Translations under genes and position numbers: made by a program
Source: an uncultured Bacteroidales bacterium
GTDB taxonomy: Bacteria; Bacteroidota; Bacteroidia; Bacteroidales; Muribaculaceae
DNA: 64,000 nucleotides
Assembly: GCA_902776435.1 (NCBI GenBank)
Contig: CACYQB010000017.1
Coordinates: forward strand, 44,558-108,557
Direction of reading: 5' to 3'
Notes under the pieces: generated by a model
Databases searched by the model: none
Told to the model about the DNA's origin: nothing
The model's input: the letters and a program-made list of their open reading frames with translations, nothing else
Part shown: positions 1-64,000 of the stretch, piece after piece
Layout: the number at the start of each line of letters is the position of its first letter
Numbering within the stretch: position 1 is the stretch's first letter

Positions 1-1
1 T

Positions 2-619
2 GCTCTCATGGACAATAGCGACTGCATGAGTGGTGAAGCCCTCACGCTCAAGCCGGGTGATGCCCGCACGGTGAGCATTGCACTCGACAACGAGATGACC
101 TACTGTGCATTCCAGCTCGACCTGCAACTGCCCGACGGGCTGACGGCAAGCAATTTTGCATTGACCGACCGCGCTGGCAACCACGCCTTCGATATGGACA
201 ACATCGGTAACGGCAAGATTCGCGTCCTGTGCTACTCCATCCAGTTCGAGCCCATCAGTGGCAATAGCGGGGCACTGCTGACCTTTGATGTAACGGCCAA
301 TAATGACGTCACGGGAGACATTACCGTGGACAATATCGAACTCGTCACCACCACTTGCCAGACCGCCCTGCTGGATGGATTTGCCATCGGTGTGAACAAG
401 TCCAGTGCCGTCAACGAGATAACTGCCAACGTGAAGATCTATAGCGACGGGCACAATATCATCATCGAGACACCCGTAGCAACGACGGCAACAGTCAGCG
501 ACATTGCCGGACACACAAGCAGCATCGAACTGACTGCCGGCCGCAACACTATCCCCACCAACGGCGGATTCCACTTCGTTACCGTCAATGGCCAGTCCGC
601 GAAACTGTTGACAAAATAA
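2..619 (+). CDS. Cohesin-like secreted protein, 5' end cut off by the window
   Basis: The frame is open to the left edge, so the protein is probably partial and lacks its signal peptide or upstream domains. The visible part starts with a cohesin-like beta-sandwich (PGDARTVSIALDNE, then PDGLTASNFALTDR and NSGALLTFDV), closely matching the protein at 790-1440. The last 65 or so residues (VKIYSDGHNIIIE, then AGRNTI and a final KLLTK) resemble the small C-terminal sorting-like domain common on secreted Bacteroidetes proteins, although the usual YPNP start is missing. Here it takes the place of the dockerin pair of its neighbour. The role is not known. A surface-held cohesin-like module that receives dockerin proteins is an inference. 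Confidence 0.7.
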   Translation, partial: ALMDNSDCMSGEALTLKPGDARTVSIALDNEMTYCAFQLDLQLPDGLTASNFALTDRAGNHAFDMDNIGNGKIRVLCYSIQFEPISGNSGALLTFDVTANNDVTGDITVDNIELVTTTCQTALLDGFAIGVNKSSAVNEITANVKIYSDGHNIIIETPVATTATVSDIAGHTSSIELTAGRNTIPTNGGFHFVTVNGQSAKLLTK

Positions 620-644
620 CGAGGCATCAGGTATTCAATCATGT

Positions 645-753
645 AATGTGAGTTCGATGAAGATATTTACGATGATTCAAAGCGGCAATTACTCCCCTCT
701 CACCCTAGAAAGGGATTTGAGTGCCAGCACATTGTTTTCATCGAACTCACATT
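645..753. mobile_element. MITE-like element, copy A (short form)
   Basis: The ends are a perfect 17-base inverted repeat: aatgtgagttcgatgaa at 645-661 and its complement at 737-753. The interior holds a decayed piece of the CTCCCCTCT core seen in the longer copies at 26853, 32149 and 47421. No coding sequence is present. The element lies between the tandem cohesin-like genes. Confidence 0.6.
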
Positions 754-789
754 ATTAATTATTAATTTATTAAAAGATGATTTAGGAAA

Positions 790-1440
790 ATGAAAAGATT
801 ATTGTTATTGAGCATGATGTTTAGGGTAGCACTGTGGGGTGCAGCTACCGACCGTTTTTATATAGAAGATTTCTCCATTTCCCCTGGTGAGACGCGCACG
901 GTGAGTATCCTGCTGGACAACGAGGCGGAATATACCGCCTTCCAGTGTGACGTCTGCCTGCCCGAGGGATTGACAGCGAGCAATTTCGCGTTGACCAACC
1001 GCAAAGCCTCCAATCACACCTTCTCGACAAGTGTACTCGGTGAAGGGAGTGCCTACAGGCTCCTCTCCTACTCACTCAACCTCAAGCCCTACAGCGGCAA
1101 CAGCGGTGCACTCGTGACCTTTGACATCACAGCGGGAGAAGATTTCGTTGAAAGCGCAACGATTAGATTGCGTAACGTGGAGTTCACCACAACGGCAGGT
1201 GCCGAAATCCCTTTTAGCAATGAGCAGTGCACGGTGACGTATGTTGCTGCAAGCAAAAAAGGAGATGTGAACAATGACGGCAAAGTCACCATCAGTGATG
1301 TGACCGCGCTCATCGACTATCTGCTGGGTGGTGATGAGAGCCAGATTAACCTGGGCAATGCGGATGTAAACGATAGCCAGGGCATCACCATCGCCGACGT
1401 CACCGCACTCATTGACTTGCTGCTCTCCAACGGCGCATAA
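790..1440 (+). CDS. Cohesin-like domain protein with C-terminal dockerin-like pair
   Basis: The 216 residues begin with a short signal peptide (about 1-19). Residues about 25-150 form a cohesin-like beta-sandwich (SPGETRTVSILLDNE, LPEGLTASNFALTNR, NSGALVTFDITAG). Residues about 156-214 carry two dockerin type I-like calcium loops (GDVNNDGKVTISDV and ADVNDSQGITIADV), each followed by a TALIDxLL helix. In clostridia, cohesins and dockerins normally sit on different partners, so having both on one short chain could allow chain building or self-assembly. The second loop lacks the full DxNxDG pattern and may bind calcium poorly. It is a tandem paralogue of the preceding gene. The binding activity is inferred. 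Confidence 0.7.
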   Translation: MKRLLLLSMMFRVALWGAATDRFYIEDFSISPGETRTVSILLDNEAEYTAFQCDVCLPEGLTASNFALTNRKASNHTFSTSVLGEGSAYRLLSYSLNLKPYSGNSGALVTFDITAGEDFVESATIRLRNVEFTTTAGAEIPFSNEQCTVTYVAASKKGDVNNDGKVTISDVTALIDYLLGGDESQINLGNADVNDSQGITIADVTALIDLLLSNGA

Positions 1441-1506
1441 CAAGTTAGCTTGCAAGGGACAACTCTAGAACAAGGATTGCTTGTTTGAGTATTTAGTCTG
1501 CTGACT

Positions 1507-1538
1507 CTTGGTAAAAAGATGGAAAGTTGCTACATTTG
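1507..1538 (+). promoter_or_regulatory. Bacteroidetes-type promoter for the GT2 gene
   Basis: A -33 TTG at 1508-1510 is followed by 20 bases and a -7 box TACATTTG at 1531-1538. This leaves a leader of about 30 bases before the ATG at 1572. Confidence 0.7.
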
Positions 1539-1571
1539 CGGATAGAAAAGAAAAAACAGGTAACTTAATCC

Positions 1572-2519
1572 ATGATGAAGAAAATATCCATTCTGATTCC
1601 TTGCTATAATGAGGAGCAATCATTGCCACTATTGTATCCTGAGTTAAAAAAACTCATGGAATCAAATAGCGGCTATGAGTGGGAACTCATGTTTGTCAAT
1701 GACGGCAGCAAAGATAATACCCTTGAGGAACTGAAAGAATTAAGAGAGACAGACACCAGGGTAAACTATATCGATTTGTCACGCAACTTCGGCAAAGAAA
1801 CGGCCATGTTGGCTGGTTTTGACTATGTAACAGGAGATTGCACGGTCATCATCGATGCCGACCTGCAGCATCCCCCTACGTTGATTCCCGATATGATCAA
1901 ACTGTGGGAAGAAGGATATGAGGATGTGTATGCCAAGCGCAAGTCAAGGGGCAAGGAGAGCTGGCTGCGCAAGCGTCTGTCACTGCAGTTCTATAAGTTG
2001 CTGCAGAGTTCATCACGATTTGACGTACTGCAGAACGTGGGCGATTTCCGGCTCTTGGACCGCAAGTGCATCAAAGCGCTGAAGAAGCTGCGCGAAAGTG
2101 AACGATACACCAAGGGCATGTATTGCTGGATCGGATTCAAGAAGAAAGAGATTGAATTTGACCAGGGCGACCGGGTTGCAGGTGAATCATCCTGGAATTA
2201 TCACCAACTGTTCTCGCTGGCGATTGACGGCATCACATCATTCACCAATGTTCCGTTGCGCATTTCAACCATCACGGGCATCATCGTCTCGATGCTGGCC
2301 TTCCTATACATGGCTTGGGTTTTCATCAATGCCCTCATTTGGGGAGATCCCGTGCAGGGCTACCCCACCCTTGTGACACTCATCCTGTTCCTGGGTGGAG
2401 TTCAACTGTTATCGCTAGGCATCATCGGCGAATACATTGGCCGCATCTATAACGAGACCAAAAACCGGCCTAACTACCTGGTCCGTGATTTTAACGGCAA
2501 CACTGATATCGATCCGTAA
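1572..2519 (+). CDS. Family 2 glycosyltransferase, GtrB/DPM1-like, membrane anchored
   Basis: This 315-residue protein has the GT-A fold of polyprenyl-phosphate sugar transferases. The N-terminus ISILIPCYNEE binds the nucleotide sugar, and DADLQH at 95-100 is the metal-binding DxD motif. Two membrane segments near residues 235-257 and 270-292 anchor the C-terminus, as in GtrB. Family members move a sugar from UDP or GDP to undecaprenyl phosphate at the inner membrane, for later use on surface polysaccharides. The sugar cannot be read from the sequence. The SusA-like gene follows after 21 bases, so the two may share a transcript although their pathways differ. Confidence 0.88.
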   Translation: MMKKISILIPCYNEEQSLPLLYPELKKLMESNSGYEWELMFVNDGSKDNTLEELKELRETDTRVNYIDLSRNFGKETAMLAGFDYVTGDCTVIIDADLQHPPTLIPDMIKLWEEGYEDVYAKRKSRGKESWLRKRLSLQFYKLLQSSSRFDVLQNVGDFRLLDRKCIKALKKLRESERYTKGMYCWIGFKKKEIEFDQGDRVAGESSWNYHQLFSLAIDGITSFTNVPLRISTITGIIVSMLAFLYMAWVFINALIWGDPVQGYPTLVTLILFLGGVQLLSLGIIGEYIGRIYNETKNRPNYLVRDFNGNTDIDP

Positions 2520-2540
2520 AGTAATTCTATATAACCAAAA

Positions 2541-4400
2541 ATGAAAAGATTATTATTGTTGATGGCTGTGGCATTGGGAATGCTGACTGGCCATGCAGCG
2601 GTCAAGGTGGACCGCATCGAGCCCACTAACTGGTATGTGGGCATGAAGAATCCCAGCGTTCAGCTCATGGTTTATGGCGAAGGCATCCGCGATGCCGAGG
2701 TGACCATCGACTATGCGGGCGTGGCGCTCGACAGCCTGGTAAGGCTGGATTCACCGAATTATCTGCTGATTTATCTGAATACCCGCGACGCCCAGCCTGG
2801 CACGATGGAAATGACCTTCAAGCAGGGGCGTAGCAAGAAGAAAGTGAAATACCAACTGCTCGCCCGCGAGATGAGCGGCGACAAGCGCAAGGGCTTCACC
2901 AATGCCGATGTGCTCTACATGCTGATGCCTGACCGCTTTGCCGACGGCAATCCCGCCAACAACCAGATTGCAGGCATGGAGGCCTACAAGAACGACAGGA
3001 CGCAGCCTAGCCTGCGCCATGGCGGTGATATCGAGGGCATCAGGCAGCATCTGGATTACTTCACCCAATTGGGCGTAACCGCCTTGTGGTTCACCCCCGT
3101 ACTGGAAAACAATTCACCCGACGGCCACAATCACTCGACTTACCACGGCTATGCCACGACCAACTACTACCGTGTGGATCCGCGCTTCGGCACCAACGAA
3201 GAGTACCGTCGCCTGTGTGACGAGGCCCACAGCCGTGGCCTCAAGGTGGTGATGGACATGATCTTCAACCATTGCGGCGATTACCACCCCTGGCTCAAGG
3301 ATATGCCCAGCCATGACTGGTTCAACCAGCCCGACTACAAGAACAACTACCTGCAGACGAGCTACAAGCTCACCCCCGTCATGGACCCCTATGCCAGCGA
3401 AATCGATCTCAAGGAGACCGTCGAGGGCTGGTTTGTGCGCTCCATGCCCGACTTGAACCACCACAACGTGCATGTGATGAACTACCTGATCCAGAACAGC
3501 ATCTGGTGGATTGAAACCGTTGGCATCGACGGCATCAGGATGGACACCTACCCCTATGCCTACGCTGACGCGATGGCCCGATGGATGAAACGCCTCGACA
3601 CTGAGTACCCCAACTTCAATACCGTGGGCGAGACCTGGGTTGAGAATCCGGCCTATACAGCAGCCTGGCAGAAAGGCAACAAGATGGGCAAGCCCGAGAG
3701 CTACCTCAAGACGGTGATGGACTTCTCCTTCTACGAGAAAGTTGACAGCGCGCGACACGAGGAGACCGATGGCTGGTGGCGTGGCTACAACCGCGTGTAT
3801 AACAGCCTGTGCCTGGACTACCTCTATCCCAAGCCCGAAAACGTGATGGCCTTTATCGAGAATCATGATACCGACCGCTACCTGCACGACGGCCAAGACG
3901 TTGATGCGCTGAAACAGGCGTTGGCCCTCCTGCTCACCATCAAGCGCATCCCGCAATTGTACTACGGCACCGAAGTGCTCATGAACGGCACCAAACGAAT
4001 CACCGACGGCAACGTGCGCAAGGACTTCCCCGGCGGTTTCCCTGGTGATGCACAGAACGCCTTTACCGCCGAGGGCCGCACCCCTGCCCAGAACGACATG
4101 TTCAACTGGCTGAGTGCCTTGCTGCATTGGCGCCAGGGCAACGATGTCATCATCAAGGGCAAGATGACCCAGTTCATCCCCAAGGACGGCATCTATGTCG
4201 TTGCCCGCAGCTATCAGGGTCGCCATGCCGTGACGATCATCAATGGGACAACCTCTCAGCGCCAGATGCAACTTGACCGCTATCAAGAAGTCTTCGGCAA
4301 TGCCACCATGGCCCGCGACGTTCCCACCGGCAAGACCATCAATCTCACTGATGGCGCTATCACCCTGCCCGCCCGCGGCACCCTCGTGCTCGAGTTCTAA
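2541..4400 (+). CDS. susA: SusA-like neopullulanase, GH13
   Basis: The 619 residues match the length and layout of Bacteroides SusA: a signal peptide (1-19), an N-terminal beta-sandwich to about residue 110, a GH13 barrel and a C-terminal all-beta domain. The GH13 motifs are complete: nucleophile Asp335 (GIRMDTYPY), acid/base Glu364 (TVGETW) and stabiliser Asp443 (IENHDTDR). No lipobox is present, so it should be a soluble periplasmic enzyme that cuts imported malto-oligosaccharides to glucose and short products. It lies about 6 kb from the susCDEF operon, downstream of a GT2 gene. No LacI-type operator was seen nearby. Confidence 0.9.
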   Translation: MKRLLLLMAVALGMLTGHAAVKVDRIEPTNWYVGMKNPSVQLMVYGEGIRDAEVTIDYAGVALDSLVRLDSPNYLLIYLNTRDAQPGTMEMTFKQGRSKKKVKYQLLAREMSGDKRKGFTNADVLYMLMPDRFADGNPANNQIAGMEAYKNDRTQPSLRHGGDIEGIRQHLDYFTQLGVTALWFTPVLENNSPDGHNHSTYHGYATTNYYRVDPRFGTNEEYRRLCDEAHSRGLKVVMDMIFNHCGDYHPWLKDMPSHDWFNQPDYKNNYLQTSYKLTPVMDPYASEIDLKETVEGWFVRSMPDLNHHNVHVMNYLIQNSIWWIETVGIDGIRMDTYPYAYADAMARWMKRLDTEYPNFNTVGETWVENPAYTAAWQKGNKMGKPESYLKTVMDFSFYEKVDSARHEETDGWWRGYNRVYNSLCLDYLYPKPENVMAFIENHDTDRYLHDGQDVDALKQALALLLTIKRIPQLYYGTEVLMNGTKRITDGNVRKDFPGGFPGDAQNAFTAEGRTPAQNDMFNWLSALLHWRQGNDVIIKGKMTQFIPKDGIYVVARSYQGRHAVTIINGTTSQRQMQLDRYQEVFGNATMARDVPTGKTINLTDGAITLPARGTLVLEF

Positions 4401-4434
4401 TCTGGATGCATTAGTCAATTAATCTCAATTAACT

Positions 4435-4466
4435 ATTGCATAGTAATATAATAATAGGTACTTTTG
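4435..4466 (+). promoter_or_regulatory. Promoter for the methyltransferase gene
   Basis: A -33 ATTG ends at 4438; after 20 bases comes the -7 box TACTTTTG at 4459-4466. The ATG at 4492 lies 26 bases downstream. Confidence 0.7.
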
Positions 4467-4491
4467 CAACAGATAATTCAATAAATCCAAG

Positions 4492-5118
4492 ATGGCCAAA
4501 ATTCATCGATATTATAGACGAGGAGGTCACCCTAGAGGATTCTGGGGCAGACGGGCTCTTATGTCCATGAACGGCAAGAGCCACGAGGCATTGCCCAAAT
4601 GGGTGTTTGACCAAATCAACTTGAATGACAACTTGCGTATCCTTGACATAGGTTGTGGAGGCGGAGGCAATGTCAGGCGCATGCATGAAATGTGCCCCAA
4701 CGGCCACGTGACAGGGCTTGACATCTCAAGGATTGCGGTGGAGATGACCACCGACGAGAACTACCCTGCCATCAAGGACGGTTTCTGCCTGGTCGTTGGC
4801 GGCAATGCGGTACAGATGCCGCTCGCCAAGGAGATTTTTGACCTGGTGACCGCCTTTGAAACCATTTACTACTGGTCCACGATTGACGGAGGATTTGCCG
4901 AGGCCTATCGAGTGCTCAAACCAGGAGGCATGTTTGTTGTCGCTAATGAGCTTGACGGCTTGGATCCCGAACACGAGATCCTGGCCCGCAGAGTGGGTCC
5001 CATGCGCGTTTATTCCCCCGATGAGATTAAGTTGAGCCTTTCAGAGGCTGGTTTTAAAGATATCACTGTCAACCATGACGAGCAGCGGGGCTTCTTGTGC
5101 GTCACAGCAAAAAAATAA
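4492..5118 (+). CDS. Class I SAM-dependent methyltransferase
   Basis: This cytoplasmic protein has 208 residues. The SAM-binding motif I is LDIGCGGGGN at 51-60, and the acidic end of strand 2 is in TGLDIS. The later motif VLKPGGMFVVANE is typical of Methyltransf_11/25-type enzymes. The substrate is unknown. It has its own promoter and a clear terminator at 5161-5193, so it is transcribed alone. Confidence 0.85.
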   Translation: MAKIHRYYRRGGHPRGFWGRRALMSMNGKSHEALPKWVFDQINLNDNLRILDIGCGGGGNVRRMHEMCPNGHVTGLDISRIAVEMTTDENYPAIKDGFCLVVGGNAVQMPLAKEIFDLVTAFETIYYWSTIDGGFAEAYRVLKPGGMFVVANELDGLDPEHEILARRVGPMRVYSPDEIKLSLSEAGFKDITVNHDEQRGFLCVTAKK

Positions 5119-5160
5119 GCCTCCGCTCCATCCAATGATTGTCACATTACATCTTTTCAA

Positions 5161-5193
5161 AAAAAACTGACTCCCATTTCGAGTCAGTTTTTT
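5161..5193 (+). terminator. Intrinsic terminator after the methyltransferase gene
   Basis: A 10-base stem, aaactgactc with gagtcagttt, has a 7-base loop and ends in a run of T. The T run also supplies the -33 box of the next promoter. Confidence 0.85.
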
Positions 5194-5223
5194 GTGTCAC
5201 CTCCATATTTCTTAGTAATTTTG
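5191..5223 (+). promoter_or_regulatory. Promoter for the deacetylase-GT87 pair, overlapping the terminator
   Basis: TTTG at 5191-5194, 21 bases, then TAATTTTG at 5216-5223. Transcription should begin near 5228, only about 5 bases before the ATG at 5233. Confidence 0.7.
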
Positions 5224-5232
5224 CGCCCTGTT

Positions 5233-6051
5233 ATGAGTAAAGCCAATTTGATATTATTGAGTTTTGACACCGAAGAGTTTGACTTGCCTCGGGAACAAGG
5301 TGTGGACATCGATTTTGAAAAAAGTATTGAGGTCTCGGCTGCAGGCTCCCGTCTCATCCTGGATACATTGAAGCAAAACCAGGTGAAGGCCACCTTCTTC
5401 TGCACCGCAAACTTTGCCCAGCATGCACCCGACATCATGCAGCGCATCATCAACGAGGGGCATGAGGTAGCATGTCACGGCGTGGATCATTTCCAGCCCA
5501 AAGAGAGTGACCCCAGACAATCCAAGGAGACCATCGAGCGTCTAACACAAGCCACTGCATACGGCTACCGCCAACCCCGCATGTTCGCTGTCGATGACGA
5601 GGAACTGGAGCGCATCGGCTACCTCTATAATTCATCCCTGCATCCCGCTTTCATTCCTGGCAGATATATGCATCTGGACGTGCCACGCACCCCATTCTAT
5701 AAGGGAAAGGTACTGCAGATTCCCGCATCGGTGACACCATGGCTGCGCCTGCCTGTATTCTGGCTGGCCTGCCACAACTACCCGATGTGGCTCTACAAGA
5801 AGTTAATACTCTGGACTCTGCGTCACGATGGCCAGTTTGTCATCTACTTCCATCCCTGGGAATACTACCCACTGAAGGAACATCCCGAATGGAAGATACC
5901 TTATATCATCAAGCGTAACTCAGGAACCGCTGCCATCAACCGCTTGGACACCCTCATCAAGACCTTCAAACGGCACGGGGCACAATTTGTCACATATACA
6001 GAGTTTACACAGCATTTCAACAAAACCACCCACTCATCCTCAGCAAAATGA
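5233..6051 (+). CDS. Polysaccharide deacetylase family protein (NodB-like)
   Basis: The 272 residues match the carbohydrate esterase 4 / NodB fold. The metal motif FDTEEFD is at 11-17, KATFF marks the barrel core near 52-56, and HGVDH at 82-86 gives the two metal-binding His. No signal peptide is evident from this start. An in-frame GTG at 5194 would give a longer product but lies on the promoter, so I chose ATG 5233. The stop overlaps the next start (ATGA), so it is coupled to the GT87-like gene. Together they suggest building or trimming of an envelope polysaccharide. The substrate is unknown. Confidence 0.82.
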   Translation: MSKANLILLSFDTEEFDLPREQGVDIDFEKSIEVSAAGSRLILDTLKQNQVKATFFCTANFAQHAPDIMQRIINEGHEVACHGVDHFQPKESDPRQSKETIERLTQATAYGYRQPRMFAVDDEELERIGYLYNSSLHPAFIPGRYMHLDVPRTPFYKGKVLQIPASVTPWLRLPVFWLACHNYPMWLYKKLILWTLRHDGQFVIYFHPWEYYPLKEHPEWKIPYIIKRNSGTAAINRLDTLIKTFKRHGAQFVTYTEFTQHFNKTTHSSSAK

Positions 6052-7187
6052 CGCTAAAACTGAACGACAGCATCAAGCGAAACCCTAAGATCTCGGTTTA
6101 CATCCTGGGACTCATCGTGGCTATCATCGCCACAGCGATTGAAACCATCAGGTTGCGGTATGCCAACTACCTTGTATATACCGACTCGACACTGGATTTC
6201 TGGACTGGAGTCAATCCTTATACGATGGACTTTGTAGAGGCACACGGACGTTATTTCCTATATACACCGGTCTTCTCGGTGCTCTACTGGCCCATTGCCA
6301 TGCTGCCCAAGTGGTTGGGACCGTTTGTCTGGAATCTAGGCAACTACACCTTGTTTGCCCTGTCGATATTCACCCTTCCCAAGCGTTATGACGCCTACAA
6401 GGTGAAGATTTTCCTTTTTCTGCTGCTGGTGCTCGAGCAGAGCATTTTCCCGTTCCAGTATAACATTGTAGTAGCCTATATCTTCCTGTTCTCGTTCAGT
6501 CTGCTGGAACGTGGCAAGGGGTTCTGGGCCGTGTTGCTGATCATGATATCGGCAACGACCAAGGTGTATGGCATCGTGGAGTTACTGATCCTGTTCTGCT
6601 ATCCTAAGCCTTTCCGTCGGCTCGCTCTTGCCGCACTCATCGGCATCCTGCTGCTCATCTCACCAGCCATCAAGGTGGGCATTGACGGTCTCATCCCCTG
6701 CTACATGAACTGGTGGAACATGCTGTCACAGCACCAGAGCAGCGACACCTTTGCGTCACTGCTTTATGCCTATCCGTTAAGATACATCCTGGACCATTAC
6801 CGCATTGTGCAACTTGTGACTGTAGGCCTGATTATCGTCTTGTTCTTTGTGAAACACAATCGGTGGCACGAGTTTGAGTTCCGTGCCACAACGCTCGGCG
6901 TCCTCATGGGTTGGATCATTCTGTTTGGCGACTCATCTGAGGTTCACACCTATCTCATTGCCCTGTCGGGTTACATGCTGTGGTATTACCTGCAGAAGCA
7001 TCACACCGTACTGGACAAAGTATTGTTCTGGGCACTGATCGTATTTTTCGGGTGCATACCCACCGATGTACTGGTGCCGTCCAGTGTTCACAACTTCCTG
7101 AACGGCACCCTATACATTAATGTCTATCTCTACACCATCGTGTGGTGCAAGATGGTCTGGTCGATGCTTACTGAACGAAATTCTTGA
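6048..7187 (+). CDS. GT87-like (DUF2029) integral membrane glycosyltransferase
   Basis: The 379-residue protein is mostly hydrophobic, with about nine to ten membrane segments. The first external loop carries the family's typical DFWTGVNPYTMDF and YTPVFSVLYWPIAML stretches, as in polyprenyl-phosphate-mannose-dependent mannosyltransferases. It starts inside the stop codon of the deacetylase gene, so translation is coupled. Its 3' end overlaps the convergent galactanase gene by 20 bases. The sugar donor and acceptor are unknown. Confidence 0.72.
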   Translation: MTLKLNDSIKRNPKISVYILGLIVAIIATAIETIRLRYANYLVYTDSTLDFWTGVNPYTMDFVEAHGRYFLYTPVFSVLYWPIAMLPKWLGPFVWNLGNYTLFALSIFTLPKRYDAYKVKIFLFLLLVLEQSIFPFQYNIVVAYIFLFSFSLLERGKGFWAVLLIMISATTKVYGIVELLILFCYPKPFRRLALAALIGILLLISPAIKVGIDGLIPCYMNWWNMLSQHQSSDTFASLLYAYPLRYILDHYRIVQLVTVGLIIVLFFVKHNRWHEFEFRATTLGVLMGWIILFGDSSEVHTYLIALSGYMLWYYLQKHHTVLDKVLFWALIVFFGCIPTDVLVPSSVHNFLNGTLYINVYLYTIVWCKMVWSMLTERNS

Positions 7188-8526
7188 GTTCGTAGAGGGC
7201 TGGTGTAGCCTTACCCGTCTCGTGGTCCCACAAACCGGCATTGTACCAGTTGTCGTTTACGTGTAAGATATTCCACAAACTTCCACCCAAGCCATACTCA
7301 TTGGCCTCGGGGAACCACCAGAACAAGCCCTTGACCTGGCGATAAGGCTTGATGCGGGCAACCAGGTCGGCGGTATACTTCCGCTGTCCCTCATAGGTCA
7401 ACGGCCACGTTGACGAGTAGTCCATGTCGCCCACCTTGTAGTGGTAACTGTATCCCGTCTCGACAATCATGATGTCCTTGTCAGGATAATTGTTGGCCAC
7501 GTTGTTTAGCGCATTGGATATCACTGACAAAGCCCCATGGAAATAAGGATAGTAGCTCAAGCCGATGATGTCATAGTCCACCTGCTTGTCACGCATCTGG
7601 TTATAGAAGTTGAGCATGATACTCGTTTTGGCGACACGCTCGGTGTGCAGGATAATCTTGGCGCGGGGGCATTCCTCGCGGCAGGCGCGGCCAGCAGCCT
7701 TGAGCAGATTGGTGAAGCGTTCCCAGTTGGTTTCATCACCACTATAGCATTTTAAGAGTTTATCAGCGGGAGTGCCCACGGGTCCCCAGCACATGCCATA
7801 ACTGATTTCATTTCCCGTCTGGATATAGTCGGGCATAGCGCCAGCGGCCTTGAGAGCCCTCAGGCAGTCACGGGTGTACTCATAGATCTTTTGGGTTAAA
7901 GCCTCGTCATCCAGGCCAGCCCACTCGGCAGGGGTAAACTGCTTGACAGGATCGGCCCAACTGTCACTATAGTGGAAATCGAGCATAAACTTCATGCCAG
8001 CCGCCTTGATGCGTTGTCCCAGCACCTTAACGGTGTCCAGGTTCTGAATGACACCTTGGCCCTTATCCTCAGCCGAGGCATTGGCGGGATTGACAAACAG
8101 ACGCACACGGGCAGCATTCCAGCCCTGCTCCTTGAGCCAAGGAATCACATCAGGGATAATCTGGCCGTTGATGTCATAGTAATGGGCATTGGTGACATTG
8201 TATTGCAGTGCCTTCTTCTGATGGGCCTCATACTTGGTCAACATGGAGATATCCCCACCCACGACTGGGCCGTTATACTCCTGTTCCCCACCGTTCAGGA
8301 TGATATCGATGACGGCATTCACATCAGCGATGCCCACCTCACCATCACCATCCACGTCACCGCTAATCTCAACATTACCCGAGAGAATCATATCGATGAC
8401 CGCATTCACATCGCTGATGGTCACCTCGCCGTCAGCGTTCACGTCCCCTTTCAGAACAGCATTGGCGTTGAATGCTATCAACGCCAGTGCCATTGTCAGG
8501 AATATGGTTCTAATCCTATTGTTCAT
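7168..8526 (-). CDS. GH53 endo-beta-1,4-galactanase with N-terminal dockerin-like pair
   Basis: The 452 residues begin with a signal peptide ending about residue 23 (FNANA). Two dockerin-like loops follow at about 26-80 (GDVNADGEVTISDV, GDVDGDGEVGIADV), then a GH53 barrel. The barrel shows the acid/base Glu in QTGNEISYGM and the nucleophile Glu in IMIVETGYSY. GH53 enzymes cut beta-1,4-galactan, as in pectin side chains. It starts 12 bases after the amylase gene, so the two share a transcript. A galactanase inside a starch locus is unusual and suggests use of mixed plant cell material. It is not a lipoprotein; if the dockerin works, it may hold the enzyme at the surface. Confidence 0.9.
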   Translation of the reverse strand: MNNRIRTIFLTMALALIAFNANAVLKGDVNADGEVTISDVNAVIDMILSGNVEISGDVDGDGEVGIADVNAVIDIILNGGEQEYNGPVVGGDISMLTKYEAHQKKALQYNVTNAHYYDINGQIIPDVIPWLKEQGWNAARVRLFVNPANASAEDKGQGVIQNLDTVKVLGQRIKAAGMKFMLDFHYSDSWADPVKQFTPAEWAGLDDEALTQKIYEYTRDCLRALKAAGAMPDYIQTGNEISYGMCWGPVGTPADKLLKCYSGDETNWERFTNLLKAAGRACREECPRAKIILHTERVAKTSIMLNFYNQMRDKQVDYDIIGLSYYPYFHGALSVISNALNNVANNYPDKDIMIVETGYSYHYKVGDMDYSSTWPLTYEGQRKYTADLVARIKPYRQVKGLFWWFPEANEYGLGGSLWNILHVNDNWYNAGLWDHETGKATPALYELKNFVQ

Positions 8527-8538
8527 TGGTTCCCTATC

Positions 8539-10599
8539 TTATTGATTCAAAATGATGTCGATCACGGCATTGACATCGGAGATTCCGACTTCGCCATCAC
8601 CATCAACATCGCCAATGATATCGAGATCGCCCGACAAGATCATGTCGATCAGGGCGTTGACGTCAGCGATATTGACCTCACCATCACCATTCACGTCACC
8701 GGTAACACCATCAAGATAAGGCAGGTACTGGTCGGTCACATCCTTCACTTGATACTTGTTAGTCTGAGTCGTTACCTCAAAGAAGGAAGTCTTGTTCACA
8801 TAGGTCACATCCTCGGTCTGAACATTGCTCGGACCCTGGTTGAAGACGAAGTTCATGTAATAGTCCTTGCCAGTAATCTGATAGCTCCTGTAGTAGAACT
8901 TGACGCCATTGACAATCTTAGTGTCGGTGATAGCCTGACCGGGCCAGTTACCATTGAACTGCTGGTTATTGCTGTCCCAAGTGTAATAGTTGACCACTCT
9001 CCAGTTGTTGGGAGCAACGGTAGGATCCTTGAGGTAAACCGTGATCTCGTAAGGCTCAAATACCGAGTTGTCGATCGTGTAATGACGGGTAATCACACCA
9101 CTCACAGCGCCGCCAATCAGCAGGCCGACTTTCAGGGTGGTGGTCTTATTGATATTCACACTGGAACCATTAGCGACCTTAGTGCCGTTGCTGGCGGTGG
9201 GCTCGCTACCATCGAGGGTATAGACGAGTTGTGCGCCATCGGTCTGGCTCACGGCCGTGAGCGACACGTCGAAGCCGCCATCATACTCGCCACTGGGCTT
9301 GCTGGCCCATGCGGTCTCGGTAGTCTTGCTCAAAGCCAAGCGATAGTTGGGGCCACTGGTCACAACCACAAAGGTGGAGGGAATGTTGTAGGCCGTGCTA
9401 CCCATAGCGGCAAGCACAGTGCCACGGGTACCGACGGTGCGCTGCACATAGTAGTTAGAGCCAGCATTCATGTCCACATTATAGGTATTGCTCGTGTTGG
9501 TTACACCAGCCAATTGACGTACATAAATCATCTGCTTGATGCTCTCCTTGTAAGCAATCCAGTGTTTGAGGAAGACGCAGGGAGTGCCCGGCATGGCAAG
9601 CATGTAGGCATTACCGGCCTCGATGTTGTTACGGATGGGATCCTGCTGCTCATTGGCACTGCGGTACTCGGTATCGTGGTTCTCGATGAAGGTAACCGCA
9701 TAGCGGCGGTAATTGTTCTCCTGGCAGAGTCCCTTGTTGCTTGAGGTGCCCAGATTGGTCCAACGGTTATTGTTGACCGCATCGCGAATGACATAGCGGA
9801 AGGGGAAGTCAAATGCCGCACTCTGGACAATGCCATTCACCTTAGTACCATCGATCCAGTTCTTGACAGCACCCTGATTGCCGTCCCAGTACTCACCCAC
9901 CGAGAACTCGGGCTGAGCATAGGAATTGTAAATACCCGTGTACTGGGAAGCATATCCCTTCACCATATCATAGCGGTAGCCAGCATAGCCCAGGTCATCG
10001 AGCAGCATCTTGATGTAAGCCTTGACCGTGTTCTGCACATTCTCGCTACGGTGATCCAGGTCACGCATGCCGCCCCAGTCTTCGCCAGTGTCGATGTTGT
10101 TACTGAGTGACTTGCCATTTTGGTTTGCCCAGTTCAAGGTAGCACCGCCATCATCATCCTTACAGATGTCGGTGGGCAGCAGTTTATAGGTAACACCCTT
10201 ATAGACCTCGGTGGGGAAGGTTACCCAGTCGTTGATCGTGGCACGGTGGTTGATGACAACGTCGGCGATAGTGCCGATGCCCTTGTTCTTGAACGTGTTG
10301 ATCATCGAGCGCAACTGAGACTCGGAACCGAACGAGCAATTATAGTTGGTGAACCAGTACAGGTCATCATAGCCCATCGAGGTGCTATTGCTGCACTGAG
10401 CACTCTGGGGAATCCACACGAGCTTAAAGAACTCGGCCAATTCATCGGCCTGAGCCTCCAGCTTGGGCCACCGGGAGTCGGTAAAGGAATTCCAATAGAA
10501 ACCCTGCAACATCACGCCATTGTACTTTGAAGGCCAACCCTGCGCCATCATCAGTAACGGCAACATCAATACAAGTGCTGTAGTAAAAATCTTTTTCAT
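8539..10599 (-). CDS. GH13 alpha-amylase with CBM26-like and dockerin-like domains
   Basis: The start is the ATG at 10599, which gives a clear signal peptide ending near residue 19 (LLMMAQ); the frame is open further upstream but holds the promoter. The 686 residues contain a GH13 catalytic domain with Asp211 (GYRYDMVKGY), Glu236 (SVGEYW) and Asp309 (FIENHDTE). A chitobiase-type beta-sandwich follows at about 420-490 (YTLDGSEPTASNGT), then a starch-binding CBM26-like module at about 500-610 (ITVYLKDP, WPGQAI), and two dockerin-like loops at the end (GDVNGDGEVNIADV, GDVDGDGEVGISDV). It probably replaces SusG as the amylase acting outside the cell. SusG is a lipoprotein and this is not, so retention may depend on the dockerin. 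It has its own promoter and operator. Confidence 0.9.
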   Translation of the reverse strand: MKKIFTTALVLMLPLLMMAQGWPSKYNGVMLQGFYWNSFTDSRWPKLEAQADELAEFFKLVWIPQSAQCSNSTSMGYDDLYWFTNYNCSFGSESQLRSMINTFKNKGIGTIADVVINHRATINDWVTFPTEVYKGVTYKLLPTDICKDDDGGATLNWANQNGKSLSNNIDTGEDWGGMRDLDHRSENVQNTVKAYIKMLLDDLGYAGYRYDMVKGYASQYTGIYNSYAQPEFSVGEYWDGNQGAVKNWIDGTKVNGIVQSAAFDFPFRYVIRDAVNNNRWTNLGTSSNKGLCQENNYRRYAVTFIENHDTEYRSANEQQDPIRNNIEAGNAYMLAMPGTPCVFLKHWIAYKESIKQMIYVRQLAGVTNTSNTYNVDMNAGSNYYVQRTVGTRGTVLAAMGSTAYNIPSTFVVVTSGPNYRLALSKTTETAWASKPSGEYDGGFDVSLTAVSQTDGAQLVYTLDGSEPTASNGTKVANGSSVNINKTTTLKVGLLIGGAVSGVITRHYTIDNSVFEPYEITVYLKDPTVAPNNWRVVNYYTWDSNNQQFNGNWPGQAITDTKIVNGVKFYYRSYQITGKDYYMNFVFNQGPSNVQTEDVTYVNKTSFFEVTTQTNKYQVKDVTDQYLPYLDGVTGDVNGDGEVNIADVNALIDMILSGDLDIIGDVDGDGEVGISDVNAVIDIILNQ

Positions 10600-10630
10600 A
10601 GTCAGTATCGTTTTAAGTTGGTTATATGTG

Positions 10631-10659
10631 CAAATATAGCAAATAATCCTTAATTCCAA
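10631..10659 (-). promoter_or_regulatory. Promoter of the amylase-galactanase operon
   Basis: On the minus strand the -7 box TATATTTG lies at 10638-10631, with a weak CTTG about 18 bases upstream (10660-10657). The transcript would start near 10625. The weak -33 fits a promoter that needs an activator. Confidence 0.6.
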
Positions 10660-10695
10660 GCCATTGGCATAAATATCTCTACAAAAAATCAATGT

Positions 10696-10707
10696 GCAAT
10701 CGTTTGC
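10696..10707. promoter_or_regulatory. LacI-family operator upstream of the amylase gene
   Basis: GCAATCGTTTGC is identical to the site at 18524-18535 between susC and the LacI-type gene. It has the central CG and dyad form (GCAAnCGnTTGC) expected for this family. It lies 58 bases upstream of the -7 box, about position -70, which suits activation better than simple blocking. Confidence 0.75.
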
Positions 10708-10742
10708 AAGGGTATTCAAGCCACTTTTTCCTACTATAATCA

Positions 10743-10774
10743 GCGGGGACACACCATCAATGGCATGTCCCCGC
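10743..10774 (-). terminator. Hairpin after susF
   Basis: A perfect 9-base stem, gcggggaca with tgtccccgc, lies 28 bases past the susF stop. There is no clean T run, so it may end transcription only partly or protect the mRNA 3' end. Confidence 0.55.
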
Positions 10775-10801
10775 CGGGATAGTTATCGCTGTGGCAAGCG
10801 T

Positions 10802-12283
10802 TTACTTGGCGATGAAGTAGTACTCGCCCAGGATGTCGTTGAAGATAACGTCATAGGTGCCAGCCTCAACAGGAATGTTGGGACCGTTCTGCTCACCAAT
10901 GCCCAAGGGGAAGGTGCCAGCACCCCAGTTGATGTCCCAGCTACCGTTGGCAGCGAACTTCAATTCGGTGGCATCATAGGTAGCACCCTTGATGATCCAG
11001 TCATGGTTCTCGTGGGTGGTACTCATGGCGTTCATCAGGTTACTACCGGGATCCCAGCCCTGATAACCGCCAGGCATACCGATCATGTCGTAAACACTGA
11101 CTGTGCCAGCATACTTCATGATAGTCAGTGCATCGGCCTCCATGTCGTAGGTAATCTCGTAATAACCGTCCTCGGGAACAGTGATATCACTGCTGCCGCC
11201 ATCGTTCTTCACGAGGACGCCATCCTTCTGGCCCCACTGCTCGTCCCAGCTACCGGGAATGTGGATGAGCTTGAAGCCCTGTCCAGCGGGGAAGTAGCCC
11301 ACGTAGGTGTTGATGGAATAGTTATCGGTCTTGGGGTACATGGGAATCAGAGCGATACCCACGTTGCCTGCCTCGTTGCCCCACGAACCGTTACCGATGC
11401 AGCTACCAACAAGGTACCACAGGTCGGGCTCACCAAGGTCGATGAGAGGCTCGATGGTGAACGTGCGGTTGAACATATCGAAGGTCAAGCGATACTTGTC
11501 GGCCTCGATGTCGGCGGGAATCTTAAAGGCGAAAGCAATCACATCGTTGGCACCTTCAACAAAAGTACCGCTCATCTCATTCTCGCCATTGACGGGATAA
11601 CCGATGAAGTCTCCGCTCCAGAAGTTGTCAACACCCAGATCCATCGTCTCTTGAGAGTAAATCTTGAACCAGTTGTCAGTGCGTGCGCCATTCGCGTCAT
11701 AGACAGCAGGAACAACAACGCTGAAGACGGGGTTAGCATAGACATCACCACCGCCGTTGCTGAGCTGGTAAGAGGCGTCACATGCGGTCCAATCATTAGA
11801 AGTACCGATGTAATAATAAGCGCTAGAAATCGTGGGAGCATCGGGAATAACCCTAACATTGAACTCGTCGCTGACGATTGCCACTGCCGTTACGTCATTG
11901 TTCATGATACACTTCACCTGAGCAGTGAGGGTACGCACTACGGGTTCCTGGCCGTAGAGTATAACAACGTACTGCTCAAGATCCTTGGCATCCATCGTAC
12001 CATCGGGTTCCAAGGGGAATTCCTCGCCGTTCAGAGTGATGGTATATTCGGGAACATAGGTGGGGTCGCTCGAAGTGGCAGCATTGATCTCGCATACCTG
12101 CACCGTCTCGATGTCGTCGGAGAGCGCACCGAAATCAATCACATCGACAGGAGTAATCGTGCCGTTACCGAAGGTCACCTTCTCGCCCTGAGTATTGCTC
12201 TGGGGTGTTGTCCAGTCCTTGAAATCCTCGGTACAGCTTGCCAGCAACATGGTCATTGCGGCAATATATAAAAACTTCTTCAT
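10802..12283 (-). CDS. susF: SusF-like starch-binding outer-membrane lipoprotein
   Basis: The 493 residues start with a lipoprotein signal (LLASC, Cys near residue 16). An Ig-like N-terminal domain is followed by SusE/SusF-type carbohydrate-binding domains. The final one (MPGGYQGWDPGSNLMNA, ELKFAANGSW, VIFNDILGEYYF) is nearly the same as that of SusE. In Bacteroides these proteins display starch-binding modules at the cell surface and help to hold the polymer. It is the last gene of susCDEF and is separated from susE by a strong hairpin. SusE and SusF are alike, so the E/F labels follow gene order. Confidence 0.85.
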   Translation of the reverse strand: MKKFLYIAAMTMLLASCTEDFKDWTTPQSNTQGEKVTFGNGTITPVDVIDFGALSDDIETVQVCEINAATSSDPTYVPEYTITLNGEEFPLEPDGTMDAKDLEQYVVILYGQEPVVRTLTAQVKCIMNNDVTAVAIVSDEFNVRVIPDAPTISSAYYYIGTSNDWTACDASYQLSNGGGDVYANPVFSVVVPAVYDANGARTDNWFKIYSQETMDLGVDNFWSGDFIGYPVNGENEMSGTFVEGANDVIAFAFKIPADIEADKYRLTFDMFNRTFTIEPLIDLGEPDLWYLVGSCIGNGSWGNEAGNVGIALIPMYPKTDNYSINTYVGYFPAGQGFKLIHIPGSWDEQWGQKDGVLVKNDGGSSDITVPEDGYYEITYDMEADALTIMKYAGTVSVYDMIGMPGGYQGWDPGSNLMNAMSTTHENHDWIIKGATYDATELKFAANGSWDINWGAGTFPLGIGEQNGPNIPVEAGTYDVIFNDILGEYYFIAK

Positions 12284-12307
12284 AATAACTATGTATCGAT
12301 ATTATAT

Positions 12308-12350
12308 CTGACGGGGTGGGCCGTCGCACGGGCCGCGGCCCATCCGTCAG
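12308..12350 (-). promoter_or_regulatory. Strong hairpin between susE and susF
   Basis: ctgacgg pairs with ccgtcag, and inside it gtgggccg pairs with cggcccat. The stem has about 15 pairs, is rich in GC, and no T run follows. It probably sets the relative level of susF mRNA by stabilising the upstream 3' end or by partial termination. Confidence 0.55.
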
Positions 12351-12362
12351 AACTGTTATTAA

Positions 12363-13583
12363 TTACTTAATAAGGATAAAGTTATAAGTGCCCAAAATGT
12401 CGTTGAAGAACACATTATAGGTACCAGCAGTAACGGGAATGTTATTGCCATCTTGTTCACCCTTACCATAGGGGAAGTTATCTCCACCCCAGTTTACAGT
12501 CCAAGCGTTGTCGGCAGCAAACTTGAGTTCAGTGTCCTCGGTAATCTCCATCTTGCCTACATACCAGTCATGGTTCTCGGTAACAGTAGTCACTGCATTC
12601 ATGAGATTACTGTTGGTATCCCATCCCTGGTATGCGCCAGGCATTGCGATCTGAGTATAAACAGGATATTCCTCGAGTTTCTCCCAAGACATCTCGTGAG
12701 TCTTAGTATTTATCTCAATTCTGTACCATCCTGCCTCGGTGATAGATATATTACCGGGATCGTCACCGCCATCACGGTAAACCTGACCACCATTCTCATC
12801 ACCGCCACACATGCCGTAATTCCAGTTGCCCAATCCGGCCTTAGCAATAATCTTGAACTGGGCACCCTCGGGGAAGAAGCCAGCATACTCAATGACACCT
12901 TGACCAGTAACCTTATCATACTCCATGCCGGGGATGGGATACATCGGAGTCATTTGAGTACCGACAGCATCTTCGTTATTGGTCCAAGAACCATCGGCAA
13001 TGCAGTTACCAGTGAGGTACCACAACTCGATAGGAGCATCAGCCAACTCGATGTAATAGGGAACAGCCCTCATCTTGAGCACGTTGGAATAAACAGTGCC
13101 ATACTCGTTGAATGAAGCGTCCTGTACGGCAGACTTCACACGGATATAGACGGGTACTTCGTTGGGGATGATAGAATCCTCGGTCCATCCATACAGACGA
13201 ACCAAGGCTTTGTCAATGCTCTCAGTTGACACGTCAACCTTGCAAGTGGTGAAGGTCTCGTCCAACGTCACAAAGTCGGCAGCAGAATTGTCCTCCTGAC
13301 TAGCATCGTACTCGTTAGTGTAGTTGCCATTCTTAGAAACCTGGATAGAATAGGTAGCAATTACGGGAGCATTAAAGGTGGTGTACACGGGCTGTGACCA
13401 TGACATGGCGATAGTCTTGCTCTCCTCGAGGTCAATCAGTGCATTAGCATCAAGGGTGAGCTCATTGAGTTTAAACTCAGTGGGCTGAATGAGCGTCGGG
13501 TTAGAGTCATTATCGTCACTGCACGATGTGAATGCCATAGTGCAGGCCACCAACATCATTGCATAGAAAAATATCTTTTTCAT
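12363..13583 (-). CDS. susE: SusE-like starch-binding outer-membrane lipoprotein
   Basis: The 406 residues begin with a lipoprotein signal (AFTSC, Cys near residue 21) followed by an acidic stretch (SDDNDSN) of the kind linked to surface export in Bacteroidetes. An N-terminal SusE-type domain is followed by binding domains that end in MPGAYQGWDTNSNLMNA, LKFAADNAW and VFFNDILGTYNF, shared with SusF. It starts 25 bases after susD. The likely role is binding malto-oligosaccharides next to SusCD. Confidence 0.87.
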   Translation of the reverse strand: MKKIFFYAMMLVACTMAFTSCSDDNDSNPTLIQPTEFKLNELTLDANALIDLEESKTIAMSWSQPVYTTFNAPVIATYSIQVSKNGNYTNEYDASQEDNSAADFVTLDETFTTCKVDVSTESIDKALVRLYGWTEDSIIPNEVPVYIRVKSAVQDASFNEYGTVYSNVLKMRAVPYYIELADAPIELWYLTGNCIADGSWTNNEDAVGTQMTPMYPIPGMEYDKVTGQGVIEYAGFFPEGAQFKIIAKAGLGNWNYGMCGGDENGGQVYRDGGDDPGNISITEAGWYRIEINTKTHEMSWEKLEEYPVYTQIAMPGAYQGWDTNSNLMNAVTTVTENHDWYVGKMEITEDTELKFAADNAWTVNWGGDNFPYGKGEQDGNNIPVTAGTYNVFFNDILGTYNFILIK

Positions 13584-13608
13584 ATTACTGTATTCTTAAG
13601 TGAGTGGA

Positions 13609-15315
13609 TTAATAACCTGGGTTCTGAACGAGCTTGGGATTGGCATTCACGTCCTCGGCAGGAATAGCAAAAAGGTTGCGGAAAGCGGGAATCGGGGCAC
13701 CATTCTGGGCACCGCCTTTCCACTCCCACAGATAAGCACCGCTCCTGTCACCACCAAAGTATCCGTAACGGATAAGGTCGGTGCGGCGGAAGCCCTCGTA
13801 ATACAACTCGCGTGAACGCTCGTCAAGAATCTGATCCAGTGAGTACTGGCTTACAGTCCAAGTGTTGGCGCGGTTGCGCAGTGCATTGATGTAACCTGCG
13901 CCCTCGGGAGTCGTCTGACCACCGTTGAGGCGGGCATCAGCCTCGGCAGCGATGAGGTAAGCCTCGGCCGAACGCATCAGGAAGTAGTCGGCATCAACAA
14001 ATTGCGTACTGTGGGAATTTGCTCCTGTCGAATACGTATTGCGGTACTTACCAACAGCATAACCCGAGGTGTACTCACTGGGATTGTCCACATTGGCGGT
14101 GCGGCCCTTGCCGTAGAACAAAGCACGGTCATCGCCAGCAGCCTCGACCATTTGCTGGATATTCACACTGGGCACAGTACCACCAGGGAAGAATTTCTGA
14201 AGCAGTTGGAAACGTGCACGGTTACCAGCCCAGAACTCAGTGGTGCCATAAGCATAGCTGCGAATCAGAACGGTGTCAATGCCATCGTCGGGAACGTTAT
14301 CCACGGTACCAGTGGGCAACCAGCCCTCATCACCGTTACCAAGGTCATAGAGGCTCTCATCCATGTCGCTCTTCCAGGTCGAAGCCATCAGGAACAGGGT
14401 AGTACCCCAGCTGGTGGTCTTCAAGCCATCTTGCAACAGGGGAAGGATTGCTTCCTGGGAAGCACCATTCTCGCCGTTGTCACCCATAAAGAGCATCTGG
14501 TAAGCGCTCCACTGGTCGGTGCCGTTGGTCCAGAGCTTGTGGGGACCATCGATGACCATCTTGGCATACTTCAGCGCGTCGGACCAACGGGCAGTGCCGG
14601 TATAGACCTCAGCGTTCAAGTACATACGGGCCAGCAACAGATTGGCAGCATCCTGGTCGGCGCGGCCATAACCATTGTCAGAACTCTTGCGAGCTGCGGG
14701 GGTCATCATATCATCCTTCACGGCCAGCAATTCCTCCTCAATCCACTTGAACAGGTCAGCACGCTGAATCTGCTCGGGGAGCAAGGTCATGAGGATTGTG
14801 GTGGCAAAAGGCACATTTCCGTAGCAATCCATCAAGTGATAGTAGTACAGGCAGCGCAAGAAGCGCACCTCGGCCTCTCGCGTCTTGTCAACGCCAGAGA
14901 ACAACTCGAGATAGTGGTTGCAATAGGAAATACTCGAGTAGAGGCGGTTATAGAAACCCTCCAGCATGGGATGGGATGCATCCCACTGGTTATAGTTAAA
15001 ACCGGGAATACCAGGGTCACCCCAAGCACAGATGGCCTCGTCTGTAGTCAACTCGTTGGCATTCCAAAGCTGGCGAACGAAACCTGTGGTACCGCCATCC
15101 AGACGGTCGATGTCGCAATCACCATTGGCACCAGTGTTACCTGCAAGGGCCATAGTGGCATAGCACTTGGTGAACAGAGCAACCTCGTTGGCCTCCATAG
15201 TAGTACTCGGGTCGATCGGAGTAACATCCAGGTCATTGACACAAGAACTCAATCCTGTAGCGAGCAGGCAGGTTGCGCCAAGCATTATCTTTTTGAAAAA
15301 ACTTAAGTTCATCAT
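13609..15315 (-). CDS. susD: SusD-like outer-membrane lipoprotein
   Basis: The 568 residues have a lipobox (GLSSC, Cys near residue 25) and the helical SusD/RagB fold, with TPR-like helices and the typical C-terminal end (EGFRRTDLIRYG, then NLFAIPAEDVNANPKLVQNPGY). SusD proteins form the lid over the SusC barrel and deliver glycans to it. The gene starts 35 bases after susC. The start is one of two adjacent ATGs (15315 or 15312). Confidence 0.92.
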   Translation of the reverse strand: MMNLSFFKKIMLGATCLLATGLSSCVNDLDVTPIDPSTTMEANEVALFTKCYATMALAGNTGANGDCDIDRLDGGTTGFVRQLWNANELTTDEAICAWGDPGIPGFNYNQWDASHPMLEGFYNRLYSSISYCNHYLELFSGVDKTREAEVRFLRCLYYYHLMDCYGNVPFATTILMTLLPEQIQRADLFKWIEEELLAVKDDMMTPAARKSSDNGYGRADQDAANLLLARMYLNAEVYTGTARWSDALKYAKMVIDGPHKLWTNGTDQWSAYQMLFMGDNGENGASQEAILPLLQDGLKTTSWGTTLFLMASTWKSDMDESLYDLGNGDEGWLPTGTVDNVPDDGIDTVLIRSYAYGTTEFWAGNRARFQLLQKFFPGGTVPSVNIQQMVEAAGDDRALFYGKGRTANVDNPSEYTSGYAVGKYRNTYSTGANSHSTQFVDADYFLMRSAEAYLIAAEADARLNGGQTTPEGAGYINALRNRANTWTVSQYSLDQILDERSRELYYEGFRRTDLIRYGYFGGDRSGAYLWEWKGGAQNGAPIPAFRNLFAIPAEDVNANPKLVQNPGY

Positions 15316-15350
15316 ATCTAAGAATATTGAAGTTCTATTGTCATTAGTTA

Positions 15351-18332
15351 TCAGAAATTCAGGTTCAGACCGAGCTGAACTGTGAAGGGACGGGGATAAA
15401 TGCCACCGTCAATACCACCGAAGACCTCAGGATCAAGGCCATCATACTTGGTGATGGTGAACACGTTGGTAGCACTTACATAAACGCGGCCGTTCATACC
15501 CTGCCAGTTACCCCTGTGCAGGAGGTTGGCGAAGCTGTAACCCAGCGTGATGTTGTCACACTTGAGGAACGAAGCGTTGCGCACGAAGTAGTCGCTGACC
15601 ACCTTGTCATAGGTCGTCCAACCGTTAGCAACAGCCTGGGGAATCACGTTCTGGAGATAGCCGAATGAACTGTCATAACGCTTAGCGACGTTAGAGTAAC
15701 CAGCGCCTCTATCCCAGTAAACATAGTTGTCGAAATTAGCACGCAGGTTGAAACCGAGGTCCCAATTCCTGTACTGGAGACGTGAGCTCAAGCCAGCAGT
15801 GTAAGGAGCTGCCGGGCTCTTGTAGAAATAGAGGTCGTCCTCCGAAATCTGGCCATCGGAGTTACGGTCAACAAAGACACCCTCCAGGGGTCGGCCGTCC
15901 TCGCCATAGACCTGCTGATAGACATAGAACGAGCTTGCAGGGTGACCAACAGCATGGGCCTGTACGGTGTTACCGGTACCAGCCGAGATACCACCCGTTC
16001 TAACGAGTGCTGACTCACCTGTCAACTCAGTGATCTTGTTCTTGTTATAGGTAAAGTTACCGGTGAGCTCCCACTGCCAGTCCTCGGTCGAGATGGGACG
16101 AACGGTAATCGAAGCCTCAAAACCGCGGTTCTCCAGTGAACCGATATTCTGGGGCACCTGGTTGCGGAAGTTAGAACCTGCCGATACAGTAGCGGTATTG
16201 ATCAGGTCGGTGGTCTTGCGGTAATAGTAATCGAAACTACCGCTCAAGCGGTTGTGGAAGAACATGAAATCAAGACCGGCATTGTAGGTCGTAGTGGTCT
16301 CCCACTTCAAATCCAAGTTGTAGGCATCGGGACGATAGAGGAGACCTTCGTCGTTCAGGCCCACGAGAGGATAACGACCGTCGGAGTTGTTGGTGTTCAC
16401 ATTATAACTTGCAAAGTAGTTGTAGTTACCGATACCATCCTGCTGACCGGTCTTACCCCAACCCAGACGGAGCTTGAGTTCATCCATCCAGCCGAGGTCC
16501 TTCAAGAAGGATTCCTCGCTGATCTTCCAACCTAATGCTACCGAGGGGAATGTTGCCCAGTGCTGTTTGAAGCGGCTCGAACCGTCGCGACGAACAGTGA
16601 AGGTCAACAGATAGCGGTCCCAACCGATATAGTTGGCACGGCCATAGAACGATACCAGGTAGTTCTCCTGCTTCCACTCGCCAATGCTGGGCTTATAGGA
16701 CTTGCCTGCGGCGGGAGTACCATCGTCCAGTGTGGTCTCGTTAGTGGCAGGATACCAGCCAGTGTAGGAAGAGTTGCCCCAGTATTTATTGTGGCTCCAC
16801 TCATAACCGCCCATGATGTCGAAGTGCTGGGTCTCGGTGAAGTCCTTGAAGTACTGAGCATAGGCTGAATAGGTCAAGTTGTACTTGTTCTCCTTGGTGA
16901 AGCCGTCATTGCTATAGTAGAAGTTTGTCGGGCCCCAGGGAGCGTAGTAGGTGTTCTGCTTACCGTTGCTCCAGTCACCGCTGAGGTTCATGTGCAAGCG
17001 CAGGTCCTCAAAGCCATGGATCTGATAGTCCACCTCGACATTACCCATGTAGTCGTAGGAGTTGGCGCGGTCGTCCTTCTCGTTGAGCAGAGCGACAGGG
17101 TTCTTGGCCGTGTTACGGTTGGGAACCAGCGGGAAATTGGGATCACCCAGATCACCCTTGTCGGTCCAAGTGAAGTAGCCACCGAATTTATCAAAGCCAT
17201 CAGCCATAATGGGCTGGGTGGGATCCATGCGAACAGACTCGCCGATGGCGTCGCCATTGGCATAACGGTTCTTGGCGTACATGAATTTACCATTGATGTT
17301 GAAATTCAGATGGTCGTTCAGGAACGAGGGGTTCAATGTGGCGCTGACAGTGGCACGCTGGAAGTTGGAGGTTTTCAAGACACCATCCTGATAGGTATAA
17401 CCAGCGCTCACGCGATAAGGCATATTGGCCAAGCCACCCGAAACGGTCACGTTGTGGTCGGTAGTCATGGCATTGCGGTAAATCTCCTTCTGCCAGTCGG
17501 TGTTGGCGTTGCCAAGCAACTTAGCGGCATCGCTTTCCTCACCATAATAGTTGTAGATGAAGTTGCGGTACTCGTCGGCATTGAGCACACCGAGCGTCTT
17601 CTTAACAGTCGAGAAGCCGACGCTACCATTGTAGCTCACGCGCGGAGCCTGACCCTTGCGACCCTTCTTGGTGGTGATGATAATGACACCGTTAGAACCA
17701 CGGCTACCATAGATGGCGGTGGCCGAAGCGTCCTTCAAGACGGTGAAACTCTCGATGTCGGCAGGATTGACCATAGACAAGGGGTTAGCAACACCCTTAA
17801 CACCCTGGCGGTCCAACGCCAGACCATCGATCACGATGAGGGGGTCGTTGGATGCGTTCAGTGACGAACCACCACGGATACGGATGGTTGGAGCGCCACC
17901 TGGCACACCGTCGCCGCTGGTCACGTTCACACCGGCAATCTTACCCTGGATCATGTCCTGGGCGTTAACAACCAGACCGTGGTTCTTCTCATCGGGCTTG
18001 AGAGAAGCGACCGAACCAGTCAAGTCTTTTTTCTTAACGACACCATAACCGATGACCACCAGATTTTGCAGCATCTGAGTGCTCTCGGCCAGGGTGATAA
18101 CTAAGTCACTGGCTGCCGTCACCTCATGGGTGTCGTAGCCGATAGACGAAATCTGGAGCTTGGCGCCCTGAGGCACACCTTCGAGGGTGAACAGACCGTC
18201 AAAGTCGGTCACTGTACCCTGCTGGGTGCCAACGACACGAACACTCGCGCCGATGACAGGCTCGCCGGTAGCATCCTTCACAATGCCATTCACAGTAATC
18301 TGTGCATAGGCTCTGATGTTTACCTGCTTCAT
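15351..18332 (-). CDS. susC: SusC-like TonB-dependent transporter, no visible signal peptide
   Basis: The 993 residues contain a carboxypeptidase-D-like N-terminal domain (VNGIVKDATGEPVIGASV), a plug domain (NLVVIGYGVVKKKDLTGSV, then AIYGSRGSNGVIIITTKKG) and a 22-strand barrel ending in LGLNLNF. It imports malto-oligosaccharides with SusD using TonB energy. The protein starts MKQVNIRAYAQITVNG: there are basic residues and a cleavage-like AYAQ but no hydrophobic core between them. No ATG lies upstream before an in-frame stop. Either the core was deleted, the assembly is wrong, or a non-ATG start is used. Everything else looks intact. Confidence 0.9.
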   Translation of the reverse strand: MKQVNIRAYAQITVNGIVKDATGEPVIGASVRVVGTQQGTVTDFDGLFTLEGVPQGAKLQISSIGYDTHEVTAASDLVITLAESTQMLQNLVVIGYGVVKKKDLTGSVASLKPDEKNHGLVVNAQDMIQGKIAGVNVTSGDGVPGGAPTIRIRGGSSLNASNDPLIVIDGLALDRQGVKGVANPLSMVNPADIESFTVLKDASATAIYGSRGSNGVIIITTKKGRKGQAPRVSYNGSVGFSTVKKTLGVLNADEYRNFIYNYYGEESDAAKLLGNANTDWQKEIYRNAMTTDHNVTVSGGLANMPYRVSAGYTYQDGVLKTSNFQRATVSATLNPSFLNDHLNFNINGKFMYAKNRYANGDAIGESVRMDPTQPIMADGFDKFGGYFTWTDKGDLGDPNFPLVPNRNTAKNPVALLNEKDDRANSYDYMGNVEVDYQIHGFEDLRLHMNLSGDWSNGKQNTYYAPWGPTNFYYSNDGFTKENKYNLTYSAYAQYFKDFTETQHFDIMGGYEWSHNKYWGNSSYTGWYPATNETTLDDGTPAAGKSYKPSIGEWKQENYLVSFYGRANYIGWDRYLLTFTVRRDGSSRFKQHWATFPSVALGWKISEESFLKDLGWMDELKLRLGWGKTGQQDGIGNYNYFASYNVNTNNSDGRYPLVGLNDEGLLYRPDAYNLDLKWETTTTYNAGLDFMFFHNRLSGSFDYYYRKTTDLINTATVSAGSNFRNQVPQNIGSLENRGFEASITVRPISTEDWQWELTGNFTYNKNKITELTGESALVRTGGISAGTGNTVQAHAVGHPASSFYVYQQVYGEDGRPLEGVFVDRNSDGQISEDDLYFYKSPAAPYTAGLSSRLQYRNWDLGFNLRANFDNYVYWDRGAGYSNVAKRYDSSFGYLQNVIPQAVANGWTTYDKVVSDYFVRNASFLKCDNITLGYSFANLLHRGNWQGMNGRVYVSATNVFTITKYDGLDPEVFGGIDGGIYPRPFTVQLGLNLNF

Positions 18333-18460
18333 TTTTAAATTTTTAAAGTTAATATTATGTTGGTAATCAATAATTTAGATTCAACACTTTAATTATTTGC
18401 ACAGCACGGTTACGTTGCTGGCTGATTCTAAATGGCCGTTTTAAGGCGATTAAAACATGG

Positions 18461-18468
18461 CAAAAATA
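18461..18468 (-). promoter_or_regulatory. -7 box of the susC promoter
   Basis: TATTTTTG reads on the minus strand with no good -33 TTTG at 19-21 bases. Transcription would begin near 18455, giving a leader of about 120 bases. The LacI-type site lies 56 bases upstream of the box, almost the same distance as at the amylase gene. Confidence 0.5.
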
Positions 18469-18523
18469 GGTCTTTTCAAATGATTTTTCTTTTTTATAAT
18501 GTTAAATTTTTCACTAAATAAAT

Positions 18524-18535
18524 GCAATCGTTTGC
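18524..18535. promoter_or_regulatory. LacI-family operator between susC and the regulator gene
   Basis: GCAATCGTTTGC overlaps the -33 box (18531-18534) of the regulator's own promoter. Binding should therefore repress the regulator while leaving the susC promoter, on the other side, open to activation. Confidence 0.75.
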
Positions 18536-18562
18536 GTTATCCAATTATTCGTTGTATCTTCG
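18531..18562 (+). promoter_or_regulatory. Promoter of the LacI-type regulator gene
   Basis: TTTG at 18531-18534, 20 bases, then TATCTTCG at 18555-18562 (one change from TAnnTTTG). The operator covers the -33 box. Confidence 0.6.
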
Positions 18563-18622
18563 CACCTGAATCTTGAGAGTTCTCATGTTTTCGTAGTATT
18601 AACCAACTCATGTAAGAAAAAG

Positions 18623-19654
18623 ATGAACGAGAATAGACATCTGACGATGAAAGATATAGCCCGCGAGTTGGGCGTATCGGTAGCTACCGTCTCTAGAGCA
18701 TTGAGTGATAGCCCAAGTATCTCGCGCGAGCGCCGCCTGGCTATCCAGCAGTATGCCCGTGAACACAACTATTTTCCTAATATCATCGCCGAGCAACTGC
18801 GCCACAGCCGCCGCAATCCCTCCCACGCCATCGGTGTAATCGTGCCCGAACTGGTTCACTATTATTTCTCGTCAATCCTCGACGGCATCGAGGGCGAGGC
18901 CTCGGCCCGCGGCTACCAGATCATGGTGGCCAAGAGCAACGAGAGCTATGAGCGGGAAGTACAGATTTGTGAGGCAATGCTCAAGAACAAGGTGTGCGGC
19001 ATCATCGTTTCTCAAGCCAAGGATACCGAGCAGTATGACCACTTTAAGCACTTGGAAGCCGCCGGGGTGCCTCTGGTGTTCTTTGACCGCATCTGCCCTG
19101 CGCTGAATGCCAGCCGCGTGGTTGTTGATGACTACATGGGTACGCTCAATGCCGTTTCCTATCTGATTTCAACAGGTTGCAAGCGTGTCGCCTTCTATGG
19201 TGCGCCCATGAACATGATGATAGCCAAGAACCGGTACAATGGTTACCGCGACGCCTTGTACAAGAACGGGCTGGAAGTGGACGAGTCGCTGGTACGCATC
19301 TGTGACAACCGCGCCGATGCCGAGCGTATCACGCCTGCCATGATGCGCATGGAGAACAGGCCCGATGCCTTCTTCGCCGTCAACGACGAGACGGCCATCG
19401 GCATCTTGACAGTGGTCAAGCGATTAGGGTTCTCGATTCCTGACGATGTGAGCATCTGCGGCTTTACCAACGGCTTCCGCGCCACGGTATGCGACCCGAT
19501 GCTGACGACAGTGGAGCAACGGGGCACCCAAGTGGGCAAGGAAGCGGCCGACATCCTCATCGGCCTGGTTGAGGGCTCCCTCCCTGCCGACCATGCCGAG
19601 AAACGCATCGTCAAGACCCGCCTCGTCATCCGCGGCACCACCCGCCACCTCTAA
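18623..19654 (+). CDS. LacI-family transcriptional regulator of the starch locus
   Basis: The 343 residues have an N-terminal LacI-type helix-turn-helix (DIARELGVSVATVSRAL, about 11-27), a hinge helix (NIIAEQLRHSRRN) and a periplasmic-binding-protein-like sugar sensor (HAIGVIVPELVHYYFS, then RVAFYGAPMNM and FTNGFRATVCDP). It is divergent from susC. Bacteroides thetaiotaomicron controls sus with the unrelated SusR, so control here differs. The two identical operators suggest that it regulates susCDEF, amylase-galactanase and itself. The inducer is probably a malto-oligosaccharide, which is an inference. Confidence 0.9.
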   Translation: MNENRHLTMKDIARELGVSVATVSRALSDSPSISRERRLAIQQYAREHNYFPNIIAEQLRHSRRNPSHAIGVIVPELVHYYFSSILDGIEGEASARGYQIMVAKSNESYEREVQICEAMLKNKVCGIIVSQAKDTEQYDHFKHLEAAGVPLVFFDRICPALNASRVVVDDYMGTLNAVSYLISTGCKRVAFYGAPMNMMIAKNRYNGYRDALYKNGLEVDESLVRICDNRADAERITPAMMRMENRPDAFFAVNDETAIGILTVVKRLGFSIPDDVSICGFTNGFRATVCDPMLTTVEQRGTQVGKEAADILIGLVEGSLPADHAEKRIVKTRLVIRGTTRHL

Positions 19655-19663
19655 CCTCAAACA

Positions 19664-19743
19664 AACAACCATAACAACTTATAAACAACTAAAACAACAA
19701 AAAAGTTGTTACTGTTGTTAATGAAACAGTTGTTATTGTTGTC
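19664..19743 (+). terminator. AAC-rich region with two alternative stems
   Basis: The arm at 19664-19679 can pair (about 14 of 16) with either 19704-19719 or 19728-19743, so two mutually exclusive hairpins are possible. It lies between the LacI-type gene and the phosphatase gene, and no promoter of the usual type is seen there. It may be a terminator or an attenuator. Confidence 0.4.
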
Positions 19744-19786
19744 TGAAAAACAATGAATTAGAAATTTTAACCATAACGATAAAGAC

Positions 19787-21241
19787 ATGAAGAGAGTATT
19801 AGTTATTGTGATGGCTGTGATGGCATTGTGGGCTAGTGCGCAGCCTGAGAGGCCCAAGTTGGTTGTTGGGTTGGTCGTGGACCAGATGAGGTGGGACTAC
19901 CTCTATAACTATCAGTGGGGAGAGGGCGGTTTTAAAACCTTGCTCCAGGATGGTTACTGTTGCAATAACACGATCATCGACTATGTGCCCACGGTAACTG
20001 CAGCCGGTCACTCCTCCATCTACACGGGCACGACACCCGCATTTCACGGCATAGCCGGCAACAATTTCATAATTAACGGCAAGAACGTGACGAGCGTGCA
20101 GGACGACACGGAACGCGGCGTGGGCGGTAATGAGAAAACAAAAGGAAAATCACCTCGCAACCTCATCACCACCACCATTGCCGACCAGTTGCAGCTGGCC
20201 ACCAACTTCAAGAGCCGCACCGTGGGCATCGCCCTCAAGGATCGTGCAGCCATCCTGCCTGCGGGCCACCATCCCATCGGCGCCTATTGGTTTGACAAGG
20301 GCAGTTCATCGTTTGTCACCAGCACCTATTACATGGACAAATTGCCCAAGTGGGTCAGCGACTTCAACAAGAAGCATCACGCGGAACTCTCATCGGACCT
20401 CAATAACTTGCCCATGGGCACCATTATGACATTTGCCCTCGCCGAGCAAGCCCTCATCAACGAGAAACTGGGCCAGGGTGACGTCACCGACATGCTCACC
20501 ATCAGCGTTTCCAATACCGACATGTGTGCCCATTATTTCGGGACACATTCTCCCAAAGTTGACTCCATCTACTGGCAATTAGATAAAGAAATCGCCCATT
20601 TCATCGACGTTTTGGACCATCGCATCGGTCGCGGCAACTACTTGCTGTTCCTTTCGGCCGACCATGGTGGTACGCACAATTACTCCCGCATGAGGGATCA
20701 CGGCCTGCCCAGCGGATGCTGGCACAATCCCGACGCCCTCATTGCCGCCAATGAATTGCTGGAAAAACAATTTGGAGTTAAAAAGCTGCTCAAAGAAGAA
20801 ATGGAATACACCTTCTACTTGAACCATGAAGCCATCGAAGCAGCACATCTTGACTACGATAAGGTGATGCGTTCCGCTTGTCAGGCGCTGGAAACTCCTG
20901 AGGAAATACAGTGGGCCATCGACGTAGCACATATTGACTCCTACCCCATTCCCACCATCCTCAAGGAACGCATCAAGTTGGGTTATTTTCCCGAACGAAG
21001 CGGCGAAATCTACATTGTACCGCGCACGGGCGTATATGCCGGCAAAACTGAGTGGGCTGGCTCAAATCACGGCACCTGGAGCCAGAGCGATTCCCATATC
21101 CCCCTCATCTTCATGGGCTGGCACGTCACCCCCGGTGAGACTTCACGTCTAACCCACATGACCGACATCGCAGCCACCGTTTGCGCCATGCTCCACATCC
21201 AGGCTCCCAACGGCTGCATCGGCACGCCAGTGTTCGAGTAA
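19787..21241 (+). CDS. PafA-like alkaline phosphatase superfamily protein
   Basis: The 484 residues begin with a signal peptide ending near residue 18 (LWASAQ). Asp32 in VVDQMRWDY and the nucleophile Thr in YVPTVTAAGH (66-75) match the PafA type, in which Thr replaces Ser. Later metal ligands are in SADHGGTHN and SNHGTWSQSDSHIPLI. Such enzymes are periplasmic phosphomonoesterases that recover phosphate, although related members cut diesters. A convergent inverted repeat at 21270-21355 follows. Confidence 0.85.
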   Translation: MKRVLVIVMAVMALWASAQPERPKLVVGLVVDQMRWDYLYNYQWGEGGFKTLLQDGYCCNNTIIDYVPTVTAAGHSSIYTGTTPAFHGIAGNNFIINGKNVTSVQDDTERGVGGNEKTKGKSPRNLITTTIADQLQLATNFKSRTVGIALKDRAAILPAGHHPIGAYWFDKGSSSFVTSTYYMDKLPKWVSDFNKKHHAELSSDLNNLPMGTIMTFALAEQALINEKLGQGDVTDMLTISVSNTDMCAHYFGTHSPKVDSIYWQLDKEIAHFIDVLDHRIGRGNYLLFLSADHGGTHNYSRMRDHGLPSGCWHNPDALIAANELLEKQFGVKKLLKEEMEYTFYLNHEAIEAAHLDYDKVMRSACQALETPEEIQWAIDVAHIDSYPIPTILKERIKLGYFPERSGEIYIVPRTGVYAGKTEWAGSNHGTWSQSDSHIPLIFMGWHVTPGETSRLTHMTDIAATVCAMLHIQAPNGCIGTPVFE

Positions 21242-21269
21242 CAGCCACTACTCATATTATACGTAAAAA

Positions 21270-21355
21270 AAGAGGATGTGTCATAAATCACGTCTATTAT
21301 TATATCCGTGCTACGCACAGAGAAATTAAGAGACCTAATTATGACACATCTTCTT
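21270..21355. repeat. 86-bp element with 17-base imperfect inverted ends
   Basis: aagaggatgtgtcataa at 21270-21286 pairs with ttatgacacatcttctt at 21339-21355, with one mismatch. It sits between convergent genes. It may be a two-way terminator or a small transposon-derived element, since the GAGGATGTGTCA ends resemble insertion-sequence ends. Confidence 0.55.
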
Positions 21356-21359
21356 TCAT

Positions 21360-21956
21360 TTACTGTTCAAACTCTATCTTGTTAACCGTCAGTTTCTGCT
21401 TGCTGATGGTGTAGAATCCCACTCCACAATAGGCAAGAGGCATATAGCGGATACGGATAATTTCCTGTCCATCAACCAGAAAAGCCAACTCATCAGCATC
21501 CTTGACCAAGGTCCATTCCTGCTCAAGTTTTTTCTTCTTTTTCCACTTGATGCCCTGGTGGAAACTGCCCACTTCCTTATTGTTCTCAAAACGCAGGAAG
21601 CTCACAGCATACTCATTGAACGAGAAGCAATAGAAGTTGCCGTCATCACGGTAATTGAAGATCAGGCCAACCTGCTTGTCATCCTTGAGTTTGTCGATGA
21701 CAACATGAGCTGTGATTCTAAAATCACGTTCAACGTTGATAGGTGCATAGCAATGTGTCTTGAGAGCCACTTCGTCATGTTTAGACTGGATGTTCAATTG
21801 GCCATTGATAATCTGGATAGTCCCGATATTATCACCTATCTCTCCTTCATTCCAAGCGTACAAGTTAGCACTAAAATCATCCACGATTACATTGGCCTTA
21901 GCGCTAAAGGCCAATGCCGCAACCAGCAGCAAAATTATAACATTCCTTTTTCTCAT
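21360..21956 (-). CDS. Secreted protein of unknown function, possible lectin/LamG-like fold
   Basis: The 198 residues have a signal peptide ending near residue 21 (FSAKAN). The rest is predicted beta-rich, with DFRITAHVVIDKLKD and VGLIFNYRDDGNFYCFSFN, a pattern seen in concanavalin-A-like and DUF1080-type domains. No catalytic residues were recognised. It is the last gene of a tight four-gene operon (gaps of 17-20 bases) of envelope proteins. Confidence 0.6.
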   Translation of the reverse strand: MRKRNVIILLLVAALAFSAKANVIVDDFSANLYAWNEGEIGDNIGTIQIINGQLNIQSKHDEVALKTHCYAPINVERDFRITAHVVIDKLKDDKQVGLIFNYRDDGNFYCFSFNEYAVSFLRFENNKEVGSFHQGIKWKKKKKLEQEWTLVKDADELAFLVDGQEIIRIRYMPLAYCGVGFYTISKQKLTVNKIEFEQ

Positions 21957-21975
21957 CTGTTTTTAAGTTTATTGA

Positions 21976-22689
21976 TTAGAAACTATGTAATTTACCTATA
22001 CGTGTCTGCAATTCTTGAATGAGGGGCGACAACTCACGGGGGATTCGGTCCACCTCGACAAACTCGCCATGCTTGCCCAACTTGGTAGCGGCCACTTCAC
22101 TCAGCACTTTAATTTGGAATGCCACAAGTTCCGGATTAGAGATATCTCTAATCACCACCCTGTTGCGCACCTGCTTGTCACTCATAGTAAACTCGGTGTA
22201 ATGCCATGGCGTCTGCACATATCCGCTATAAAAATCGGTGGTCTCGATTTCGTCAAAATAATTCAGGAGAACCTGATGCAGCAATTTCCACGCGGTCTTG
22301 GTATCATAGGTCCCATCAGCCTTTTTAGAATAATATTTCTGATCGACTTCTATCGTGAAGAATTTGTTCACAGCACCTGAAGCCTCGGTGCCATTCATGA
22401 AGCCATCGGGTTGCATCACCAAGTGCAGACTCTCGCGCTTGTCGCCACCATAAAACTTGGTGTTGATGGTAAGATAGCCGTCGCACTCTACACGGATCAC
22501 AGCAACGGCGTTTTTCTTCTTCGGGCAAGGGAATTCGCCATAACCGTTCCCGACAAACGTATTGTCCACATAAATGTTTGCCTCACGAGGCTCTACTGAG
22601 ATTTTCACAATTTTAGGCCCACCGAATGCTGGCAGCCAAAACGCGGAACACATCACCAGCAAAATAGTCAATAATACTTTCTGTTTCAT
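21976..22689 (-). CDS. Secreted PEGA-like domain protein
   Basis: The 237 residues start with a signal peptide (about 1-23). Residues about 28-95 look like a PEGA domain (ISVEPREANIYVDNTFVGNG, then VIRVECDGYLT), a small beta domain linked to surface layers and envelope proteins. The C-terminal half (YYSKKADGTYDTKTAWKLL and later) was not recognised. It lies between a lectin-like protein and a PEGA-like lipoprotein in the same operon. Confidence 0.6.
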   Translation of the reverse strand: MKQKVLLTILLVMCSAFWLPAFGGPKIVKISVEPREANIYVDNTFVGNGYGEFPCPKKKNAVAVIRVECDGYLTINTKFYGGDKRESLHLVMQPDGFMNGTEASGAVNKFFTIEVDQKYYSKKADGTYDTKTAWKLLHQVLLNYFDEIETTDFYSGYVQTPWHYTEFTMSDKQVRNRVVIRDISNPELVAFQIKVLSEVAATKLGKHGEFVEVDRIPRELSPLIQELQTRIGKLHSF

Positions 22690-22709
22690 GTCATTATAGA
22701 ATTATATGT

Positions 22710-23033
22710 TTAGTAAGTTTTTGCTTTTCTGCCACCTGACGAATACTGCAGATTCTGCTCTATCTGCAATTCAATCAACTCATTGTTCACCCTGCCCTCT
22801 TTGCTGAAGGTGCGACGATAAACTTCCTTGGTACCGTCATAGCAACTTACCACAACATCCTGCTTGGAGTTGGGGAACACGTAGTTTACCAGAGCCTTGC
22901 CAGCATACTCTCCATCAATAAAGATATCGAGAGTAGGATCGTCACAGGAGAAGTTGAGCCGCGTAGGCGATACACACGCGCTCAACAATGCCAAGGCACT
23001 AACAATAATCAGTTTTTTAATCTTTTTATTCAT
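22710..23033 (-). CDS. Small PEGA-like lipoprotein
   Basis: The 107 residues start with a lipoprotein signal (LLSAC, Cys at 20). The mature part (PTLDIFIDGEYAGKALVNYV, then VVVSCYDGTKEVYRRTF) resembles one PEGA-type repeat and the N-terminal part of the next protein in the operon. The function is unknown. It may bind the neighbouring barrel protein at the outer membrane. Confidence 0.6.
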   Translation of the reverse strand: MNKKIKKLIIVSALALLSACVSPTRLNFSCDDPTLDIFIDGEYAGKALVNYVFPNSKQDVVVSCYDGTKEVYRRTFSKEGRVNNELIELQIEQNLQYSSGGRKAKTY

Positions 23034-23050
23034 ATTGATGCTACCTTTCT

Positions 23051-23572
23051 TTAAAAATCAATGCCTACCCTAAAGTCGATGCCACCACAATTCTTCTTCT
23101 CAGAGTAGTGTACAAACTCAGCTTGCTGCATCGTGTAGCCGACACCCACATTGAGACCGATGTCGTCGGTCAGTTCAAACCGGCATCCAATCGACGGATT
23201 GACATACACACCTTTCACGTCAATCAATGAATATCCTACCCTGAGCTCAACAAAAGGCGTTATCTCATTGTTGAGGATGTCGCTACGTATATGGGCAAAG
23301 ACAGGAAGACTGCACAACTCGTCGTGCCCGTTAAAATAGTAATTGAAACCCACGCCCAAACCAGCATAAAATTGCGGTGCTATCTGGTAGCCATGGGAAG
23401 TCATGATGCCGATGCGGTCGTGGTTCTTGCCCAAGTCGCCCACGCCAAGAGTGTAAGACAAATCGGCAAAACCGCGATACCCCTGCGGAACACCTTCGTC
23501 GTCAAAGTAGATGGCACTCGCTGTCGTACTTGACAGGAACACCAACGCAATAAACATTATTAGATTCTTCAT
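23051..23572 (-). CDS. Outer-membrane beta-barrel protein
   Basis: The 173 residues have a signal peptide (about 1-20), then alternating strands with aromatic belts (YRGFADLSYTLGVG, QFYAGLGVGFNYYF, FVELRVGYSL) and a C-terminal Phe (FRVGIDF). This fits a small eight-stranded OMP_b-brl-type barrel. It is the first gene of the operon; a -7 box TAATTTTG on the minus strand at 23649-23642 could drive it. Confidence 0.7.
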   Translation of the reverse strand: MKNLIMFIALVFLSSTTASAIYFDDEGVPQGYRGFADLSYTLGVGDLGKNHDRIGIMTSHGYQIAPQFYAGLGVGFNYYFNGHDELCSLPVFAHIRSDILNNEITPFVELRVGYSLIDVKGVYVNPSIGCRFELTDDIGLNVGVGYTMQQAEFVHYSEKKNCGGIDFRVGIDF

Positions 23573-23641
23573 AATTATTTGATAATTAATAATTTAATAA
23601 TTCTAAGAAAATCGTGGTTCTCCACTATATTACCTAGGACG

Positions 23642-23649
23642 CAAAATTA
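23642..23649 (-). promoter_or_regulatory. -7 box for the envelope operon
   Basis: TAATTTTG on the minus strand, about 70 bases before the barrel gene. No clear -33 was seen. Confidence 0.4.
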
Positions 23650-23694
23650 TTAATTATAAATAAACAGCACAGGAAAGGCGCGTTGCGCATAGTT

Positions 23695-23931
23695 CTACGG
23701 TTCTGTAGAATCTTTTTCCACATTCATACTATCTTTCTGGCAGTAGAGGGTGAAGAAGTTGCGATTCAGGATGATACTGATTCGTTCCAGCAGGCGGGTA
23801 TCGATACCCTGCCGCTTGAAGATATTATACACATTGGTGCGGTCGCAGTGCAACTTCTCTGCGAGCCACGATGCACCCCGTTCCTGGCGATGCAATTCTG
23901 CCTTAATTTCTTTTCCAATATGTATTTCCAT
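23695..23931 (-). CDS. Small HTH (XRE-like) protein, paralogue 1
   Basis: The 78 residues start MEIHIGKEIKAELHRQ. A helix-turn-helix of the XRE/cI kind follows (SWLAEKLHCDRTNVYNIF, then RLLERISIILNRNFF). It is over half identical to the protein at 24323-24565. Such single-domain proteins may be DNA-binding regulators. The target is unknown; the envelope operon just downstream is a candidate. Confidence 0.65.
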   Translation of the reverse strand: MEIHIGKEIKAELHRQERGASWLAEKLHCDRTNVYNIFKRQGIDTRLLERISIILNRNFFTLYCQKDSMNVEKDSTEP

Positions 23932-24322
23932 TACTTTGTAACCGCACCTTTATGGCGCGTTGTCAAATCATTTAACAAACCCCCTCTTGATTAGTCTGGG
24001 CAAGAGGGGGTTCTTGCGTTCACCGGAGCGACGTTGTCATGAATCTATATATCTCTAGTGGCCCCGGTCCCCCAATACATTTAGTGGGGGTAAAATCCTA
24101 AAAAACGTAATGCCACAATGTAACCTAAATGTAAAAGAAGAAACAAGGAGGTTCGCGGGGCATTCGCCCTGAGGCCTGGTTATTATTACTGATATACATC
24201 GTCATCATTACAAATAGATAATTACAATAAAACTATCTGGCCATGACAAGCATGGCCCACTCGGGATTGCAAAATTACTGCTTATTGCAGATGCATGTTA
24301 CTCACGTGTATTGCATAAAATG
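23932..24322. other. Structured non-coding interval, leader of HTH paralogue 1
   Basis: No convincing gene was seen. On the minus strand a -7 box TAATTTTG lies at 24277-24270, giving a leader of about 330 bases. Two hairpins lie in it: ccccctcttg with caagaggggg at 23978-24012, and ccccca with tggggg at 24069-24090. The first has the same stem as the MITE-like family core. Confidence 0.5.
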
Positions 24323-24565
24323 CTACACATCCGTTGAATTTTTTTCACCGCCATCGCTGTCCCCTAAGCTCTGACAAAAGAGCGCAAAGAAGTTACGGTT
24401 CAGCACGGCACTAATGCGTTGTAGCAGTATCGTGTCGATCCCCTCGCGCTTGAATATGTTATAAACGTTGGTACGATCACAGTGGAGGCGATTGGCCAAC
24501 CACGTAGCGCCGCGCCCTTGCCGGCGCAGCTCAACTTCAATTTCTTTCCCGATATGAATCGACAT
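24323..24565 (-). CDS. Small HTH (XRE-like) protein, paralogue 2
   Basis: I chose the ATG at 24565 because the product then aligns end to end with the paralogue at 23695 (MSIHIGKEIEVELRRQ, then TWLANRLHCDRTNVYNIF). The frame is open further upstream but that part lies over a strong hairpin. The protein has 80 residues and one HTH domain. It also has a leader of about 300 bases. The function is unknown. Confidence 0.65.
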   Translation of the reverse strand: MSIHIGKEIEVELRRQGRGATWLANRLHCDRTNVYNIFKREGIDTILLQRISAVLNRNFFALFCQSLGDSDGGEKNSTDV

Positions 24566-24658
24566 TGCAGTACAAACATCGATCGCAACGGCTCCCTTGT
24601 AGCGACCATTTAGGTTACACAAGAGCGTGGGAGCCCAGTGGGTGCTCTTACATTCCAT

Positions 24659-24696
24659 CCTCCTCGCCAAGTGCCGTTTGGCACTTGGCGAGGAGG
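24659..24696. repeat. Perfect 17-base-pair hairpin in the leader of HTH paralogue 2
   Basis: cctcctcgccaagtgcc (24659-24675) pairs completely with 24680-24696 around a 4-base loop. No T run follows on either strand, so it is not a standard terminator. It may be an RNA regulatory element or a mobile palindrome. Confidence 0.6.
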
Positions 24697-24763
24697 TCAC
24701 GTAAGGGCATAGTATCCCCACTAACGCTAACCAGTACTTTACAAATGTGATTTTTCCAAGATG

Positions 24764-24856
24764 TTAAATCATGTCTCCCGACATCTTTAGGACATCGTCA
24801 CTCATACTATTCCAATATTTTTCCTTCAAAAAGTTCATTATGCGATTATACTGCAT
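24764..24856 (-). CDS. Possible 30-residue leader peptide
   Basis: A minus-strand frame starts at ATG 24856, about 7 bases after the predicted transcript start of a near-perfect promoter. It reads MQYNRIMNFLKEKYW followed by NSMSDDVLKMSGDMI. It is the only start so well placed under that promoter. It could be a leader peptide, a remnant of a longer gene, or chance. Confidence 0.3.
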   Translation of the reverse strand: MQYNRIMNFLKEKYWNSMSDDVLKMSGDMI

Positions 24857-24867
24857 TTCGTTGACCG

Positions 24868-24899
24868 CAAAGATACAACTCTTTTCGCGCATTTACAAA
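24868..24899 (-). promoter_or_regulatory. Strong minus-strand promoter toward HTH paralogue 2
   Basis: TTTG at 24899-24896, 20 bases, then TATCTTTG at 24875-24868: a full match to the Bacteroidetes consensus. The HTH start is about 300 bases downstream. The rest of 24566-25048 holds the hairpin, the small frame and the aminopeptidase promoter. Confidence 0.7.
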
Positions 24900-24994
24900 C
24901 AATCAGGTGTAGAAAATTATTCTACATTTTATCATTTAGTGGCACGATATGGCGAAAAATCGAGGGTGCTGCTCCTTAATTAATAAGAAAATTG

Positions 24995-25002
24995 TAACTT
25001 TG
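24995..25002 (+). promoter_or_regulatory. -7 box for the aminopeptidase gene
   Basis: TAACTTTG, 47 bases before the ATG at 25049, with no clear -33 box. Confidence 0.5.
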
Positions 25003-25048
25003 CAGGTTAGTTCATCAAACGATAAACAATACAAACCCAATATTAACA

Positions 25049-26830
25049 ATGAGTAGAGAGACTTTTCCTCACCTTGAGGCGCTGCGCGAGGAGATGCGCC
25101 GCTTGAATGTCGATGCCGTCATCATCCCCGGCACCGACCCGCACCAGAGTGAATACATCTGTGACCACTGGAAATTCCGCGACTGGATCAGCGGTTTCAC
25201 GGGTAGCAATGGTACCGCCGTCGTCACGCTCGACCAGGCTGCCCTGTGGACCGATTCACGATACTTCCTGCAGGCCGAAATAGAGTTGGCCGACAGTGGT
25301 TTTGTGATGATGAAAGAGAATATGGGCAATGATCCCACTATCCATGAGTGGCTGCAACAGGTCCTCGAGGAGGATTCGGTCATCGCCATCGACGGACGCT
25401 TGTATAATGCACAGGAAGCTAATCAACTGGAACGTTTCTGCGGCGAAAACGGTTACATGCTCGTCACCGAGTTTTATCCCGCTGACACCATTTGGACTGA
25501 CCGTCCAGCCCGCCCCAGCGAGCCCGCATTTGTCCATGATGTGAAGTATGCCGGAGAGGAGGCTACCACTAAGATTGAGCGGCTGCTCACCATCCTTGAG
25601 GACAATGATGCTACCGCGATGCTGGTGACCTCACTGGATGACATCGCCTGGCTGCTGAACCTGCGCGGCAATGACGTGGCATTCACGCCAGTGGCTATCG
25701 CCTTTGCCTACATTTCCCGCGACAAGAAAGAACTGTTCATCGACGAGAACAAGGTGACCGACGAGGTGCGCCAGCACCTCAAGGATTGCGGTGTCAGGGT
25801 GCGCGACTATGACGACGTGGTGCGCTTCCTGGAGCGCGTGAGCGAGCATGAAGTTGTCCTCATCGACCCCAACCGCGTGAGTGACACCCTGGCCAACGCA
25901 CTGCCCTGCCAGAAGGTTTACTACCGCTCGCCCATCACCGACCTCAAGTGCATCAAGAACGAGGTGCAGATCGAAGGCTTCCGCCATGCCATGGAACGTG
26001 ACGGCGCTGCCCTGGTGCGCCTGTTCAAGTGGATTGAGGAAACTGCCCCCAGTGGCACCATCAACGAGGTGGACGTGTGGAATAAGGGTATGGAATTCCG
26101 TGCCCAGCAAGACCTCTACATCGAGGACAGCTTTGCCATGATCTGCGGCTACAAGGAGCACGGCGCCATCGTCCACTACGAGGCAACCGACGAGAGTGCT
26201 GCCACCTTGCATGGCGAGGGAATCCTGCTGGTTGACAGCGGTGCACAATACTTGGATGGCACCACCGACATCACCCGCACCATCACCCTGGGCAACCCCA
26301 CAGCACAGGAAAAGCACGACTTCACCCTTGTGCTTAAGGGACATCTGGCCCTGCAACGCGCCAAATTCCCTGTGGGCACCACGGGTTGCCAACTCGACGT
26401 GCTCGCGCGCATGCCGCTGTGGCAAGAGGCCATGACCTACGGCCACGGTACCGGCCATGGCGTGGGGCATTTCCTGGGCTGCCATGAGGGTCCGCAAAGC
26501 ATCCGCACCAACCTGATTGATGTCAAACTCATCCCCGGTATGGTCACCAGCAACGAACCAGGCCTGTACAAGACTGGAGAATACGGCATCCGTACCGAGA
26601 ACCTGCTGCTCACCGTCGAGGCTGAGAAAACCGAGGAATTCGGCAATTTCCTCACTTTTGAGCCATTGACGCTCTATCCTTATGACCTGCAGCTTATCGA
26701 CCGCACGATGCTTACTGCCGAGGAGGTAGCCCAGATCAATGACTACCACCGCATGGTGCGCGAGCGCATCACCCCGCTGCTCAATGCCGACGAAGCCGCT
26801 TGGCTCGCCAACAAGACCAAAGAAATTTAA
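25049..26830 (+). CDS. M24B Xaa-Pro aminopeptidase
   Basis: The 593 residues match the three-domain form of aminopeptidase P: two creatinase-like N-terminal domains and a pita-bread catalytic domain. The metal ligands are visible in order: Asp in LLVDSGAQYLDGTTD (two), His in GHGTGHGVGHF, Glu in TSNEPGLY and Glu in GIRTENL. It removes the first residue of peptides whose second residue is Pro. No signal peptide is present, so it is cytoplasmic. It is probably monocistronic; a MITE-like element follows. Confidence 0.93.
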   Translation: MSRETFPHLEALREEMRRLNVDAVIIPGTDPHQSEYICDHWKFRDWISGFTGSNGTAVVTLDQAALWTDSRYFLQAEIELADSGFVMMKENMGNDPTIHEWLQQVLEEDSVIAIDGRLYNAQEANQLERFCGENGYMLVTEFYPADTIWTDRPARPSEPAFVHDVKYAGEEATTKIERLLTILEDNDATAMLVTSLDDIAWLLNLRGNDVAFTPVAIAFAYISRDKKELFIDENKVTDEVRQHLKDCGVRVRDYDDVVRFLERVSEHEVVLIDPNRVSDTLANALPCQKVYYRSPITDLKCIKNEVQIEGFRHAMERDGAALVRLFKWIEETAPSGTINEVDVWNKGMEFRAQQDLYIEDSFAMICGYKEHGAIVHYEATDESAATLHGEGILLVDSGAQYLDGTTDITRTITLGNPTAQEKHDFTLVLKGHLALQRAKFPVGTTGCQLDVLARMPLWQEAMTYGHGTGHGVGHFLGCHEGPQSIRTNLIDVKLIPGMVTSNEPGLYKTGEYGIRTENLLLTVEAEKTEEFGNFLTFEPLTLYPYDLQLIDRTMLTAEEVAQINDYHRMVRERITPLLNADEAAWLANKTKEI

Positions 26831-26837
26831 CACCCTC

Positions 26838-27071
26838 TAAACTCTAAATAACATGAGTTCTATGAGAATAACTGCTGATTTTCAGCTCCCCCTCTTGGAT
26901 AAGAGGGGGCCGGGAGGCGTCGACACGACAGAAAACCGTAACCTTCACTGTATCATCAACGCCCCTGCCCTTTGGGCATTCCCTCTAATCTTAGAGGGGG
27001 AGTTGTTAACGCACTGAATCTCAGCGAACAATTTCATCGAATTCATTTAAACATTAAACTCTAAATAACAT
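26838..27071. repeat. 17-bp direct repeats around MITE copy B
   Basis: taaactctaaataacat occurs at 26838-26854 and again at 27055-27071. The right copy ends directly before the carbonic-anhydrase start codon. The copies bracket the element but do not sit exactly against both inverted ends. Confidence 0.6.
26853..27046. mobile_element. MITE-like element, copy B
   Basis: Inverted ends atgagttctatga and tcatcgaattcat enclose two hairpins: ccccctctt with aagaggggg at 26888-26909, and ccctctaa with ttagaggg near 26981-26998. Between them lies the shared stretch catcaacgcccc. No coding sequence is present. Confidence 0.65.
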
Positions 27072-27072
27072 A

Positions 27073-27588
27073 ATGGCTATCATCAAGAAAGTTAGGGGCT
27101 TTGAGCCCAAGATTGGAGAAAACTGTTTCCTGGCCGATAACGCTGTCGTTGTGGGCGACGTGACCATGGGCAGGGACTGCAGCATCTGGTTTAACGCCGT
27201 GCTGCGCGGCGATGTCAACACCATCACCATCGGTAATCGTGTCAACATCCAGGATAACAGTGTGATACACACCCTATATGAGAAATCCGTCACCGAAATC
27301 GGCAACGATGTCTCTATCGGCCACAATGTGGTCGTGCATGGTGCGAAAATCGGTGACATGGCGCTCATCGGAATGGGCAGCATCATTCTGGATCACGCCG
27401 AGATTGGCGAGGGCGCCATCATCGCAGCAGGTAGTGTTGTCCTCGGCGGCACCAAAGTTGGCCCTCATGAATTGTGGGCAGGCAGTCCTGCGAAGTTCAA
27501 GAAGATGGTTGACCCGAAACAGGCCAGCGAAATCAACGTGAAAATCGCCAAGAACTACCTGATGTATTCCACCTGGTATGAGGATTGA
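27073..27588 (+). CDS. Gamma-carbonic-anhydrase-like hexapeptide protein
   Basis: The 171 residues form a left-handed beta-helix of hexapeptide repeats (FLADNAVVVGDVTMG, then CSIWFNAVLRGD). His residues at SVIH, IGHN and VVHG occupy the metal positions of the gamma-CA / YrdA / PaaY family. Members are trimers that bind zinc or iron; some are true carbonic anhydrases and others have unproven roles. It is cytoplasmic. The start follows the right-hand 17-base direct repeat, so the MITE insertion reshaped its 5' region. Confidence 0.88.
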   Translation: MAIIKKVRGFEPKIGENCFLADNAVVVGDVTMGRDCSIWFNAVLRGDVNTITIGNRVNIQDNSVIHTLYEKSVTEIGNDVSIGHNVVVHGAKIGDMALIGMGSIILDHAEIGEGAIIAAGSVVLGGTKVGPHELWAGSPAKFKKMVDPKQASEINVKIAKNYLMYSTWYED

Positions 27589-27632
27589 TATCAAACTTAT
27601 ATTCGCCGAAGCGTAAAAATCCAAAATTCAAG

Positions 27633-29561
27633 ATGAATAAGTATTATCTATTGACAATCATGGCGGTCGTGCTGGCGTTGATGCCGGCACGGGCCGCTAT
27701 ATACATGGTGGGCAACATTCCGTTCGGCAACTGGAATCCGGCAAATGGCGTCGAGATGACCAACCAGGGTAACGGCACCTACACCTATACCGTCAATGTC
27801 AGCGGAACGGTGTGGTTTGTCTTTGCCGACGGACAGGACAGTGACTGGACCACCTTTAACGCCAACTACCGTTACGGGCCACCCAACAGCACTCAAGAGG
27901 TCGCCGTGGGCAACACCTATACGACCCAGAAGAGTAACAACAACCACTCCTACAAATTCACAGGTAACGGTGTGGACTACACGTTCACGTTCAACCTGAA
28001 CAACCTCACATTCAGTATCGCTGAGTATCAGGAGCCACCCCTCCCCGACCCCAGCACGCTGAGTGTGGGTGACGTGAATGGTGACGGAGAGATTACCATC
28101 GGCGACGTCACAGCCCTTATCGACATCCTGATGGGTGGCTTCGCCAACTATGACACCAAGAAGCGCTCCGACGTCAACTACGACAAGGAGACGACCATCG
28201 CCGATGTCACTACCCTCATCGATTACCTCTTAGGCGGGGAATTTCCCGTTCCTGTCAAGGAAGGCTACGATTACGTGTGGGATGACGATGCCTTACCCGA
28301 GATACACATCGACGTGAGACTGGGGGAATGGAACCGACTGCTAGCCCTCTATGACGCTAACAGTTTCACCACGCAGTATATCATGGCGACCATCTCGTTT
28401 GTCAAGGACGGTGAGACCACTGTCATCGACAGCGTGGGATTGCGCCTCAAGGGCAACACGTCACGCCGCCGCCCCGAGGGCCGTTATGGCGAAATGCATG
28501 TGCGCAACAACACAGACTGGCACCATGCCCACTTCGGCGTCAACCTGCGCAAATATGTCGATGATGAGGCCCATACCATCCAGGGCGTGCGTAAACTGCA
28601 CCTCAAATGGTTCAAGGACGACCCCGCCTATGTGCGCGAGATGTTCTGCTACGAACTCTTCCGCCGCGCAGGCGTATGGACTGCCGTGCGTAACAATTAT
28701 TGCCGCCTGTGGTTGCATGTCGAGGGTGATAGCCAGGAGGCCTACTATGGCGTCTATGAGTTAATGGAACCCATCGACAAGCGCTATCTCAAGGACCGCA
28801 AGAACCTCTTCGGGTCGAACAACGGATACCTGTGGAAATGCCGCAATGCGGCTGCCGGCCTCAATAACCCTAACGGCGACATCTGGTATGACGATGACAC
28901 CGACGACCGCCATGCCTACACGCTCGAGACCCAGACCGAGGAGTTTGACAGCGCCCGTGTTCAGCTGGTGGATTTCATGAACAAGCTCAGCAGCCTCAAC
29001 GACAATGCTTTCTACCAGTGGATTCAAGAAGTGACCGATGTGGACCTCCTGCTCAAGACCTATGCAGTCAATGTTGCCGTCGGCATGTGGGATGACTACT
29101 GGAACAACGCCAACAACTACTATATCTACTTTAATGCCAGGGGTCTGACGGGATATAAGTTCTTCTTTATCCCCTACGACTACGACAACACGTTAGGCAC
29201 CAGCCTGAGGACCGGCGTTCAAGACGATGCTGGGCGGCAGAATCCCCTCAACTGGGGCAATGACAACAACCGCCTAATTGCCCGCATACTCAAGTTCAAT
29301 GACTTCAGGGCCAAATATATCGCTTATCTCAAGGAACTCATTGACAAGAAAAACGCTTTCATGGACCGCACTTCGTCCCAAGCCCGCATCCGTTCGTGGC
29401 AACGGCTCATTGAGCCCTACGTCGACAACGACACGGGCGAGGACACCATGATCGAGGACAAGCCCGCCTCATGGGGCAATCACGGCGAGTACAACCTGCT
29501 GAAGAACAATGGCGACAACTTCTTCAACGTCAAGGCTTCAAGCATCAATGCCCTGCAGTGA
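27633..29561 (+). CDS. CotH-family protein with internal dockerin-like pair
   Basis: I chose ATG 27633 because it gives a clear signal peptide (ending about residue 22, PARAA). The 642 residues hold an N-terminal beta domain that may bind carbohydrate (YMVGNIPFGNWNPANG), two dockerin-like loops at about 147-208 (GDVNGDGEITIGDV, SDVNYDKETTIADV), and a CotH domain from about 225 (LPEIHIDVRLGEWNRLLALY, GLRLKGNTSRRRPEG, YYGVYELMEPIDKRYL). CotH proteins of spores are atypical protein kinases, and CotH modules are also known on rumen cellulosome proteins. The dockerin suggests attachment to a surface complex. Confidence 0.82.
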   Translation: MNKYYLLTIMAVVLALMPARAAIYMVGNIPFGNWNPANGVEMTNQGNGTYTYTVNVSGTVWFVFADGQDSDWTTFNANYRYGPPNSTQEVAVGNTYTTQKSNNNHSYKFTGNGVDYTFTFNLNNLTFSIAEYQEPPLPDPSTLSVGDVNGDGEITIGDVTALIDILMGGFANYDTKKRSDVNYDKETTIADVTTLIDYLLGGEFPVPVKEGYDYVWDDDALPEIHIDVRLGEWNRLLALYDANSFTTQYIMATISFVKDGETTVIDSVGLRLKGNTSRRRPEGRYGEMHVRNNTDWHHAHFGVNLRKYVDDEAHTIQGVRKLHLKWFKDDPAYVREMFCYELFRRAGVWTAVRNNYCRLWLHVEGDSQEAYYGVYELMEPIDKRYLKDRKNLFGSNNGYLWKCRNAAAGLNNPNGDIWYDDDTDDRHAYTLETQTEEFDSARVQLVDFMNKLSSLNDNAFYQWIQEVTDVDLLLKTYAVNVAVGMWDDYWNNANNYYIYFNARGLTGYKFFFIPYDYDNTLGTSLRTGVQDDAGRQNPLNWGNDNNRLIARILKFNDFRAKYIAYLKELIDKKNAFMDRTSSQARIRSWQRLIEPYVDNDTGEDTMIEDKPASWGNHGEYNLLKNNGDNFFNVKASSINALQ

Positions 29562-29681
29562 AACTTATCCCTAAAGCCCGATGCCTACCAGAAATCGGGC
29601 AAAACATATAACCATTCAGGAAATAATGAGTAAGTTTGCACCGCAATAAAGACTTATTGTTAAGGAGAAGGCTACTATTAT

Positions 29682-31124
29682 ATGCTTTTCAACTCGTTTG
29701 AGTTCCTGGTGTTCCTGCCGATAGTGTTCCTGCTCTATTGGTTTGTCTTCCGCAAGCAGTTATGGCAAAACCTGTTTGTGGTGGTTGCGAGTTATGTGTT
29801 TTACGGTTTATGGGACTGGCGTTTCCTGGTATTAATTGCCATCACCTCGCTCAGCAGCTTTGCCAGCGGCTTGCTGATAGAGCATTATGAGGGCCGAAGG
29901 CCGATGCAGCGTCTGGTGAGCGCCGCCAACATCGTGCTCAACCTGGGCATACTGGGTGCTTTTAAATATTTCAATTTCTTTGTTGAAAACCTGGAGTTAC
30001 TGTTGGGGGCACTGGGGTGGCATCTCGATGGCGTGACCCGGCAGATCATCCTTCCCGTAGGCATCAGTTTCTACACCTTTCAGGCGCTCAGTTATTCCAT
30101 TGACGTTTATCAGAAGAAGCTGCCTGCCACGCGCAACATCGTGGAGTTTTTTGCCTACATCAGTTTCTTCCCGCAACTGGTAGCGGGCCCCATCGAGCGG
30201 GCGACAAACCTCTTGCCTCAATTCCAGCGCCGTCGGCATTTTGATTACGCCCAGGCCGTGGATGGTTGCCGACAGATGCTGTGGGGTTTTTTCAAGAAAC
30301 TGGTAATCGCCGACAACTGCGCTGCTGTGGTCAATGAGCATTGGGCTAACTATGCCCATCTCCCGGGCTTGACATTGATTCTGCTCGCTGTACTGTTCAC
30401 CATCCAAATTTACTGCGATTTTTCAGGTTATTCCGACATTGCCATCGGTTGCGCACGCCTGTTCGGGTTCAATCTGATGAGGAATTTCAATAATCCCTAT
30501 TTCTCACGGAGCATCCCTGAATTCTGGAGGCGCTGGCACATCTCGTTGATCAGTTGGTTCCGCGACTATATTTATATCCCGCTGGGAGGTAACCGCTGCA
30601 GCAAGTGGAAGAACATCCGTAATGTTTACGTGGTTTGGCTCATCAGTGGACTGTGGCATGGCGCCAACTGGACATTTATCTGCTGGGGACTATACCATGG
30701 GACGCTGCTGGTCCTGTATAAATTGTTAGGTATCAACACGAAGGACAAGAACAGCCTGGCTGCTCTCCGGGTTTTCCCTGGCGTGAAAACGATGGGCCAG
30801 ATGATGCTCACATTCACGCTGGCGGCCATCGGATGGATTATCTTCCGTGCTGAGTCTATGGCTCAAGCTGCAGATTATTTCACGTCGATTTTCACAAACC
30901 GTTTTTACGACCCGTCCATGACGCGTGGCTTGACGATGGCCGGATTCGGTTTCCTGCTGTTGCTCATTGAGTGGTTCCAGCGAGACAAACAGCATGCGTT
31001 ACAGTTCCCGGGCAGTAAGCCGTTCAACTTCACGGCAATTCGCTGGGGCATCTATTATCTTATCATCTTGCTGATAGATAAATTCTCGGGGGAAAGTCAA
31101 TCGTTTATCTATTTCCAGTTCTGA
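29682..31124 (+). CDS. MBOAT-family O-acyltransferase (AlgI/DltB-like)
   Basis: The 480-residue polytopic membrane protein has MBOAT hallmarks: FYTFQALSYSIDVY, FFPQLVAGPIERA, the RSIPEFWRRWHISL motif, and the catalytic His in SGLWHGANWTF, with a second His in WGLYHG. These enzymes pass acetyl groups across the inner membrane to a periplasmic partner that modifies a polysaccharide. The partner is probably the SGNH-like protein that starts 2 bases after its stop. Confidence 0.92.
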   Translation: MLFNSFEFLVFLPIVFLLYWFVFRKQLWQNLFVVVASYVFYGLWDWRFLVLIAITSLSSFASGLLIEHYEGRRPMQRLVSAANIVLNLGILGAFKYFNFFVENLELLLGALGWHLDGVTRQIILPVGISFYTFQALSYSIDVYQKKLPATRNIVEFFAYISFFPQLVAGPIERATNLLPQFQRRRHFDYAQAVDGCRQMLWGFFKKLVIADNCAAVVNEHWANYAHLPGLTLILLAVLFTIQIYCDFSGYSDIAIGCARLFGFNLMRNFNNPYFSRSIPEFWRRWHISLISWFRDYIYIPLGGNRCSKWKNIRNVYVVWLISGLWHGANWTFICWGLYHGTLLVLYKLLGINTKDKNSLAALRVFPGVKTMGQMMLTFTLAAIGWIIFRAESMAQAADYFTSIFTNRFYDPSMTRGLTMAGFGFLLLLIEWFQRDKQHALQFPGSKPFNFTAIRWGIYYLIILLIDKFSGESQSFIYFQF

Positions 31125-31126
31125 AA

Positions 31127-32137
31127 ATGAAAAGGTTCTTGTGCAAAATATCACTTTTCTTTCTGCCTGTGATGGTATTGCTGATGTGCTATATCATCAT
31201 TGACCCCTTTAAAGTGATATGGCACTATGACAACTATCGCAAGACGGACTCTGGTGCCTCGTTGAACAGGGGATTTGTCTCAGCTATGACCTATAAGCAA
31301 CAGTACGGGACCTATCATTACGATTCCTTCATTTTCGGCAATTCCCGCAGCTTGTTCTATCAGGTTGATGAATGGAAAAAACACCTGCCCGATTCTGCTG
31401 TCTGCTACCATTTTTCGGTTTCCGGCGGGTCCATCAAGGGCTTGTATTACGCCATCAAGTATATTGATGATTGCGGAGAAAAACTCAACAATGCGCTGAT
31501 TGTGCTTGACTATCAATTCCTGGGCAGAATAGATGTCCAGGGCCCTTATCACGCTACGCCTCCAGTGCTGACCGGATACCGTAATGCCTTCGCTTTTCAT
31601 GGGGACATCCTCAGGAACTGGTTAGACCTTGATTTCTTGCGCTATTGGACAGAGTATCAGATTACTGGTGAGTTCAAGGACTACATGAGGAAGCACATCG
31701 AAAACAATGCAGGGTTCGTCTATGACCCCGTGACCAACGAAGAATCATCCAGGCTGAACGACAGTCTGATAGCTACTGGAGTGTTTTACAATGACAATAA
31801 AGTCAAGGAATTTGCCAATTATCAGCACCCGAAGGTATCTCCTGTCTTATTAACCGATGAAGCCAAAAGAATCTTGAAAGGCATCCGTGCCATATTGTCT
31901 CGGCACAATACCTCTTACAGGATTGTGATCAGTCCCTTATATGACCAGTACAGCCTTAATCCCGAAGATGAAAAAACGTTATTTGACATCTTTGGCAAGG
32001 CCAACGTCTTCAATTTCTCGGGCATCAACCACTGGACCACGGATTACCACAATTATTATGAGCCATCACACTACACACCCGCAGTAGCTGCTGAAATCAT
32101 GGACAGCATCTACCGTGAACAAAGCAAGAAAGAATAA
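31127..32137 (+). CDS. SGNH-like (AlgJ/AlgX/DltD-type) acyl-transfer partner
   Basis: The 336 residues begin with a membrane anchor (about 8-25) and face the periplasm. FIFGNSRS at 68-75 supplies the block I nucleophile Ser73, and DYHNYYEPSHYTP near the end supplies the Asp/His dyad. With the MBOAT protein just upstream it should O-acetylate a surface glycan. The glycan is not identified. Confidence 0.75.
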   Translation: MKRFLCKISLFFLPVMVLLMCYIIIDPFKVIWHYDNYRKTDSGASLNRGFVSAMTYKQQYGTYHYDSFIFGNSRSLFYQVDEWKKHLPDSAVCYHFSVSGGSIKGLYYAIKYIDDCGEKLNNALIVLDYQFLGRIDVQGPYHATPPVLTGYRNAFAFHGDILRNWLDLDFLRYWTEYQITGEFKDYMRKHIENNAGFVYDPVTNEESSRLNDSLIATGVFYNDNKVKEFANYQHPKVSPVLLTDEAKRILKGIRAILSRHNTSYRIVISPLYDQYSLNPEDEKTLFDIFGKANVFNFSGINHWTTDYHNYYEPSHYTPAVAAEIMDSIYREQSKKE

Positions 32138-32148
32138 CCGTTATATCA

Positions 32149-32328
32149 CGTGAGTTCGATACTCAGTTCCCTCTCTTGGATAAGAGGGGGCCGGAGGGCG
32201 TCGATACCACCAAAGGCAGGCACTGCCACAGTATCATCAACGCCCCCGCCCTTCGGGCACCCCCTCTAATCTTAGAGGGGGAGGTGATGACGCACTGAAT
32301 CTCAGCGAATAATATCGTCGAATTGACG
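32149..32328. mobile_element. MITE-like element, copy C
   Basis: Inverted ends cgtgagttcgat and atcgtcgaattgacg enclose the ccctctt/aagaggg hairpin, the catcaacgccccc stretch and the ccccctctaa/ttagaggggg hairpin. It is about 80% like copy B and sits between convergent genes. Confidence 0.65.
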
Positions 32329-32345
32329 CTTATTGTTATTGGGGG

Positions 32346-34160
32346 TTAGGCAAGGCCGAGGTCAAAATCTTTCAGGAACTGGTTGAAGTTTGGATTATGT
32401 TCCTTGATTTTCTCGACAACTTCGCGAGGGGATAGGATCTTGGGGGTGTCGATGGGCACTTCGCTCACCTTGATGTCGAGCGTGAAGCGGTCGTTCTTGA
32501 CAGCGTCACACAGGAAGCGCATCAGCGACGCTTTGTGCTCCTCTACATTCTTCTGCTCGGTGGGACTGCCCACAACCATCACATAATGCTCAGCATCGCC
32601 TGCAGGCTGTGGCAAGGCATAGGACATCGTTGTACACAAAGCCCTCTCCTGCGGATGCTGATCGATGTAGCCCTGCCATGCGGCTTGCAACTGCTCATCG
32701 GTGAAGGGCTGAGTGCGCTGCGGGACATTGGCGGCTGCAGCCGCGGCTGCCTGCTGGGCGGTCGGGTCGTCCTGCACATTCACCATGATGCGGGCGGCTT
32801 TACCCAAAACACGGGGTATCGGGCTGCCAGCTGGGGCTGCAGGCGCAGCGGGAGCCGCTGTACGGGCGGGCTGCTGTGGAGTCTGAGCAACTGGCGGAGT
32901 TTGAAGGGCAGCCTTTGGTGCCACGGGCGGCGGTGCCACGGGCTGTGGTTTCACGGCCTGAGCCGGCTGAGAAACGGGACGCTGCTGGGCTGGGGCCTGA
33001 GCGGGCTGAGCGGGTTGGGCAGCTATCTTCTGGATGGGCGGTTGCGCGGCCTGCTGGGGCTGTGGGGACACGAGTTGACACAATTTGACAAGTGTCAGTT
33101 CCACTAACAGTTGCTTACTGCTGGCATTGCGGTAATTCAAGTCACAGTTGCTGCACAGGTCCAGCGCACGGTAATAAAATGCAGGCGACAGTTTCATGCT
33201 CTGCTCGCCATAGCGCTGAGCCACCTCGTCATTCATCTCTAGCAACTTGCGCGTCTGGGGCGTGCTGGCAACCATCAGGTCGCGCAGGTGCTGGGCCAAA
33301 CCGTTGATAAAGAACTGAGAGTCAAATCCCTTATCACGGATTTCCTTATAGATGAGCAGGGCCTGCATGACATCGCCAGCGAGGAAGGTATCTACAAGCC
33401 TGAAGTAATAGTCATAGTCGAGCACATTGAGGTTATCGAGGGCGCTCTGGTAGGTGATATGCCCCTCGGTCGAAGCGGCCACCTGGTCAAAGATGGAGAG
33501 TGCGTCGCGCATGGCGCCATCGGCCTTCTGGGCGATGACGTTGAGAGCAGCGGGTTCGGCTTCAATGTTTTCTTGCTCACAGACATACTGCAATTGCTGG
33601 ACAATGTCGGGCACAGTGATGCGGGCGAAGTCATAGATCTGGCAACGCGACAGGATGGTGGGGATGACCTTCTGCTTCTCGGTGGTAGCGAGAATGAAAA
33701 TGGCGTATTCAGGCGGCTCTTCCAGCGTCTTGAGGAAGGCGTTGAAGGCAGCCTGCGAGAGCATGTGGACCTCATCGATGATGAACACGCGGTAACGTCC
33801 CGTCTGCGGCGGGATGCGCACCTGCTCGGTCAGGTCGCGGATGTTGTCCACACTATTGTTGGACGCGGCATCCAGCTCGTTGATATTGTAAGACCGCTGA
33901 TCATTAAATGCCTTGCATGACGGGCACTCGTTGCAGGCTTCGCCCTCGGGCGTGGGGTGTTCACAGTTGATGGTCTTGGCAAAGATGCGGGCACAGGTTG
34001 TCTTGCCCACTCCACGCGGGCCACAGAAGAGGTAGGCATGCGCCAATCGGCCACTAGCGATGGCCGTCTTTAACGTGTGGGTCAACGACTGCTGGCCCAC
34101 TACACTGCGGAATGTCGAGGGCCTGTACTTACGCGCCGATACGATATACTTCTCACTCAT
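32346..34160 (-). CDS. dnaX: DNA polymerase III gamma/tau subunit
   Basis: The 604 residues contain the AAA+ clamp-loader ATPase: Walker A GPRGVGKT at 47-54, zinc-binding Cys at 66, 76, 79 and 82, Walker B VFIIDEVHML at 125-134, and the sensor LSRC. Domain III follows, then a long Gln/Pro/Ala-rich linker (about 370-460) and a C-terminal tau-like domain. It loads the sliding clamp at replication forks. I saw no A-rich slippery site that would give a short gamma form. A -7 box TATCTTTG lies on the minus strand at 34214-34207. Confidence 0.96.
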   Translation of the reverse strand: MSEKYIVSARKYRPSTFRSVVGQQSLTHTLKTAIASGRLAHAYLFCGPRGVGKTTCARIFAKTINCEHPTPEGEACNECPSCKAFNDQRSYNINELDAASNNSVDNIRDLTEQVRIPPQTGRYRVFIIDEVHMLSQAAFNAFLKTLEEPPEYAIFILATTEKQKVIPTILSRCQIYDFARITVPDIVQQLQYVCEQENIEAEPAALNVIAQKADGAMRDALSIFDQVAASTEGHITYQSALDNLNVLDYDYYFRLVDTFLAGDVMQALLIYKEIRDKGFDSQFFINGLAQHLRDLMVASTPQTRKLLEMNDEVAQRYGEQSMKLSPAFYYRALDLCSNCDLNYRNASSKQLLVELTLVKLCQLVSPQPQQAAQPPIQKIAAQPAQPAQAPAQQRPVSQPAQAVKPQPVAPPPVAPKAALQTPPVAQTPQQPARTAAPAAPAAPAGSPIPRVLGKAARIMVNVQDDPTAQQAAAAAAANVPQRTQPFTDEQLQAAWQGYIDQHPQERALCTTMSYALPQPAGDAEHYVMVVGSPTEQKNVEEHKASLMRFLCDAVKNDRFTLDIKVSEVPIDTPKILSPREVVEKIKEHNPNFNQFLKDFDLGLA

Positions 34161-34206
34161 CGGATTACAAAAAGGTCTATTTCAACATTAGTCCAGTCTA
34201 GAAATG

Positions 34207-34214
34207 CAAAGATA
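34207..34214 (-). promoter_or_regulatory. -7 box for dnaX
   Basis: TATCTTTG on the minus strand, 47 bases before the dnaX ATG. No TTG at the right distance. Confidence 0.5.
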
Positions 34215-34351
34215 CAACATTTCCCCCAACTTCACTCCGTCACGCGGCAATTATTTTGTCATTTTTCCTTCAAGAAAGAACTAAAGACATCAGACACAGG
34301 CAGGATGATGAACCCTTTTTTGCAGGTGGGTTTAAAAAAAAGCAGAGGCAA

Positions 34352-34383
34352 TTTGCACATTATTGATAAATGGTGTATTTTTG
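34352..34383 (+). promoter_or_regulatory. Promoter for the threonine dehydrogenase gene
   Basis: TTTG at 34352-34355, 20 bases, then TATTTTTG at 34376-34383. The real ATG at 34430 lies 47 bases further on. Confidence 0.75.
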
Positions 34384-34429
34384 TGCCACAATTAACGAAC
34401 ATAAACCTGAACATTTTAGAGTAACTGCA

Positions 34430-35386
34430 ATGAAAAATATCCTGATTATCGGCTCGACAGGACAGATTGGTTCGGAGCTGACTATGAAGTTGAGAGGCAT
34501 CTACACTGGCAATGTGGTGGCTGGTTATATTCCTGGTGCCGAACCTAAGGGAGAACTCGCTGAGAGCGGTCCCTCGGAAATCGTTGACATCACTAACGCC
34601 CAGCAGATTGGCGCCGTGGTGGACAAGTACAACATCGACACGATTTACAACCTGGCAGCCCTGCTGAGCGCCGTTGCCGAGAACAAGCCCCAACTGGCTT
34701 GGCACATCGGTATTGATGGTCTGATGAACGTGCTCGAAGTCTCGCGCGAGAAGCATTGCGCCGTGTTCACCCCCAGCAGCATCGGTTCATTTGGTCCCAA
34801 TGCGCCCAAGGATGGCACGCCTCAGGACACCATCCAGCAGCCCCGCACGATGTATGGTGTGACCAAGGTCACGGGTGAGTTGCTGAGCAACTATTACGCC
34901 CTCAAGTTCGGCGTGGATACCCGCTCGGTGCGCTTCCCCGGTCTGATCAGCTACGTCACTCCTCCGGGCGGCGGAACGACTGACTATGCCGTTGACATCT
35001 ACTACAGCGCTGTACAAGGCAAGACCTTTACCTGTCCCATTGCCGCTGGCACACTGATGGACATGATGTACATGCCCGACGCCCTGCGCGCCGCCATCGA
35101 GATCATGGAGGCTGACCCCAACCGTCTGGTACACCGCAACTCGTTCAATATCGCGTCGATGAGCTTTGACCCCGAGGTCATCTATCACAAAATTCAGGAA
35201 TACATCCCCGAGTTCAAGATGGTCTATGAAGTTGACCCGCTGCGCCAGGGCATTGCCGACAGCTGGCCTAACAAGTTGGACGACACCTGTGCCCGCGTCG
35301 AGTGGGATTGGAAGCCCGAGTATGATCTCGACGCCATGACCAAAGACATGATTGACAAGCTGCGCATCAAGTTCGGCATGAAGTGA
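34430..35386 (+). CDS. SDR-type L-threonine 3-dehydrogenase
   Basis: The ATG at 34430 is chosen because an in-frame ATG at 34370 lies inside the promoter. The 318 residues are a short-chain-dehydrogenase / UDP-galactose-epimerase-like enzyme: NAD motif GSTGQIG at 8-14 and Tyr142/Lys146 of MYGVTK. The body matches the bacterial and animal SDR-type TDH (FTPSSIGSFGP, RSVRFPGLISY, TLMDMMYMPDAL). It oxidises threonine to 2-amino-3-ketobutyrate with NAD. The next enzyme, Kbl, is encoded at 49157. A small lipoprotein gene follows after 19 bases. Confidence 0.9.
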   Translation: MKNILIIGSTGQIGSELTMKLRGIYTGNVVAGYIPGAEPKGELAESGPSEIVDITNAQQIGAVVDKYNIDTIYNLAALLSAVAENKPQLAWHIGIDGLMNVLEVSREKHCAVFTPSSIGSFGPNAPKDGTPQDTIQQPRTMYGVTKVTGELLSNYYALKFGVDTRSVRFPGLISYVTPPGGGTTDYAVDIYYSAVQGKTFTCPIAAGTLMDMMYMPDALRAAIEIMEADPNRLVHRNSFNIASMSFDPEVIYHKIQEYIPEFKMVYEVDPLRQGIADSWPNKLDDTCARVEWDWKPEYDLDAMTKDMIDKLRIKFGMK

Positions 35387-35405
35387 TAATCTTTCCTAGA
35401 CGAAG

Positions 35406-35762
35406 ATGAAGAGGTTCCTCTACGCCCTGTGTTGCCTTTTCGGCCTGTTGCTGAGTTCCTGCTCGGGCAACAGCTACAAGTTGGCTAAGGATTACCAGAC
35501 CCGCGACACCTTTGGCTACCTTGTGTTTATCAGCGAGTCCGGCAAGCAGTATGACGACTTGTGGGTGAACATCTCGGGCCTGAACAAGACATTTCTCGCC
35601 TCGACCGCACAGATTGTTGACGGGGAAGTCAAGGGCATGAGATATGGTGCACAGCAGGGATCCCGCAGTGTGATGATTCGCCAGAAGAACGAACGTCTCC
35701 TCTATCAGGATATTGTCGAGATACGCGCCGGCAAGGACACCATCATCAAGTTCAAGGATTGA
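35406..35762 (+). CDS. Small lipoprotein of unknown function
   Basis: The 118 residues have a lipoprotein signal (LLSSCSGN, Cys at 19). The rest (FGYLVFISESGKQYDDLWV, then IVDGEVKGMRYGAQQGSR) may form a small beta domain that I do not recognise. The gene follows the threonine dehydrogenase by 19 bases and ends at a good terminator, so the two are probably co-transcribed. Confidence 0.6.
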   Translation: MKRFLYALCCLFGLLLSSCSGNSYKLAKDYQTRDTFGYLVFISESGKQYDDLWVNISGLNKTFLASTAQIVDGEVKGMRYGAQQGSRSVMIRQKNERLLYQDIVEIRAGKDTIIKFKD

Positions 35763-35786
35763 TATTTCAGATACATTAAAAAAACG

Positions 35787-35829
35787 ACCGCTCTTGTACA
35801 CCACATGTGGTACAGGAGCGGTTGCTTTA
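35787..35829. terminator. Terminator between the lipoprotein and sirtuin genes
   Basis: accgctcttgtac pairs with gtacaggagcggt (one wobble pair), with A-rich and T-rich flanks, so it could work from both directions. Confidence 0.75.
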
Positions 35830-35854
35830 TGTCAAGACTGACCGATGTTAAAGG

Positions 35855-36565
35855 TCACTGGCGCAGAATGTCGATGAGTTCGGCCACACCCTGTGTCGCG
35901 GGCTTCTGGATGACATGAACCCAATCGGGCACGGCAGCAGGCTTGGGATCGATGTAATAGATGGGTACACCACGTTTCACATACTGAATCAGTGCGGCAG
36001 CCGGATACACCACCAGCGAAGTGCCGATAACGACAAAAATGTCAGCATCATGGGCCAGTTGTGCGGCAGCCTCCATATTGGGCACGCCCTCGCCGAAGAA
36101 CACGATGTGAGGCCTCACAGGGTCGCCATGTGCGTCACGGGTATCCACGCTGGTCTCCAAACCCTTGTCGGTCAACTGGTCACAGGGCAAAGTATAAACG
36201 CGGTCTTCCCGCCTGAGGGAACGCACCTTCATCAACTCACCATGCAGATGCAGCACACTGCTGCTGCCGGCACGCTCGTGGAGGTCGTCCACATTCTGGG
36301 TGATAACGCGCACGTCAAAGTCCTTTTCCAAATCCACCAAACCGAGATGGGCGGCATTGGGCTTGGCGCCTATCAGTTGCAAGCGGCGCTCGTTGTAGAA
36401 CTTATGGATGAGAGCCGGATTGCGCAAAAATCCCTCATGGCTGGCCACATCCATCACAGGATAATTCTCCCACAGACCGTCGGCATCACGGAAGGTCTTA
36501 ATACCACTCTCGGCACTAATGCCGGCACCCGATGAAATCACTAATTTCTTCTTGCTCATAGTCAT
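35855..36565 (-). CDS. cobB: Sir2-family NAD-dependent protein deacylase
   Basis: The 236 residues show the sirtuin motifs: GAGIS at 13-17, FRDADGLW, TQNVDDLH near 89-96 and the catalytic His of LHGEL (108). Tyr57 and Arg60 in YNER match the pair that lets class III sirtuins such as CobB and SIRT5 remove succinyl groups. The four zinc-binding Cys are absent: the region between HGE and VFFGEG has only one Cys. An alternative start is the ATG six bases downstream. Confidence 0.9.
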   Translation of the reverse strand: MTMSKKKLVISSGAGISAESGIKTFRDADGLWENYPVMDVASHEGFLRNPALIHKFYNERRLQLIGAKPNAAHLGLVDLEKDFDVRVITQNVDDLHERAGSSSVLHLHGELMKVRSLRREDRVYTLPCDQLTDKGLETSVDTRDAHGDPVRPHIVFFGEGVPNMEAAAQLAHDADIFVVIGTSLVVYPAAALIQYVKRGVPIYYIDPKPAAVPDWVHVIQKPATQGVAELIDILRQ

Positions 36566-36608
36566 TGGTTGATTGGGTTGATAATTGGATTTTTAAATAA
36601 TGTGAAAG

Positions 36609-36667
36609 CAAAAATAGTAAAAATTTTCTAAAAACGCACACCCTAATCAAGGAAATGACTATCTTTG
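36609..36667. promoter_or_regulatory. Divergent -7 boxes for the sirtuin and FKBP genes
   Basis: TATTTTTG on the minus strand at 36616-36609 faces the sirtuin gene. TATCTTTG at 36660-36667 faces the first FKBP gene, 33 bases before its ATG. Neither has a clear -33 box. Confidence 0.5.
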
Positions 36668-36699
36668 CACCGTTTTTTACAAAAATAGAAGATTTTTCA

Positions 36700-37287
36700 A
36701 TGGATAAATTGAGTTACGCATTAGGCTTGAGCATGGGTGGAAACTTTATCGGCTCGGGCATCAAGAAACTGGATATCAATGATTTTGCTGATGGACTGAA
36801 AGCTATCTTTGAAGGCGCTGAGCAGAAGATGACCTTCGACGAGGCCAAGCAGATTGTCACCGAGTATTTCACCAATCTTGAGAAGCAGGGCGCTGAGTTG
36901 AACGAGCGTCTGGGCCGCGAGTACCTGGAGAAGAACAAAAACGCTGAAGGCGTGAAAGTCACCCCCAGCGGACTCCAGTACCTGGTTGTGAAAGAGGGTG
37001 AAGGCCTCCAGCCTGGCCCCAACGACGTGGTTACCGTTCACTACACCGGCAAGCTGATTGACGGCACGGTATTTGACAGCAGCGTGGAGCGCGGCGAACC
37101 CGCAACGTTTGCAGTCGGTCAGGTCATCCCCGGTTGGGTAGAAGGTCTGCAACTGATGCGTGAGGGTGCTGCCTACAGGCTGTTCATCCCCTCCAACCTT
37201 GCCTACGGCCCCCTCGGCACTGGTCCCATCCAACCCAACTCGACGCTCATCTTTGACGTTCAGTTGCTCAAGGTCGAGAAAAAGTAA
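36700..37287 (+). CDS. FKBP-type peptidyl-prolyl isomerase, cytoplasmic
   Basis: I chose ATG 36700, since the in-frame ATG at 36655 overlaps the -7 box. The 195 residues have an FKBP_N-like dimerisation region (to about 85) and a C-terminal FKBP domain (VTVHYTGKLIDGTVFDSS, then FAVGQVIPGWVEGLQLM and YGPLGTG). No signal peptide is present, unlike its two neighbours. It speeds proline isomerisation during folding. Confidence 0.92.
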   Translation: MDKLSYALGLSMGGNFIGSGIKKLDINDFADGLKAIFEGAEQKMTFDEAKQIVTEYFTNLEKQGAELNERLGREYLEKNKNAEGVKVTPSGLQYLVVKEGEGLQPGPNDVVTVHYTGKLIDGTVFDSSVERGEPATFAVGQVIPGWVEGLQLMREGAAYRLFIPSNLAYGPLGTGPIQPNSTLIFDVQLLKVEKK

Positions 37288-37332
37288 ATCATCCCTCATT
37301 CAACGTCATTCATAACTTATCATAGCAACGCG

Positions 37333-37854
37333 ATGAAGAAAGTATTAGTTATGGCAATAGCTGCCCTGCTCATGACGGGCATGGCAAGCTGTGGCGGCAA
37401 CTCGTCAAGCACCGAGAACACCGAGGAAACCACTCCCGACTACGGCCAGCAGATCAAGGACAACAAGACCCTGGGTCGCGAGTTCATGGAGCAGAACGCC
37501 AAGAACGACAGCGTCGTGCAAACCCAGAGCGGCTTGCAGTACATGGTATTGAAAGAGGGTACTGGTGCCAAGCCCAGCGCCACCGACACTGTAACCGTGC
37601 ACTATACCGGCAAGTTGCTGGATGGCACCGTGTTTGACAGCAGTGTGGAGCGCGGCGAGCCCGCAACCTTCGCCCTGGACCAAGTCATCCCCGGTTGGAC
37701 CGAAGGTCTCCAGCTCATGAGCGAGGGCAGCGAGTACCGTCTGTTCATCCCCAGCGAACTGGCCTACGGTTCAAAGGGCGCTGGCGACAAGATCCTTCCC
37801 AACGCGACACTCATCTTTGACGTGCAGTTGATCAAGGTCACAAAGAAAAACTAA
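37333..37854 (+). CDS. FKBP-type peptidyl-prolyl isomerase, lipoprotein
   Basis: The 173 residues begin with a lipobox (GMASC, Cys at 20) and an acidic linker, then one FKBP domain (VTVHYTGKLLDGTVFDSS, LDQVIPGWTEGLQLMSEG) nearly the same as that of the preceding gene. It is therefore an envelope-facing copy of a cytoplasmic enzyme. It lies 45 bases downstream in the same operon. Confidence 0.92.
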   Translation: MKKVLVMAIAALLMTGMASCGGNSSSTENTEETTPDYGQQIKDNKTLGREFMEQNAKNDSVVQTQSGLQYMVLKEGTGAKPSATDTVTVHYTGKLLDGTVFDSSVERGEPATFALDQVIPGWTEGLQLMSEGSEYRLFIPSELAYGSKGAGDKILPNATLIFDVQLIKVTKKN

Positions 37855-37909
37855 AAACTATTTTAAATAACAACATTCAAAATTCTTTTAAAAAACAGGT
37901 TTTATTATT

Positions 37910-38782
37910 ATGAAGAAGATTTTAGCAATTGCAGCAGCCGGTCTGTTGACCGTAGGTTTTGTAGGTTGCAACAGCAAGGCAGGTGGCAGCAGCGAGGCTA
38001 TGGACTCGTTGAGCATGGCTTTTGGTGACCTGTATGGTGCCGGTATGGGCCAGCAGTTACGCAGCATGGATTCCGCCATCAACATGGATCAGGCCCTCAA
38101 GGGTATGGAATTCATCGCTAACGCTGACACCAGCAAGAATTTCCAGATGGGTCTGCAAATGGGTATGCAGATTGCCCAACTTTATCAGGGTATCGAGCAG
38201 CAGTGCGGTATGCCCATCAACAAGGCTCTCTTTATGAAGCACCTGCGTGAAGCCATCATGAAGACCACCCCCATGGGCCAGGAAGAAATGATGATGATGC
38301 AGAGCAAGATTGAGCCTCTGCTGAACAAGGCTATGGAGCAGTCTCCCAAGGCCGTTGCCAACAAGAAGGCCGGTGAGGAGTACATGGCAAAGCTGAAAAA
38401 CGACAAGGACTATACCTTTACCAAGAGCGGTATCGCTTACAAGGTGCTCGCAGCTGGTGAGGGCAAGAACTTCAGCGACAGCGACATCGTTAAGGTGAAC
38501 TACGTGGGTCGCCACATCAACGGTGAGGAGTTTGACAAGAGCGGTGAGAACCCCGTGCCCTTCAACCTGAAGCAAGTCATCCCCGGTTTCTCTGAGATGA
38601 TTCAGCTCATGAAGCCCGGCAGCAAGGTAACTGTTGTTATCCCCGGTGAACTCGCTTACGGTCCCCAGGGTAACCGCGGCATCGAGCCCAACGAGACTCT
38701 GATTTTCGACATCGAGACCCTCGGCATCGACGACAGCAAGCCCGCTGGTCCCAGGATGCAGATGCCCGTCACCAAGAAGTAA
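37910..38782 (+). CDS. FKBP-type peptidyl-prolyl isomerase with N-terminal domain, lipoprotein
   Basis: The 290 residues start with a lipobox (GFVGC, Cys at 20), followed by a Met-rich helical FKBP_N domain (about 30-160) and a C-terminal FKBP domain (VKVNYVGRHINGEEFDKS, FNLKQVIPGFSEMIQLM). This is the layout of Mip/FkpA proteins, which work as periplasmic chaperones and isomerases. It is third in the FKBP operon and is followed by a strong terminator. Confidence 0.9.
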   Translation: MKKILAIAAAGLLTVGFVGCNSKAGGSSEAMDSLSMAFGDLYGAGMGQQLRSMDSAINMDQALKGMEFIANADTSKNFQMGLQMGMQIAQLYQGIEQQCGMPINKALFMKHLREAIMKTTPMGQEEMMMMQSKIEPLLNKAMEQSPKAVANKKAGEEYMAKLKNDKDYTFTKSGIAYKVLAAGEGKNFSDSDIVKVNYVGRHINGEEFDKSGENPVPFNLKQVIPGFSEMIQLMKPGSKVTVVIPGELAYGPQGNRGIEPNETLIFDIETLGIDDSKPAGPRMQMPVTKK

Positions 38783-38806
38783 TCCATAACGGATAACCGA
38801 CAACCT

Positions 38807-38844
38807 AACCGCTTGGATGCATAACTGCATTCAAGCGGTTTTTA
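38807..38844 (+). terminator. Terminator after the FKBP operon
   Basis: aaccgcttggatgca pairs with tgcattcaagcggtt, with a 4-base loop and a T run. Confidence 0.85.
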
Positions 38845-38921
38845 TTGATTTAGCACAATATAATTTTATCCATAACGTTCTATTAATACACCTCTTATTA
38901 ACCATTTAAACATCCAACATT

Positions 38922-39968
38922 ATGAAAAAGTATCTTCTTTTAGCTATAACCTGGATGCTTGCTCTTGCTTCATGCGACAACAAGGATGAACCAAACAAGG
39001 ATCCATTAGCCAATGACCCTGTCAACATCTATGTGTCTTTTATCGAGAACAACCAAGACTTCATCTATAGCCTTGACGGAGAGTTGATCTTCCAAACTGA
39101 GCCTGGCAAGAGAATCATGTATCTTACTGCAGAGGGGCAGGACTGGTACGCAGTGTTAAATAATCAATCTATTCTCAAGAATGGAGTGCCCATTTATTCT
39201 GCCGATCGCAAAACCGGAATCAACGGCTTGGCGGTATATCATGGAGATTATTACACCCTAGAGGCTGAGCCGCAATACACCTCCGATCCTAATGCCCCCA
39301 CATATATCGGCGACAGGTGGACCATTAATAAAAATGGCACCCTACTATACTTTTTGGCTGAGTATTTGGGTCAAGCATCTTTCAGTAATCTGAGAATACA
39401 TCCCAAAACAACCGGGCAACCTGATGTTGTTGTCGATTCCTACACCGGATATGGGAAATGCCCATGGGTTAATGGACAAGAATTCACCCTTCCTAGTGTG
39501 GAGTTTCAGGATATGTTATGCTTTGACGTATGTGATAATCAAGCATTGATGTGCTACTGGGATTATTCACTCAAGGCCAAATATTGGTTTAGTGGCAAAG
39601 AAGTAAGCCTAGGCTCATTTTTCCCTGTTCAGGCAAGCATCTATGACGGCAAGCCTTACATCCTAGGCAGTGCAACTGAAACATCGGGTGTAAAAAAAGA
39701 ACCCGTCCTCATCATCGATGGTCAAGAAACAATTTTTGAGAGTCCTGCAATTGATAAGAACCTGAAAAGTTCAGGTGGTATGCTCAAACGCGGGGAAGAC
39801 CTTTACGTCATGTGCTATGGTGATCACTACTCAGTGATTTTCAAGAACAATCGTCCCATCATTCGCAATAGCGAGATCCAAGACGGTACAAATAACAATG
39901 GCAGTTCTATCGCTGACCACCACTATAGAGGCTTCATCGTAATAGACAAACCATTAATCAACAAGTAA
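38922..39968 (+). CDS. Lipoprotein of unknown function
   Basis: The 348 residues have a lipobox (ALASC, Cys at 18) and an acidic/lysine stretch (DNKDEPNKD). Repeated short strands with Trp/Tyr (GQDWYAVLNNQSILKNG, GDRWTINKNGTLLYF, ILGSATETSG) suggest a propeller-like beta fold. No family was recognised. The gene has clearly lower GC than its neighbours and lies alone between two terminators, which may mean recent gain. Confidence 0.65.
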   Translation: MKKYLLLAITWMLALASCDNKDEPNKDPLANDPVNIYVSFIENNQDFIYSLDGELIFQTEPGKRIMYLTAEGQDWYAVLNNQSILKNGVPIYSADRKTGINGLAVYHGDYYTLEAEPQYTSDPNAPTYIGDRWTINKNGTLLYFLAEYLGQASFSNLRIHPKTTGQPDVVVDSYTGYGKCPWVNGQEFTLPSVEFQDMLCFDVCDNQALMCYWDYSLKAKYWFSGKEVSLGSFFPVQASIYDGKPYILGSATETSGVKKEPVLIIDGQETIFESPAIDKNLKSSGGMLKRGEDLYVMCYGDHYSVIFKNNRPIIRNSEIQDGTNNNGSSIADHHYRGFIVIDKPLINK

Positions 39969-39991
39969 CAAGTTATTTACGAATCATCTGG

Positions 39992-40029
39992 AAAAGCCAT
40001 CGGTAGGACGATTCCCCTGATGGCCTTTC
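39992..40029. terminator. Hairpin between convergent genes
   Basis: aaagccatc pairs with gatggccttt (one bulge), with A and T runs outside. Confidence 0.55.
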
Positions 40030-40030
40030 T

Positions 40031-40774
40031 TTATAGCCAGAGGAGGAAGTCCTCGCGCTGGAGTTTGGGGTTGGGATTGAGGATGGCGATTTTGTTGTTG
40101 GTATAGGTTTGCCCCATGGGCATGTACCCGCAACAGGCGTCAAACAGCCGGGCCATCTCCTGATTGCGGTTGAGATTTCGCAGCACGAGGACGCATTGTT
40201 CGTCCAGCAGGCGGTTGAGCACGGCATCTGCTACGGGCATGTTGACCAACGCCATCTTGGGGGCATCATCGTTTTCCATGAACTCATTGGCCGCAACGTC
40301 CACGTCATTGTAGCACTCTACCCTACCCAGCTGGCTTTGCAGCACACGCACGGCAAGCGCATTCCCCTCCAATTGGGGATCGTAGAGGTAGAGGTCGCTG
40401 GTGCTGTTCACAGCCAGCATAGCGACACTCTCAACACCTGTGGCGGCGCCTATCTGCAAGATGTAACCAGGATTGAAGAAATTAGTCACCCTGAACAGCA
40501 ATCTCGCCTCACGCTCACTGATGAGATCCATCTCTCGCCGCTGTTGGCGATTGGTGCTGGACTTGATGGTCTCTATCAACTGGTGAATGCCTCCATAGGC
40601 ATAATAGGGCCATTGCTGGCGCCAGACCGTACGCACAAACTGGTAGGCATAGGGCGAATGGATGCCGAAGCCGCCACTGCGATGGTGACGGCTCCAAGCA
40701 TTTAGATATTGTTTCAGACGAAACAAGGTTTTTTTAAGCGTTAGTTGCTTCTTTCTTCTTGCGCAACTTGTCAC
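40031..40774 (-). CDS. Class I SAM-dependent methyltransferase, Bacteroidetes type
   Basis: The 247 residues carry the GGFGIHSPYAYQF start that marks a Bacteroidetes group of methyltransferases, followed by a SAM motif (YILQIGAATGVESVAML, about 129-145). The start overlaps the end of the YfhO gene by 41 bases, so they form one operon; a start further in is possible, because the first 20 residues are weakly conserved in type. The substrate is unknown. Confidence 0.75.
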   Translation of the reverse strand: MTSCARRKKQLTLKKTLFRLKQYLNAWSRHHRSGGFGIHSPYAYQFVRTVWRQQWPYYAYGGIHQLIETIKSSTNRQQRREMDLISEREARLLFRVTNFFNPGYILQIGAATGVESVAMLAVNSTSDLYLYDPQLEGNALAVRVLQSQLGRVECYNDVDVAANEFMENDDAPKMALVNMPVADAVLNRLLDEQCVLVLRNLNRNQEMARLFDACCGYMPMGQTYTNNKIAILNPNPKLQREDFLLWL

Positions 40775-43259
40775 CGAAGAGGGCGTAATTCAACGCCAAC
40801 AGCAACAAGAGATAGATGGCGATGACAGCGATCTTGGCCCAAGTCTGGGTCTTGCTGACCTCATCGGGAGCGAACTTGAAGTCGATCTCATGGTCACCAG
40901 CGGGCAGCTGCAGGGCACGCAAGACATAGTTCACGCGACCCATCTCTGCAGGCTTGCCATCAATGCTGACCTTCCAGCCCCAGGGGAAATACACCTCACT
41001 GAAGACGGCCAAGCCGCCAGTGGCGCTGTGGCTCTTATAAGTCAAGTGGTTTGGAGCGTAGGCAGTCTCATAGATGGTGTCACCGGGTTGCACGGCGCGG
41101 GCCTCGCCCAACTGCTGCTTGAATTTGGCATCGGCCACTGCACTGCGGGCAGGATTGAAGTTGTCGAGGAACGCCATTTCCTCGTCAGCATTGTTCACAT
41201 AGGTCAACGAATCGACAAACCATGCATTGCCCAGGGCTTCAGGATTGCGCTGTACCGTCTGATCATCGAGGATGAAATAGCGGGCATTCAGCATATTGAG
41301 CACCTGCATGTTATTGTTGGCAATCTGGTTATTGATCAAGTCATTGTAGCGCGACAACTTGGCTGCGTGGTAGCCGCCCACGGTCTTGTGGAAATAGCTG
41401 GGCATGGCCTCGCCGAAGTGCTGCACATCCATCACACGGTAGTTCACGTCCTTGTCCTGCAGGATCTGTGCATCGGCGGGACGCTGCGAGAAGGTCTGCT
41501 CGGGGACATCATATCGAGAGGTGAACGTATCCGAGTCCATGTAGCGCTTGTTCACGGCATACATGTCAACGAGCACGATACCAGCTACGATGAGCGTGGC
41601 CACCATCTCATTCAGTTTACCCTTGAGATAGGCAAAGATGACTCCTAAGCCGAGCAGGATGACGATAAGGCTGCGCCAAGCGTCACCGCTGACAAGGGCC
41701 CCACGCACGGCGGCAATGGCCGCATCGACGCTGGGGAATTGCTGAATCTGTCCCGAAGCGACAAGCTGCTCATGCTCCTGAGCCGAGAAGTGGCCGAAGA
41801 TGCCCGGGAAAATCGCAGTCACCAGACAGATTACGGCACACAGGCCGAACGAGATGAACAGCGGCATGCGGTAGCGCTTCCAGCCGTCCTTTTCCTTAAA
41901 GAGTTCACGCAAGCCCAGAACGGCAAGAATGGGCATCGCAATCTCGGCAATAACCAGTATAGACGCCACGGTGCGGAACTTGTTGTACATTGGGAAATGG
42001 TCAATCATCCAGTCGGTGAGCCACATCATGTTGTGACCCCACGAGAGCAGGATGCTGATGATGGTGGCAACGAGCAACGCCCATTTCACCGGGCCCTTGA
42101 CGATCAAGCAGCCCAACAGGAACAGCGCGCAAATCAACGCCCCGACGTAGACAGGGCCGTTGGTCATCGGCTGGTCACCGAAGTATTGCGGGAACTGGCT
42201 CAGGATCTGGACATCCTGCTGGTTCATTTCACCATTATTGGCCATTTTCTCCGCCTTCTTGGTGTCACTCAAGGCCAACATGCGGTTGTCGCCGTGCTCG
42301 GGCTTGATGGTAGCGCCACCCTTTACATTAGGGATGAGCAGGGTAAAGGTTTCACCCTTGCCATAACTCCACTGGGTGATGTAGTCCTTGTCAAGGCCGC
42401 CCTTGGTGGGTTGGGCCGTGGCGGCGTCCTCGCCCTTGGGCGTGAGTTCGCTGTGGCCGCCACGCATGGTCTCTTGGGAATACTTATAAGTCAAGTACAG
42501 GTTGGGAGAGTTGGCAGCCAGGGCCAAGGCGGCCGCAATGGCAAGCGAGACGGTGGCGATGCACCAGCGGCCCACCTGTTTGTCCATGATGGCCTTGACC
42601 AGATAGGCAATGACCAGGGCGGCGATGAGGAACATCGAGTAATAGGTCATCTGCACGTGGTTGCTGGCCAGCTGCAATGCGGCAAAGAAGGCTGCCACAG
42701 CGGCACCACCCAGGTATTTGCCACGATAGCACCACACGATGCCCGCAATGGTGGGCGGGATATAGGCCAGCACCATCAGTTTCCAGATGTGGCCCGCACC
42801 CATGAGGATGAAGAAGTAACTCGAGAAGGCATAGCCGATGGCACCCAGCACGGCATAGTACCACTTGACCTTGAATGCCAGCATGAGCAAGAAAAATCCC
42901 AGCATCAGCAAGAACAGCCAGCTCACGGGCGTCGGGAAGTAGAGGCGATAGAGCGCCGACAGGGGATTCAAGTAGGACGTGCCCTCATAGGAAGGTGCAA
43001 TCTGGAACGTGGGCATTCCGCCAAACAGGGCGTCGGTCCACCAGGACTTCTCGCCGGTTTGTTCCTGGAAGGCTTTAATCTCCTGACTGTTGGCAGCGCC
43101 CTGCATCACGTCATGCTGCTGCAGGACATCGCCGTTCACGTCATTGGGATAGAAATAAATCCATGAGATTGCGGCAAACGCGATGACCGCAATCAGGAAG
43201 TGGATCACGTCGCCCAGCGACAATGACCCAATCAGTTTCTTGTCTAAATTACTCTTCAT
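40734..43259 (-). CDS. YfhO-family membrane protein
   Basis: The ATG at 43259 starts the natural N-terminus (MKSNLDKKLIGS); upstream sequence holds the promoter. The 841 residues have about 12-13 membrane segments, a large external loop after the first (QEIKAFQEQTGEKSWWTDALF), and a C-terminal domain (VYFPWGWKVSIDGKPAEM) typical of YfhO proteins. The family belongs to the GT-C-type membrane glycosyltransferases and in Firmicutes adds sugars to lipoteichoic acid. The function in Bacteroidetes is not established. Confidence 0.88.
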   Translation of the reverse strand: MKSNLDKKLIGSLSLGDVIHFLIAVIAFAAISWIYFYPNDVNGDVLQQHDVMQGAANSQEIKAFQEQTGEKSWWTDALFGGMPTFQIAPSYEGTSYLNPLSALYRLYFPTPVSWLFLLMLGFFLLMLAFKVKWYYAVLGAIGYAFSSYFFILMGAGHIWKLMVLAYIPPTIAGIVWCYRGKYLGGAAVAAFFAALQLASNHVQMTYYSMFLIAALVIAYLVKAIMDKQVGRWCIATVSLAIAAALALAANSPNLYLTYKYSQETMRGGHSELTPKGEDAATAQPTKGGLDKDYITQWSYGKGETFTLLIPNVKGGATIKPEHGDNRMLALSDTKKAEKMANNGEMNQQDVQILSQFPQYFGDQPMTNGPVYVGALICALFLLGCLIVKGPVKWALLVATIISILLSWGHNMMWLTDWMIDHFPMYNKFRTVASILVIAEIAMPILAVLGLRELFKEKDGWKRYRMPLFISFGLCAVICLVTAIFPGIFGHFSAQEHEQLVASGQIQQFPSVDAAIAAVRGALVSGDAWRSLIVILLGLGVIFAYLKGKLNEMVATLIVAGIVLVDMYAVNKRYMDSDTFTSRYDVPEQTFSQRPADAQILQDKDVNYRVMDVQHFGEAMPSYFHKTVGGYHAAKLSRYNDLINNQIANNNMQVLNMLNARYFILDDQTVQRNPEALGNAWFVDSLTYVNNADEEMAFLDNFNPARSAVADAKFKQQLGEARAVQPGDTIYETAYAPNHLTYKSHSATGGLAVFSEVYFPWGWKVSIDGKPAEMGRVNYVLRALQLPAGDHEIDFKFAPDEVSKTQTWAKIAVIAIYLLLLLALNYALFGDKLRKKKEATNA

Positions 43260-43298
43260 TATCGTCGTTAATGATTTGGTTTTCTTGATTACAACCTG

Positions 43299-43354
43299 CA
43301 AAGGTAGTGCAAGCCGAGCGGAAAACAAAATTTATTTTGATTTTCCCGAGGCGC
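43299..43354 (-). promoter_or_regulatory. Promoter-bearing hairpin module, copy 3 (YfhO gene)
   Basis: On the minus strand it reads GCGCCTCGG (43354-43346), a hairpin gaaaatcaaaa/ttttgttttc, CGCTCGGCTTGCAC, then the -7 box TACCTTTG (43306-43299). A -33 TTTG (43329-43326) lies in the hairpin's 3' arm at a 19-base spacing. The YfhO ATG is 40 bases on. Confidence 0.7.
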
Positions 43355-43386
43355 AGCCTACTTTCGCAGCAAGGCAAAGGTATTAA

Positions 43387-43421
43387 TTAGTTTTTAGTCC
43401 TTAGTCCTCAGTCCTTAGTTT
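43387..43421. repeat. 7-base tandem array (ACTAAGG type)
   Basis: Five units read on the plus strand as ttagttt, ttagtcc, ttagtcc, tcagtcc, ttagttt: the complement of actaagg/actaaaa units found at four other places. Confidence 0.75.
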
Positions 43422-43432
43422 CTTTGATTTTG

Positions 43433-43468
43433 ATAGGACGGAGGAAACGGAGAGAACGGAGGGGACGG
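43433..43468. repeat. 9-base tandem array (ACGG type)
   Basis: Four units: ataggacgg, aggaaacgg, agagaacgg, aggggacgg. It lies 11 bases from the 7-base array. Confidence 0.65.
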
Positions 43469-43528
43469 ATACGAGCCGGTGGCTCGCACTACGGGACTGG
43501 TTGGTTTCTAGTCGTTAGGCTTTTCGAT

Positions 43529-44626
43529 TTAGGTTTTGGTGGGGTAGTTGGTTGGGGAGTGGCCTGTGGCACGCTTGAAGACGGTGTGGAAGTGGGTGCG
43601 GCTGATGCCGCAGTGGTCGGCGATGGCTTCGACGGTAAAGTCGGGGTGCTCTCGCAGCATCCGCTTGGCTTCGTTGATGCGCAGGGTGGTCATCCACTGC
43701 GTGAACGACTCATAGCCTGATGCCTTGACCCATGCCAGGAGGTGGGTGCGCGGGATGCCGAGTTCGCGGGCGACATCGGCACTCTTGAGGTCGTGGCGCA
43801 GGTACTTGCCCTGGGCGACCCAGTGCTCGATGGCGACGTTCTCGCTTTCTTTCAGTTCGGGGTTCTTCACGGCATCATTGCTTGTTGTTGCCGGTTCGGC
43901 GGTTTGGGTTTTCATTTCTTGCTGCTCTTCCTCCTCGGCCTCACGCACACGGCGCGAGGCACTGCTGATGACATATCGCACGAAGCAGAACCACAGGTAG
44001 AAAATGGCGGTGATGAAGAACACGGCAAAAACCGCCAACGGCCAGCCTGACGAAAAGATGGCAACGGGCAGTATCAGTGCCAGCGCCATTAGTGCGATGA
44101 TGCTGATGCTCATCCAGTTGACCAGACTATCGGGTTCGCGGTCGTAGTAGTTGGCAAGCATGGCCCTCAAGCGCCTGAGTTCGCGGCTAATGAGCACGGC
44201 ATAATAAGCCTGCAAGAGGGCAAAAACGGAACTGGCCACCATGTCACACTCCATCAGATGATGGGGCTGGAACCAGCCCACGGCAAGAATGACGGCGTTC
44301 AACACACAGGCAATCCCGCCGAATATCCATTCGCGGCGACGGATGCGGCCCTGGCGTTGAAGGTTCAAGACACACGTCGAGAACAAGACGGTACAAGGTG
44401 TGAACAACAGCAGGTTAAGGGCCACAGCGCGTGAGACACTTGAGGCACGCAGCCCAGAGGTGAACTGCAAGAAGAATTGTAAGCCGGTCAAGATGAAGGC
44501 CAATACCATGAGCCAGCGCGAACGATTGGTCACGCGGTCATCAGCAACGCGTCCTGGAAGCAGAAACACCAATACCCCAGTCATCAGTAGCGTCAGCACA
44601 ATGGCTGTAAACTGCATCTCTCTCAT
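43529..44626 (-). CDS. Membrane-bound AraC-family transcriptional regulator
   Basis: The N-terminus has six or seven membrane segments (about 1-225). A charged linker rich in Glu and Gln follows, then a C-terminal AraC DNA-binding domain (KSADVARELGIPRTHLLAWV and VEAIADHCGISRTHFHTVFK). Bacteroidetes use such proteins to sense signals at the inner membrane. The start at 44626 gives a leader of only about 4 bases; ATG 44617 is the alternative. It is divergent from a small membrane protein, with three direct repeats between them that are likely binding sites. Confidence 0.88.
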   Translation of the reverse strand: MREMQFTAIVLTLLMTGVLVFLLPGRVADDRVTNRSRWLMVLAFILTGLQFFLQFTSGLRASSVSRAVALNLLLFTPCTVLFSTCVLNLQRQGRIRRREWIFGGIACVLNAVILAVGWFQPHHLMECDMVASSVFALLQAYYAVLISRELRRLRAMLANYYDREPDSLVNWMSISIIALMALALILPVAIFSSGWPLAVFAVFFITAIFYLWFCFVRYVISSASRRVREAEEEEQQEMKTQTAEPATTSNDAVKNPELKESENVAIEHWVAQGKYLRHDLKSADVARELGIPRTHLLAWVKASGYESFTQWMTTLRINEAKRMLREHPDFTVEAIADHCGISRTHFHTVFKRATGHSPTNYPTKT

Positions 44627-44634
44627 ACCAGGTG

Positions 44635-44666
44635 CAAAGATAGTGCATTTTATGAACACGGGCAAA
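44635..44666 (-). promoter_or_regulatory. Promoter of the AraC-type gene
   Basis: TTTG at 44666-44663, 20 bases, then TATCTTTG at 44642-44635. The match is complete, and the transcript would begin about 4 bases before the ATG at 44626. Confidence 0.75.
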
Positions 44667-44736
44667 CAACCAAAACATAATTCTTAAAAATTTGTACTTG
44701 ATATTTAATAAATGTTAATTATTTGTTTTATTTTGC

Positions 44737-44790
44737 GAATTAAGACAGGTAAAATGGAGAATTAAGACAACTGATTGCGAATTAAGACAG
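44737..44790. promoter_or_regulatory. Three direct repeats GAATTAAGACA, likely regulator sites
   Basis: gaattaagacag at 44737, gaattaagacaa at 44759 and gaattaagacag at 44779 are spaced 22 and 20 bases apart, so all lie on one face of the helix. The last ends 20 bases before the -7 box at 44811, covering the -33 position, which has no TTTG. This is the layout of an activator-dependent promoter. Confidence 0.7.
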
Positions 44791-44810
44791 GCGTTGCGGC
44801 TGGCTTGTGG

Positions 44811-44818
44811 TAAATTTG
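44811..44818 (+). promoter_or_regulatory. -7 box for the small membrane protein gene
   Basis: TAAATTTG, 29 bases before the ATG at 44847. No -33 TTG is found at 19-21 bases; the third direct repeat lies there. Confidence 0.6.
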
Positions 44819-44846
44819 TGAAGAAAATAATTGATCCGCATGTGAT

Positions 44847-44981
44847 ATGGATTTCTACAATTACATCCTCGATTCGCCCTTGTGGCTCACCGTCCCGCTC
44901 GTCATCATCAACCTGGTGTTGTGGGGACTGCTCATCTATCTCATTTGGAAAAACTGGTTCCGGCGCAAAGACGAGGATTGA
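44847..44981 (+). CDS. 44-residue single-pass membrane protein
   Basis: The frame reads MDFYNYILDSPLWLTVPL and ends NWFRRKDED. Residues about 12-34 are strongly hydrophobic with several Trp, followed by a positive patch, so the C-terminus should face the cytoplasm. The -7 box and direct repeats just upstream support expression. It starts about 220 bases from the divergent AraC gene and could be its partner or target. A minus-strand frame over the same region (44715-44996) has no such support. The adhesin-like gene starts 55 bases later with no promoter of its own, so the two may be co-transcribed. Confidence 0.65.
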   Translation: MDFYNYILDSPLWLTVPLVIINLVLWGLLIYLIWKNWFRRKDED

Positions 44982-45036
44982 CCAACCGAAAATCATTCAA
45001 TCATCAAAATATTCACATTATTAAATTACAAAGATT

Positions 45037-47421
45037 ATGAGACGATTTAAAACACAATCAATCTTGACAAGAGCGGCCCTGACGCTGCTCGTGATGATGA
45101 CCTGCGCCACGGCGTGGGCCGAGACACAAATCGTTACCTACATTGACGAGAACGGAACGGAACAAACAGTTGAAGCCACACTACTCACTGATGGTGGCTG
45201 GAAGGATCCGGGCTGGTATGTAGTAACCGGAAATATCGAATTGGACGGTTTTATAGCTTTCAGAGATTCCTCCAAGCTCATTCTTGCCGATGATGCGAGA
45301 CTACATCTTATCAATTATGATCTCTTATGTACGGGAGACTTAACCATTTACGGCCAAAGAAATTGTACGGGGCAATTTGTGAACACTCCAGGCGATAATA
45401 CTTATGGAATTAGGACCTTTGGCAACTTAAAAATCTGCGGAGGCGTGATTGAAGCTTATGCCAGCAAGAGCAATGCTGCTATAGGAACTGCAAATACAGG
45501 ATTATCAATTACTATAACAGGTGGGAAAGTAACTGCAACTGGTGATCCTGAAATCGGTTATGGTCTTGAGGTTTTAAACGGCCCTCTCACCATCACAGGC
45601 GGACAGTTCACCGCCACTGGCGATTATGGAGTTAATGCTAAGACCATCACACTTGGTTGCACCACTCAAGAGGATTTCATCTATATCAATAAAACAGCCT
45701 ATGATAATTCGCTACAAATTGTTGAAGGTCAAACTCTGACTGATGACGAGGGAAACGAATATAGTGGATTTTACAGCGGAGCCAACATCATTAATGGCAA
45801 AAGACTTCACCTGCCCTTGCCTAAATACAGCATCACGGTGCCCAACTTTGCACACGGCAGCGTGACAAGCGACATGGAGATCGCCAGTGAAGGCACGACC
45901 GTAACACTCACCACCACGCCCGACAATGGCTATGAACTTGAGACCCTCACCGTGATGAATGGCGACACCCCTGTGGAGACCACCGCAGGAGCCAACGGCA
46001 CCTACACCTTTGTGATGCCTGCCGGCGATGTGACGGTAAATGCCATCTTTACTTCACACCTGGGCGAAGGGGATGGTTCAGAGGGAAATCCCTACATCAT
46101 CAGCAGTGCTGAGGGTTGGGACTACTTCTGCGACTGTCTTCAGGACAACGACACGTGGAACCGCTTTAGCGGCAAGACGGTGAAACTGGGTGCGGACATC
46201 AGCGTCAGCCGCATGGCAGGTGCTGACTACCACGACTTCCTCGGCAATTTTGATGGTGGGGGCAACAAACTCACCTTCACCGCCGAGGCCACAGACAGCT
46301 ACTTAGCTCCCTTCAGCAATGTGCTGGGCAGCAGCGACACCGACCACGCCGTCATCCGAAACCTGAAGGTGGAAACCAACATCACCGCCAACGACTACCG
46401 CCACATGGCCGGACTCATTGCCAAAGTATGGGGCTACGTGGACGTGACCAACTGCGACGTCACTGTCAATATTAATAGCACCAAGGGCGACAACAACACT
46501 GACCTCTATCCCGCTGGCATCGCTAGTCAGGTGGTCAGTAGCGCCCAGCTCGCCGTGAGTGGCTGTACCGTCGACGGCACCATCAGCACCAACGGCAAGT
46601 ACGCAGGCGGCATCATCGGCATCGCGCAAGGCTCAGCCAGCATCACCAACAGCGTCAGCAGCGTCACCATCGATAGCAGCACAGAGGGCGATGGCACCCA
46701 CGGCGGACTCGTAGCCGTGCAGGGCAACTACGACGGCAAAACCCTCACCATTGAGGGCTGCGTCTTCAACGGCAAACTGCTTGGCACATCGACCAACAGC
46801 TGCGGCGGCTTCGTGGGCTGGCGCAACAAGACCGTCAACATCAGCAACAGCCTCTTTGCCCCAGCCGAGGTGAACATCGACGAAAGTGACTGCTACACTT
46901 TTTCGCGCCGTGATGGTGCCACCATCACCAACAGCTACTTCACCGATACGCTTGGTGTCGTTCAGGGCAAGCAGGCCCACAGCATCATCGCTGGCCAGGG
47001 TGTGACCGTTGGGTTCAGCGGCACAGCCGCTGAGTACGGGACAAGCGGCATCACCGCCTATGGCACAGGCATCATGTATAAAGGTGTGCTCTATGCTGGT
47101 GTTAACGACGAGGTGAGCCTCAACCTGGACGGTTCGGACGATGGCTACAGCGTCAATGCGGGCACCTTGACGGGAGAGGAGGATCCCTTCACCCTGCTCA
47201 TGCCCGACGAGAACGTGACCATCTCAGGAGCAGCCCAGTTCCAGCGTGGTGACGTGAACCATGACGGCCACATCACTATTGCTGACGTAACCGCCCTGAT
47301 CGACTACCTGCTAAGCAACGACAGTGAGATACCAGCCGAAGCCAACGTTAATGGCGACAGCACCGTCAGCATTGCCGATGTCACTGCCCTGATTGACTAT
47401 CTGTTGAGTGGTGCCAATTAA
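45037..47421 (+). CDS. Large secreted adhesin-like protein with C-terminal dockerin-like pair
   Basis: The 794 residues start with a signal peptide ending near residue 31 (ATAWAE). Residues about 60-240 have short strand repeats of a beta-helix kind (LTITGGQFTATGDYG). About 263-342 is an InlB-B-like repeat (YSITVPNFAHGSVTSD, then VMPAGDVTVNAIF). About 345-650 has GLUG-like repeats (NKLTFTAEA, GGIIGIAQGSASITNS). The last 60 residues are two dockerin-like loops (GDVNHDGHITIADV, ANVNGDSTVSIADV). It is probably at the surface and binds glycan or other proteins. The first third is richer in AT than the rest. Confidence 0.72.
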   Translation: MRRFKTQSILTRAALTLLVMMTCATAWAETQIVTYIDENGTEQTVEATLLTDGGWKDPGWYVVTGNIELDGFIAFRDSSKLILADDARLHLINYDLLCTGDLTIYGQRNCTGQFVNTPGDNTYGIRTFGNLKICGGVIEAYASKSNAAIGTANTGLSITITGGKVTATGDPEIGYGLEVLNGPLTITGGQFTATGDYGVNAKTITLGCTTQEDFIYINKTAYDNSLQIVEGQTLTDDEGNEYSGFYSGANIINGKRLHLPLPKYSITVPNFAHGSVTSDMEIASEGTTVTLTTTPDNGYELETLTVMNGDTPVETTAGANGTYTFVMPAGDVTVNAIFTSHLGEGDGSEGNPYIISSAEGWDYFCDCLQDNDTWNRFSGKTVKLGADISVSRMAGADYHDFLGNFDGGGNKLTFTAEATDSYLAPFSNVLGSSDTDHAVIRNLKVETNITANDYRHMAGLIAKVWGYVDVTNCDVTVNINSTKGDNNTDLYPAGIASQVVSSAQLAVSGCTVDGTISTNGKYAGGIIGIAQGSASITNSVSSVTIDSSTEGDGTHGGLVAVQGNYDGKTLTIEGCVFNGKLLGTSTNSCGGFVGWRNKTVNISNSLFAPAEVNIDESDCYTFSRRDGATITNSYFTDTLGVVQGKQAHSIIAGQGVTVGFSGTAAEYGTSGITAYGTGIMYKGVLYAGVNDEVSLNLDGSDDGYSVNAGTLTGEEDPFTLLMPDENVTISGAAQFQRGDVNHDGHITIADVTALIDYLLSNDSEIPAEANVNGDSTVSIADVTALIDYLLSGAN

Positions 47422-47675
47422 CATGTGTTCGACAAAAATTAAGTACTGTCAATCTACACCTCCCCTAAGATAGGGGAGGTGGGATTCCTCCCCCGCCTGG
47501 GGGGAGGTGCCCATTAGGGCGGAGGAGGGGGAGTGCGTCGGATGAGTATGATTTGTCCTTGAATTATATTCTCAGGTGGCATCAACGCCCCCGCCCTAAC
47601 GGGCACCCCCTCTTAGATAAGAGGGGGAGTTGCTAACGCGCTGATTGGCAAACAACAAATTCATTGAACTCACGT
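47421..47675. mobile_element. MITE-like element, copy D (long form)
   Basis: Ends acatgtgttcga and attcattgaactcacgt are imperfect inverted repeats. Inside are a cctcccctaa/ttaggggagg-type hairpin, a cctcccccgcc/ggggggagg hairpin, the catcaacgcccccgccct stretch and a final cccctctta/taagagggg hairpin. It begins at the stop codon of the adhesin-like gene and makes up most of the 335-base gap. Confidence 0.6.
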
Positions 47676-47686
47676 TAAGGTATTAG

Positions 47687-47726
47687 ACAATTAGAGACGC
47701 AAGGGTTTGCGTCTCTAAGTTGTTTA
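47687..47726 (-). terminator. Terminator after the cytidine deaminase gene
   Basis: acaattagagacgcaa pairs with ttgcgtctctaagttgt (about 15 pairs, one bulge). It should also stop plus-strand transcripts from the adhesin gene. Confidence 0.8.
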
Positions 47727-47756
47727 ATAAGTTGGCGTGAAGTTCAAAGAAAAAAC

Positions 47757-48221
47757 TTAGAACTCTGTGAAGGACAGGGGCATCGTGTCCTGGAAACTGT
47801 CGAGGATGTAGATTTTTTCCTTGCCAGCGAGGATGAGTTCGATGGGATGGCCGTTTTTCTCAAACTCGAGAAACGCCTGGCGGCAGACACCGCAGGGGGC
47901 CGTCGGCTCCACGACAAACTCGCCACGGGTGAAAGAAGTGATGGCCACCGACTTGACGGGCACACCGGGGAATTTGGCACCTGCTGCATAGAGTGCGGCA
48001 CGCTCGCCACAGATGCCGGCAAAGGCCGCATTCTCCTGATTAGCACCGATAAACACCTCGCCATTGTCGAGCTGTAATGCAGCGCCGACCTTGAAGTTAC
48101 TATATGGAGAATAGGAGTGTGTCGTGGCCTCTCGAGCCATGTCCACTAATTTTTTTTGCTCCTCGGTGAGTTCATTATAAGAATAAACCCTTACCTTTGT
48201 GGTGATTTTCTTTTCGATCAT
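47757..48221 (-). CDS. cdd: Cytidine deaminase
   Basis: The 154 residues form the small tetrameric type of cytidine deaminase. Zinc ligands are Cys71 (CGERAA, with the catalytic Glu73) and Cys110/Cys113 (PCGVCRQ). The substrate-binding SPYSNFKVGAAL lies at 38-49. It turns cytidine and deoxycytidine into uridine forms in pyrimidine salvage. It is divergent from the glucosaminidase gene with only 8 bases between the start codons. Confidence 0.95.
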   Translation of the reverse strand: MIEKKITTKVRVYSYNELTEEQKKLVDMAREATTHSYSPYSNFKVGAALQLDNGEVFIGANQENAAFAGICGERAALYAAGAKFPGVPVKSVAITSFTRGEFVVEPTAPCGVCRQAFLEFEKNGHPIELILAGKEKIYILDSFQDTMPLSFTEF

Positions 48222-48229
48222 AACGAATT

Positions 48230-48979
48230 ATGAGTTTTATTGACTTGGAACGCAAAATTATAGTTTTTTTCTCGATAAACAAGCGAATCTTGTTAATTTG
48301 CTTGATTTTTGTGCATTTTTCAGCCTTTTGGGCACCTGCACAGACCAAACATCAGCGATATCTTGACTACATCGAGCGCTACAAGCAGGTGGCGCTGCAA
48401 TCTGAGCGGGACTATGGTGTTCCCGCCAGCATCACCCTCGCTCAAGGGCTGCTCGAGAGTTATGTGGGCCAGAGCAAGATGGCCGTTGAAGCCAACAACC
48501 ACTTCGGCATCAAGGCCTACCACTGGCAGGGCGAAGTCTATGGGCGGAGCGACTCCCTGGGCACCGTGGGCTATCGCAAATATGGCAGTCCCGAGGATTC
48601 CTTTATCGACCACGCCAAGTTCCTGAACGGCCCGCGCTACACAGTCCTGTACCAGCTTGACGTGACCGACTACCGCAGCTGGGCGCAAGGGCTCAGGGAC
48701 TGCGGATATGCCGAGGACATCAACTACCCGGCCAAACTCATCAACATCATTGAACAATATGAGCTGTATGCGATCAATGGCGGCAAGCGCATGGATGGCA
48801 AAGAGGTGGTCGTGCAAGTCGAGGAGGAAATCGAGGAAGTCGTCAGCGACCGCTGGCACCATCGCAAGCGCCACAACCGCAAGGCTGAGCAGCCCACGGT
48901 CCAGGAGCAAAGCCCCGCGCCACGACCTTACACTCCCATGCGCCAAGGCAGTGTCGCCTCCAGTGCCGACAACGACTAG
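48230..48979 (+). CDS. Glucosaminidase-domain protein (peptidoglycan hydrolase)
   Basis: The 249 residues have a signal anchor (about 17-37, ending PAQT) after a long charged start, then a FlgJ-type endo-beta-N-acetylglucosaminidase domain at about 50-180 with catalytic Glu76 (LAQGLLESYVG), NNHFGIK and YRKYGSPEDSFIDHA. The C-terminal tail is charged and Pro/Gln-rich, with no LysM repeat, although many relatives have one. It cuts the glycan strands of the cell wall. The cdd promoter lies within its first codons. No later ATG fits the signal peptide, so I kept 48230. Confidence 0.85.
   Translation: MSFIDLERKIIVFFSINKRILLICLIFVHFSAFWAPAQTKHQRYLDYIERYKQVALQSERDYGVPASITLAQGLLESYVGQSKMAVEANNHFGIKAYHWQGEVYGRSDSLGTVGYRKYGSPEDSFIDHAKFLNGPRYTVLYQLDVTDYRSWAQGLRDCGYAEDINYPAKLINIIEQYELYAINGGKRMDGKEVVVQVEEEIEEVVSDRWHHRKRHNRKAEQPTVQEQSPAPRPYTPMRQGSVASSADND
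48253..48283 (-). promoter_or_regulatory. Promoter of cdd, inside the glucosaminidase gene
   Basis: On the minus strand CTTG at 48283-48280, 19 bases, then TAATTTTG at 48260-48253. The cdd ATG is about 25 bases after the expected start. Confidence 0.6.
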
Positions 48980-49035
48980 GTTTTTAGGGGTCAGAAATCT
49001 TACAAAGAAAAAACGAAACAATAGAAAAATATTAT

Positions 49036-49043
49036 TATCTTTG
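49036..49043 (+). promoter_or_regulatory. -7 box for kbl
   Basis: TATCTTTG, about 110 bases before the kbl ATG. The leader contains the 7-base array at 49072-49120. No -33 TTG is visible. Confidence 0.45.
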
Positions 49044-49071
49044 TGGGCTGATAGCCGTTTTCGGTCCCCCA

Positions 49072-49120
49072 ACTAAGGACTAAAAACTAAGAACTAAGGA
49101 CAAAGGACTAAAAACTAAAA
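49072..49120. repeat. 7-base tandem array in the kbl leader
   Basis: Seven units in register: actaagg, actaaaa, actaaga, actaagg, acaaagg, actaaaa, actaaaa. Confidence 0.8.
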
Positions 49121-49156
49121 TACATTAATGTCAAACCTTTAAATACTGATTTTATC

Positions 49157-50347
49157 ATGTTTGGAAAATTCCAGGAACATCTCCAGAAGGAGCTCGCCGA
49201 CATCCAGGCTGCCGGTTTGTACAAGAATGAACGCATCATCACCACGCCGCAGCGCGCCGACATCCAGGTGAAGCCCAATGACGAGGTGCTGAACTTCTGC
49301 GCTAACAACTATCTCGGCCTCAGTGACAACAGCCGTCTGATCAAGGCTGCCACCGAGACCATGTCCCACCATGGCTACGGTATGTCATCGGTTCGCTTCA
49401 TCTGCGGTACCAGCGATATCCACAAGGAACTTGAGGCTGCCATCGCCGACTATTTCCACACCGAGGACGCCATCCTCTACGGCTCATGCTTTGACGCTAA
49501 CGGTGGTCTGTTCGAGGCCCTGCTGACCGAGGAGGATGCCATCATCAGCGACTCGCTGAACCATGCTTCGATCATCGACGGCGTGCGCCTGTGCAAGGCT
49601 AAACGCTACCGCTATGCCAACGCTGACATGGGCGAGCTCGAGGAGTGCCTCAAGCAGGCCCAGGAACAGCGCTTCCGCATCATCGCTACGGACGGCGTCT
49701 TCTCGATGGACGGCAATGTGGCTCCCATGGACAAGATCTGTGACCTGGCTGAGAAATATGACGCCATGGTCATGGTTGATGAGTCACACTCGGCAGGCGT
49801 CGTTGGCCCGACCGGTCACGGTGTAGCCGAGCAGTACAACATCTATGGCCGCATCGATGTCTTCACCGGCACGCTGGGCAAGGCCTTCGGCGGTGCTATG
49901 GGCGGTTTCACCACTGGCCGTAAGGAGATTATCGACATGCTGCGTCAGCGTTCACGTCCTTACCTGTTCAGCAACAGTATCGCTCCCGGCATCGTTGGTG
50001 CCAGCATCGAGATGTTCAAGATGCTCAAGGAGAGCAACGCCCTGCACGACAAGTTGGTGGACAATGTGAACTACTTCCGTGACAAGATGATTGAGGCCGG
50101 CTTCGACATCAAGCCCACCCAGAGCGCTATCTGCGCCGTGATGCTCTACGACGCCAAGTTGTCGCAGGACTTCGCTGCCGAGCTGCAGAAGGAAGGCATC
50201 TACGTTACCGGTTTCTACTATCCCGTTGTTCCCAAGGGCCAGGCTCGCATCCGCGTGCAGGTATCAGCCGGTCACGAGCGTGAGCACCTCGACAAGTGCA
50301 TCAACGCCTTCATCAAGATTGGCAAGCAGATGGGAATCATTAAGTGA
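49157..50347 (+). CDS. kbl: Glycine C-acetyltransferase (2-amino-3-ketobutyrate CoA ligase)
   Basis: The 396 residues are a PLP-dependent alpha-oxoamine synthase. The PLP lysine is Lys242 (TGTLGKAFGG), with VDESHSAGVVG at 207-217 and NFCANNYLGLS near the start. It converts 2-amino-3-ketobutyrate and CoA to glycine and acetyl-CoA, or the reverse. With the SDR-type threonine dehydrogenase at 34430 it completes threonine breakdown. Related enzymes make sphingolipid bases (SPT), but the sequence around the Lys and the C-terminus (YPVVPKGQARIRVQVSA) is of the Kbl type. Confidence 0.93.
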   Translation: MFGKFQEHLQKELADIQAAGLYKNERIITTPQRADIQVKPNDEVLNFCANNYLGLSDNSRLIKAATETMSHHGYGMSSVRFICGTSDIHKELEAAIADYFHTEDAILYGSCFDANGGLFEALLTEEDAIISDSLNHASIIDGVRLCKAKRYRYANADMGELEECLKQAQEQRFRIIATDGVFSMDGNVAPMDKICDLAEKYDAMVMVDESHSAGVVGPTGHGVAEQYNIYGRIDVFTGTLGKAFGGAMGGFTTGRKEIIDMLRQRSRPYLFSNSIAPGIVGASIEMFKMLKESNALHDKLVDNVNYFRDKMIEAGFDIKPTQSAICAVMLYDAKLSQDFAAELQKEGIYVTGFYYPVVPKGQARIRVQVSAGHEREHLDKCINAFIKIGKQMGIIK

Positions 50348-50348
50348 G

Positions 50349-50410
50349 GCTTTAGGTTTTAGGCTTTAGGTGCCAACTAAGGACTAAGAGCTAAGGACTA
50401 AGGACTAAAA
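50349..50410. repeat. Two 7-base arrays after kbl, in one register
   Basis: gctttag, gttttag, gctttag (50349-50369), a spacer of about 7 bases, then actaagg, actaaga, gctaagg, actaagg, actaaaa (50376-50410). Confidence 0.75.
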
Positions 50411-50510
50411 AATACTAACAATCATTATAACACCCAGAAAAAACCTCATGTTGACGGTCGCAGGTGCAACCACCCGCGACCGTTGTTTTTTCAATCGGTT
50501 GTTTTTGCTG

Positions 50511-53066
50511 TTACAGGCGGGATTTCTCGTCGTTGCCGGCGCCGGTGCCCTTGTACTTGCTACGGGTGACGTTGAATTTGTAAGTCACGGTCATGCCGAT
50601 GGTGCGGTCAAAGTTGTAGCAATCCTTGGTGAAATTGGTGCCGATGCCGTAGGTGGTCCAGCGTTCCTGACTGGTCTTGAAGATGTCGTCGGCATAGAGG
50701 TTGACCAGCAGCGCCTTGTTGAAGAAGGATTTGTTGATGCGGGCTCCGACGGTCCAATAGTGCTTGACGCTCTGGAACTCGTCATCGGCATCACTTGCAA
50801 ATCGCACACCCAGCACTGCCGTCCAGGAATGAGGAAGAACAAAGGTGTTTCTCAGTTCAAACCGCCACAACGGCCTGTGATGGGTCAACCGTGAACCGTA
50901 TTGCTCTGCATCAAAGAAGACCTTGTTGAAACTCAGCGTCACCGTGGGCCGATAGACACCGAAGCGAGGTGCAGCCACCAGCGAGGCAAACAAACGCTGG
51001 GCATCACCATAGTTGTGGGTACACAGCAGGGCATAACGCTTGTCCTTCTCCAACACGGGTACCCAGCACATAGTGCTTTGGCTGTAGGTGTAGCGCACCT
51101 GCAGGCTCAGCCACGAGTAAATGGCCGACATCTCCAAACGGTGGTTCAGCTGCGGGCGCAGCAGCGGATTGCCACCCTCGTAGGTGTAACGGTTATCGTA
51201 CTGGATGAAATTTCGCAGCTGGAAATAGCTGGGTCGGTCGATACGACGGCTGTAATTCAGTTGCCAGTTCCACTTGTCCTTCTTCCAGGCGACGGAGGCA
51301 TTGGGGAACCAGTCATTATAGGTGCGGCTGGGTTCTTCTTCACGGATGCCCGACGAATAGTAGTCGGAGTTGATGTGCTCAAAACGCAGTCCGGCGCCGA
51401 AGGTGAAATTGCCCAGGGTGAAGTCATACTCGGCAAAGCCCGCACTATTGTTCTCGCGGATGCGCGTGTCGGATGACAAATGGGACTGATCGTCGTTGGA
51501 ATAGGTGCCGTCGGTACGGGTAAAGGTCAACTCAGTGCCGATGCTGGCGGTACCTTTCAACAGGGGGTGACTCAGGATGAGTTTGCCGGCGGTCATCTGG
51601 TTGCGTTGGCGGCTCTGGGTGAGCACATGGCGGTCATCAAGTTCATCGCTTAATTCAGTGCGTTCATCAGTATTGCGTTCATTGCGACAATACCACGTGC
51701 CGTTAAAGTCGATTGACAACTGGCCCACTTTGCCCACATAATACAAATTGACATCGTGCAACGGATTATTTTTGCGATTGACGAGGGCATCATACAAGAC
51801 GCTGCCTTCAAGTATACCGTTGTTCCATATCTGCTGCTCACCGATAACACTGCTATTCTTGATATTGACCCCGCTCAAGGTGTAAGAGGCACCCAGCGAA
51901 TGGTTGTCGTTGATATCGTAATTGAAGCCTACTTGCTCATAATGCGACTTACTGCGGAATTTGGTGTCGCCCGTCTGGTCAACATGCACTGTGCCATCCT
52001 CCAAGAACAAGTCATTATTGATATCATTGTCCTCACCCATCCATGCGCTGCGCCAGTAGCCCTCGGCAAACAATTCCAGGCCGTGAGTGCGGTATTTCAC
52101 GTCTATATCCTGATATCCGCCCCACTCGTGGTTGTTACGCACGTTGGTAATAGTGCTGACACTGAAGCCATCTCCTTGGGGTTTGACCGTGTAGATGCGG
52201 ATAACCGACGACACATTCTTTTTGTATCGGGCACCTGGGCTCGTGATCACATCGATGGACTTGATGTCGCCCGACTTGAGGCGTGACAACTCGGTATTGC
52301 TCTGAATCGGGCGGTTATTGATGTAGATGAGCGGTGTGCCACTGCCAAAAATGCTCACTTGGCCGTCGCCCTTGACATCGACGCGGGGCAACTGGCCCAG
52401 CACGTCAATGCCCGTACCCATGTCGCTGAGCACCGTGCCCGCAACGTTGACCGTCATGCCGCCCGTGGTCATCTGGTACTGGGGGCGTTCGCCCTTGACG
52501 GTGACGCTGCCGAGGGCGTATTGGTCGGGCTGCATTTTGATGGTGCCCAGGTGGGGCGACTTGCAGTGGCGATAGACGGGACGGTAGCCCACGTAGGTGA
52601 TGCGTGCGAGGACGCCGCTCTGGTCACATGGGATGACGAACAGACCGCTCTCGTTTGTCACGCCGCCGGTGATGAGGGTAGAGTCGCGCGGCGAGAGCAG
52701 GGCAACGTTGGCATAGGGCAACGGCTGGCCCGTCTCGTCGAGGACGGTGCCCTTGTAGCGCGTGGAAGCCTTCTGCGGGCACTCGACGGCGATTTCCTTG
52801 CCCTGCACAGTCATCTTGATGGGATAGAAACCAATCAACTGCTGGATGGCATCGGGCACCGACTTGTTTTTGACCGAAGTCGTCACCCTGAAGTCCTCCA
52901 ACTCGTTGTAGAGAAAACTGATGTTGTATTCCCCACCCCGCTCGTTGAGCCACTTGAGTGCCTCGCTCATCGACACGTCATTGAACGACCGCGTCACCCG
53001 CTGCCCAAAGGCAGCCGTGGCGATGCACAAGCACGCCACGATAAATATCATACGTCTTGCCATCAT
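50511..53066 (-). CDS. Outer-membrane barrel protein with STN and carboxypeptidase-D-like domains
   Basis: The 851 residues have a signal peptide (ending AAFGQ), an STN domain at about 22-95 (RSFNDVSMSEALKWLNERGG), a carboxypeptidase-D-like domain (YKGTVLDETGQPLPYANVAL), a plug-like part (GTGIDVLGQLPRVDVKGDG, then TPLIYINNRPIQ) and a long OMP_b-brl_3 barrel. STN domains pass signals to FecR-type anti-sigma factors in the periplasm. The gene overlaps the anti-sigma gene at its start, so it is the receptor of an ECF surface-signalling set. The ligand is unknown. Starts at 53063 or 53051 are possible. Confidence 0.85.
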   Translation of the reverse strand: MMARRMIFIVACLCIATAAFGQRVTRSFNDVSMSEALKWLNERGGEYNISFLYNELEDFRVTTSVKNKSVPDAIQQLIGFYPIKMTVQGKEIAVECPQKASTRYKGTVLDETGQPLPYANVALLSPRDSTLITGGVTNESGLFVIPCDQSGVLARITYVGYRPVYRHCKSPHLGTIKMQPDQYALGSVTVKGERPQYQMTTGGMTVNVAGTVLSDMGTGIDVLGQLPRVDVKGDGQVSIFGSGTPLIYINNRPIQSNTELSRLKSGDIKSIDVITSPGARYKKNVSSVIRIYTVKPQGDGFSVSTITNVRNNHEWGGYQDIDVKYRTHGLELFAEGYWRSAWMGEDNDINNDLFLEDGTVHVDQTGDTKFRSKSHYEQVGFNYDINDNHSLGASYTLSGVNIKNSSVIGEQQIWNNGILEGSVLYDALVNRKNNPLHDVNLYYVGKVGQLSIDFNGTWYCRNERNTDERTELSDELDDRHVLTQSRQRNQMTAGKLILSHPLLKGTASIGTELTFTRTDGTYSNDDQSHLSSDTRIRENNSAGFAEYDFTLGNFTFGAGLRFEHINSDYYSSGIREEEPSRTYNDWFPNASVAWKKDKWNWQLNYSRRIDRPSYFQLRNFIQYDNRYTYEGGNPLLRPQLNHRLEMSAIYSWLSLQVRYTYSQSTMCWVPVLEKDKRYALLCTHNYGDAQRLFASLVAAPRFGVYRPTVTLSFNKVFFDAEQYGSRLTHHRPLWRFELRNTFVLPHSWTAVLGVRFASDADDEFQSVKHYWTVGARINKSFFNKALLVNLYADDIFKTSQERWTTYGIGTNFTKDCYNFDRTIGMTVTYKFNVTRSKYKGTGAGNDEKSRL

Positions 53067-53686
53067 TCCACCACGATTGTATTGCCCTCCTTACTGATAT
53101 TCACACTCTCGAACAGGTTGAGGCGCTCCAGCACCGCATCCAAGTCCTCATCGGGCTGCCATACGAAGTAGAAGCGCAGTGCGCGGACGTCCTCGTTGCG
53201 GAACTCGACCTGCAACTGGTGACGGGCCGCGATGTCGCCAATGATGGTTTCAAGCGCCACGTTGTCGAAAGTAACGGGCTGGCCCGTTGAAACGCTGTCG
53301 ATTCTCTCGGCCTCGGTCGGGGAGGATGTTTCTACAGGATTATCCGTTTTCTCGACTTGCTCGGTCATGGGTTGCTGAACTTCAGGCTGATGGGCACGCA
53401 CGGCATGGATAGCGGCATAAGTAAATGCCGAGAGCATAATTACACCAAGGAAAATTGCAGCGACCTTGAGCCAGCGGCGGTCACGTGTGGTCGCAAAATG
53501 CTCCTGCTCGAAGCGTTGCCACTCGGCATCCACATCGGGCTCGGGGATGTCGGTCATGGCGCGCTTGGCCGTGGCCATGTGCTCCTGCATTTCGTCATCA
53601 AGCATGGCAGCCAACTGCTCGTCGGTGTAATTCTCGGGATGCTCGTGCATGTCGAGCAAGAGACGGATTTTATCGTTCTGTTCCAT
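53063..53686 (-). CDS. FecR-type anti-sigma factor lacking the FecR domain
   Basis: The 207 residues have a cytoplasmic N-terminal part (about 1-70), one membrane segment (about 72-92), a short Pro/Thr/Glu linker and a C-terminal DUF4974-like/STN-like domain (TFDNVALETIIGDIAARHQL, then DAVLERLNLFESVNI). Ordinary Bacteroidetes FecR proteins have a FecR domain of about 100 residues before DUF4974, which is absent here. It lies between the sigma factor and the STN barrel and probably holds the sigma factor inactive. Confidence 0.75.
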   Translation of the reverse strand: MEQNDKIRLLLDMHEHPENYTDEQLAAMLDDEMQEHMATAKRAMTDIPEPDVDAEWQRFEQEHFATTRDRRWLKVAAIFLGVIMLSAFTYAAIHAVRAHQPEVQQPMTEQVEKTDNPVETSSPTEAERIDSVSTGQPVTFDNVALETIIGDIAARHQLQVEFRNEDVRALRFYFVWQPDEDLDAVLERLNLFESVNISKEGNTIVVE

Positions 53687-53691
53687 AACGT

Positions 53692-54183
53692 CTATTGTTT
53701 TGAGTTGTTGAAATTGGCATTGATTTTCTCCAGTGACTGTGACAAGTGGTGATGGACCGTCACGCGGCTCACCCCCACGGCCTCGGCGACCTGCTGGCAG
53801 GTCATGTCTTGCAGGTAGCGCAGGGTGAAAATGCGGCGCGACAGCGGCGGCAGGTGGTTGTCGATGTATTCGCGCAGTTCGGCAAGCATCATCGAGTCGT
53901 CAGGGCTATCGGCAAGCGCCTCGGCTTTTGTCGAATAGAGCTTGATGAAACGTTCCCGCATCTGCTTATGGCGAATCACATTGATGCAACTGTTGCGCAC
54001 ACACGTCAGCAGGAAGCCGCGGGAGTTGTCACTGCGGATAGCCATGCCGCCGTCGAGTAACGAGGCGAAAATGTCGCTCACGACATCCCGCGCCTCGTCG
54101 GCATCGTAGAGCAGGGAGACCGCCAGGCGATACATTGCCGTGTAATGCGTTTTGAACAGTATTTCCAATTCACTTTTTGTCAT
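53692..54183 (-). CDS. ECF RNA polymerase sigma factor
   Basis: The 163 residues have sigma region 2 (YRLAVSLLYDADEARDVVSD) and region 4 with a helix-turn-helix (MTCQQVAEAVGVSRVTVHHH). It starts an operon with the anti-sigma and barrel genes (5 bases to the next start). Bacteroidetes ECF factors of this kind turn on their own surface system and nearby targets. Confidence 0.92.
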   Translation of the reverse strand: MTKSELEILFKTHYTAMYRLAVSLLYDADEARDVVSDIFASLLDGGMAIRSDNSRGFLLTCVRNSCINVIRHKQMRERFIKLYSTKAEALADSPDDSMMLAELREYIDNHLPPLSRRIFTLRYLQDMTCQQVAEAVGVSRVTVHHHLSQSLEKINANFNNSKQ

Positions 54184-54354
54184 AGTCGTGGGTCAATTAC
54201 ACTTGATAGACGTTTCAGACCAAGGAAATGTAAACCCGTTTTGGTCGATTTTTCAACAAAGGTAACTTGAATTTTCTTACGAGCCAATGGCTCGCAATAC
54301 AGAAGAAGACGCACCAAACGACTGAGCGGCGGTGGCAACGCCTGTTGTGAAGGT

Positions 54355-54423
54355 AGGCGGCGCCTCGGAAATGCAAGAAAAAAGTGTTTTTCTTGGCATT
54401 TCGCTCGGCTTGCACAATCGTTG
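54355..54423 (+). repeat. Promoter-type hairpin module, copy 1 (decayed)
   Basis: AGGCGGCGCCTCGG (54355-54368), the hairpin aaatgcaagaaaaa/tttttcttggcattt, CGCTCGGCTTGCAC (to 54415), then AATCGTTG where the -7 box should be. A palindrome tacgagccaatggctcgca lies just upstream at 54278-54296. The rest of 54184-54354 shows nothing clear. Confidence 0.65.
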
Positions 54424-54437
54424 CCTAAGGCGAAATT

Positions 54438-54512
54438 AGGCGGCGCCTCGGTAGTGTCCAATCAAAAAACCTGTTTTTTGCTTGGCACTACGCTCGGCTT
54501 GCACTAATTTTG
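54438..54512 (+). promoter_or_regulatory. Promoter-bearing hairpin module, copy 2 (exporter gene)
   Basis: AGGCGGCGCCTCGG (54438-54451), a hairpin agtgtccaatcaaaaaa/ttttttgcttggcact, CGCTCGGCTTGCAC (54491-54504), then TAATTTTG (54505-54512). The -33 TTG (54482-54484) sits in the hairpin's 3' arm, 20 bases from the -7 box. Confidence 0.75.
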
Positions 54513-54517
54513 CGGCT

Positions 54518-56344
54518 ATGAAAGGTTTTTGGCAATTGTTGAAGCGGTTTGTGCCGCCCTATAAGAAATATATTGTGTTGAACGTCCTGTTCAACCTGTT
54601 GACTGCATTCTTGACGCTGTTCTCGTTCGCGCTGATTATCCCGATTCTGGAGATGCTGTTTGGACTTAATACACAGACCTACAACTATATGGAGATGGGT
54701 AGCGGCAAACTGGACGCTGTGTTGACCAACAACTTCTACTACTATGTGCAGTGCATCATCGAGCGTTACGGACAATCGACCGCCCTGGCCTGCATCGCGG
54801 CAGCACTGGTGGTGATGACGGCCTTCAAGACGGGTTGTGCCTACCTGAGCGCCTTCTTCATGATTCCGATACGCACGGGCGTAGTGCGCGACATCCGCAA
54901 CCAGATCTATAGCAAAATCGTGTCCCTCCCCATCGGCTTCTTCTCCAACGAGCGCAAGGGCGACGTGATGGCCCGCATGAGCGGTGACGTGACCGAGGTC
55001 GAAAACTCCATCATGTCGTCACTCGACATGATGTTCAAGAACCCCATTATGATTATCGCGTGCCTGACGATGATGATTGCCCTGAGTTGGCAGCTGACAT
55101 TGTTTGTACTGATACTGTTGCCGATTGCTGGCCTGATTATGGGCGGTGTGGGCAAGCGCTTGAAGCGTGTTTCACTGGAAGGACAGACTCAGTGGGGCGT
55201 AATGCTGAGCAACATCGAGGAGACCATCGGTGGCCTGCGCATCGTCAAGGCATTCAACGCCGAACGCAAGGTGCGAAACCGCTTTGAGGGCGAAAACGAG
55301 AAATACCGTAACATCGTGACCCGTCTGAGCCGTCGCTATGAACTCGCCCACCCGATGAGCGAGTTCCTAGGCACCTTGACCATCGCCATCGTACTGTGGT
55401 TTGGCGGCACGCTCATCCTGGGCGGCCACAGCAGCATCACCGCGCCCAAGTTCATCTATTACATGGTGATCTTCTACAGCATCATCAATCCTGCCAAGGA
55501 CCTGTCCAAGGCAAGTTACGCCATCCAGCGCGGTTTGGCCTCGATGCAGCGCATCGACAAAATCCTCACGGCCGACAACCCCATCAAGAGCCCCGAGCAC
55601 CCCACCCCGTTGACCCAGATGAAGGACAGCATCCAGTACAAGGGCGTGCGTTTCCGTTACGGCGACGCTTGGGTCATCGACGGCGTGTCGCTCGACATCA
55701 AGCGGGGTCAGACTGTGGCCTTCGTGGGACAGAGCGGCAGTGGCAAAACAACGATGGCCGACTTGTTGCCGCGTTTCTATGACGTGCAGGAAGGCTCCAT
55801 CAGCATCGACGGCACCGACATCCGCCAGTTTGACATCACTGACTTGCGCAGTCTCATGGGCAACGTCAACCAGGAGGCCATCCTGTTCAACGACTCGTTC
55901 TACAACAACATCACCTTCGGTGTCGAGAACGCCACCCGAGAACAGGTGGAGGAGGCAGCACGCATCGCCAACGCCTATGACTTTATCATGGCCAGCGAAC
56001 AGGGCTTTGACACCAACATCGGTGACCGCGGCTGTAAACTCTCGGGCGGCCAGCGCCAGCGCATCAGCATTGCCCGCGCCATCCTTAAGAATCCGCCCAT
56101 CCTCATCCTCGACGAAGCGACCAGCGCCCTCGATACCGAGAGCGAGCACCTCGTGCAGGATGCCCTCGACAAACTCATGCATGGCCGCACCACACTGGTC
56201 ATAGCCCACCGCCTGAGCACCATCAAGGGCGCTGACCTGATCTGCGTCATGCAGGACGGCCGCATCATCGAACGCGGCACCCACGACGAACTCATCGCCC
56301 GCCAGGGAGCCTACAAGCACCTCGTGGATATGCAGACTTTTTAG
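54518..56344 (+). CDS. MsbA-like ABC exporter, fused permease-ATPase
   Basis: I chose ATG 54518; an upstream TTG lies in the promoter. The 608 residues have a six-helix type I exporter domain and a C-terminal ATPase with Walker A GQSGSGKTT (about 404), signature LSGGQRQR (about 508) and Walker B ILILDEAT (about 527). As a homodimer it could flip lipid A core or another lipid across the inner membrane, like MsbA. The substrate is not proven by sequence. The ATG is only 6 bases after the -7 box, so the mRNA may have no leader. Confidence 0.88.
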   Translation: MKGFWQLLKRFVPPYKKYIVLNVLFNLLTAFLTLFSFALIIPILEMLFGLNTQTYNYMEMGSGKLDAVLTNNFYYYVQCIIERYGQSTALACIAAALVVMTAFKTGCAYLSAFFMIPIRTGVVRDIRNQIYSKIVSLPIGFFSNERKGDVMARMSGDVTEVENSIMSSLDMMFKNPIMIIACLTMMIALSWQLTLFVLILLPIAGLIMGGVGKRLKRVSLEGQTQWGVMLSNIEETIGGLRIVKAFNAERKVRNRFEGENEKYRNIVTRLSRRYELAHPMSEFLGTLTIAIVLWFGGTLILGGHSSITAPKFIYYMVIFYSIINPAKDLSKASYAIQRGLASMQRIDKILTADNPIKSPEHPTPLTQMKDSIQYKGVRFRYGDAWVIDGVSLDIKRGQTVAFVGQSGSGKTTMADLLPRFYDVQEGSISIDGTDIRQFDITDLRSLMGNVNQEAILFNDSFYNNITFGVENATREQVEEAARIANAYDFIMASEQGFDTNIGDRGCKLSGGQRQRISIARAILKNPPILILDEATSALDTESEHLVQDALDKLMHGRTTLVIAHRLSTIKGADLICVMQDGRIIERGTHDELIARQGAYKHLVDMQTF

Positions 56345-56368
56345 TTTCTAGTCCCTAGTCCTTAGTTT
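56341..56368. repeat. 7-base tandem array at the exporter stop codon
   Basis: ttagttt, ctagtcc, ctagtcc, ttagttt. The TAG stop codon (56342-56344) is part of the first unit. Confidence 0.65.
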
Positions 56369-56458
56369 CCAGTAGAGAAGGATAAAAAAGAAAAAAATCA
56401 AGATATTGTGTAGTTTTTTAGTTCACCATTGCGTCTAACGGGCAAAAAATGATTTAAT

Positions 56459-56932
56459 ATGGAAATCAACGAAGCCGAATTTGCGCGCATCATCCGCGAG
56501 AACAAGGGCACCATCTACACGGTGTGCTACATGTTCTCCAAGGACAAGGAGGAGGTCGATGACCTCTTCCAGGAGGCGCTCATCAAGTTATGGCAGGGAG
56601 CCGCCTCCTTTCAGGGCAAGAGCGACTTGAAGACGTGGATTTACAAGGTGACCCTAAATTCTTGTATCTCCATCGACCGCAAGAAAAAGAGCCGCAAGAC
56701 TCAACCGCTCATGGAAGGCATCGACCTGTTTGACAAGAACGACGCTGACAACCGCCAGACCGACATGCTGCACGCTCGCATCCAGCGGCTTCAACCTTTT
56801 GACCGTGCCATCGTGCTCTTGTGGCTCGAGAACATGAGTTATGACGAGATTGCCCAGATTGTGGGTATCAATGTCAAGAACGTGTCGGTGCGCCTCTACC
56901 GCATCAAGGAACAACTCAAACAAATGAACTAA
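56459..56932 (+). CDS. ECF RNA polymerase sigma factor, second set
   Basis: The 157 residues have region 2 (TVCYMFSKDKEEVDDLFQEA, then LKTWIYKVTLNSCI) and region 4 (MSYDEIAQIVGINVKNVSVR). It is more typical of general ECF factors than the one at 53692 and has no FecR/SusC partner. A four-helix membrane protein starts 15 bases downstream and is a likely partner. Confidence 0.9.
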   Translation: MEINEAEFARIIRENKGTIYTVCYMFSKDKEEVDDLFQEALIKLWQGAASFQGKSDLKTWIYKVTLNSCISIDRKKKSRKTQPLMEGIDLFDKNDADNRQTDMLHARIQRLQPFDRAIVLLWLENMSYDEIAQIVGINVKNVSVRLYRIKEQLKQMN

Positions 56933-56947
56933 AACTACACCTAAGAT

Positions 56948-57571
56948 ATGGAAACACTGAACGACAACCTTAATGACTTTAACGAACTTGATGACCTGCG
57001 ACAGCAAATTGCAGCGCTCAAGAACAAGGTAGACCAGCAGGGACGCCTCAATGAAGACCTGGTGAAGAAAACTATCCAAGGCAAAATGCGTAGCCTTCAC
57101 CACACCCTTTTCTGGTACTGCTTGATACTGGGCCTGTTTGTACCCTTCATGACTTGGGATTTCATCGACTCGGGTATGTCATGGGCATTCATCATTTTCA
57201 CCATCGTGATATTTGCTGGCTCATTCGTCGCCGAATACCTCATTAACAGAATGAAAATCAGCAACATGGGAGACGACCTTGTGGAAACAGCCCGCAAACT
57301 GATGCAGATGAAACAGAACCGCAAGAAACAGTTGATCATCAGTTTTTGTACTGCCGCCATTTGGCTTACCTGGTACTCTTATGAAATCTACACAATTGAA
57401 GCAAGCAAACTTGGCCCTGAGAGCATGGCCATATTCTTCCTTATCATCCTCATCTCGATAGTCGCAGGTGGCGTTCTCGGTATGGCTATCGGTCTGTCCT
57501 TCTACCGCAAACTGCAGCGAACTAACGACGAGATGATTGAACAGATCAATGAACTCACCCGCGAACAATAA
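56948..57571 (+). CDS. Four-helix membrane protein, possible anti-sigma factor
   Basis: The 207 residues have an acidic, coiled-coil-like N-terminus (LDDLRQQIAALKNKVDQQ, about 15-40), two membrane pairs (about 57-95 and 128-185) and a charged C-terminus. No known domain was recognised. Its place right behind an ECF sigma gene and its cytoplasmic N-terminal coil fit an anti-sigma role, which is an inference. Confidence 0.6.
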   Translation: METLNDNLNDFNELDDLRQQIAALKNKVDQQGRLNEDLVKKTIQGKMRSLHHTLFWYCLILGLFVPFMTWDFIDSGMSWAFIIFTIVIFAGSFVAEYLINRMKISNMGDDLVETARKLMQMKQNRKKQLIISFCTAAIWLTWYSYEIYTIEASKLGPESMAIFFLIILISIVAGGVLGMAIGLSFYRKLQRTNDEMIEQINELTREQ

Positions 57572-57617
57572 AACAAAAAGAAACAGGTTTTTATAGGCTG
57601 CATCTAAAGAAAAATAC

Positions 57618-57625
57618 TATCTTTG
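57618..57625 (+). promoter_or_regulatory. -7 box for the M16 protease gene
   Basis: TATCTTTG, about 118 bases before the start codon; no clear -33. The leader has no obvious structure. Confidence 0.5.
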
Positions 57626-57742
57626 TGGGTTGGTTTGGAAGATTTAACACGGCTGTGTTGCAACCAAACAGTGATTCAAGAAGTCTAACAACATATAGAA
57701 TAACTGTATCAACAACTTTATAACAAACAATTATTTAACCAA

Positions 57743-60577
57743 ATGAAGATGAAGAAAATCTTTGCTGCAATGCTGTTGATGATAATGGCGTTCAGCACCA
57801 GTGCCCTCAAGGCACAGTCAATGGGTCCCATCCCCGTTGACGACCAAGTACGCATCGGCAAGTTGGATTGCGGATTGACCTACTACATCCGTCACAACGA
57901 CTATCCCGAGCACCGTGTGAATTTCTACATCGCCCAGCGCGTAGGCTCCATCCAGGAGGAGGAGAGCCAGCGTGGTCTCGCCCACTTCCTGGAGCACATG
58001 GCCTTTAACGGCAGTGAGCACTTCAACGGCGAGGGCAAGGGTATCATCGACTACACTCGTTCACTGGGTGTGGCCTTCGGTAAGGACCTCAATGCTTACA
58101 CCAGCATTGCCGAGACCGTTTACAACATCAATGACGTGCCCAGCACGCGCCAGAGCGCTATCGACTCTTGCTTGCTCATCCTCAAGGACTGGAGTAACGG
58201 CCTGTTGCTCACCGACGAGGAGATTGACAAGGAGCGTGGTGTGATCCACGAGGAGTGGCGTCTGCGCCGCAGCGCCCAGCAGCGCATGCTCGAGAACCAG
58301 CTCGAAAACCTTTACCCTGGTTCGAAGTACGGCAAGCGCATGCCCATCGGCCTGATGAGCGTTGTGGACAATTTCAAGTACGACGAACTGCGCAACTACT
58401 ACCACAAGTGGTATCGTCCCGACAACCAGGCCCTGGTTATCGTGGGTGATGTCGATGTCGACCACATCGAGGCCCAGATCAAGGAGCTCTTCAAGGGCAT
58501 GCCCGCCCCCGATCCCAATGCCGCACAGGTGGTTGACGAGCCCGTGCCCGACAATGAGCAGCCCATCATAGTGGTTGACAAGGACAAGGAGCAGCAGTTC
58601 AGTCAGGTAATGGTGATGTTCAAACATGGCGCCATACCCAAGGAAGTCAAGGCTGACCAGATGTACCTAATCATCGATTATGCTAAGGACATGATGGCAA
58701 GCATGCTCAATGAGCGCCTGTCCGAGAAGGCTCAGGAGCCCGATTGCCCCTTCATCCAGGCCAGCGCCTATGATGGCAACTACCTGTTTGCCAACACGAA
58801 GGACGCCTTCACCCTGGGTATCATGCCCAAGGAGGGTCAACTTGAGGCCGCTACCGAGGCCGTTGTTGCCGAGGCCATGCGTGCCGCCAAGCACGGTTTC
58901 ACCGCTACCGAGTATGAGCGTGCTAAGGAAGAGTACCTGAGCCGTCTGGAGAAGCAGTACAACGAGCGCAACAAGATTTCCAATGCCCGTCTTGCCTCAC
59001 AGTACTACCGCAACTACCTGGACAACGAGCCCATCCCCTCGATTGAGCAGGAGTATGAAATCATGAACCAGTACGTGCCCATGCTTCCCGTTGACGTCGT
59101 TAACCAGATGATGCCCGGCTTCATCAGCACCACGGGTGAGAACCTGGTTATCATGAACTTCAACCAGGAGAAGGACGGTGCCGTATATCCCACCCCCGAG
59201 GGTCTGAAGGCTGCCGTTGATGCTGGTCTGAACGCTCAGGTCGAGGCTTTTGTTGACAATGTGAAGCAGGAGCCCCTGATTGCCAAGCTGCCCAAGCCCG
59301 GCAAGATCAAAAAGGAAACCGTCAACAACCAGTTCGGCTACAAGGAACTTGAACTGAGCAATGGCGCCCGCGTCATCCTCAAGAAGACCGATTTCAAGGA
59401 GAACGAGATCCGCATGAGCGCCTTCCAGCGTGGTGGTGCTTCGCTCTATGGCGAGAAGGATTGGGTGAACACCGAGTTGTTGCCCCTGGCTACCATGATG
59501 AGCGGTCTGGGAGAATTCTCCTACACCGAGTTGCAGAAGGCCCTCGCCGGCAAGCAGGCCAGCGTTGGTTTCTCAATGGACACCTATGAGGACGAGTTCA
59601 GCGGTCAGTCCACTGTCAAGGATCTGGAGACCTTGTTCCAGCTCACCTATCTCAACTTCACCGACATGCGCAAGGATGAGAAGAGCTTCAACATGATCAA
59701 GGGTCAAGTGGAGACCATGCTCAAGAACAGGAATCTCGACCCCGAGAACGTATTTGAGGATTCGGTCAACTACATCCTGGGTAACCACAACTGGCGCAAC
59801 AGGCCCTTTGACATCAGCTATCTGGACCAAATGAATCTGGACCGCATGATGCAGATTGTGAAGGAGCGCACCGCCAATGCCGCCAACTACACCTTCATGT
59901 TTGTGGGTGCATTTGACGAGGAAGTTATCCGTCCCCTCATCGAGCAATACATTGCCAGCCTGCCTGGCAAGAAGGGCAAACAGTCCAGCTATGTCGATGT
60001 TGAGTCACACCCCGCAGGCCAGAATGTTACCCACTTCACCCGCAAGAGTGAGACTCCGAAGGCCATGGCCCAGATCTACTGGTATGACACCAAGACTCCT
60101 TACTCACTGGAAACCCAATTGAAGGCTAACATGCTGGGTCAGGTGCTGAGCAAGATTTATCTGCAGAAGATCCGTGAGGATGCCGGCGCTGCCTATTCGG
60201 CTGGTGCACGCGGCTGGTCCACCCATGAGGGCCACAACTTCTTCACTGCTGTCATGGCTTCCTGCCCGATGAAACCCGAGATGGCTGACATGGCTGTCAA
60301 GATCATGAACGAGGAAATCTACGAGGCTTGCAAGAGCATCGATCCCACCACCCTCAAGGAGATCAAGGAACTCATGATCAAGGACCATGGCACAAGCCTC
60401 AAGGAGAATGGCTACTGGTTGCGCCAAATCCACAACTATCTGTTCACCGGTTCGGACGGCCACACTGGCTTTGAGCAGATTGTCAACGCCCAGACCCCCG
60501 AGAGCATTGCCGCCTTTGCTAAGCAGCTGCTGTCGGCTGGCAACAAGGTAGAGGTTGTCATGCTCCCCGAGGAGTAA
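57743..60577 (+). CDS. M16-family zinc metalloprotease (pitrilysin/PqqL-like)
   Basis: The 944 residues have a signal peptide (ending about residue 25, LKAQ) and two M16 halves. The inverted zinc motif HFLEH is at 81-85 (His81, Glu84, His85), with the third ligand in the AETVYN segment. The second half (from about 530) lacks the motif, as is normal for the inactive partner half. It probably digests peptides in the periplasm; PqqL, a relative, is linked to use of host iron proteins. The gene has its own promoter and terminator. Confidence 0.92.
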   Translation: MKMKKIFAAMLLMIMAFSTSALKAQSMGPIPVDDQVRIGKLDCGLTYYIRHNDYPEHRVNFYIAQRVGSIQEEESQRGLAHFLEHMAFNGSEHFNGEGKGIIDYTRSLGVAFGKDLNAYTSIAETVYNINDVPSTRQSAIDSCLLILKDWSNGLLLTDEEIDKERGVIHEEWRLRRSAQQRMLENQLENLYPGSKYGKRMPIGLMSVVDNFKYDELRNYYHKWYRPDNQALVIVGDVDVDHIEAQIKELFKGMPAPDPNAAQVVDEPVPDNEQPIIVVDKDKEQQFSQVMVMFKHGAIPKEVKADQMYLIIDYAKDMMASMLNERLSEKAQEPDCPFIQASAYDGNYLFANTKDAFTLGIMPKEGQLEAATEAVVAEAMRAAKHGFTATEYERAKEEYLSRLEKQYNERNKISNARLASQYYRNYLDNEPIPSIEQEYEIMNQYVPMLPVDVVNQMMPGFISTTGENLVIMNFNQEKDGAVYPTPEGLKAAVDAGLNAQVEAFVDNVKQEPLIAKLPKPGKIKKETVNNQFGYKELELSNGARVILKKTDFKENEIRMSAFQRGGASLYGEKDWVNTELLPLATMMSGLGEFSYTELQKALAGKQASVGFSMDTYEDEFSGQSTVKDLETLFQLTYLNFTDMRKDEKSFNMIKGQVETMLKNRNLDPENVFEDSVNYILGNHNWRNRPFDISYLDQMNLDRMMQIVKERTANAANYTFMFVGAFDEEVIRPLIEQYIASLPGKKGKQSSYVDVESHPAGQNVTHFTRKSETPKAMAQIYWYDTKTPYSLETQLKANMLGQVLSKIYLQKIREDAGAAYSAGARGWSTHEGHNFFTAVMASCPMKPEMADMAVKIMNEEIYEACKSIDPTTLKEIKELMIKDHGTSLKENGYWLRQIHNYLFTGSDGHTGFEQIVNAQTPESIAAFAKQLLSAGNKVEVVMLPEE

Positions 60578-60593
60578 TCCACAACTAACCCAT

Positions 60594-60664
60594 AGTGCCA
60601 CATGCACGTGGCACTCACCATCAGGAACCGAGAATTCAACAAGAATCCTCGGTTCCATCTTTTA
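60594..60664 (+). terminator. Two hairpins after the M16 gene
   Basis: agtgccac with gtggcact (60594-60615), then ggaaccgag with ctcggttcc (60624-60656) followed by a T run. The second is the likely terminator. Confidence 0.75.
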
Positions 60665-60708
60665 CTCTAGAGTATCTAGATTACCTAGAAACTCTAGATT
60701 TTCTAGAA
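60664..60708. repeat. 9-base tandem array with CTAG at exact 9-base steps
   Basis: CTAG occurs at 60667, 60676, 60685, 60694 and 60703. Units look like ctctagagt, atctagatt, acctagaaa. The array fills the space just before the rbfA -7 box. Confidence 0.8.
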
Positions 60709-60715
60709 AAAGTTG

Positions 60716-60723
60716 TACCTTTG
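60716..60723 (+). promoter_or_regulatory. -7 box for rbfA
   Basis: TACCTTTG, 32 bases before the ATG at 60755. The -33 position lies inside the CTAG array and has no TTG. Confidence 0.55.
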
Positions 60724-60754
60724 CAGCCGCAAAACAATAGATAATCAAACAATA

Positions 60755-61111
60755 ATGGATACAACAAGACAACAGAAAATTAGCCGCCTGGTCCAGAAAG
60801 AACTGAGTGAAATCTTTCGCCGTGAGACCGCTAAAACGCGCGGCACCCTCGTCACCGTGAGCAGCGTGCGCGTCTCACCCGACCTGAGCGTAGCCAACGT
60901 GCGCCTGAGCATCTTCCCCAGCGAGAACGCACAGGCCATCATGGACAACATCAACCGCAATGAGCGCGGCATCCGCCATGAACTCGCCCAGCAGACGCGC
61001 TACCAGCTGCGCCGCTGCCCCGAGCTCAAATTCCATATCGATGACTCACTCGACTACATCGACCACATCGATGAGCTCCTCGCTAAAGACAAGCCCAAGA
61101 GTGAGGAGTAA
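60755..61111 (+). CDS. rbfA: 30S ribosome-binding factor A
   Basis: I chose ATG 60755; the upstream in-frame start overlaps the -7 box. The 118 residues have the KH-like RbfA fold (RLVQKELSEIFRRE, VSSVRVSPDLSVANVRLSIF, then HIDDSLDYIDHIDELL). It binds the small ribosomal subunit during late 16S processing and cold growth. It is the first gene of a run that continues with the permease gene. Confidence 0.93.
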   Translation: MDTTRQQKISRLVQKELSEIFRRETAKTRGTLVTVSSVRVSPDLSVANVRLSIFPSENAQAIMDNINRNERGIRHELAQQTRYQLRRCPELKFHIDDSLDYIDHIDELLAKDKPKSEE

Positions 61112-61113
61112 AA

Positions 61114-61198
61114 AGTTAGAAGTTAGAAGTGAGGAGTTGGCATCCGCTTCCTTATGACTAAAAACTAAGGACTAAGGACTAAGGACTAAAAACTAAAA
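61114..61198. repeat. Two 7-base arrays between rbfA and the permease gene
   Basis: agttaga, agttaga, agtgagg, agttggc (61114-61141), then actaaaa, three actaagg, two actaaaa (61157-61198). The last A is the first base of the permease ATG. Confidence 0.8.
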
Positions 61199-62421
61199 TG
61201 AGCCTTCCGTTGAAGATAGCGTGGCGCTACCTGGTCTCCAAGAAGGGGCACCAGGCAGTAAACATCATCTCGATTGTCGCCGTGTGTGGTGTCGTGGTAT
61301 CGACAGCCGCACTCATTTGCGTGCTGAGCGTTTTCAACGGATTCCGCGGCCTCATCATGGGCAAGTTGGCCATGCTAGACCCACAGGTGGCCATTACAGC
61401 CACCCTGGGCAAGACGATCAACGATGCCGACAGCGTCATTGACGTTGTAAGTGCCATACCTGGCGTGGAGCGCGTCATGCCCGTCATCGAGGATCAGGCC
61501 CTCGCCATTTACGCCCAGTTGCAGATGCCTGTTCGGCTCAAGGGCGTGCCTGATGATTATAACACGATGAATGACATGGACTCTGTCATCATTGACGGCA
61601 AGTGGAAACTCCGCGACCAGGTGTCAAAATTTGGCGTAGCTGGTGCCGGTCCTGCCGTTAGGTTGTGCGTCAGGCCAGAGTTCCTGGGGATGGTGCGCCT
61701 GTATGCCCCACAACGCCAGGGGCGCGTCAACATTGCCAACCCGATGGGCGCTTTCAGACAAGACTCAGTCTTCATTTCGGGCATCTTCCAGTTGCAACAG
61801 AATAGCTACGATGCCGACCTCATCTACGTGCCGCTCGACATGGCACGCCAACTATTTGACTATGAGAGCGAAGCAACGCAGATCGAGGTCAAACTGGCTC
61901 CTGGCGCGAGCGAACAGCAAGTGATGCACGCCATCACCCAGGCGTTGGGCAACAGCTATCAAGTGAAAAACCGCTTGATGCAGCAGCGCGAGGCTTATCG
62001 CCTGGTCAATATCGAGAAATGGATGGCGTTCCTCCTGCTGGCTTTTATCCTGGTGATTGCCACATTTAACGTCATCAGCACCCTGTCACTGCTCATTATC
62101 GAGAAGGACGAGAGCATCGCCACACTGCGCGCCCTGGGTGCCAACGACCGTCAGATATCACGCATCTTCGTCCTTCAAGGTTGGCTCATCACGCTGGCCG
62201 GCGCTGTGACGGGTGTGATTATCGGTCTCATCCTGTGCCTGTGCCAGCAGGAATTCGGTTGGCTGCGCCTCAGTGGTGACCCCGCCAATATGATTATCAG
62301 TGCCTATCCTGTCGAGGTGCAAGGCATGGACGTGCTCATCACACTGGCTCTCGTTGCGGCAGTTGGCCTGCTTACCAGCATGGTCACCGCGCTGATTATG
62401 CGCCGCCGCCTCAGGAACTAA
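61198..62421 (+). CDS. FtsX-family ABC permease, LolC/LolE-like
   Basis: The 407 residues have an N-terminal membrane helix, a large periplasmic MacB-like domain (about 45-270) and three C-terminal helices with the FtsX motif (IEKDESIATLRALGANDRQI). The LolC/E family releases lipoproteins from the inner membrane for transport to the outer membrane. The ATPase partner is not next to it. Its ribosome-binding region is a pure 7-base array, so copy number could change translation. Confidence 0.85.
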   Translation: MSLPLKIAWRYLVSKKGHQAVNIISIVAVCGVVVSTAALICVLSVFNGFRGLIMGKLAMLDPQVAITATLGKTINDADSVIDVVSAIPGVERVMPVIEDQALAIYAQLQMPVRLKGVPDDYNTMNDMDSVIIDGKWKLRDQVSKFGVAGAGPAVRLCVRPEFLGMVRLYAPQRQGRVNIANPMGAFRQDSVFISGIFQLQQNSYDADLIYVPLDMARQLFDYESEATQIEVKLAPGASEQQVMHAITQALGNSYQVKNRLMQQREAYRLVNIEKWMAFLLLAFILVIATFNVISTLSLLIIEKDESIATLRALGANDRQISRIFVLQGWLITLAGAVTGVIIGLILCLCQQEFGWLRLSGDPANMIISAYPVEVQGMDVLITLALVAAVGLLTSMVTALIMRRRLRN

Positions 62422-62434
62422 GGAACACCATCTT

Positions 62435-62469
62435 TAAACTGTAAACTATAAACTTTAATCTTTAATCAC
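62435..62469. repeat. 7-base array before the MaoC-like gene
   Basis: taaactg, taaacta, taaactt, taatctt, taatcac: same period as the ACTAAGG arrays but another sequence. It ends 6 bases before the ATG at 62476. Confidence 0.6.
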
Positions 62470-62475
62470 AATACA

Positions 62476-62937
62476 ATGCTTATCATCAACTCTTACGAAG
62501 AATTTGCCGCACATCTGGGCGAGGAACTCGGTGCCAGTGAGTGGCTCACCGTTGACCAGGACCGTATCAATATGTTTGCCGACGCCACGCTTGACCACCA
62601 GTGGATCCATGTGGACGTGGAGCGTGCCAAGGCTGAAAGCGCCTATCACAGCACCATCGCCCACGGTTACCTGACCATGTCGCTGATTCCCCACCTGTGG
62701 AACCAGATCATTGAGGTAAACAACCTGGAGATGCAAGTCAACTACGGTATGGACAAGATGCGCTTTGGCCAACCTGTTATTACCGGCAGCCGCGTGCGCC
62801 TCGTCACCAAGTTGCACAATATCGCCGACCTGCGCGGCATCTGCAAGGCCGAGATTGACTTCAAGATGGAAATCGAGGGCCAACGCAAACCCGCTCTGCA
62901 AGGCATCGCCTCGTTCCTGTATTACTTTAAGAAATAA
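62476..62937 (+). CDS. MaoC-family hot-dog dehydratase
   Basis: The 153 residues form a single hot-dog domain with the R-hydratase motif (FADATLDHQWIHVD, about 34-47), whose Asp and His hydrate enoyl-CoA, and AHGYLTMSLIPHLW. Substrate and pathway are not clear. The aroQ gene begins 1 base after its stop, so translation is probably coupled although the roles seem unrelated. Confidence 0.85.
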   Translation: MLIINSYEEFAAHLGEELGASEWLTVDQDRINMFADATLDHQWIHVDVERAKAESAYHSTIAHGYLTMSLIPHLWNQIIEVNNLEMQVNYGMDKMRFGQPVITGSRVRLVTKLHNIADLRGICKAEIDFKMEIEGQRKPALQGIASFLYYFKK

Positions 62938-62938
62938 G

Positions 62939-63361
62939 ATGACCATCCACATTATCAATGGTCCTAACCTGAACCTCGTGGGCCTGCGTGAGCCCGAGGT
63001 TTATGGCAACCGCTCGCTTGACCAGTACCTGCAAGAACTGATTGAGCAGTTCCCACAACACTCGATTGACGTCTATCAAAGCAACATCGAGGGCGAAATC
63101 GTTGACCGCCTGCAGGCCGTCGGTTTTGACGACTGCGGCATCATCCTCAACGCTGGCGGCTACACCCACACGTCGGTCGCCATCGCCGATGCCGTTGCGG
63201 CCATCACCGCCCCCGTGGTAGAGGTTCACATCAGCAACATCTACGCCCGTGAGCCTTTCCGCCACAAGTCCCTCTTGTCCCCCGTCAGCAAAGGCATCAT
63301 CGCTGGCTTCGGCCTCGACAGCTACCGCCTCGCCCTCCACTCCCTTATCTCAACATGTTAG
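62939..63361 (+). CDS. aroQ: Type II 3-dehydroquinate dehydratase
   Basis: The 140 residues match the dodecameric type II enzyme of the shikimate pathway: IINGPNLNLVGLREPEVYG with catalytic Tyr22, NAGGYTHTSVAI, and EVHISNIYAREPFRHKS with catalytic His and Arg. It turns 3-dehydroquinate into 3-dehydroshikimate for aromatic amino acids. The TAG stop (63359-63361) is inside the left inverted repeat of the next element, so insertion may have changed the last codons. Confidence 0.94.
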   Translation: MTIHIINGPNLNLVGLREPEVYGNRSLDQYLQELIEQFPQHSIDVYQSNIEGEIVDRLQAVGFDDCGIILNAGGYTHTSVAIADAVAAITAPVVEVHISNIYAREPFRHKSLLSPVSKGIIAGFGLDSYRLALHSLISTC

Positions 63362-63882
63362 AAGACAAGAAAGACAAAAAAGACAATTTTTTTATTTTTA
63401 ATTGTTTTCAATTATGATAGATATAGAGTCATTAAAAAAGCATTTGTATGATATAGTCGGTGCCATCTACGAAGTCCATAAAGAGCTTGGCGCTGGGCTA
63501 AATGAATACTGTTATCAAGAGGGACTACAAATGCAACTGGAAGAGCAAAAGACTCCATATCATAGGGAGATGACCTTCCATCCTTCTTATCATGGTCAAC
63601 CTATGCAAGCAACATACCGTGTGGATTTCTTATGTAAAGAAGACATTATTGTTGAATGCAAGGCGGTGGATGATCTAACGAATAACATGCGTTCTCAACT
63701 ATACAATTACATGCGTCTGCTTAAACTACCATGTGGAATCATTGTTAATTTCGCTTCCAAAACCGTTAAAGTAGAACGCTATTTCTTTGACAAAGAAACT
63801 AACGAAATTATATCAGTTGATGGACATGCTATCCACCAATATCGTTAAATAATAATTGTCCTTCTTGTCTTTCTTGTCTTCT
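63360..63882. mobile_element. GxxExxY element with 29-bp inverted ends made of 9-base units
   Basis: Left end 63360-63388 has units agaagacaa, gaaagacaa, aaaagacaa. Right end 63854-63882 is its complement with 27 of 29 bases matching. The 523-bp element holds only the GxxExxY gene and AT-rich flanks, with no transposase. Confidence 0.7.
63414..63848 (+). CDS. GxxExxY protein, PD-(D/E)XK nuclease fold
   Basis: The 144 residues carry the naming motif as Gly28, Glu31 and Tyr34 (GLNEYCY), and a nuclease-like core: Asp71 (YRVDFL) and Glu81/Lys83 (VECKAV). The family (PDDEXK_3) is common and variable in Bacteroidetes and Planctomycetes, and its biological role is unknown. GC is far lower than in aroQ beside it, so it was probably gained recently. 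I chose ATG 63414; an upstream TTG is in frame. Confidence 0.9.
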   Translation: MIDIESLKKHLYDIVGAIYEVHKELGAGLNEYCYQEGLQMQLEEQKTPYHREMTFHPSYHGQPMQATYRVDFLCKEDIIVECKAVDDLTNNMRSQLYNYMRLLKLPCGIIVNFASKTVKVERYFFDKETNEIISVDGHAIHQYR

Positions 63883-63953
63883 GAACTTGCTGGCGAAGGC
63901 ATGTATCGTCCTGAAATAGTTTGACAAAAATGTCAGATAAAATCAGGACTAAA

Positions 63954-64000
63954 ATGAGAACAGTAAAACGAAGAACGGATTATGAGATTTTGGAGATACT
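63954..64000 (+). CDS. Start of a gene cut by the window edge, perhaps a transposase
   Basis: The frame reads MRTVKRRTDYEILEI and continues past the edge. Upstream, tgtatcgtcctgaaatag and the palindrome tgacaaaaatgtca look like the end of an insertion sequence, perhaps IS3-like. The basic start fits a small DNA-binding transposase subunit. Too little is visible to be sure. Confidence 0.4.
   Translation, partial: MRTVKRRTDYEILEI

Follow-up and report, generated by a model that had tools for sequence, protein, structure and literature searches.

The described systems closest to the locus reported here are the REPIN/RAYT pairs, in which the RAYT gene is single-copy, vertically inherited and often flanked by REP sequences, and in which REPINs are commoner where the gene is present, according to the available excerpts of two papers (PMC8049555, PMC3733652). 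Our locus, a GxxExxY nuclease gene between inverted arrays of short units, lies at one end of a 64,000-nucleotide stretch of DNA from an uncultured Bacteroidales bacterium, and we refer to this whole stretch as the window. The locus resembles a REPIN/RAYT pair in its near single-copy, inherited gene flanked by repeats (here with 18 of 23 shared chromosomal sites keeping one subtype, and with the qualification that the aroQ site itself has seen replacements) and, as far as those excerpts go, in its dispersed gene-free inverted pairs, which are able to form hairpins and tend to be more numerous in genomes with the gene. It differs in its enzyme, which is of the PD-(D/E)XK type here and of the HUH/Y1 type there, in its arrays, which consist of mostly 8–10 base units without a GTAG tag, and in the coexistence of several subtypes with different units within one genome. 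In TIRYT/TIRtron elements, a gene lies within long inverted repeats that are unrelated to GTAG REPs, and some of these elements have repeat families in the genome, as described in the excerpt available (PMC3733652). The difference from our locus is that they encode tyrosine transposases.

The intervening sequences of 23S rRNA are bracketed by inverted repeats. A small PF05635 (IVP) gene has been described within such an inserted stretch, in the part of the paper available (PMC11270868). PF05635 is a four-helix bundle and no nuclease, and the classic copies lie inside rRNA genes. The window cassette differs in carrying a PF13366 gene that adjoins aroQ. It also differs from a CRISPR array, in that its units are 9-mers arranged head to tail rather than repeats parted by long unique spacers, and from an insertion sequence or transposon, in that it encodes PF13366 alone, with no transposase or recombinase. 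The heptamer repeats of Cyanobacteria and Beggiatoaceae, which we take to be the STRR and TAACTGA repeats, are seven-base direct repeats, and are closer to the PF05635-type arrays described below than to the arrays of the window. Such heptamer direct repeats have been reported in Beggiatoaceae, Cyanobacteria and Bacteroidetes, with no gene assigned to them in the excerpt available (PMC4679880); on that description, they share with the GxxExxY arrays a dispersed, intergenic, short-unit organization and, in part, the phyla in which they occur.

The cassette at the end of aroQ

The whole cassette spans positions 63360 to 63882 of the window (forward strand) and consists of a left array, the nuclease gene and a right array. 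Its upstream neighbour on the same strand (62940 to 63361) is presumably aroQ, and since the stop codon TAG of that gene occupies positions 63359 to 63361, the left arm begins within it. The left array (63360 to 63391, forward strand) is made up of the 9-mers AGAAGACAA, GAAAGACAA and AAAAGACAA (63360 to 63386), followed by a T tract. It is followed by the GxxExxY gene (63414 to 63848, forward strand), an open reading frame of 144 aa that matches the profile PF13366 (PDDEXK_3). The right array (63851 to 63882, reverse strand) is inverted, and reads AGAAGACAA, GAAAGACAA and GAAGGACAA inwards from 63882, so that each arm is composed of three 9-base units arranged head to tail. The two arms are complementary at 29 of 32 positions, and at 27 of 29 over a 29-base stretch. 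Aligning the upstream with the downstream flank of the gene gave a score of 51, compared to a maximum of 31 in 2000 dinucleotide shuffles of the flanks, and an equal-spacing scan with two 32-mers gave 29/32 at the cassette and at most 19/32 anywhere else in the window. The gene has a GC content of 37% and the cassette one of 35%, whereas aroQ reaches 58% and the window as a whole 52%. A Pfam search found PF13366 to be the sole gene between the arms, and neither a transposase nor a recombinase is encoded in the cassette. The earlier note on this DNA, made from its letters alone, had described inverted 29-bp repeats around the gene, three 9-mers per array, a left end that takes in the aroQ stop codon, a gene richer in AT than its surroundings and the absence of a transposase, and all of these descriptions were borne out.

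Terminator calling on the two arms of the window called none. The left arm by itself is nearly unfolded (−1.6 kcal/mol), and GTAG occurs in neither arm. The contig stops 118 bases past the right arm, and the downstream neighbour is thereby outside the view. By eye, another reading frame begins at 63900 to 64000 of the window (MRTVKRRTDYEILEI...), at the contig end, and is possibly a mobile element that broke the assembly.

The GxxExxY protein

To our knowledge, GxxExxY proteins are widespread and have no assigned job. The protein of the window matched PF13366 with an E value of 4.8e-31 and 108 bits, against a cut-off of 22. In all 54 sequences compared, that of the window among them, the residues D71, E81, K83, Q95 and Y99 are invariant; the window protein also has G28, E31 and Y34. 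Its structure model reached a pLDDT of 92.8 and a pTM of 0.86. The best Foldseek match of this model was 4ic1, which we take to be the Cas4 protein SSO0001 (E 2.6e-3, TM 0.52), and the other near solved structures were RecE, the Cas4-family ACE1 and, lower down, lambda exonuclease; no Foldseek match had an E value below 0.001, and a sequence search against solved chains returned none at an E value of 1 or better. The window protein is modelled as a Cas4/RecB-like PD-(D/E)XK nuclease with intact active-site residues, and the PD-(D/E)XK fold previously attributed to GxxExxY proteins is upheld by the confidence of the model and the presence of D71, E81 and K83. The fold and QxxxY, a motif of the Cas4/RecB family, are common to Cas4/RecB-family nucleases and the window protein. 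Unlike Cas4, the protein is only 144 aa long and its arrays are not CRISPR-like, and the Cas4 cysteine set, which belongs to an iron-sulphur cluster, is not among the conserved columns of GxxExxY proteins. One cysteine column comes close to full conservation among relatives, and the window protein has glycine there. Values of dN/dS were 0.04–0.12 in the 6/107 pairs with scorable dS, which came from four sites.

In the literature, a GxxExxY gene has been reported where cas4 was expected, in the available part of one paper (PMC8934634), and in a viral gene table, in an excerpt of another (PMC12085832). No link of GxxExxY to repeats was found among open-access texts, a body that leaves aside preprints and includes few subscription papers, and five repeat strings matched only work on animal subjects.

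Inverted arms around GxxExxY genes in other genomes

Of the 61 genomes searched, 44 had PF13366, among them 34 of the 37 same-genus genomes, and copy numbers per genome reached 12. For each gene, we defined the arm score as the best local alignment of the upstream 250 bases with the reverse complement of the downstream 250 bases, and used a threshold of 28, fixed after seeing the 95th percentile of mismatched pairs. In related genomes, 83 of 90 GxxExxY genes (the window's included; one of 91 loci was omitted for its short flank) scored at least 28, compared to 0/73 neighbouring ORFs. Arrays scattered at random, with no link to GxxExxY genes, had been named in the earlier note as an outcome that would speak against it, and the zero among neighbouring genes shows otherwise; the inverted arrays also differed between loci, as the note had anticipated. 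When the set was enlarged by 40 loci, 114 of 130 GxxExxY genes passed and 16 remained below the threshold (one of 131 loci omitted, again for a short flank).

In other groups, 54 of 75 scorable GxxExxY genes passed and 21 did not, compared to 11/356 neighbours that passed. These loci come from the best 80 of at least 578 relatives, five of the 80 having been dropped for short flanks; many are from Bacteroidota, with single records from Planctomycetota, Ignavibacteria, Anaerolineae, Acidobacteria, Omnitrophota, Neomarinimicrobiota, Gammaproteobacteria, an archaeal bin and others. Most arrays in these groups are of CACAGAG, CGCAAAG or CGCTAAG type. A score of 38 puts the archaeal bin (L196) over the threshold, with the proviso that bins can be contaminated.

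Two rankings count against a pairing of nuclease and arrays, as do the genes that stayed below the threshold. The own flank pair ranked first against the flanks of other loci in 46 of 91 cases, in a mismatched-pair control in which the other loci often carry related array types, and in the other groups the own pair lay above the 99th percentile of mismatched pairs in 19/75. Some loci on the protein tree showed no clear arms by eye (e.g., L005, L021, L028, L221, L223 and L251). Measured by autocorrelation, unit periodicity was above the 95th percentile of shuffles in just 27 of the 85 left arms. Gene-carrying elements were also searched for an outward inverted repeat around them, and 12/113 exceeded the 95th percentile of mismatched pairs, which is little beyond chance.

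Array type, protein subtype and agreement between arms

On a tree of 124 proteins, neighbouring proteins by eye carry like array units, the types being GAAAGACAA, CAACTTGAA, CGCTAAGRC, GATCTCACN, ACGAATTAA, CACGAATGN and the hairpin-bearing GAAATTAAACAAATT. The pairing of array sequence with protein subtype that had been looked for earlier is therefore seen on this tree, as judged by eye; physical linkage alone could explain it, and it is no proof of recognition. We then compared own with cross-species arms at the eight GxxExxY sites with at least 4 copies, using unpicked 250-base flanks and leaving out L021 (no clear arms) and L255 and L253 (broken genes). Own arms beat cross-species arms in 154 of 188 pairs, with 27 in reverse and 7 ties; at two of the eight sites, own arms were better in only 6/10. 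The better match of own arms indicates that the left and right arms changed together. A version of this comparison with alignment-picked arms (156 to 31) was discarded, because the picking favours the own pair. Among 34 arms with a clear period, mismatches between left and right fell on 42 of 626 positions in unit cores and on 88 of 453 in spacers. This pattern is as expected if a protein reads the core, rather than the arms only pairing with each other.

Gene-free copies of the arrays

The genome of the window contains gene-free (solo) copies of its own array pair, which we read in five places, with the layout of an arm, about 20–30 AT-rich bases and an inverted arm. The own-array pattern had 21 matches in this genome, including the two arms of the window, and its reversed control had none. 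One solo copy folds as single-stranded DNA with −16.8 kcal/mol (z −5.0). We counted patterns of four array families (GACAA, CTAAG, CACGAATG and hairpin) in the 61 genomes. An array-rich clade of 18 same-genus genomes had up to 88 pattern matches per genome; the other 19 same-genus genomes had 0–4, except for 16 CACGAATG matches in G016, and the 24 genomes of other families mostly had 0–4, with 14 and 9 CTAAG matches in two of them. With the reversed pattern as a control, genomes of the genus had 0–2 matches each and those of other families at most 4.

Across the 37 genomes of the genus, and with the arms of the genes themselves subtracted, solo numbers were higher where the cognate nuclease was present (GACAA, p 0.0012; CTAAG, 1.5e-4; CACGAATG, 0.001; hairpin, 1e-4), with p-values that are inflated by shared ancestry. 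Within the array-rich clade only, and again uncorrected for ancestry, the values were 0.0065 for CTAAG, 0.015 for CACGAATG and 0.038 for hairpin, and GACAA, the family of the window itself, shows no link there (p 0.69). The CTAAG presence calls include L221 (a gene without clear arms) and L077 (a broken gene). At least 8 solos in genomes with no detected cognate nuclease were seen for GACAA in 5 genomes, CTAAG in 10, CACGAATG in 4 and hairpin in 7, and the genome of the window itself has many solos with no detected cognate gene for two families. Two genomes with the nuclease have at most 2 solos, which counts against a pairing of the two. In the other groups, own arms had a relative elsewhere in their locus slightly more frequently than foreign arms did; they ranked 1–3 in 9 of 43 cases (3 expected), and lay above the foreign median in 25/43 (Wilcoxon p 9e-4).

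In one place (L303) at which five relatives have the complete CACGAATG element with its nuclease, the genome of the window has a gene-free CACGAATG pair. One solo site of G025 (L341) was searched for an empty counterpart; 34 genomes had a match, and none crossed the junction. In relatives, the sequences to the left and right of L341 align to places apart from each other, and L341 may therefore lie at the breakpoint of a rearrangement. At L238, two more gene-free CACGAATG-type pairs were seen by eye in tandem downstream of the gene.

Copy number and chromosomal sites

Comparing nucleases within each of 31 genomes gave 207 pairs, whose identity had a median of 36% and never exceeded 84%, and hence no recent multiplication of gene-carrying copies was seen. 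Within a subtype the gene is close to single-copy, and it is often passed on at a fixed site. Among 161 elements (131 GxxExxY and 30 PF05635), 23 chromosomal sites are common to at least two species; 18 of these keep one subtype and 5 hold different subtypes (as clusters at 55% identity), two of the five having GxxExxY in some species and PF05635 in others. The earlier suggestion that the cassette moves with its nuclease thus has to be corrected, since the gene copies are near single-copy at fixed sites, whereas it is the gene-free array pair that has multiplied.

The aroQ site is occupied in the genome of the window and in 12 relatives, one of them with a broken gene. The arms were over the threshold in 11 of the 12, and the broken-gene copy scored 25; a gene at this place without inverted arrays, which would have told against the earlier description, was not seen. 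In relatives, the site is the junction of aroQ and a gene that by eye is O-methyltransferase-like. Of 30 aroQ loci that we read, 9 have the cassette (the window's included), 10 have the next gene within about 15–102 bases and no cassette, 1 (L119) has a one-arm remnant only, and 10 have another neighbour. The empty sites foreseen at the aroQ end thus exist in 10 genomes, with junctions too diverged to define the ends of the cassette, and no target-site duplication was identified. The cassette at aroQ is of the GACAA type in some species and of the AACAAC type in others, and in two species a GACAA cassette by eye lies beside AACAAC array remnants, from which it appears that one kind replaced another there.

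A second family with a like architecture

Six of the eight best-scoring control genes of the other-group loci resembled small four-helix-bundle proteins, and the four of these that were tested were all PF05635. This family occurs in 50 of 61 genomes. PF05635 genes had inverted arrays in 23 of 30 cases compared to 0/26 neighbours, with mostly 7-base units, such as TTTAGGC, CTAGTCC, GTTGACC and CAGTTGT (L311–L340; also L161:3250–3730). At two sites, among them that of L001, L033 and L321, PF05635 stands where other species have GxxExxY cassettes. Two unrelated small proteins, GxxExxY and PF05635, therefore have a like architecture, and this likeness, together with their alternation, means that the arrangement is not the nuclease's alone, which counts against a pairing specific to it. 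Short heptamer tracts of the PF05635-array type (TTTAGGC, GGACTAA) are present at 50344 to 50410 of the window.

Interpretation and alternatives

The analysis suggests that the nuclease and the repeats form a working pair. We consider it reasonably probable that the cassette belongs to a repeat family acting in the manner of a REPIN/RAYT pair, and that it is the member of this family that carries the gene, here for a PD-(D/E)XK nuclease. Such a system works like that pair and is not a member of it, since its enzyme is no tyrosine transposase and the repeat of the window has no GTAG hairpin. We infer its recognition, cutting, copying, movement and selective reason as follows. The nuclease would bind the repeated unit core of its own arrays, helped in one subtype by end-specific hairpins, and would cut at or near the array ends; host replication or repair would then copy the hairpin-forming segment elsewhere. 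Solo copies would be non-autonomous derivatives, and the left and right arms would stay alike because both are read by one protein. Ancestry as a confounder of the solo counts, a target site that the comparisons failed to define and the Y1 transposases found in most genomes weigh against this reading.

Alternatively, the arrays could be the ends of elements that are moved in trans, for example by a Y1/HUH transposase, with the nuclease as a passenger or accessory. HUH enzymes read end hairpins, structures of the kind found in one of our subtypes, and Y1 transposases occur in 54 of 61 genomes; yet they also occur in 34 of 36 other same-genus genomes, 17 of these 34 outside the array-rich clade, so that Y1 is not sufficient. 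As the nuclease is the only gene encoded in the element, and as array sequence goes with nuclease subtype (even if linkage alone could bring this about), we judge such mobilization unlikely. Quite unlikely, in our assessment, is that the arrays stay in place and control the nuclease gene or end transcription, as binding sites or as RNA structures, with the solos as regulatory sites of a regulon. The close position of both arms against the gene, the folding of one solo copy as a hairpin and unit cores conserved like a protein-binding site would suit this, but no terminator was called in the arms of the window, occupied and empty forms exist at aroQ and full and gene-free forms at the CACGAATG site, and solo copy numbers vary widely between genomes of one genus.

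The replacements at shared sites bring up a further explanation, in which certain intergenic sites attract small array-bracketed genes whose cargo is swapped by recombination, the link between array and protein being a matter of hitch-hiking. This agrees with the five of 23 shared sites at which subtypes differ between species, including two with GxxExxY as well as PF05635, and with the AACAAC remnants that by eye adjoin a GACAA cassette at the aroQ site of two species. Since 18 of 23 sites nevertheless keep one subtype, swapped cassettes bring their own arrays, and solo arrays elsewhere go with nuclease subtypes (a link confounded by ancestry, which for GACAA fails within the clade), we hold it to be very unlikely. 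Chance similarity of AT-rich intergenic DNA, which the A-rich, low-complexity arms might bring to mind, is contradicted by the shuffle, equal-spacing and neighbour-gene controls, and has a negligible probability.

A wider reading can be put forward, tentatively and at a little less than even probability: that GxxExxY nucleases drive a large class of REPIN-like repeats, so far undescribed, across many bacterial phyla, and perhaps archaea (one archaeal bin), which would explain common CACAGAG, CGCAAAG, CGCTAAG, GATTAAACG and GACAA intergenic repeats, and that the unrelated PF05635 reached a like arrangement with 7-base units, both competing for the same places in the chromosome. The tie between subtype and array gives GxxExxY proteins a concrete candidate substrate, and offers an origin for short intergenic repeats of many environmental and gut bacteria. 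Should the pair indeed spread repeats, its engine would be a nuclease of restriction-type fold and no transposase, which would make it a REPIN-like system and an independent solution to a selfish or domesticated REPIN-like lifestyle.

A hairpin-bearing subtype with polar ends

For the hairpin subtype, we collected 74 arms, in part from selected loci of the match list and in part from gene loci. Just outside the unit array, 62 of the 74 arms have a 6-base stem that is fully paired, compared to 0/194 in shuffles; the window's own subtype has no such end hairpin. The end hairpins are of two types, CCGCCC/GGGCGG at one end and CCGTGC/GCACGG at the other, with variants. Among 33 two-arm loci, 24 have two different end hairpins and 1 has two alike, while in 8 one or both arms were left unclassified by the rule. 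In the seven gene-carrying elements with both arms classified (L032, L039, L046, L051, L052, L062 and L069), CCGCCC/GGGCGG lies upstream and CCGTGC/GCACGG downstream of the gene. These distinct, conserved end hairpins suggest that folded single strands may be recognized in this subtype.

By eye, an outer inverted repeat of the GGGTGTGTCATAATT kind encloses 13 of 24 hairpin solos (L271–L310), at a distance of about 16–23 bases from both end hairpins. Only 2 of the 24 exceed the mismatched control for this outer repeat, because the solos share it. It was not found nearby in five gene-carrying copies (L032, L039, L046, L062 and L069), and might mean either that the solos inserted into terminators or that the mobile unit has a further outer part. 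The window itself contains a one-armed hairpin element (TCCGTGCTACGCACAGAGAAATTAA) at 21277 to 21348, which lies within the outer inverted repeat TGTGTCAT...ATGACACA.
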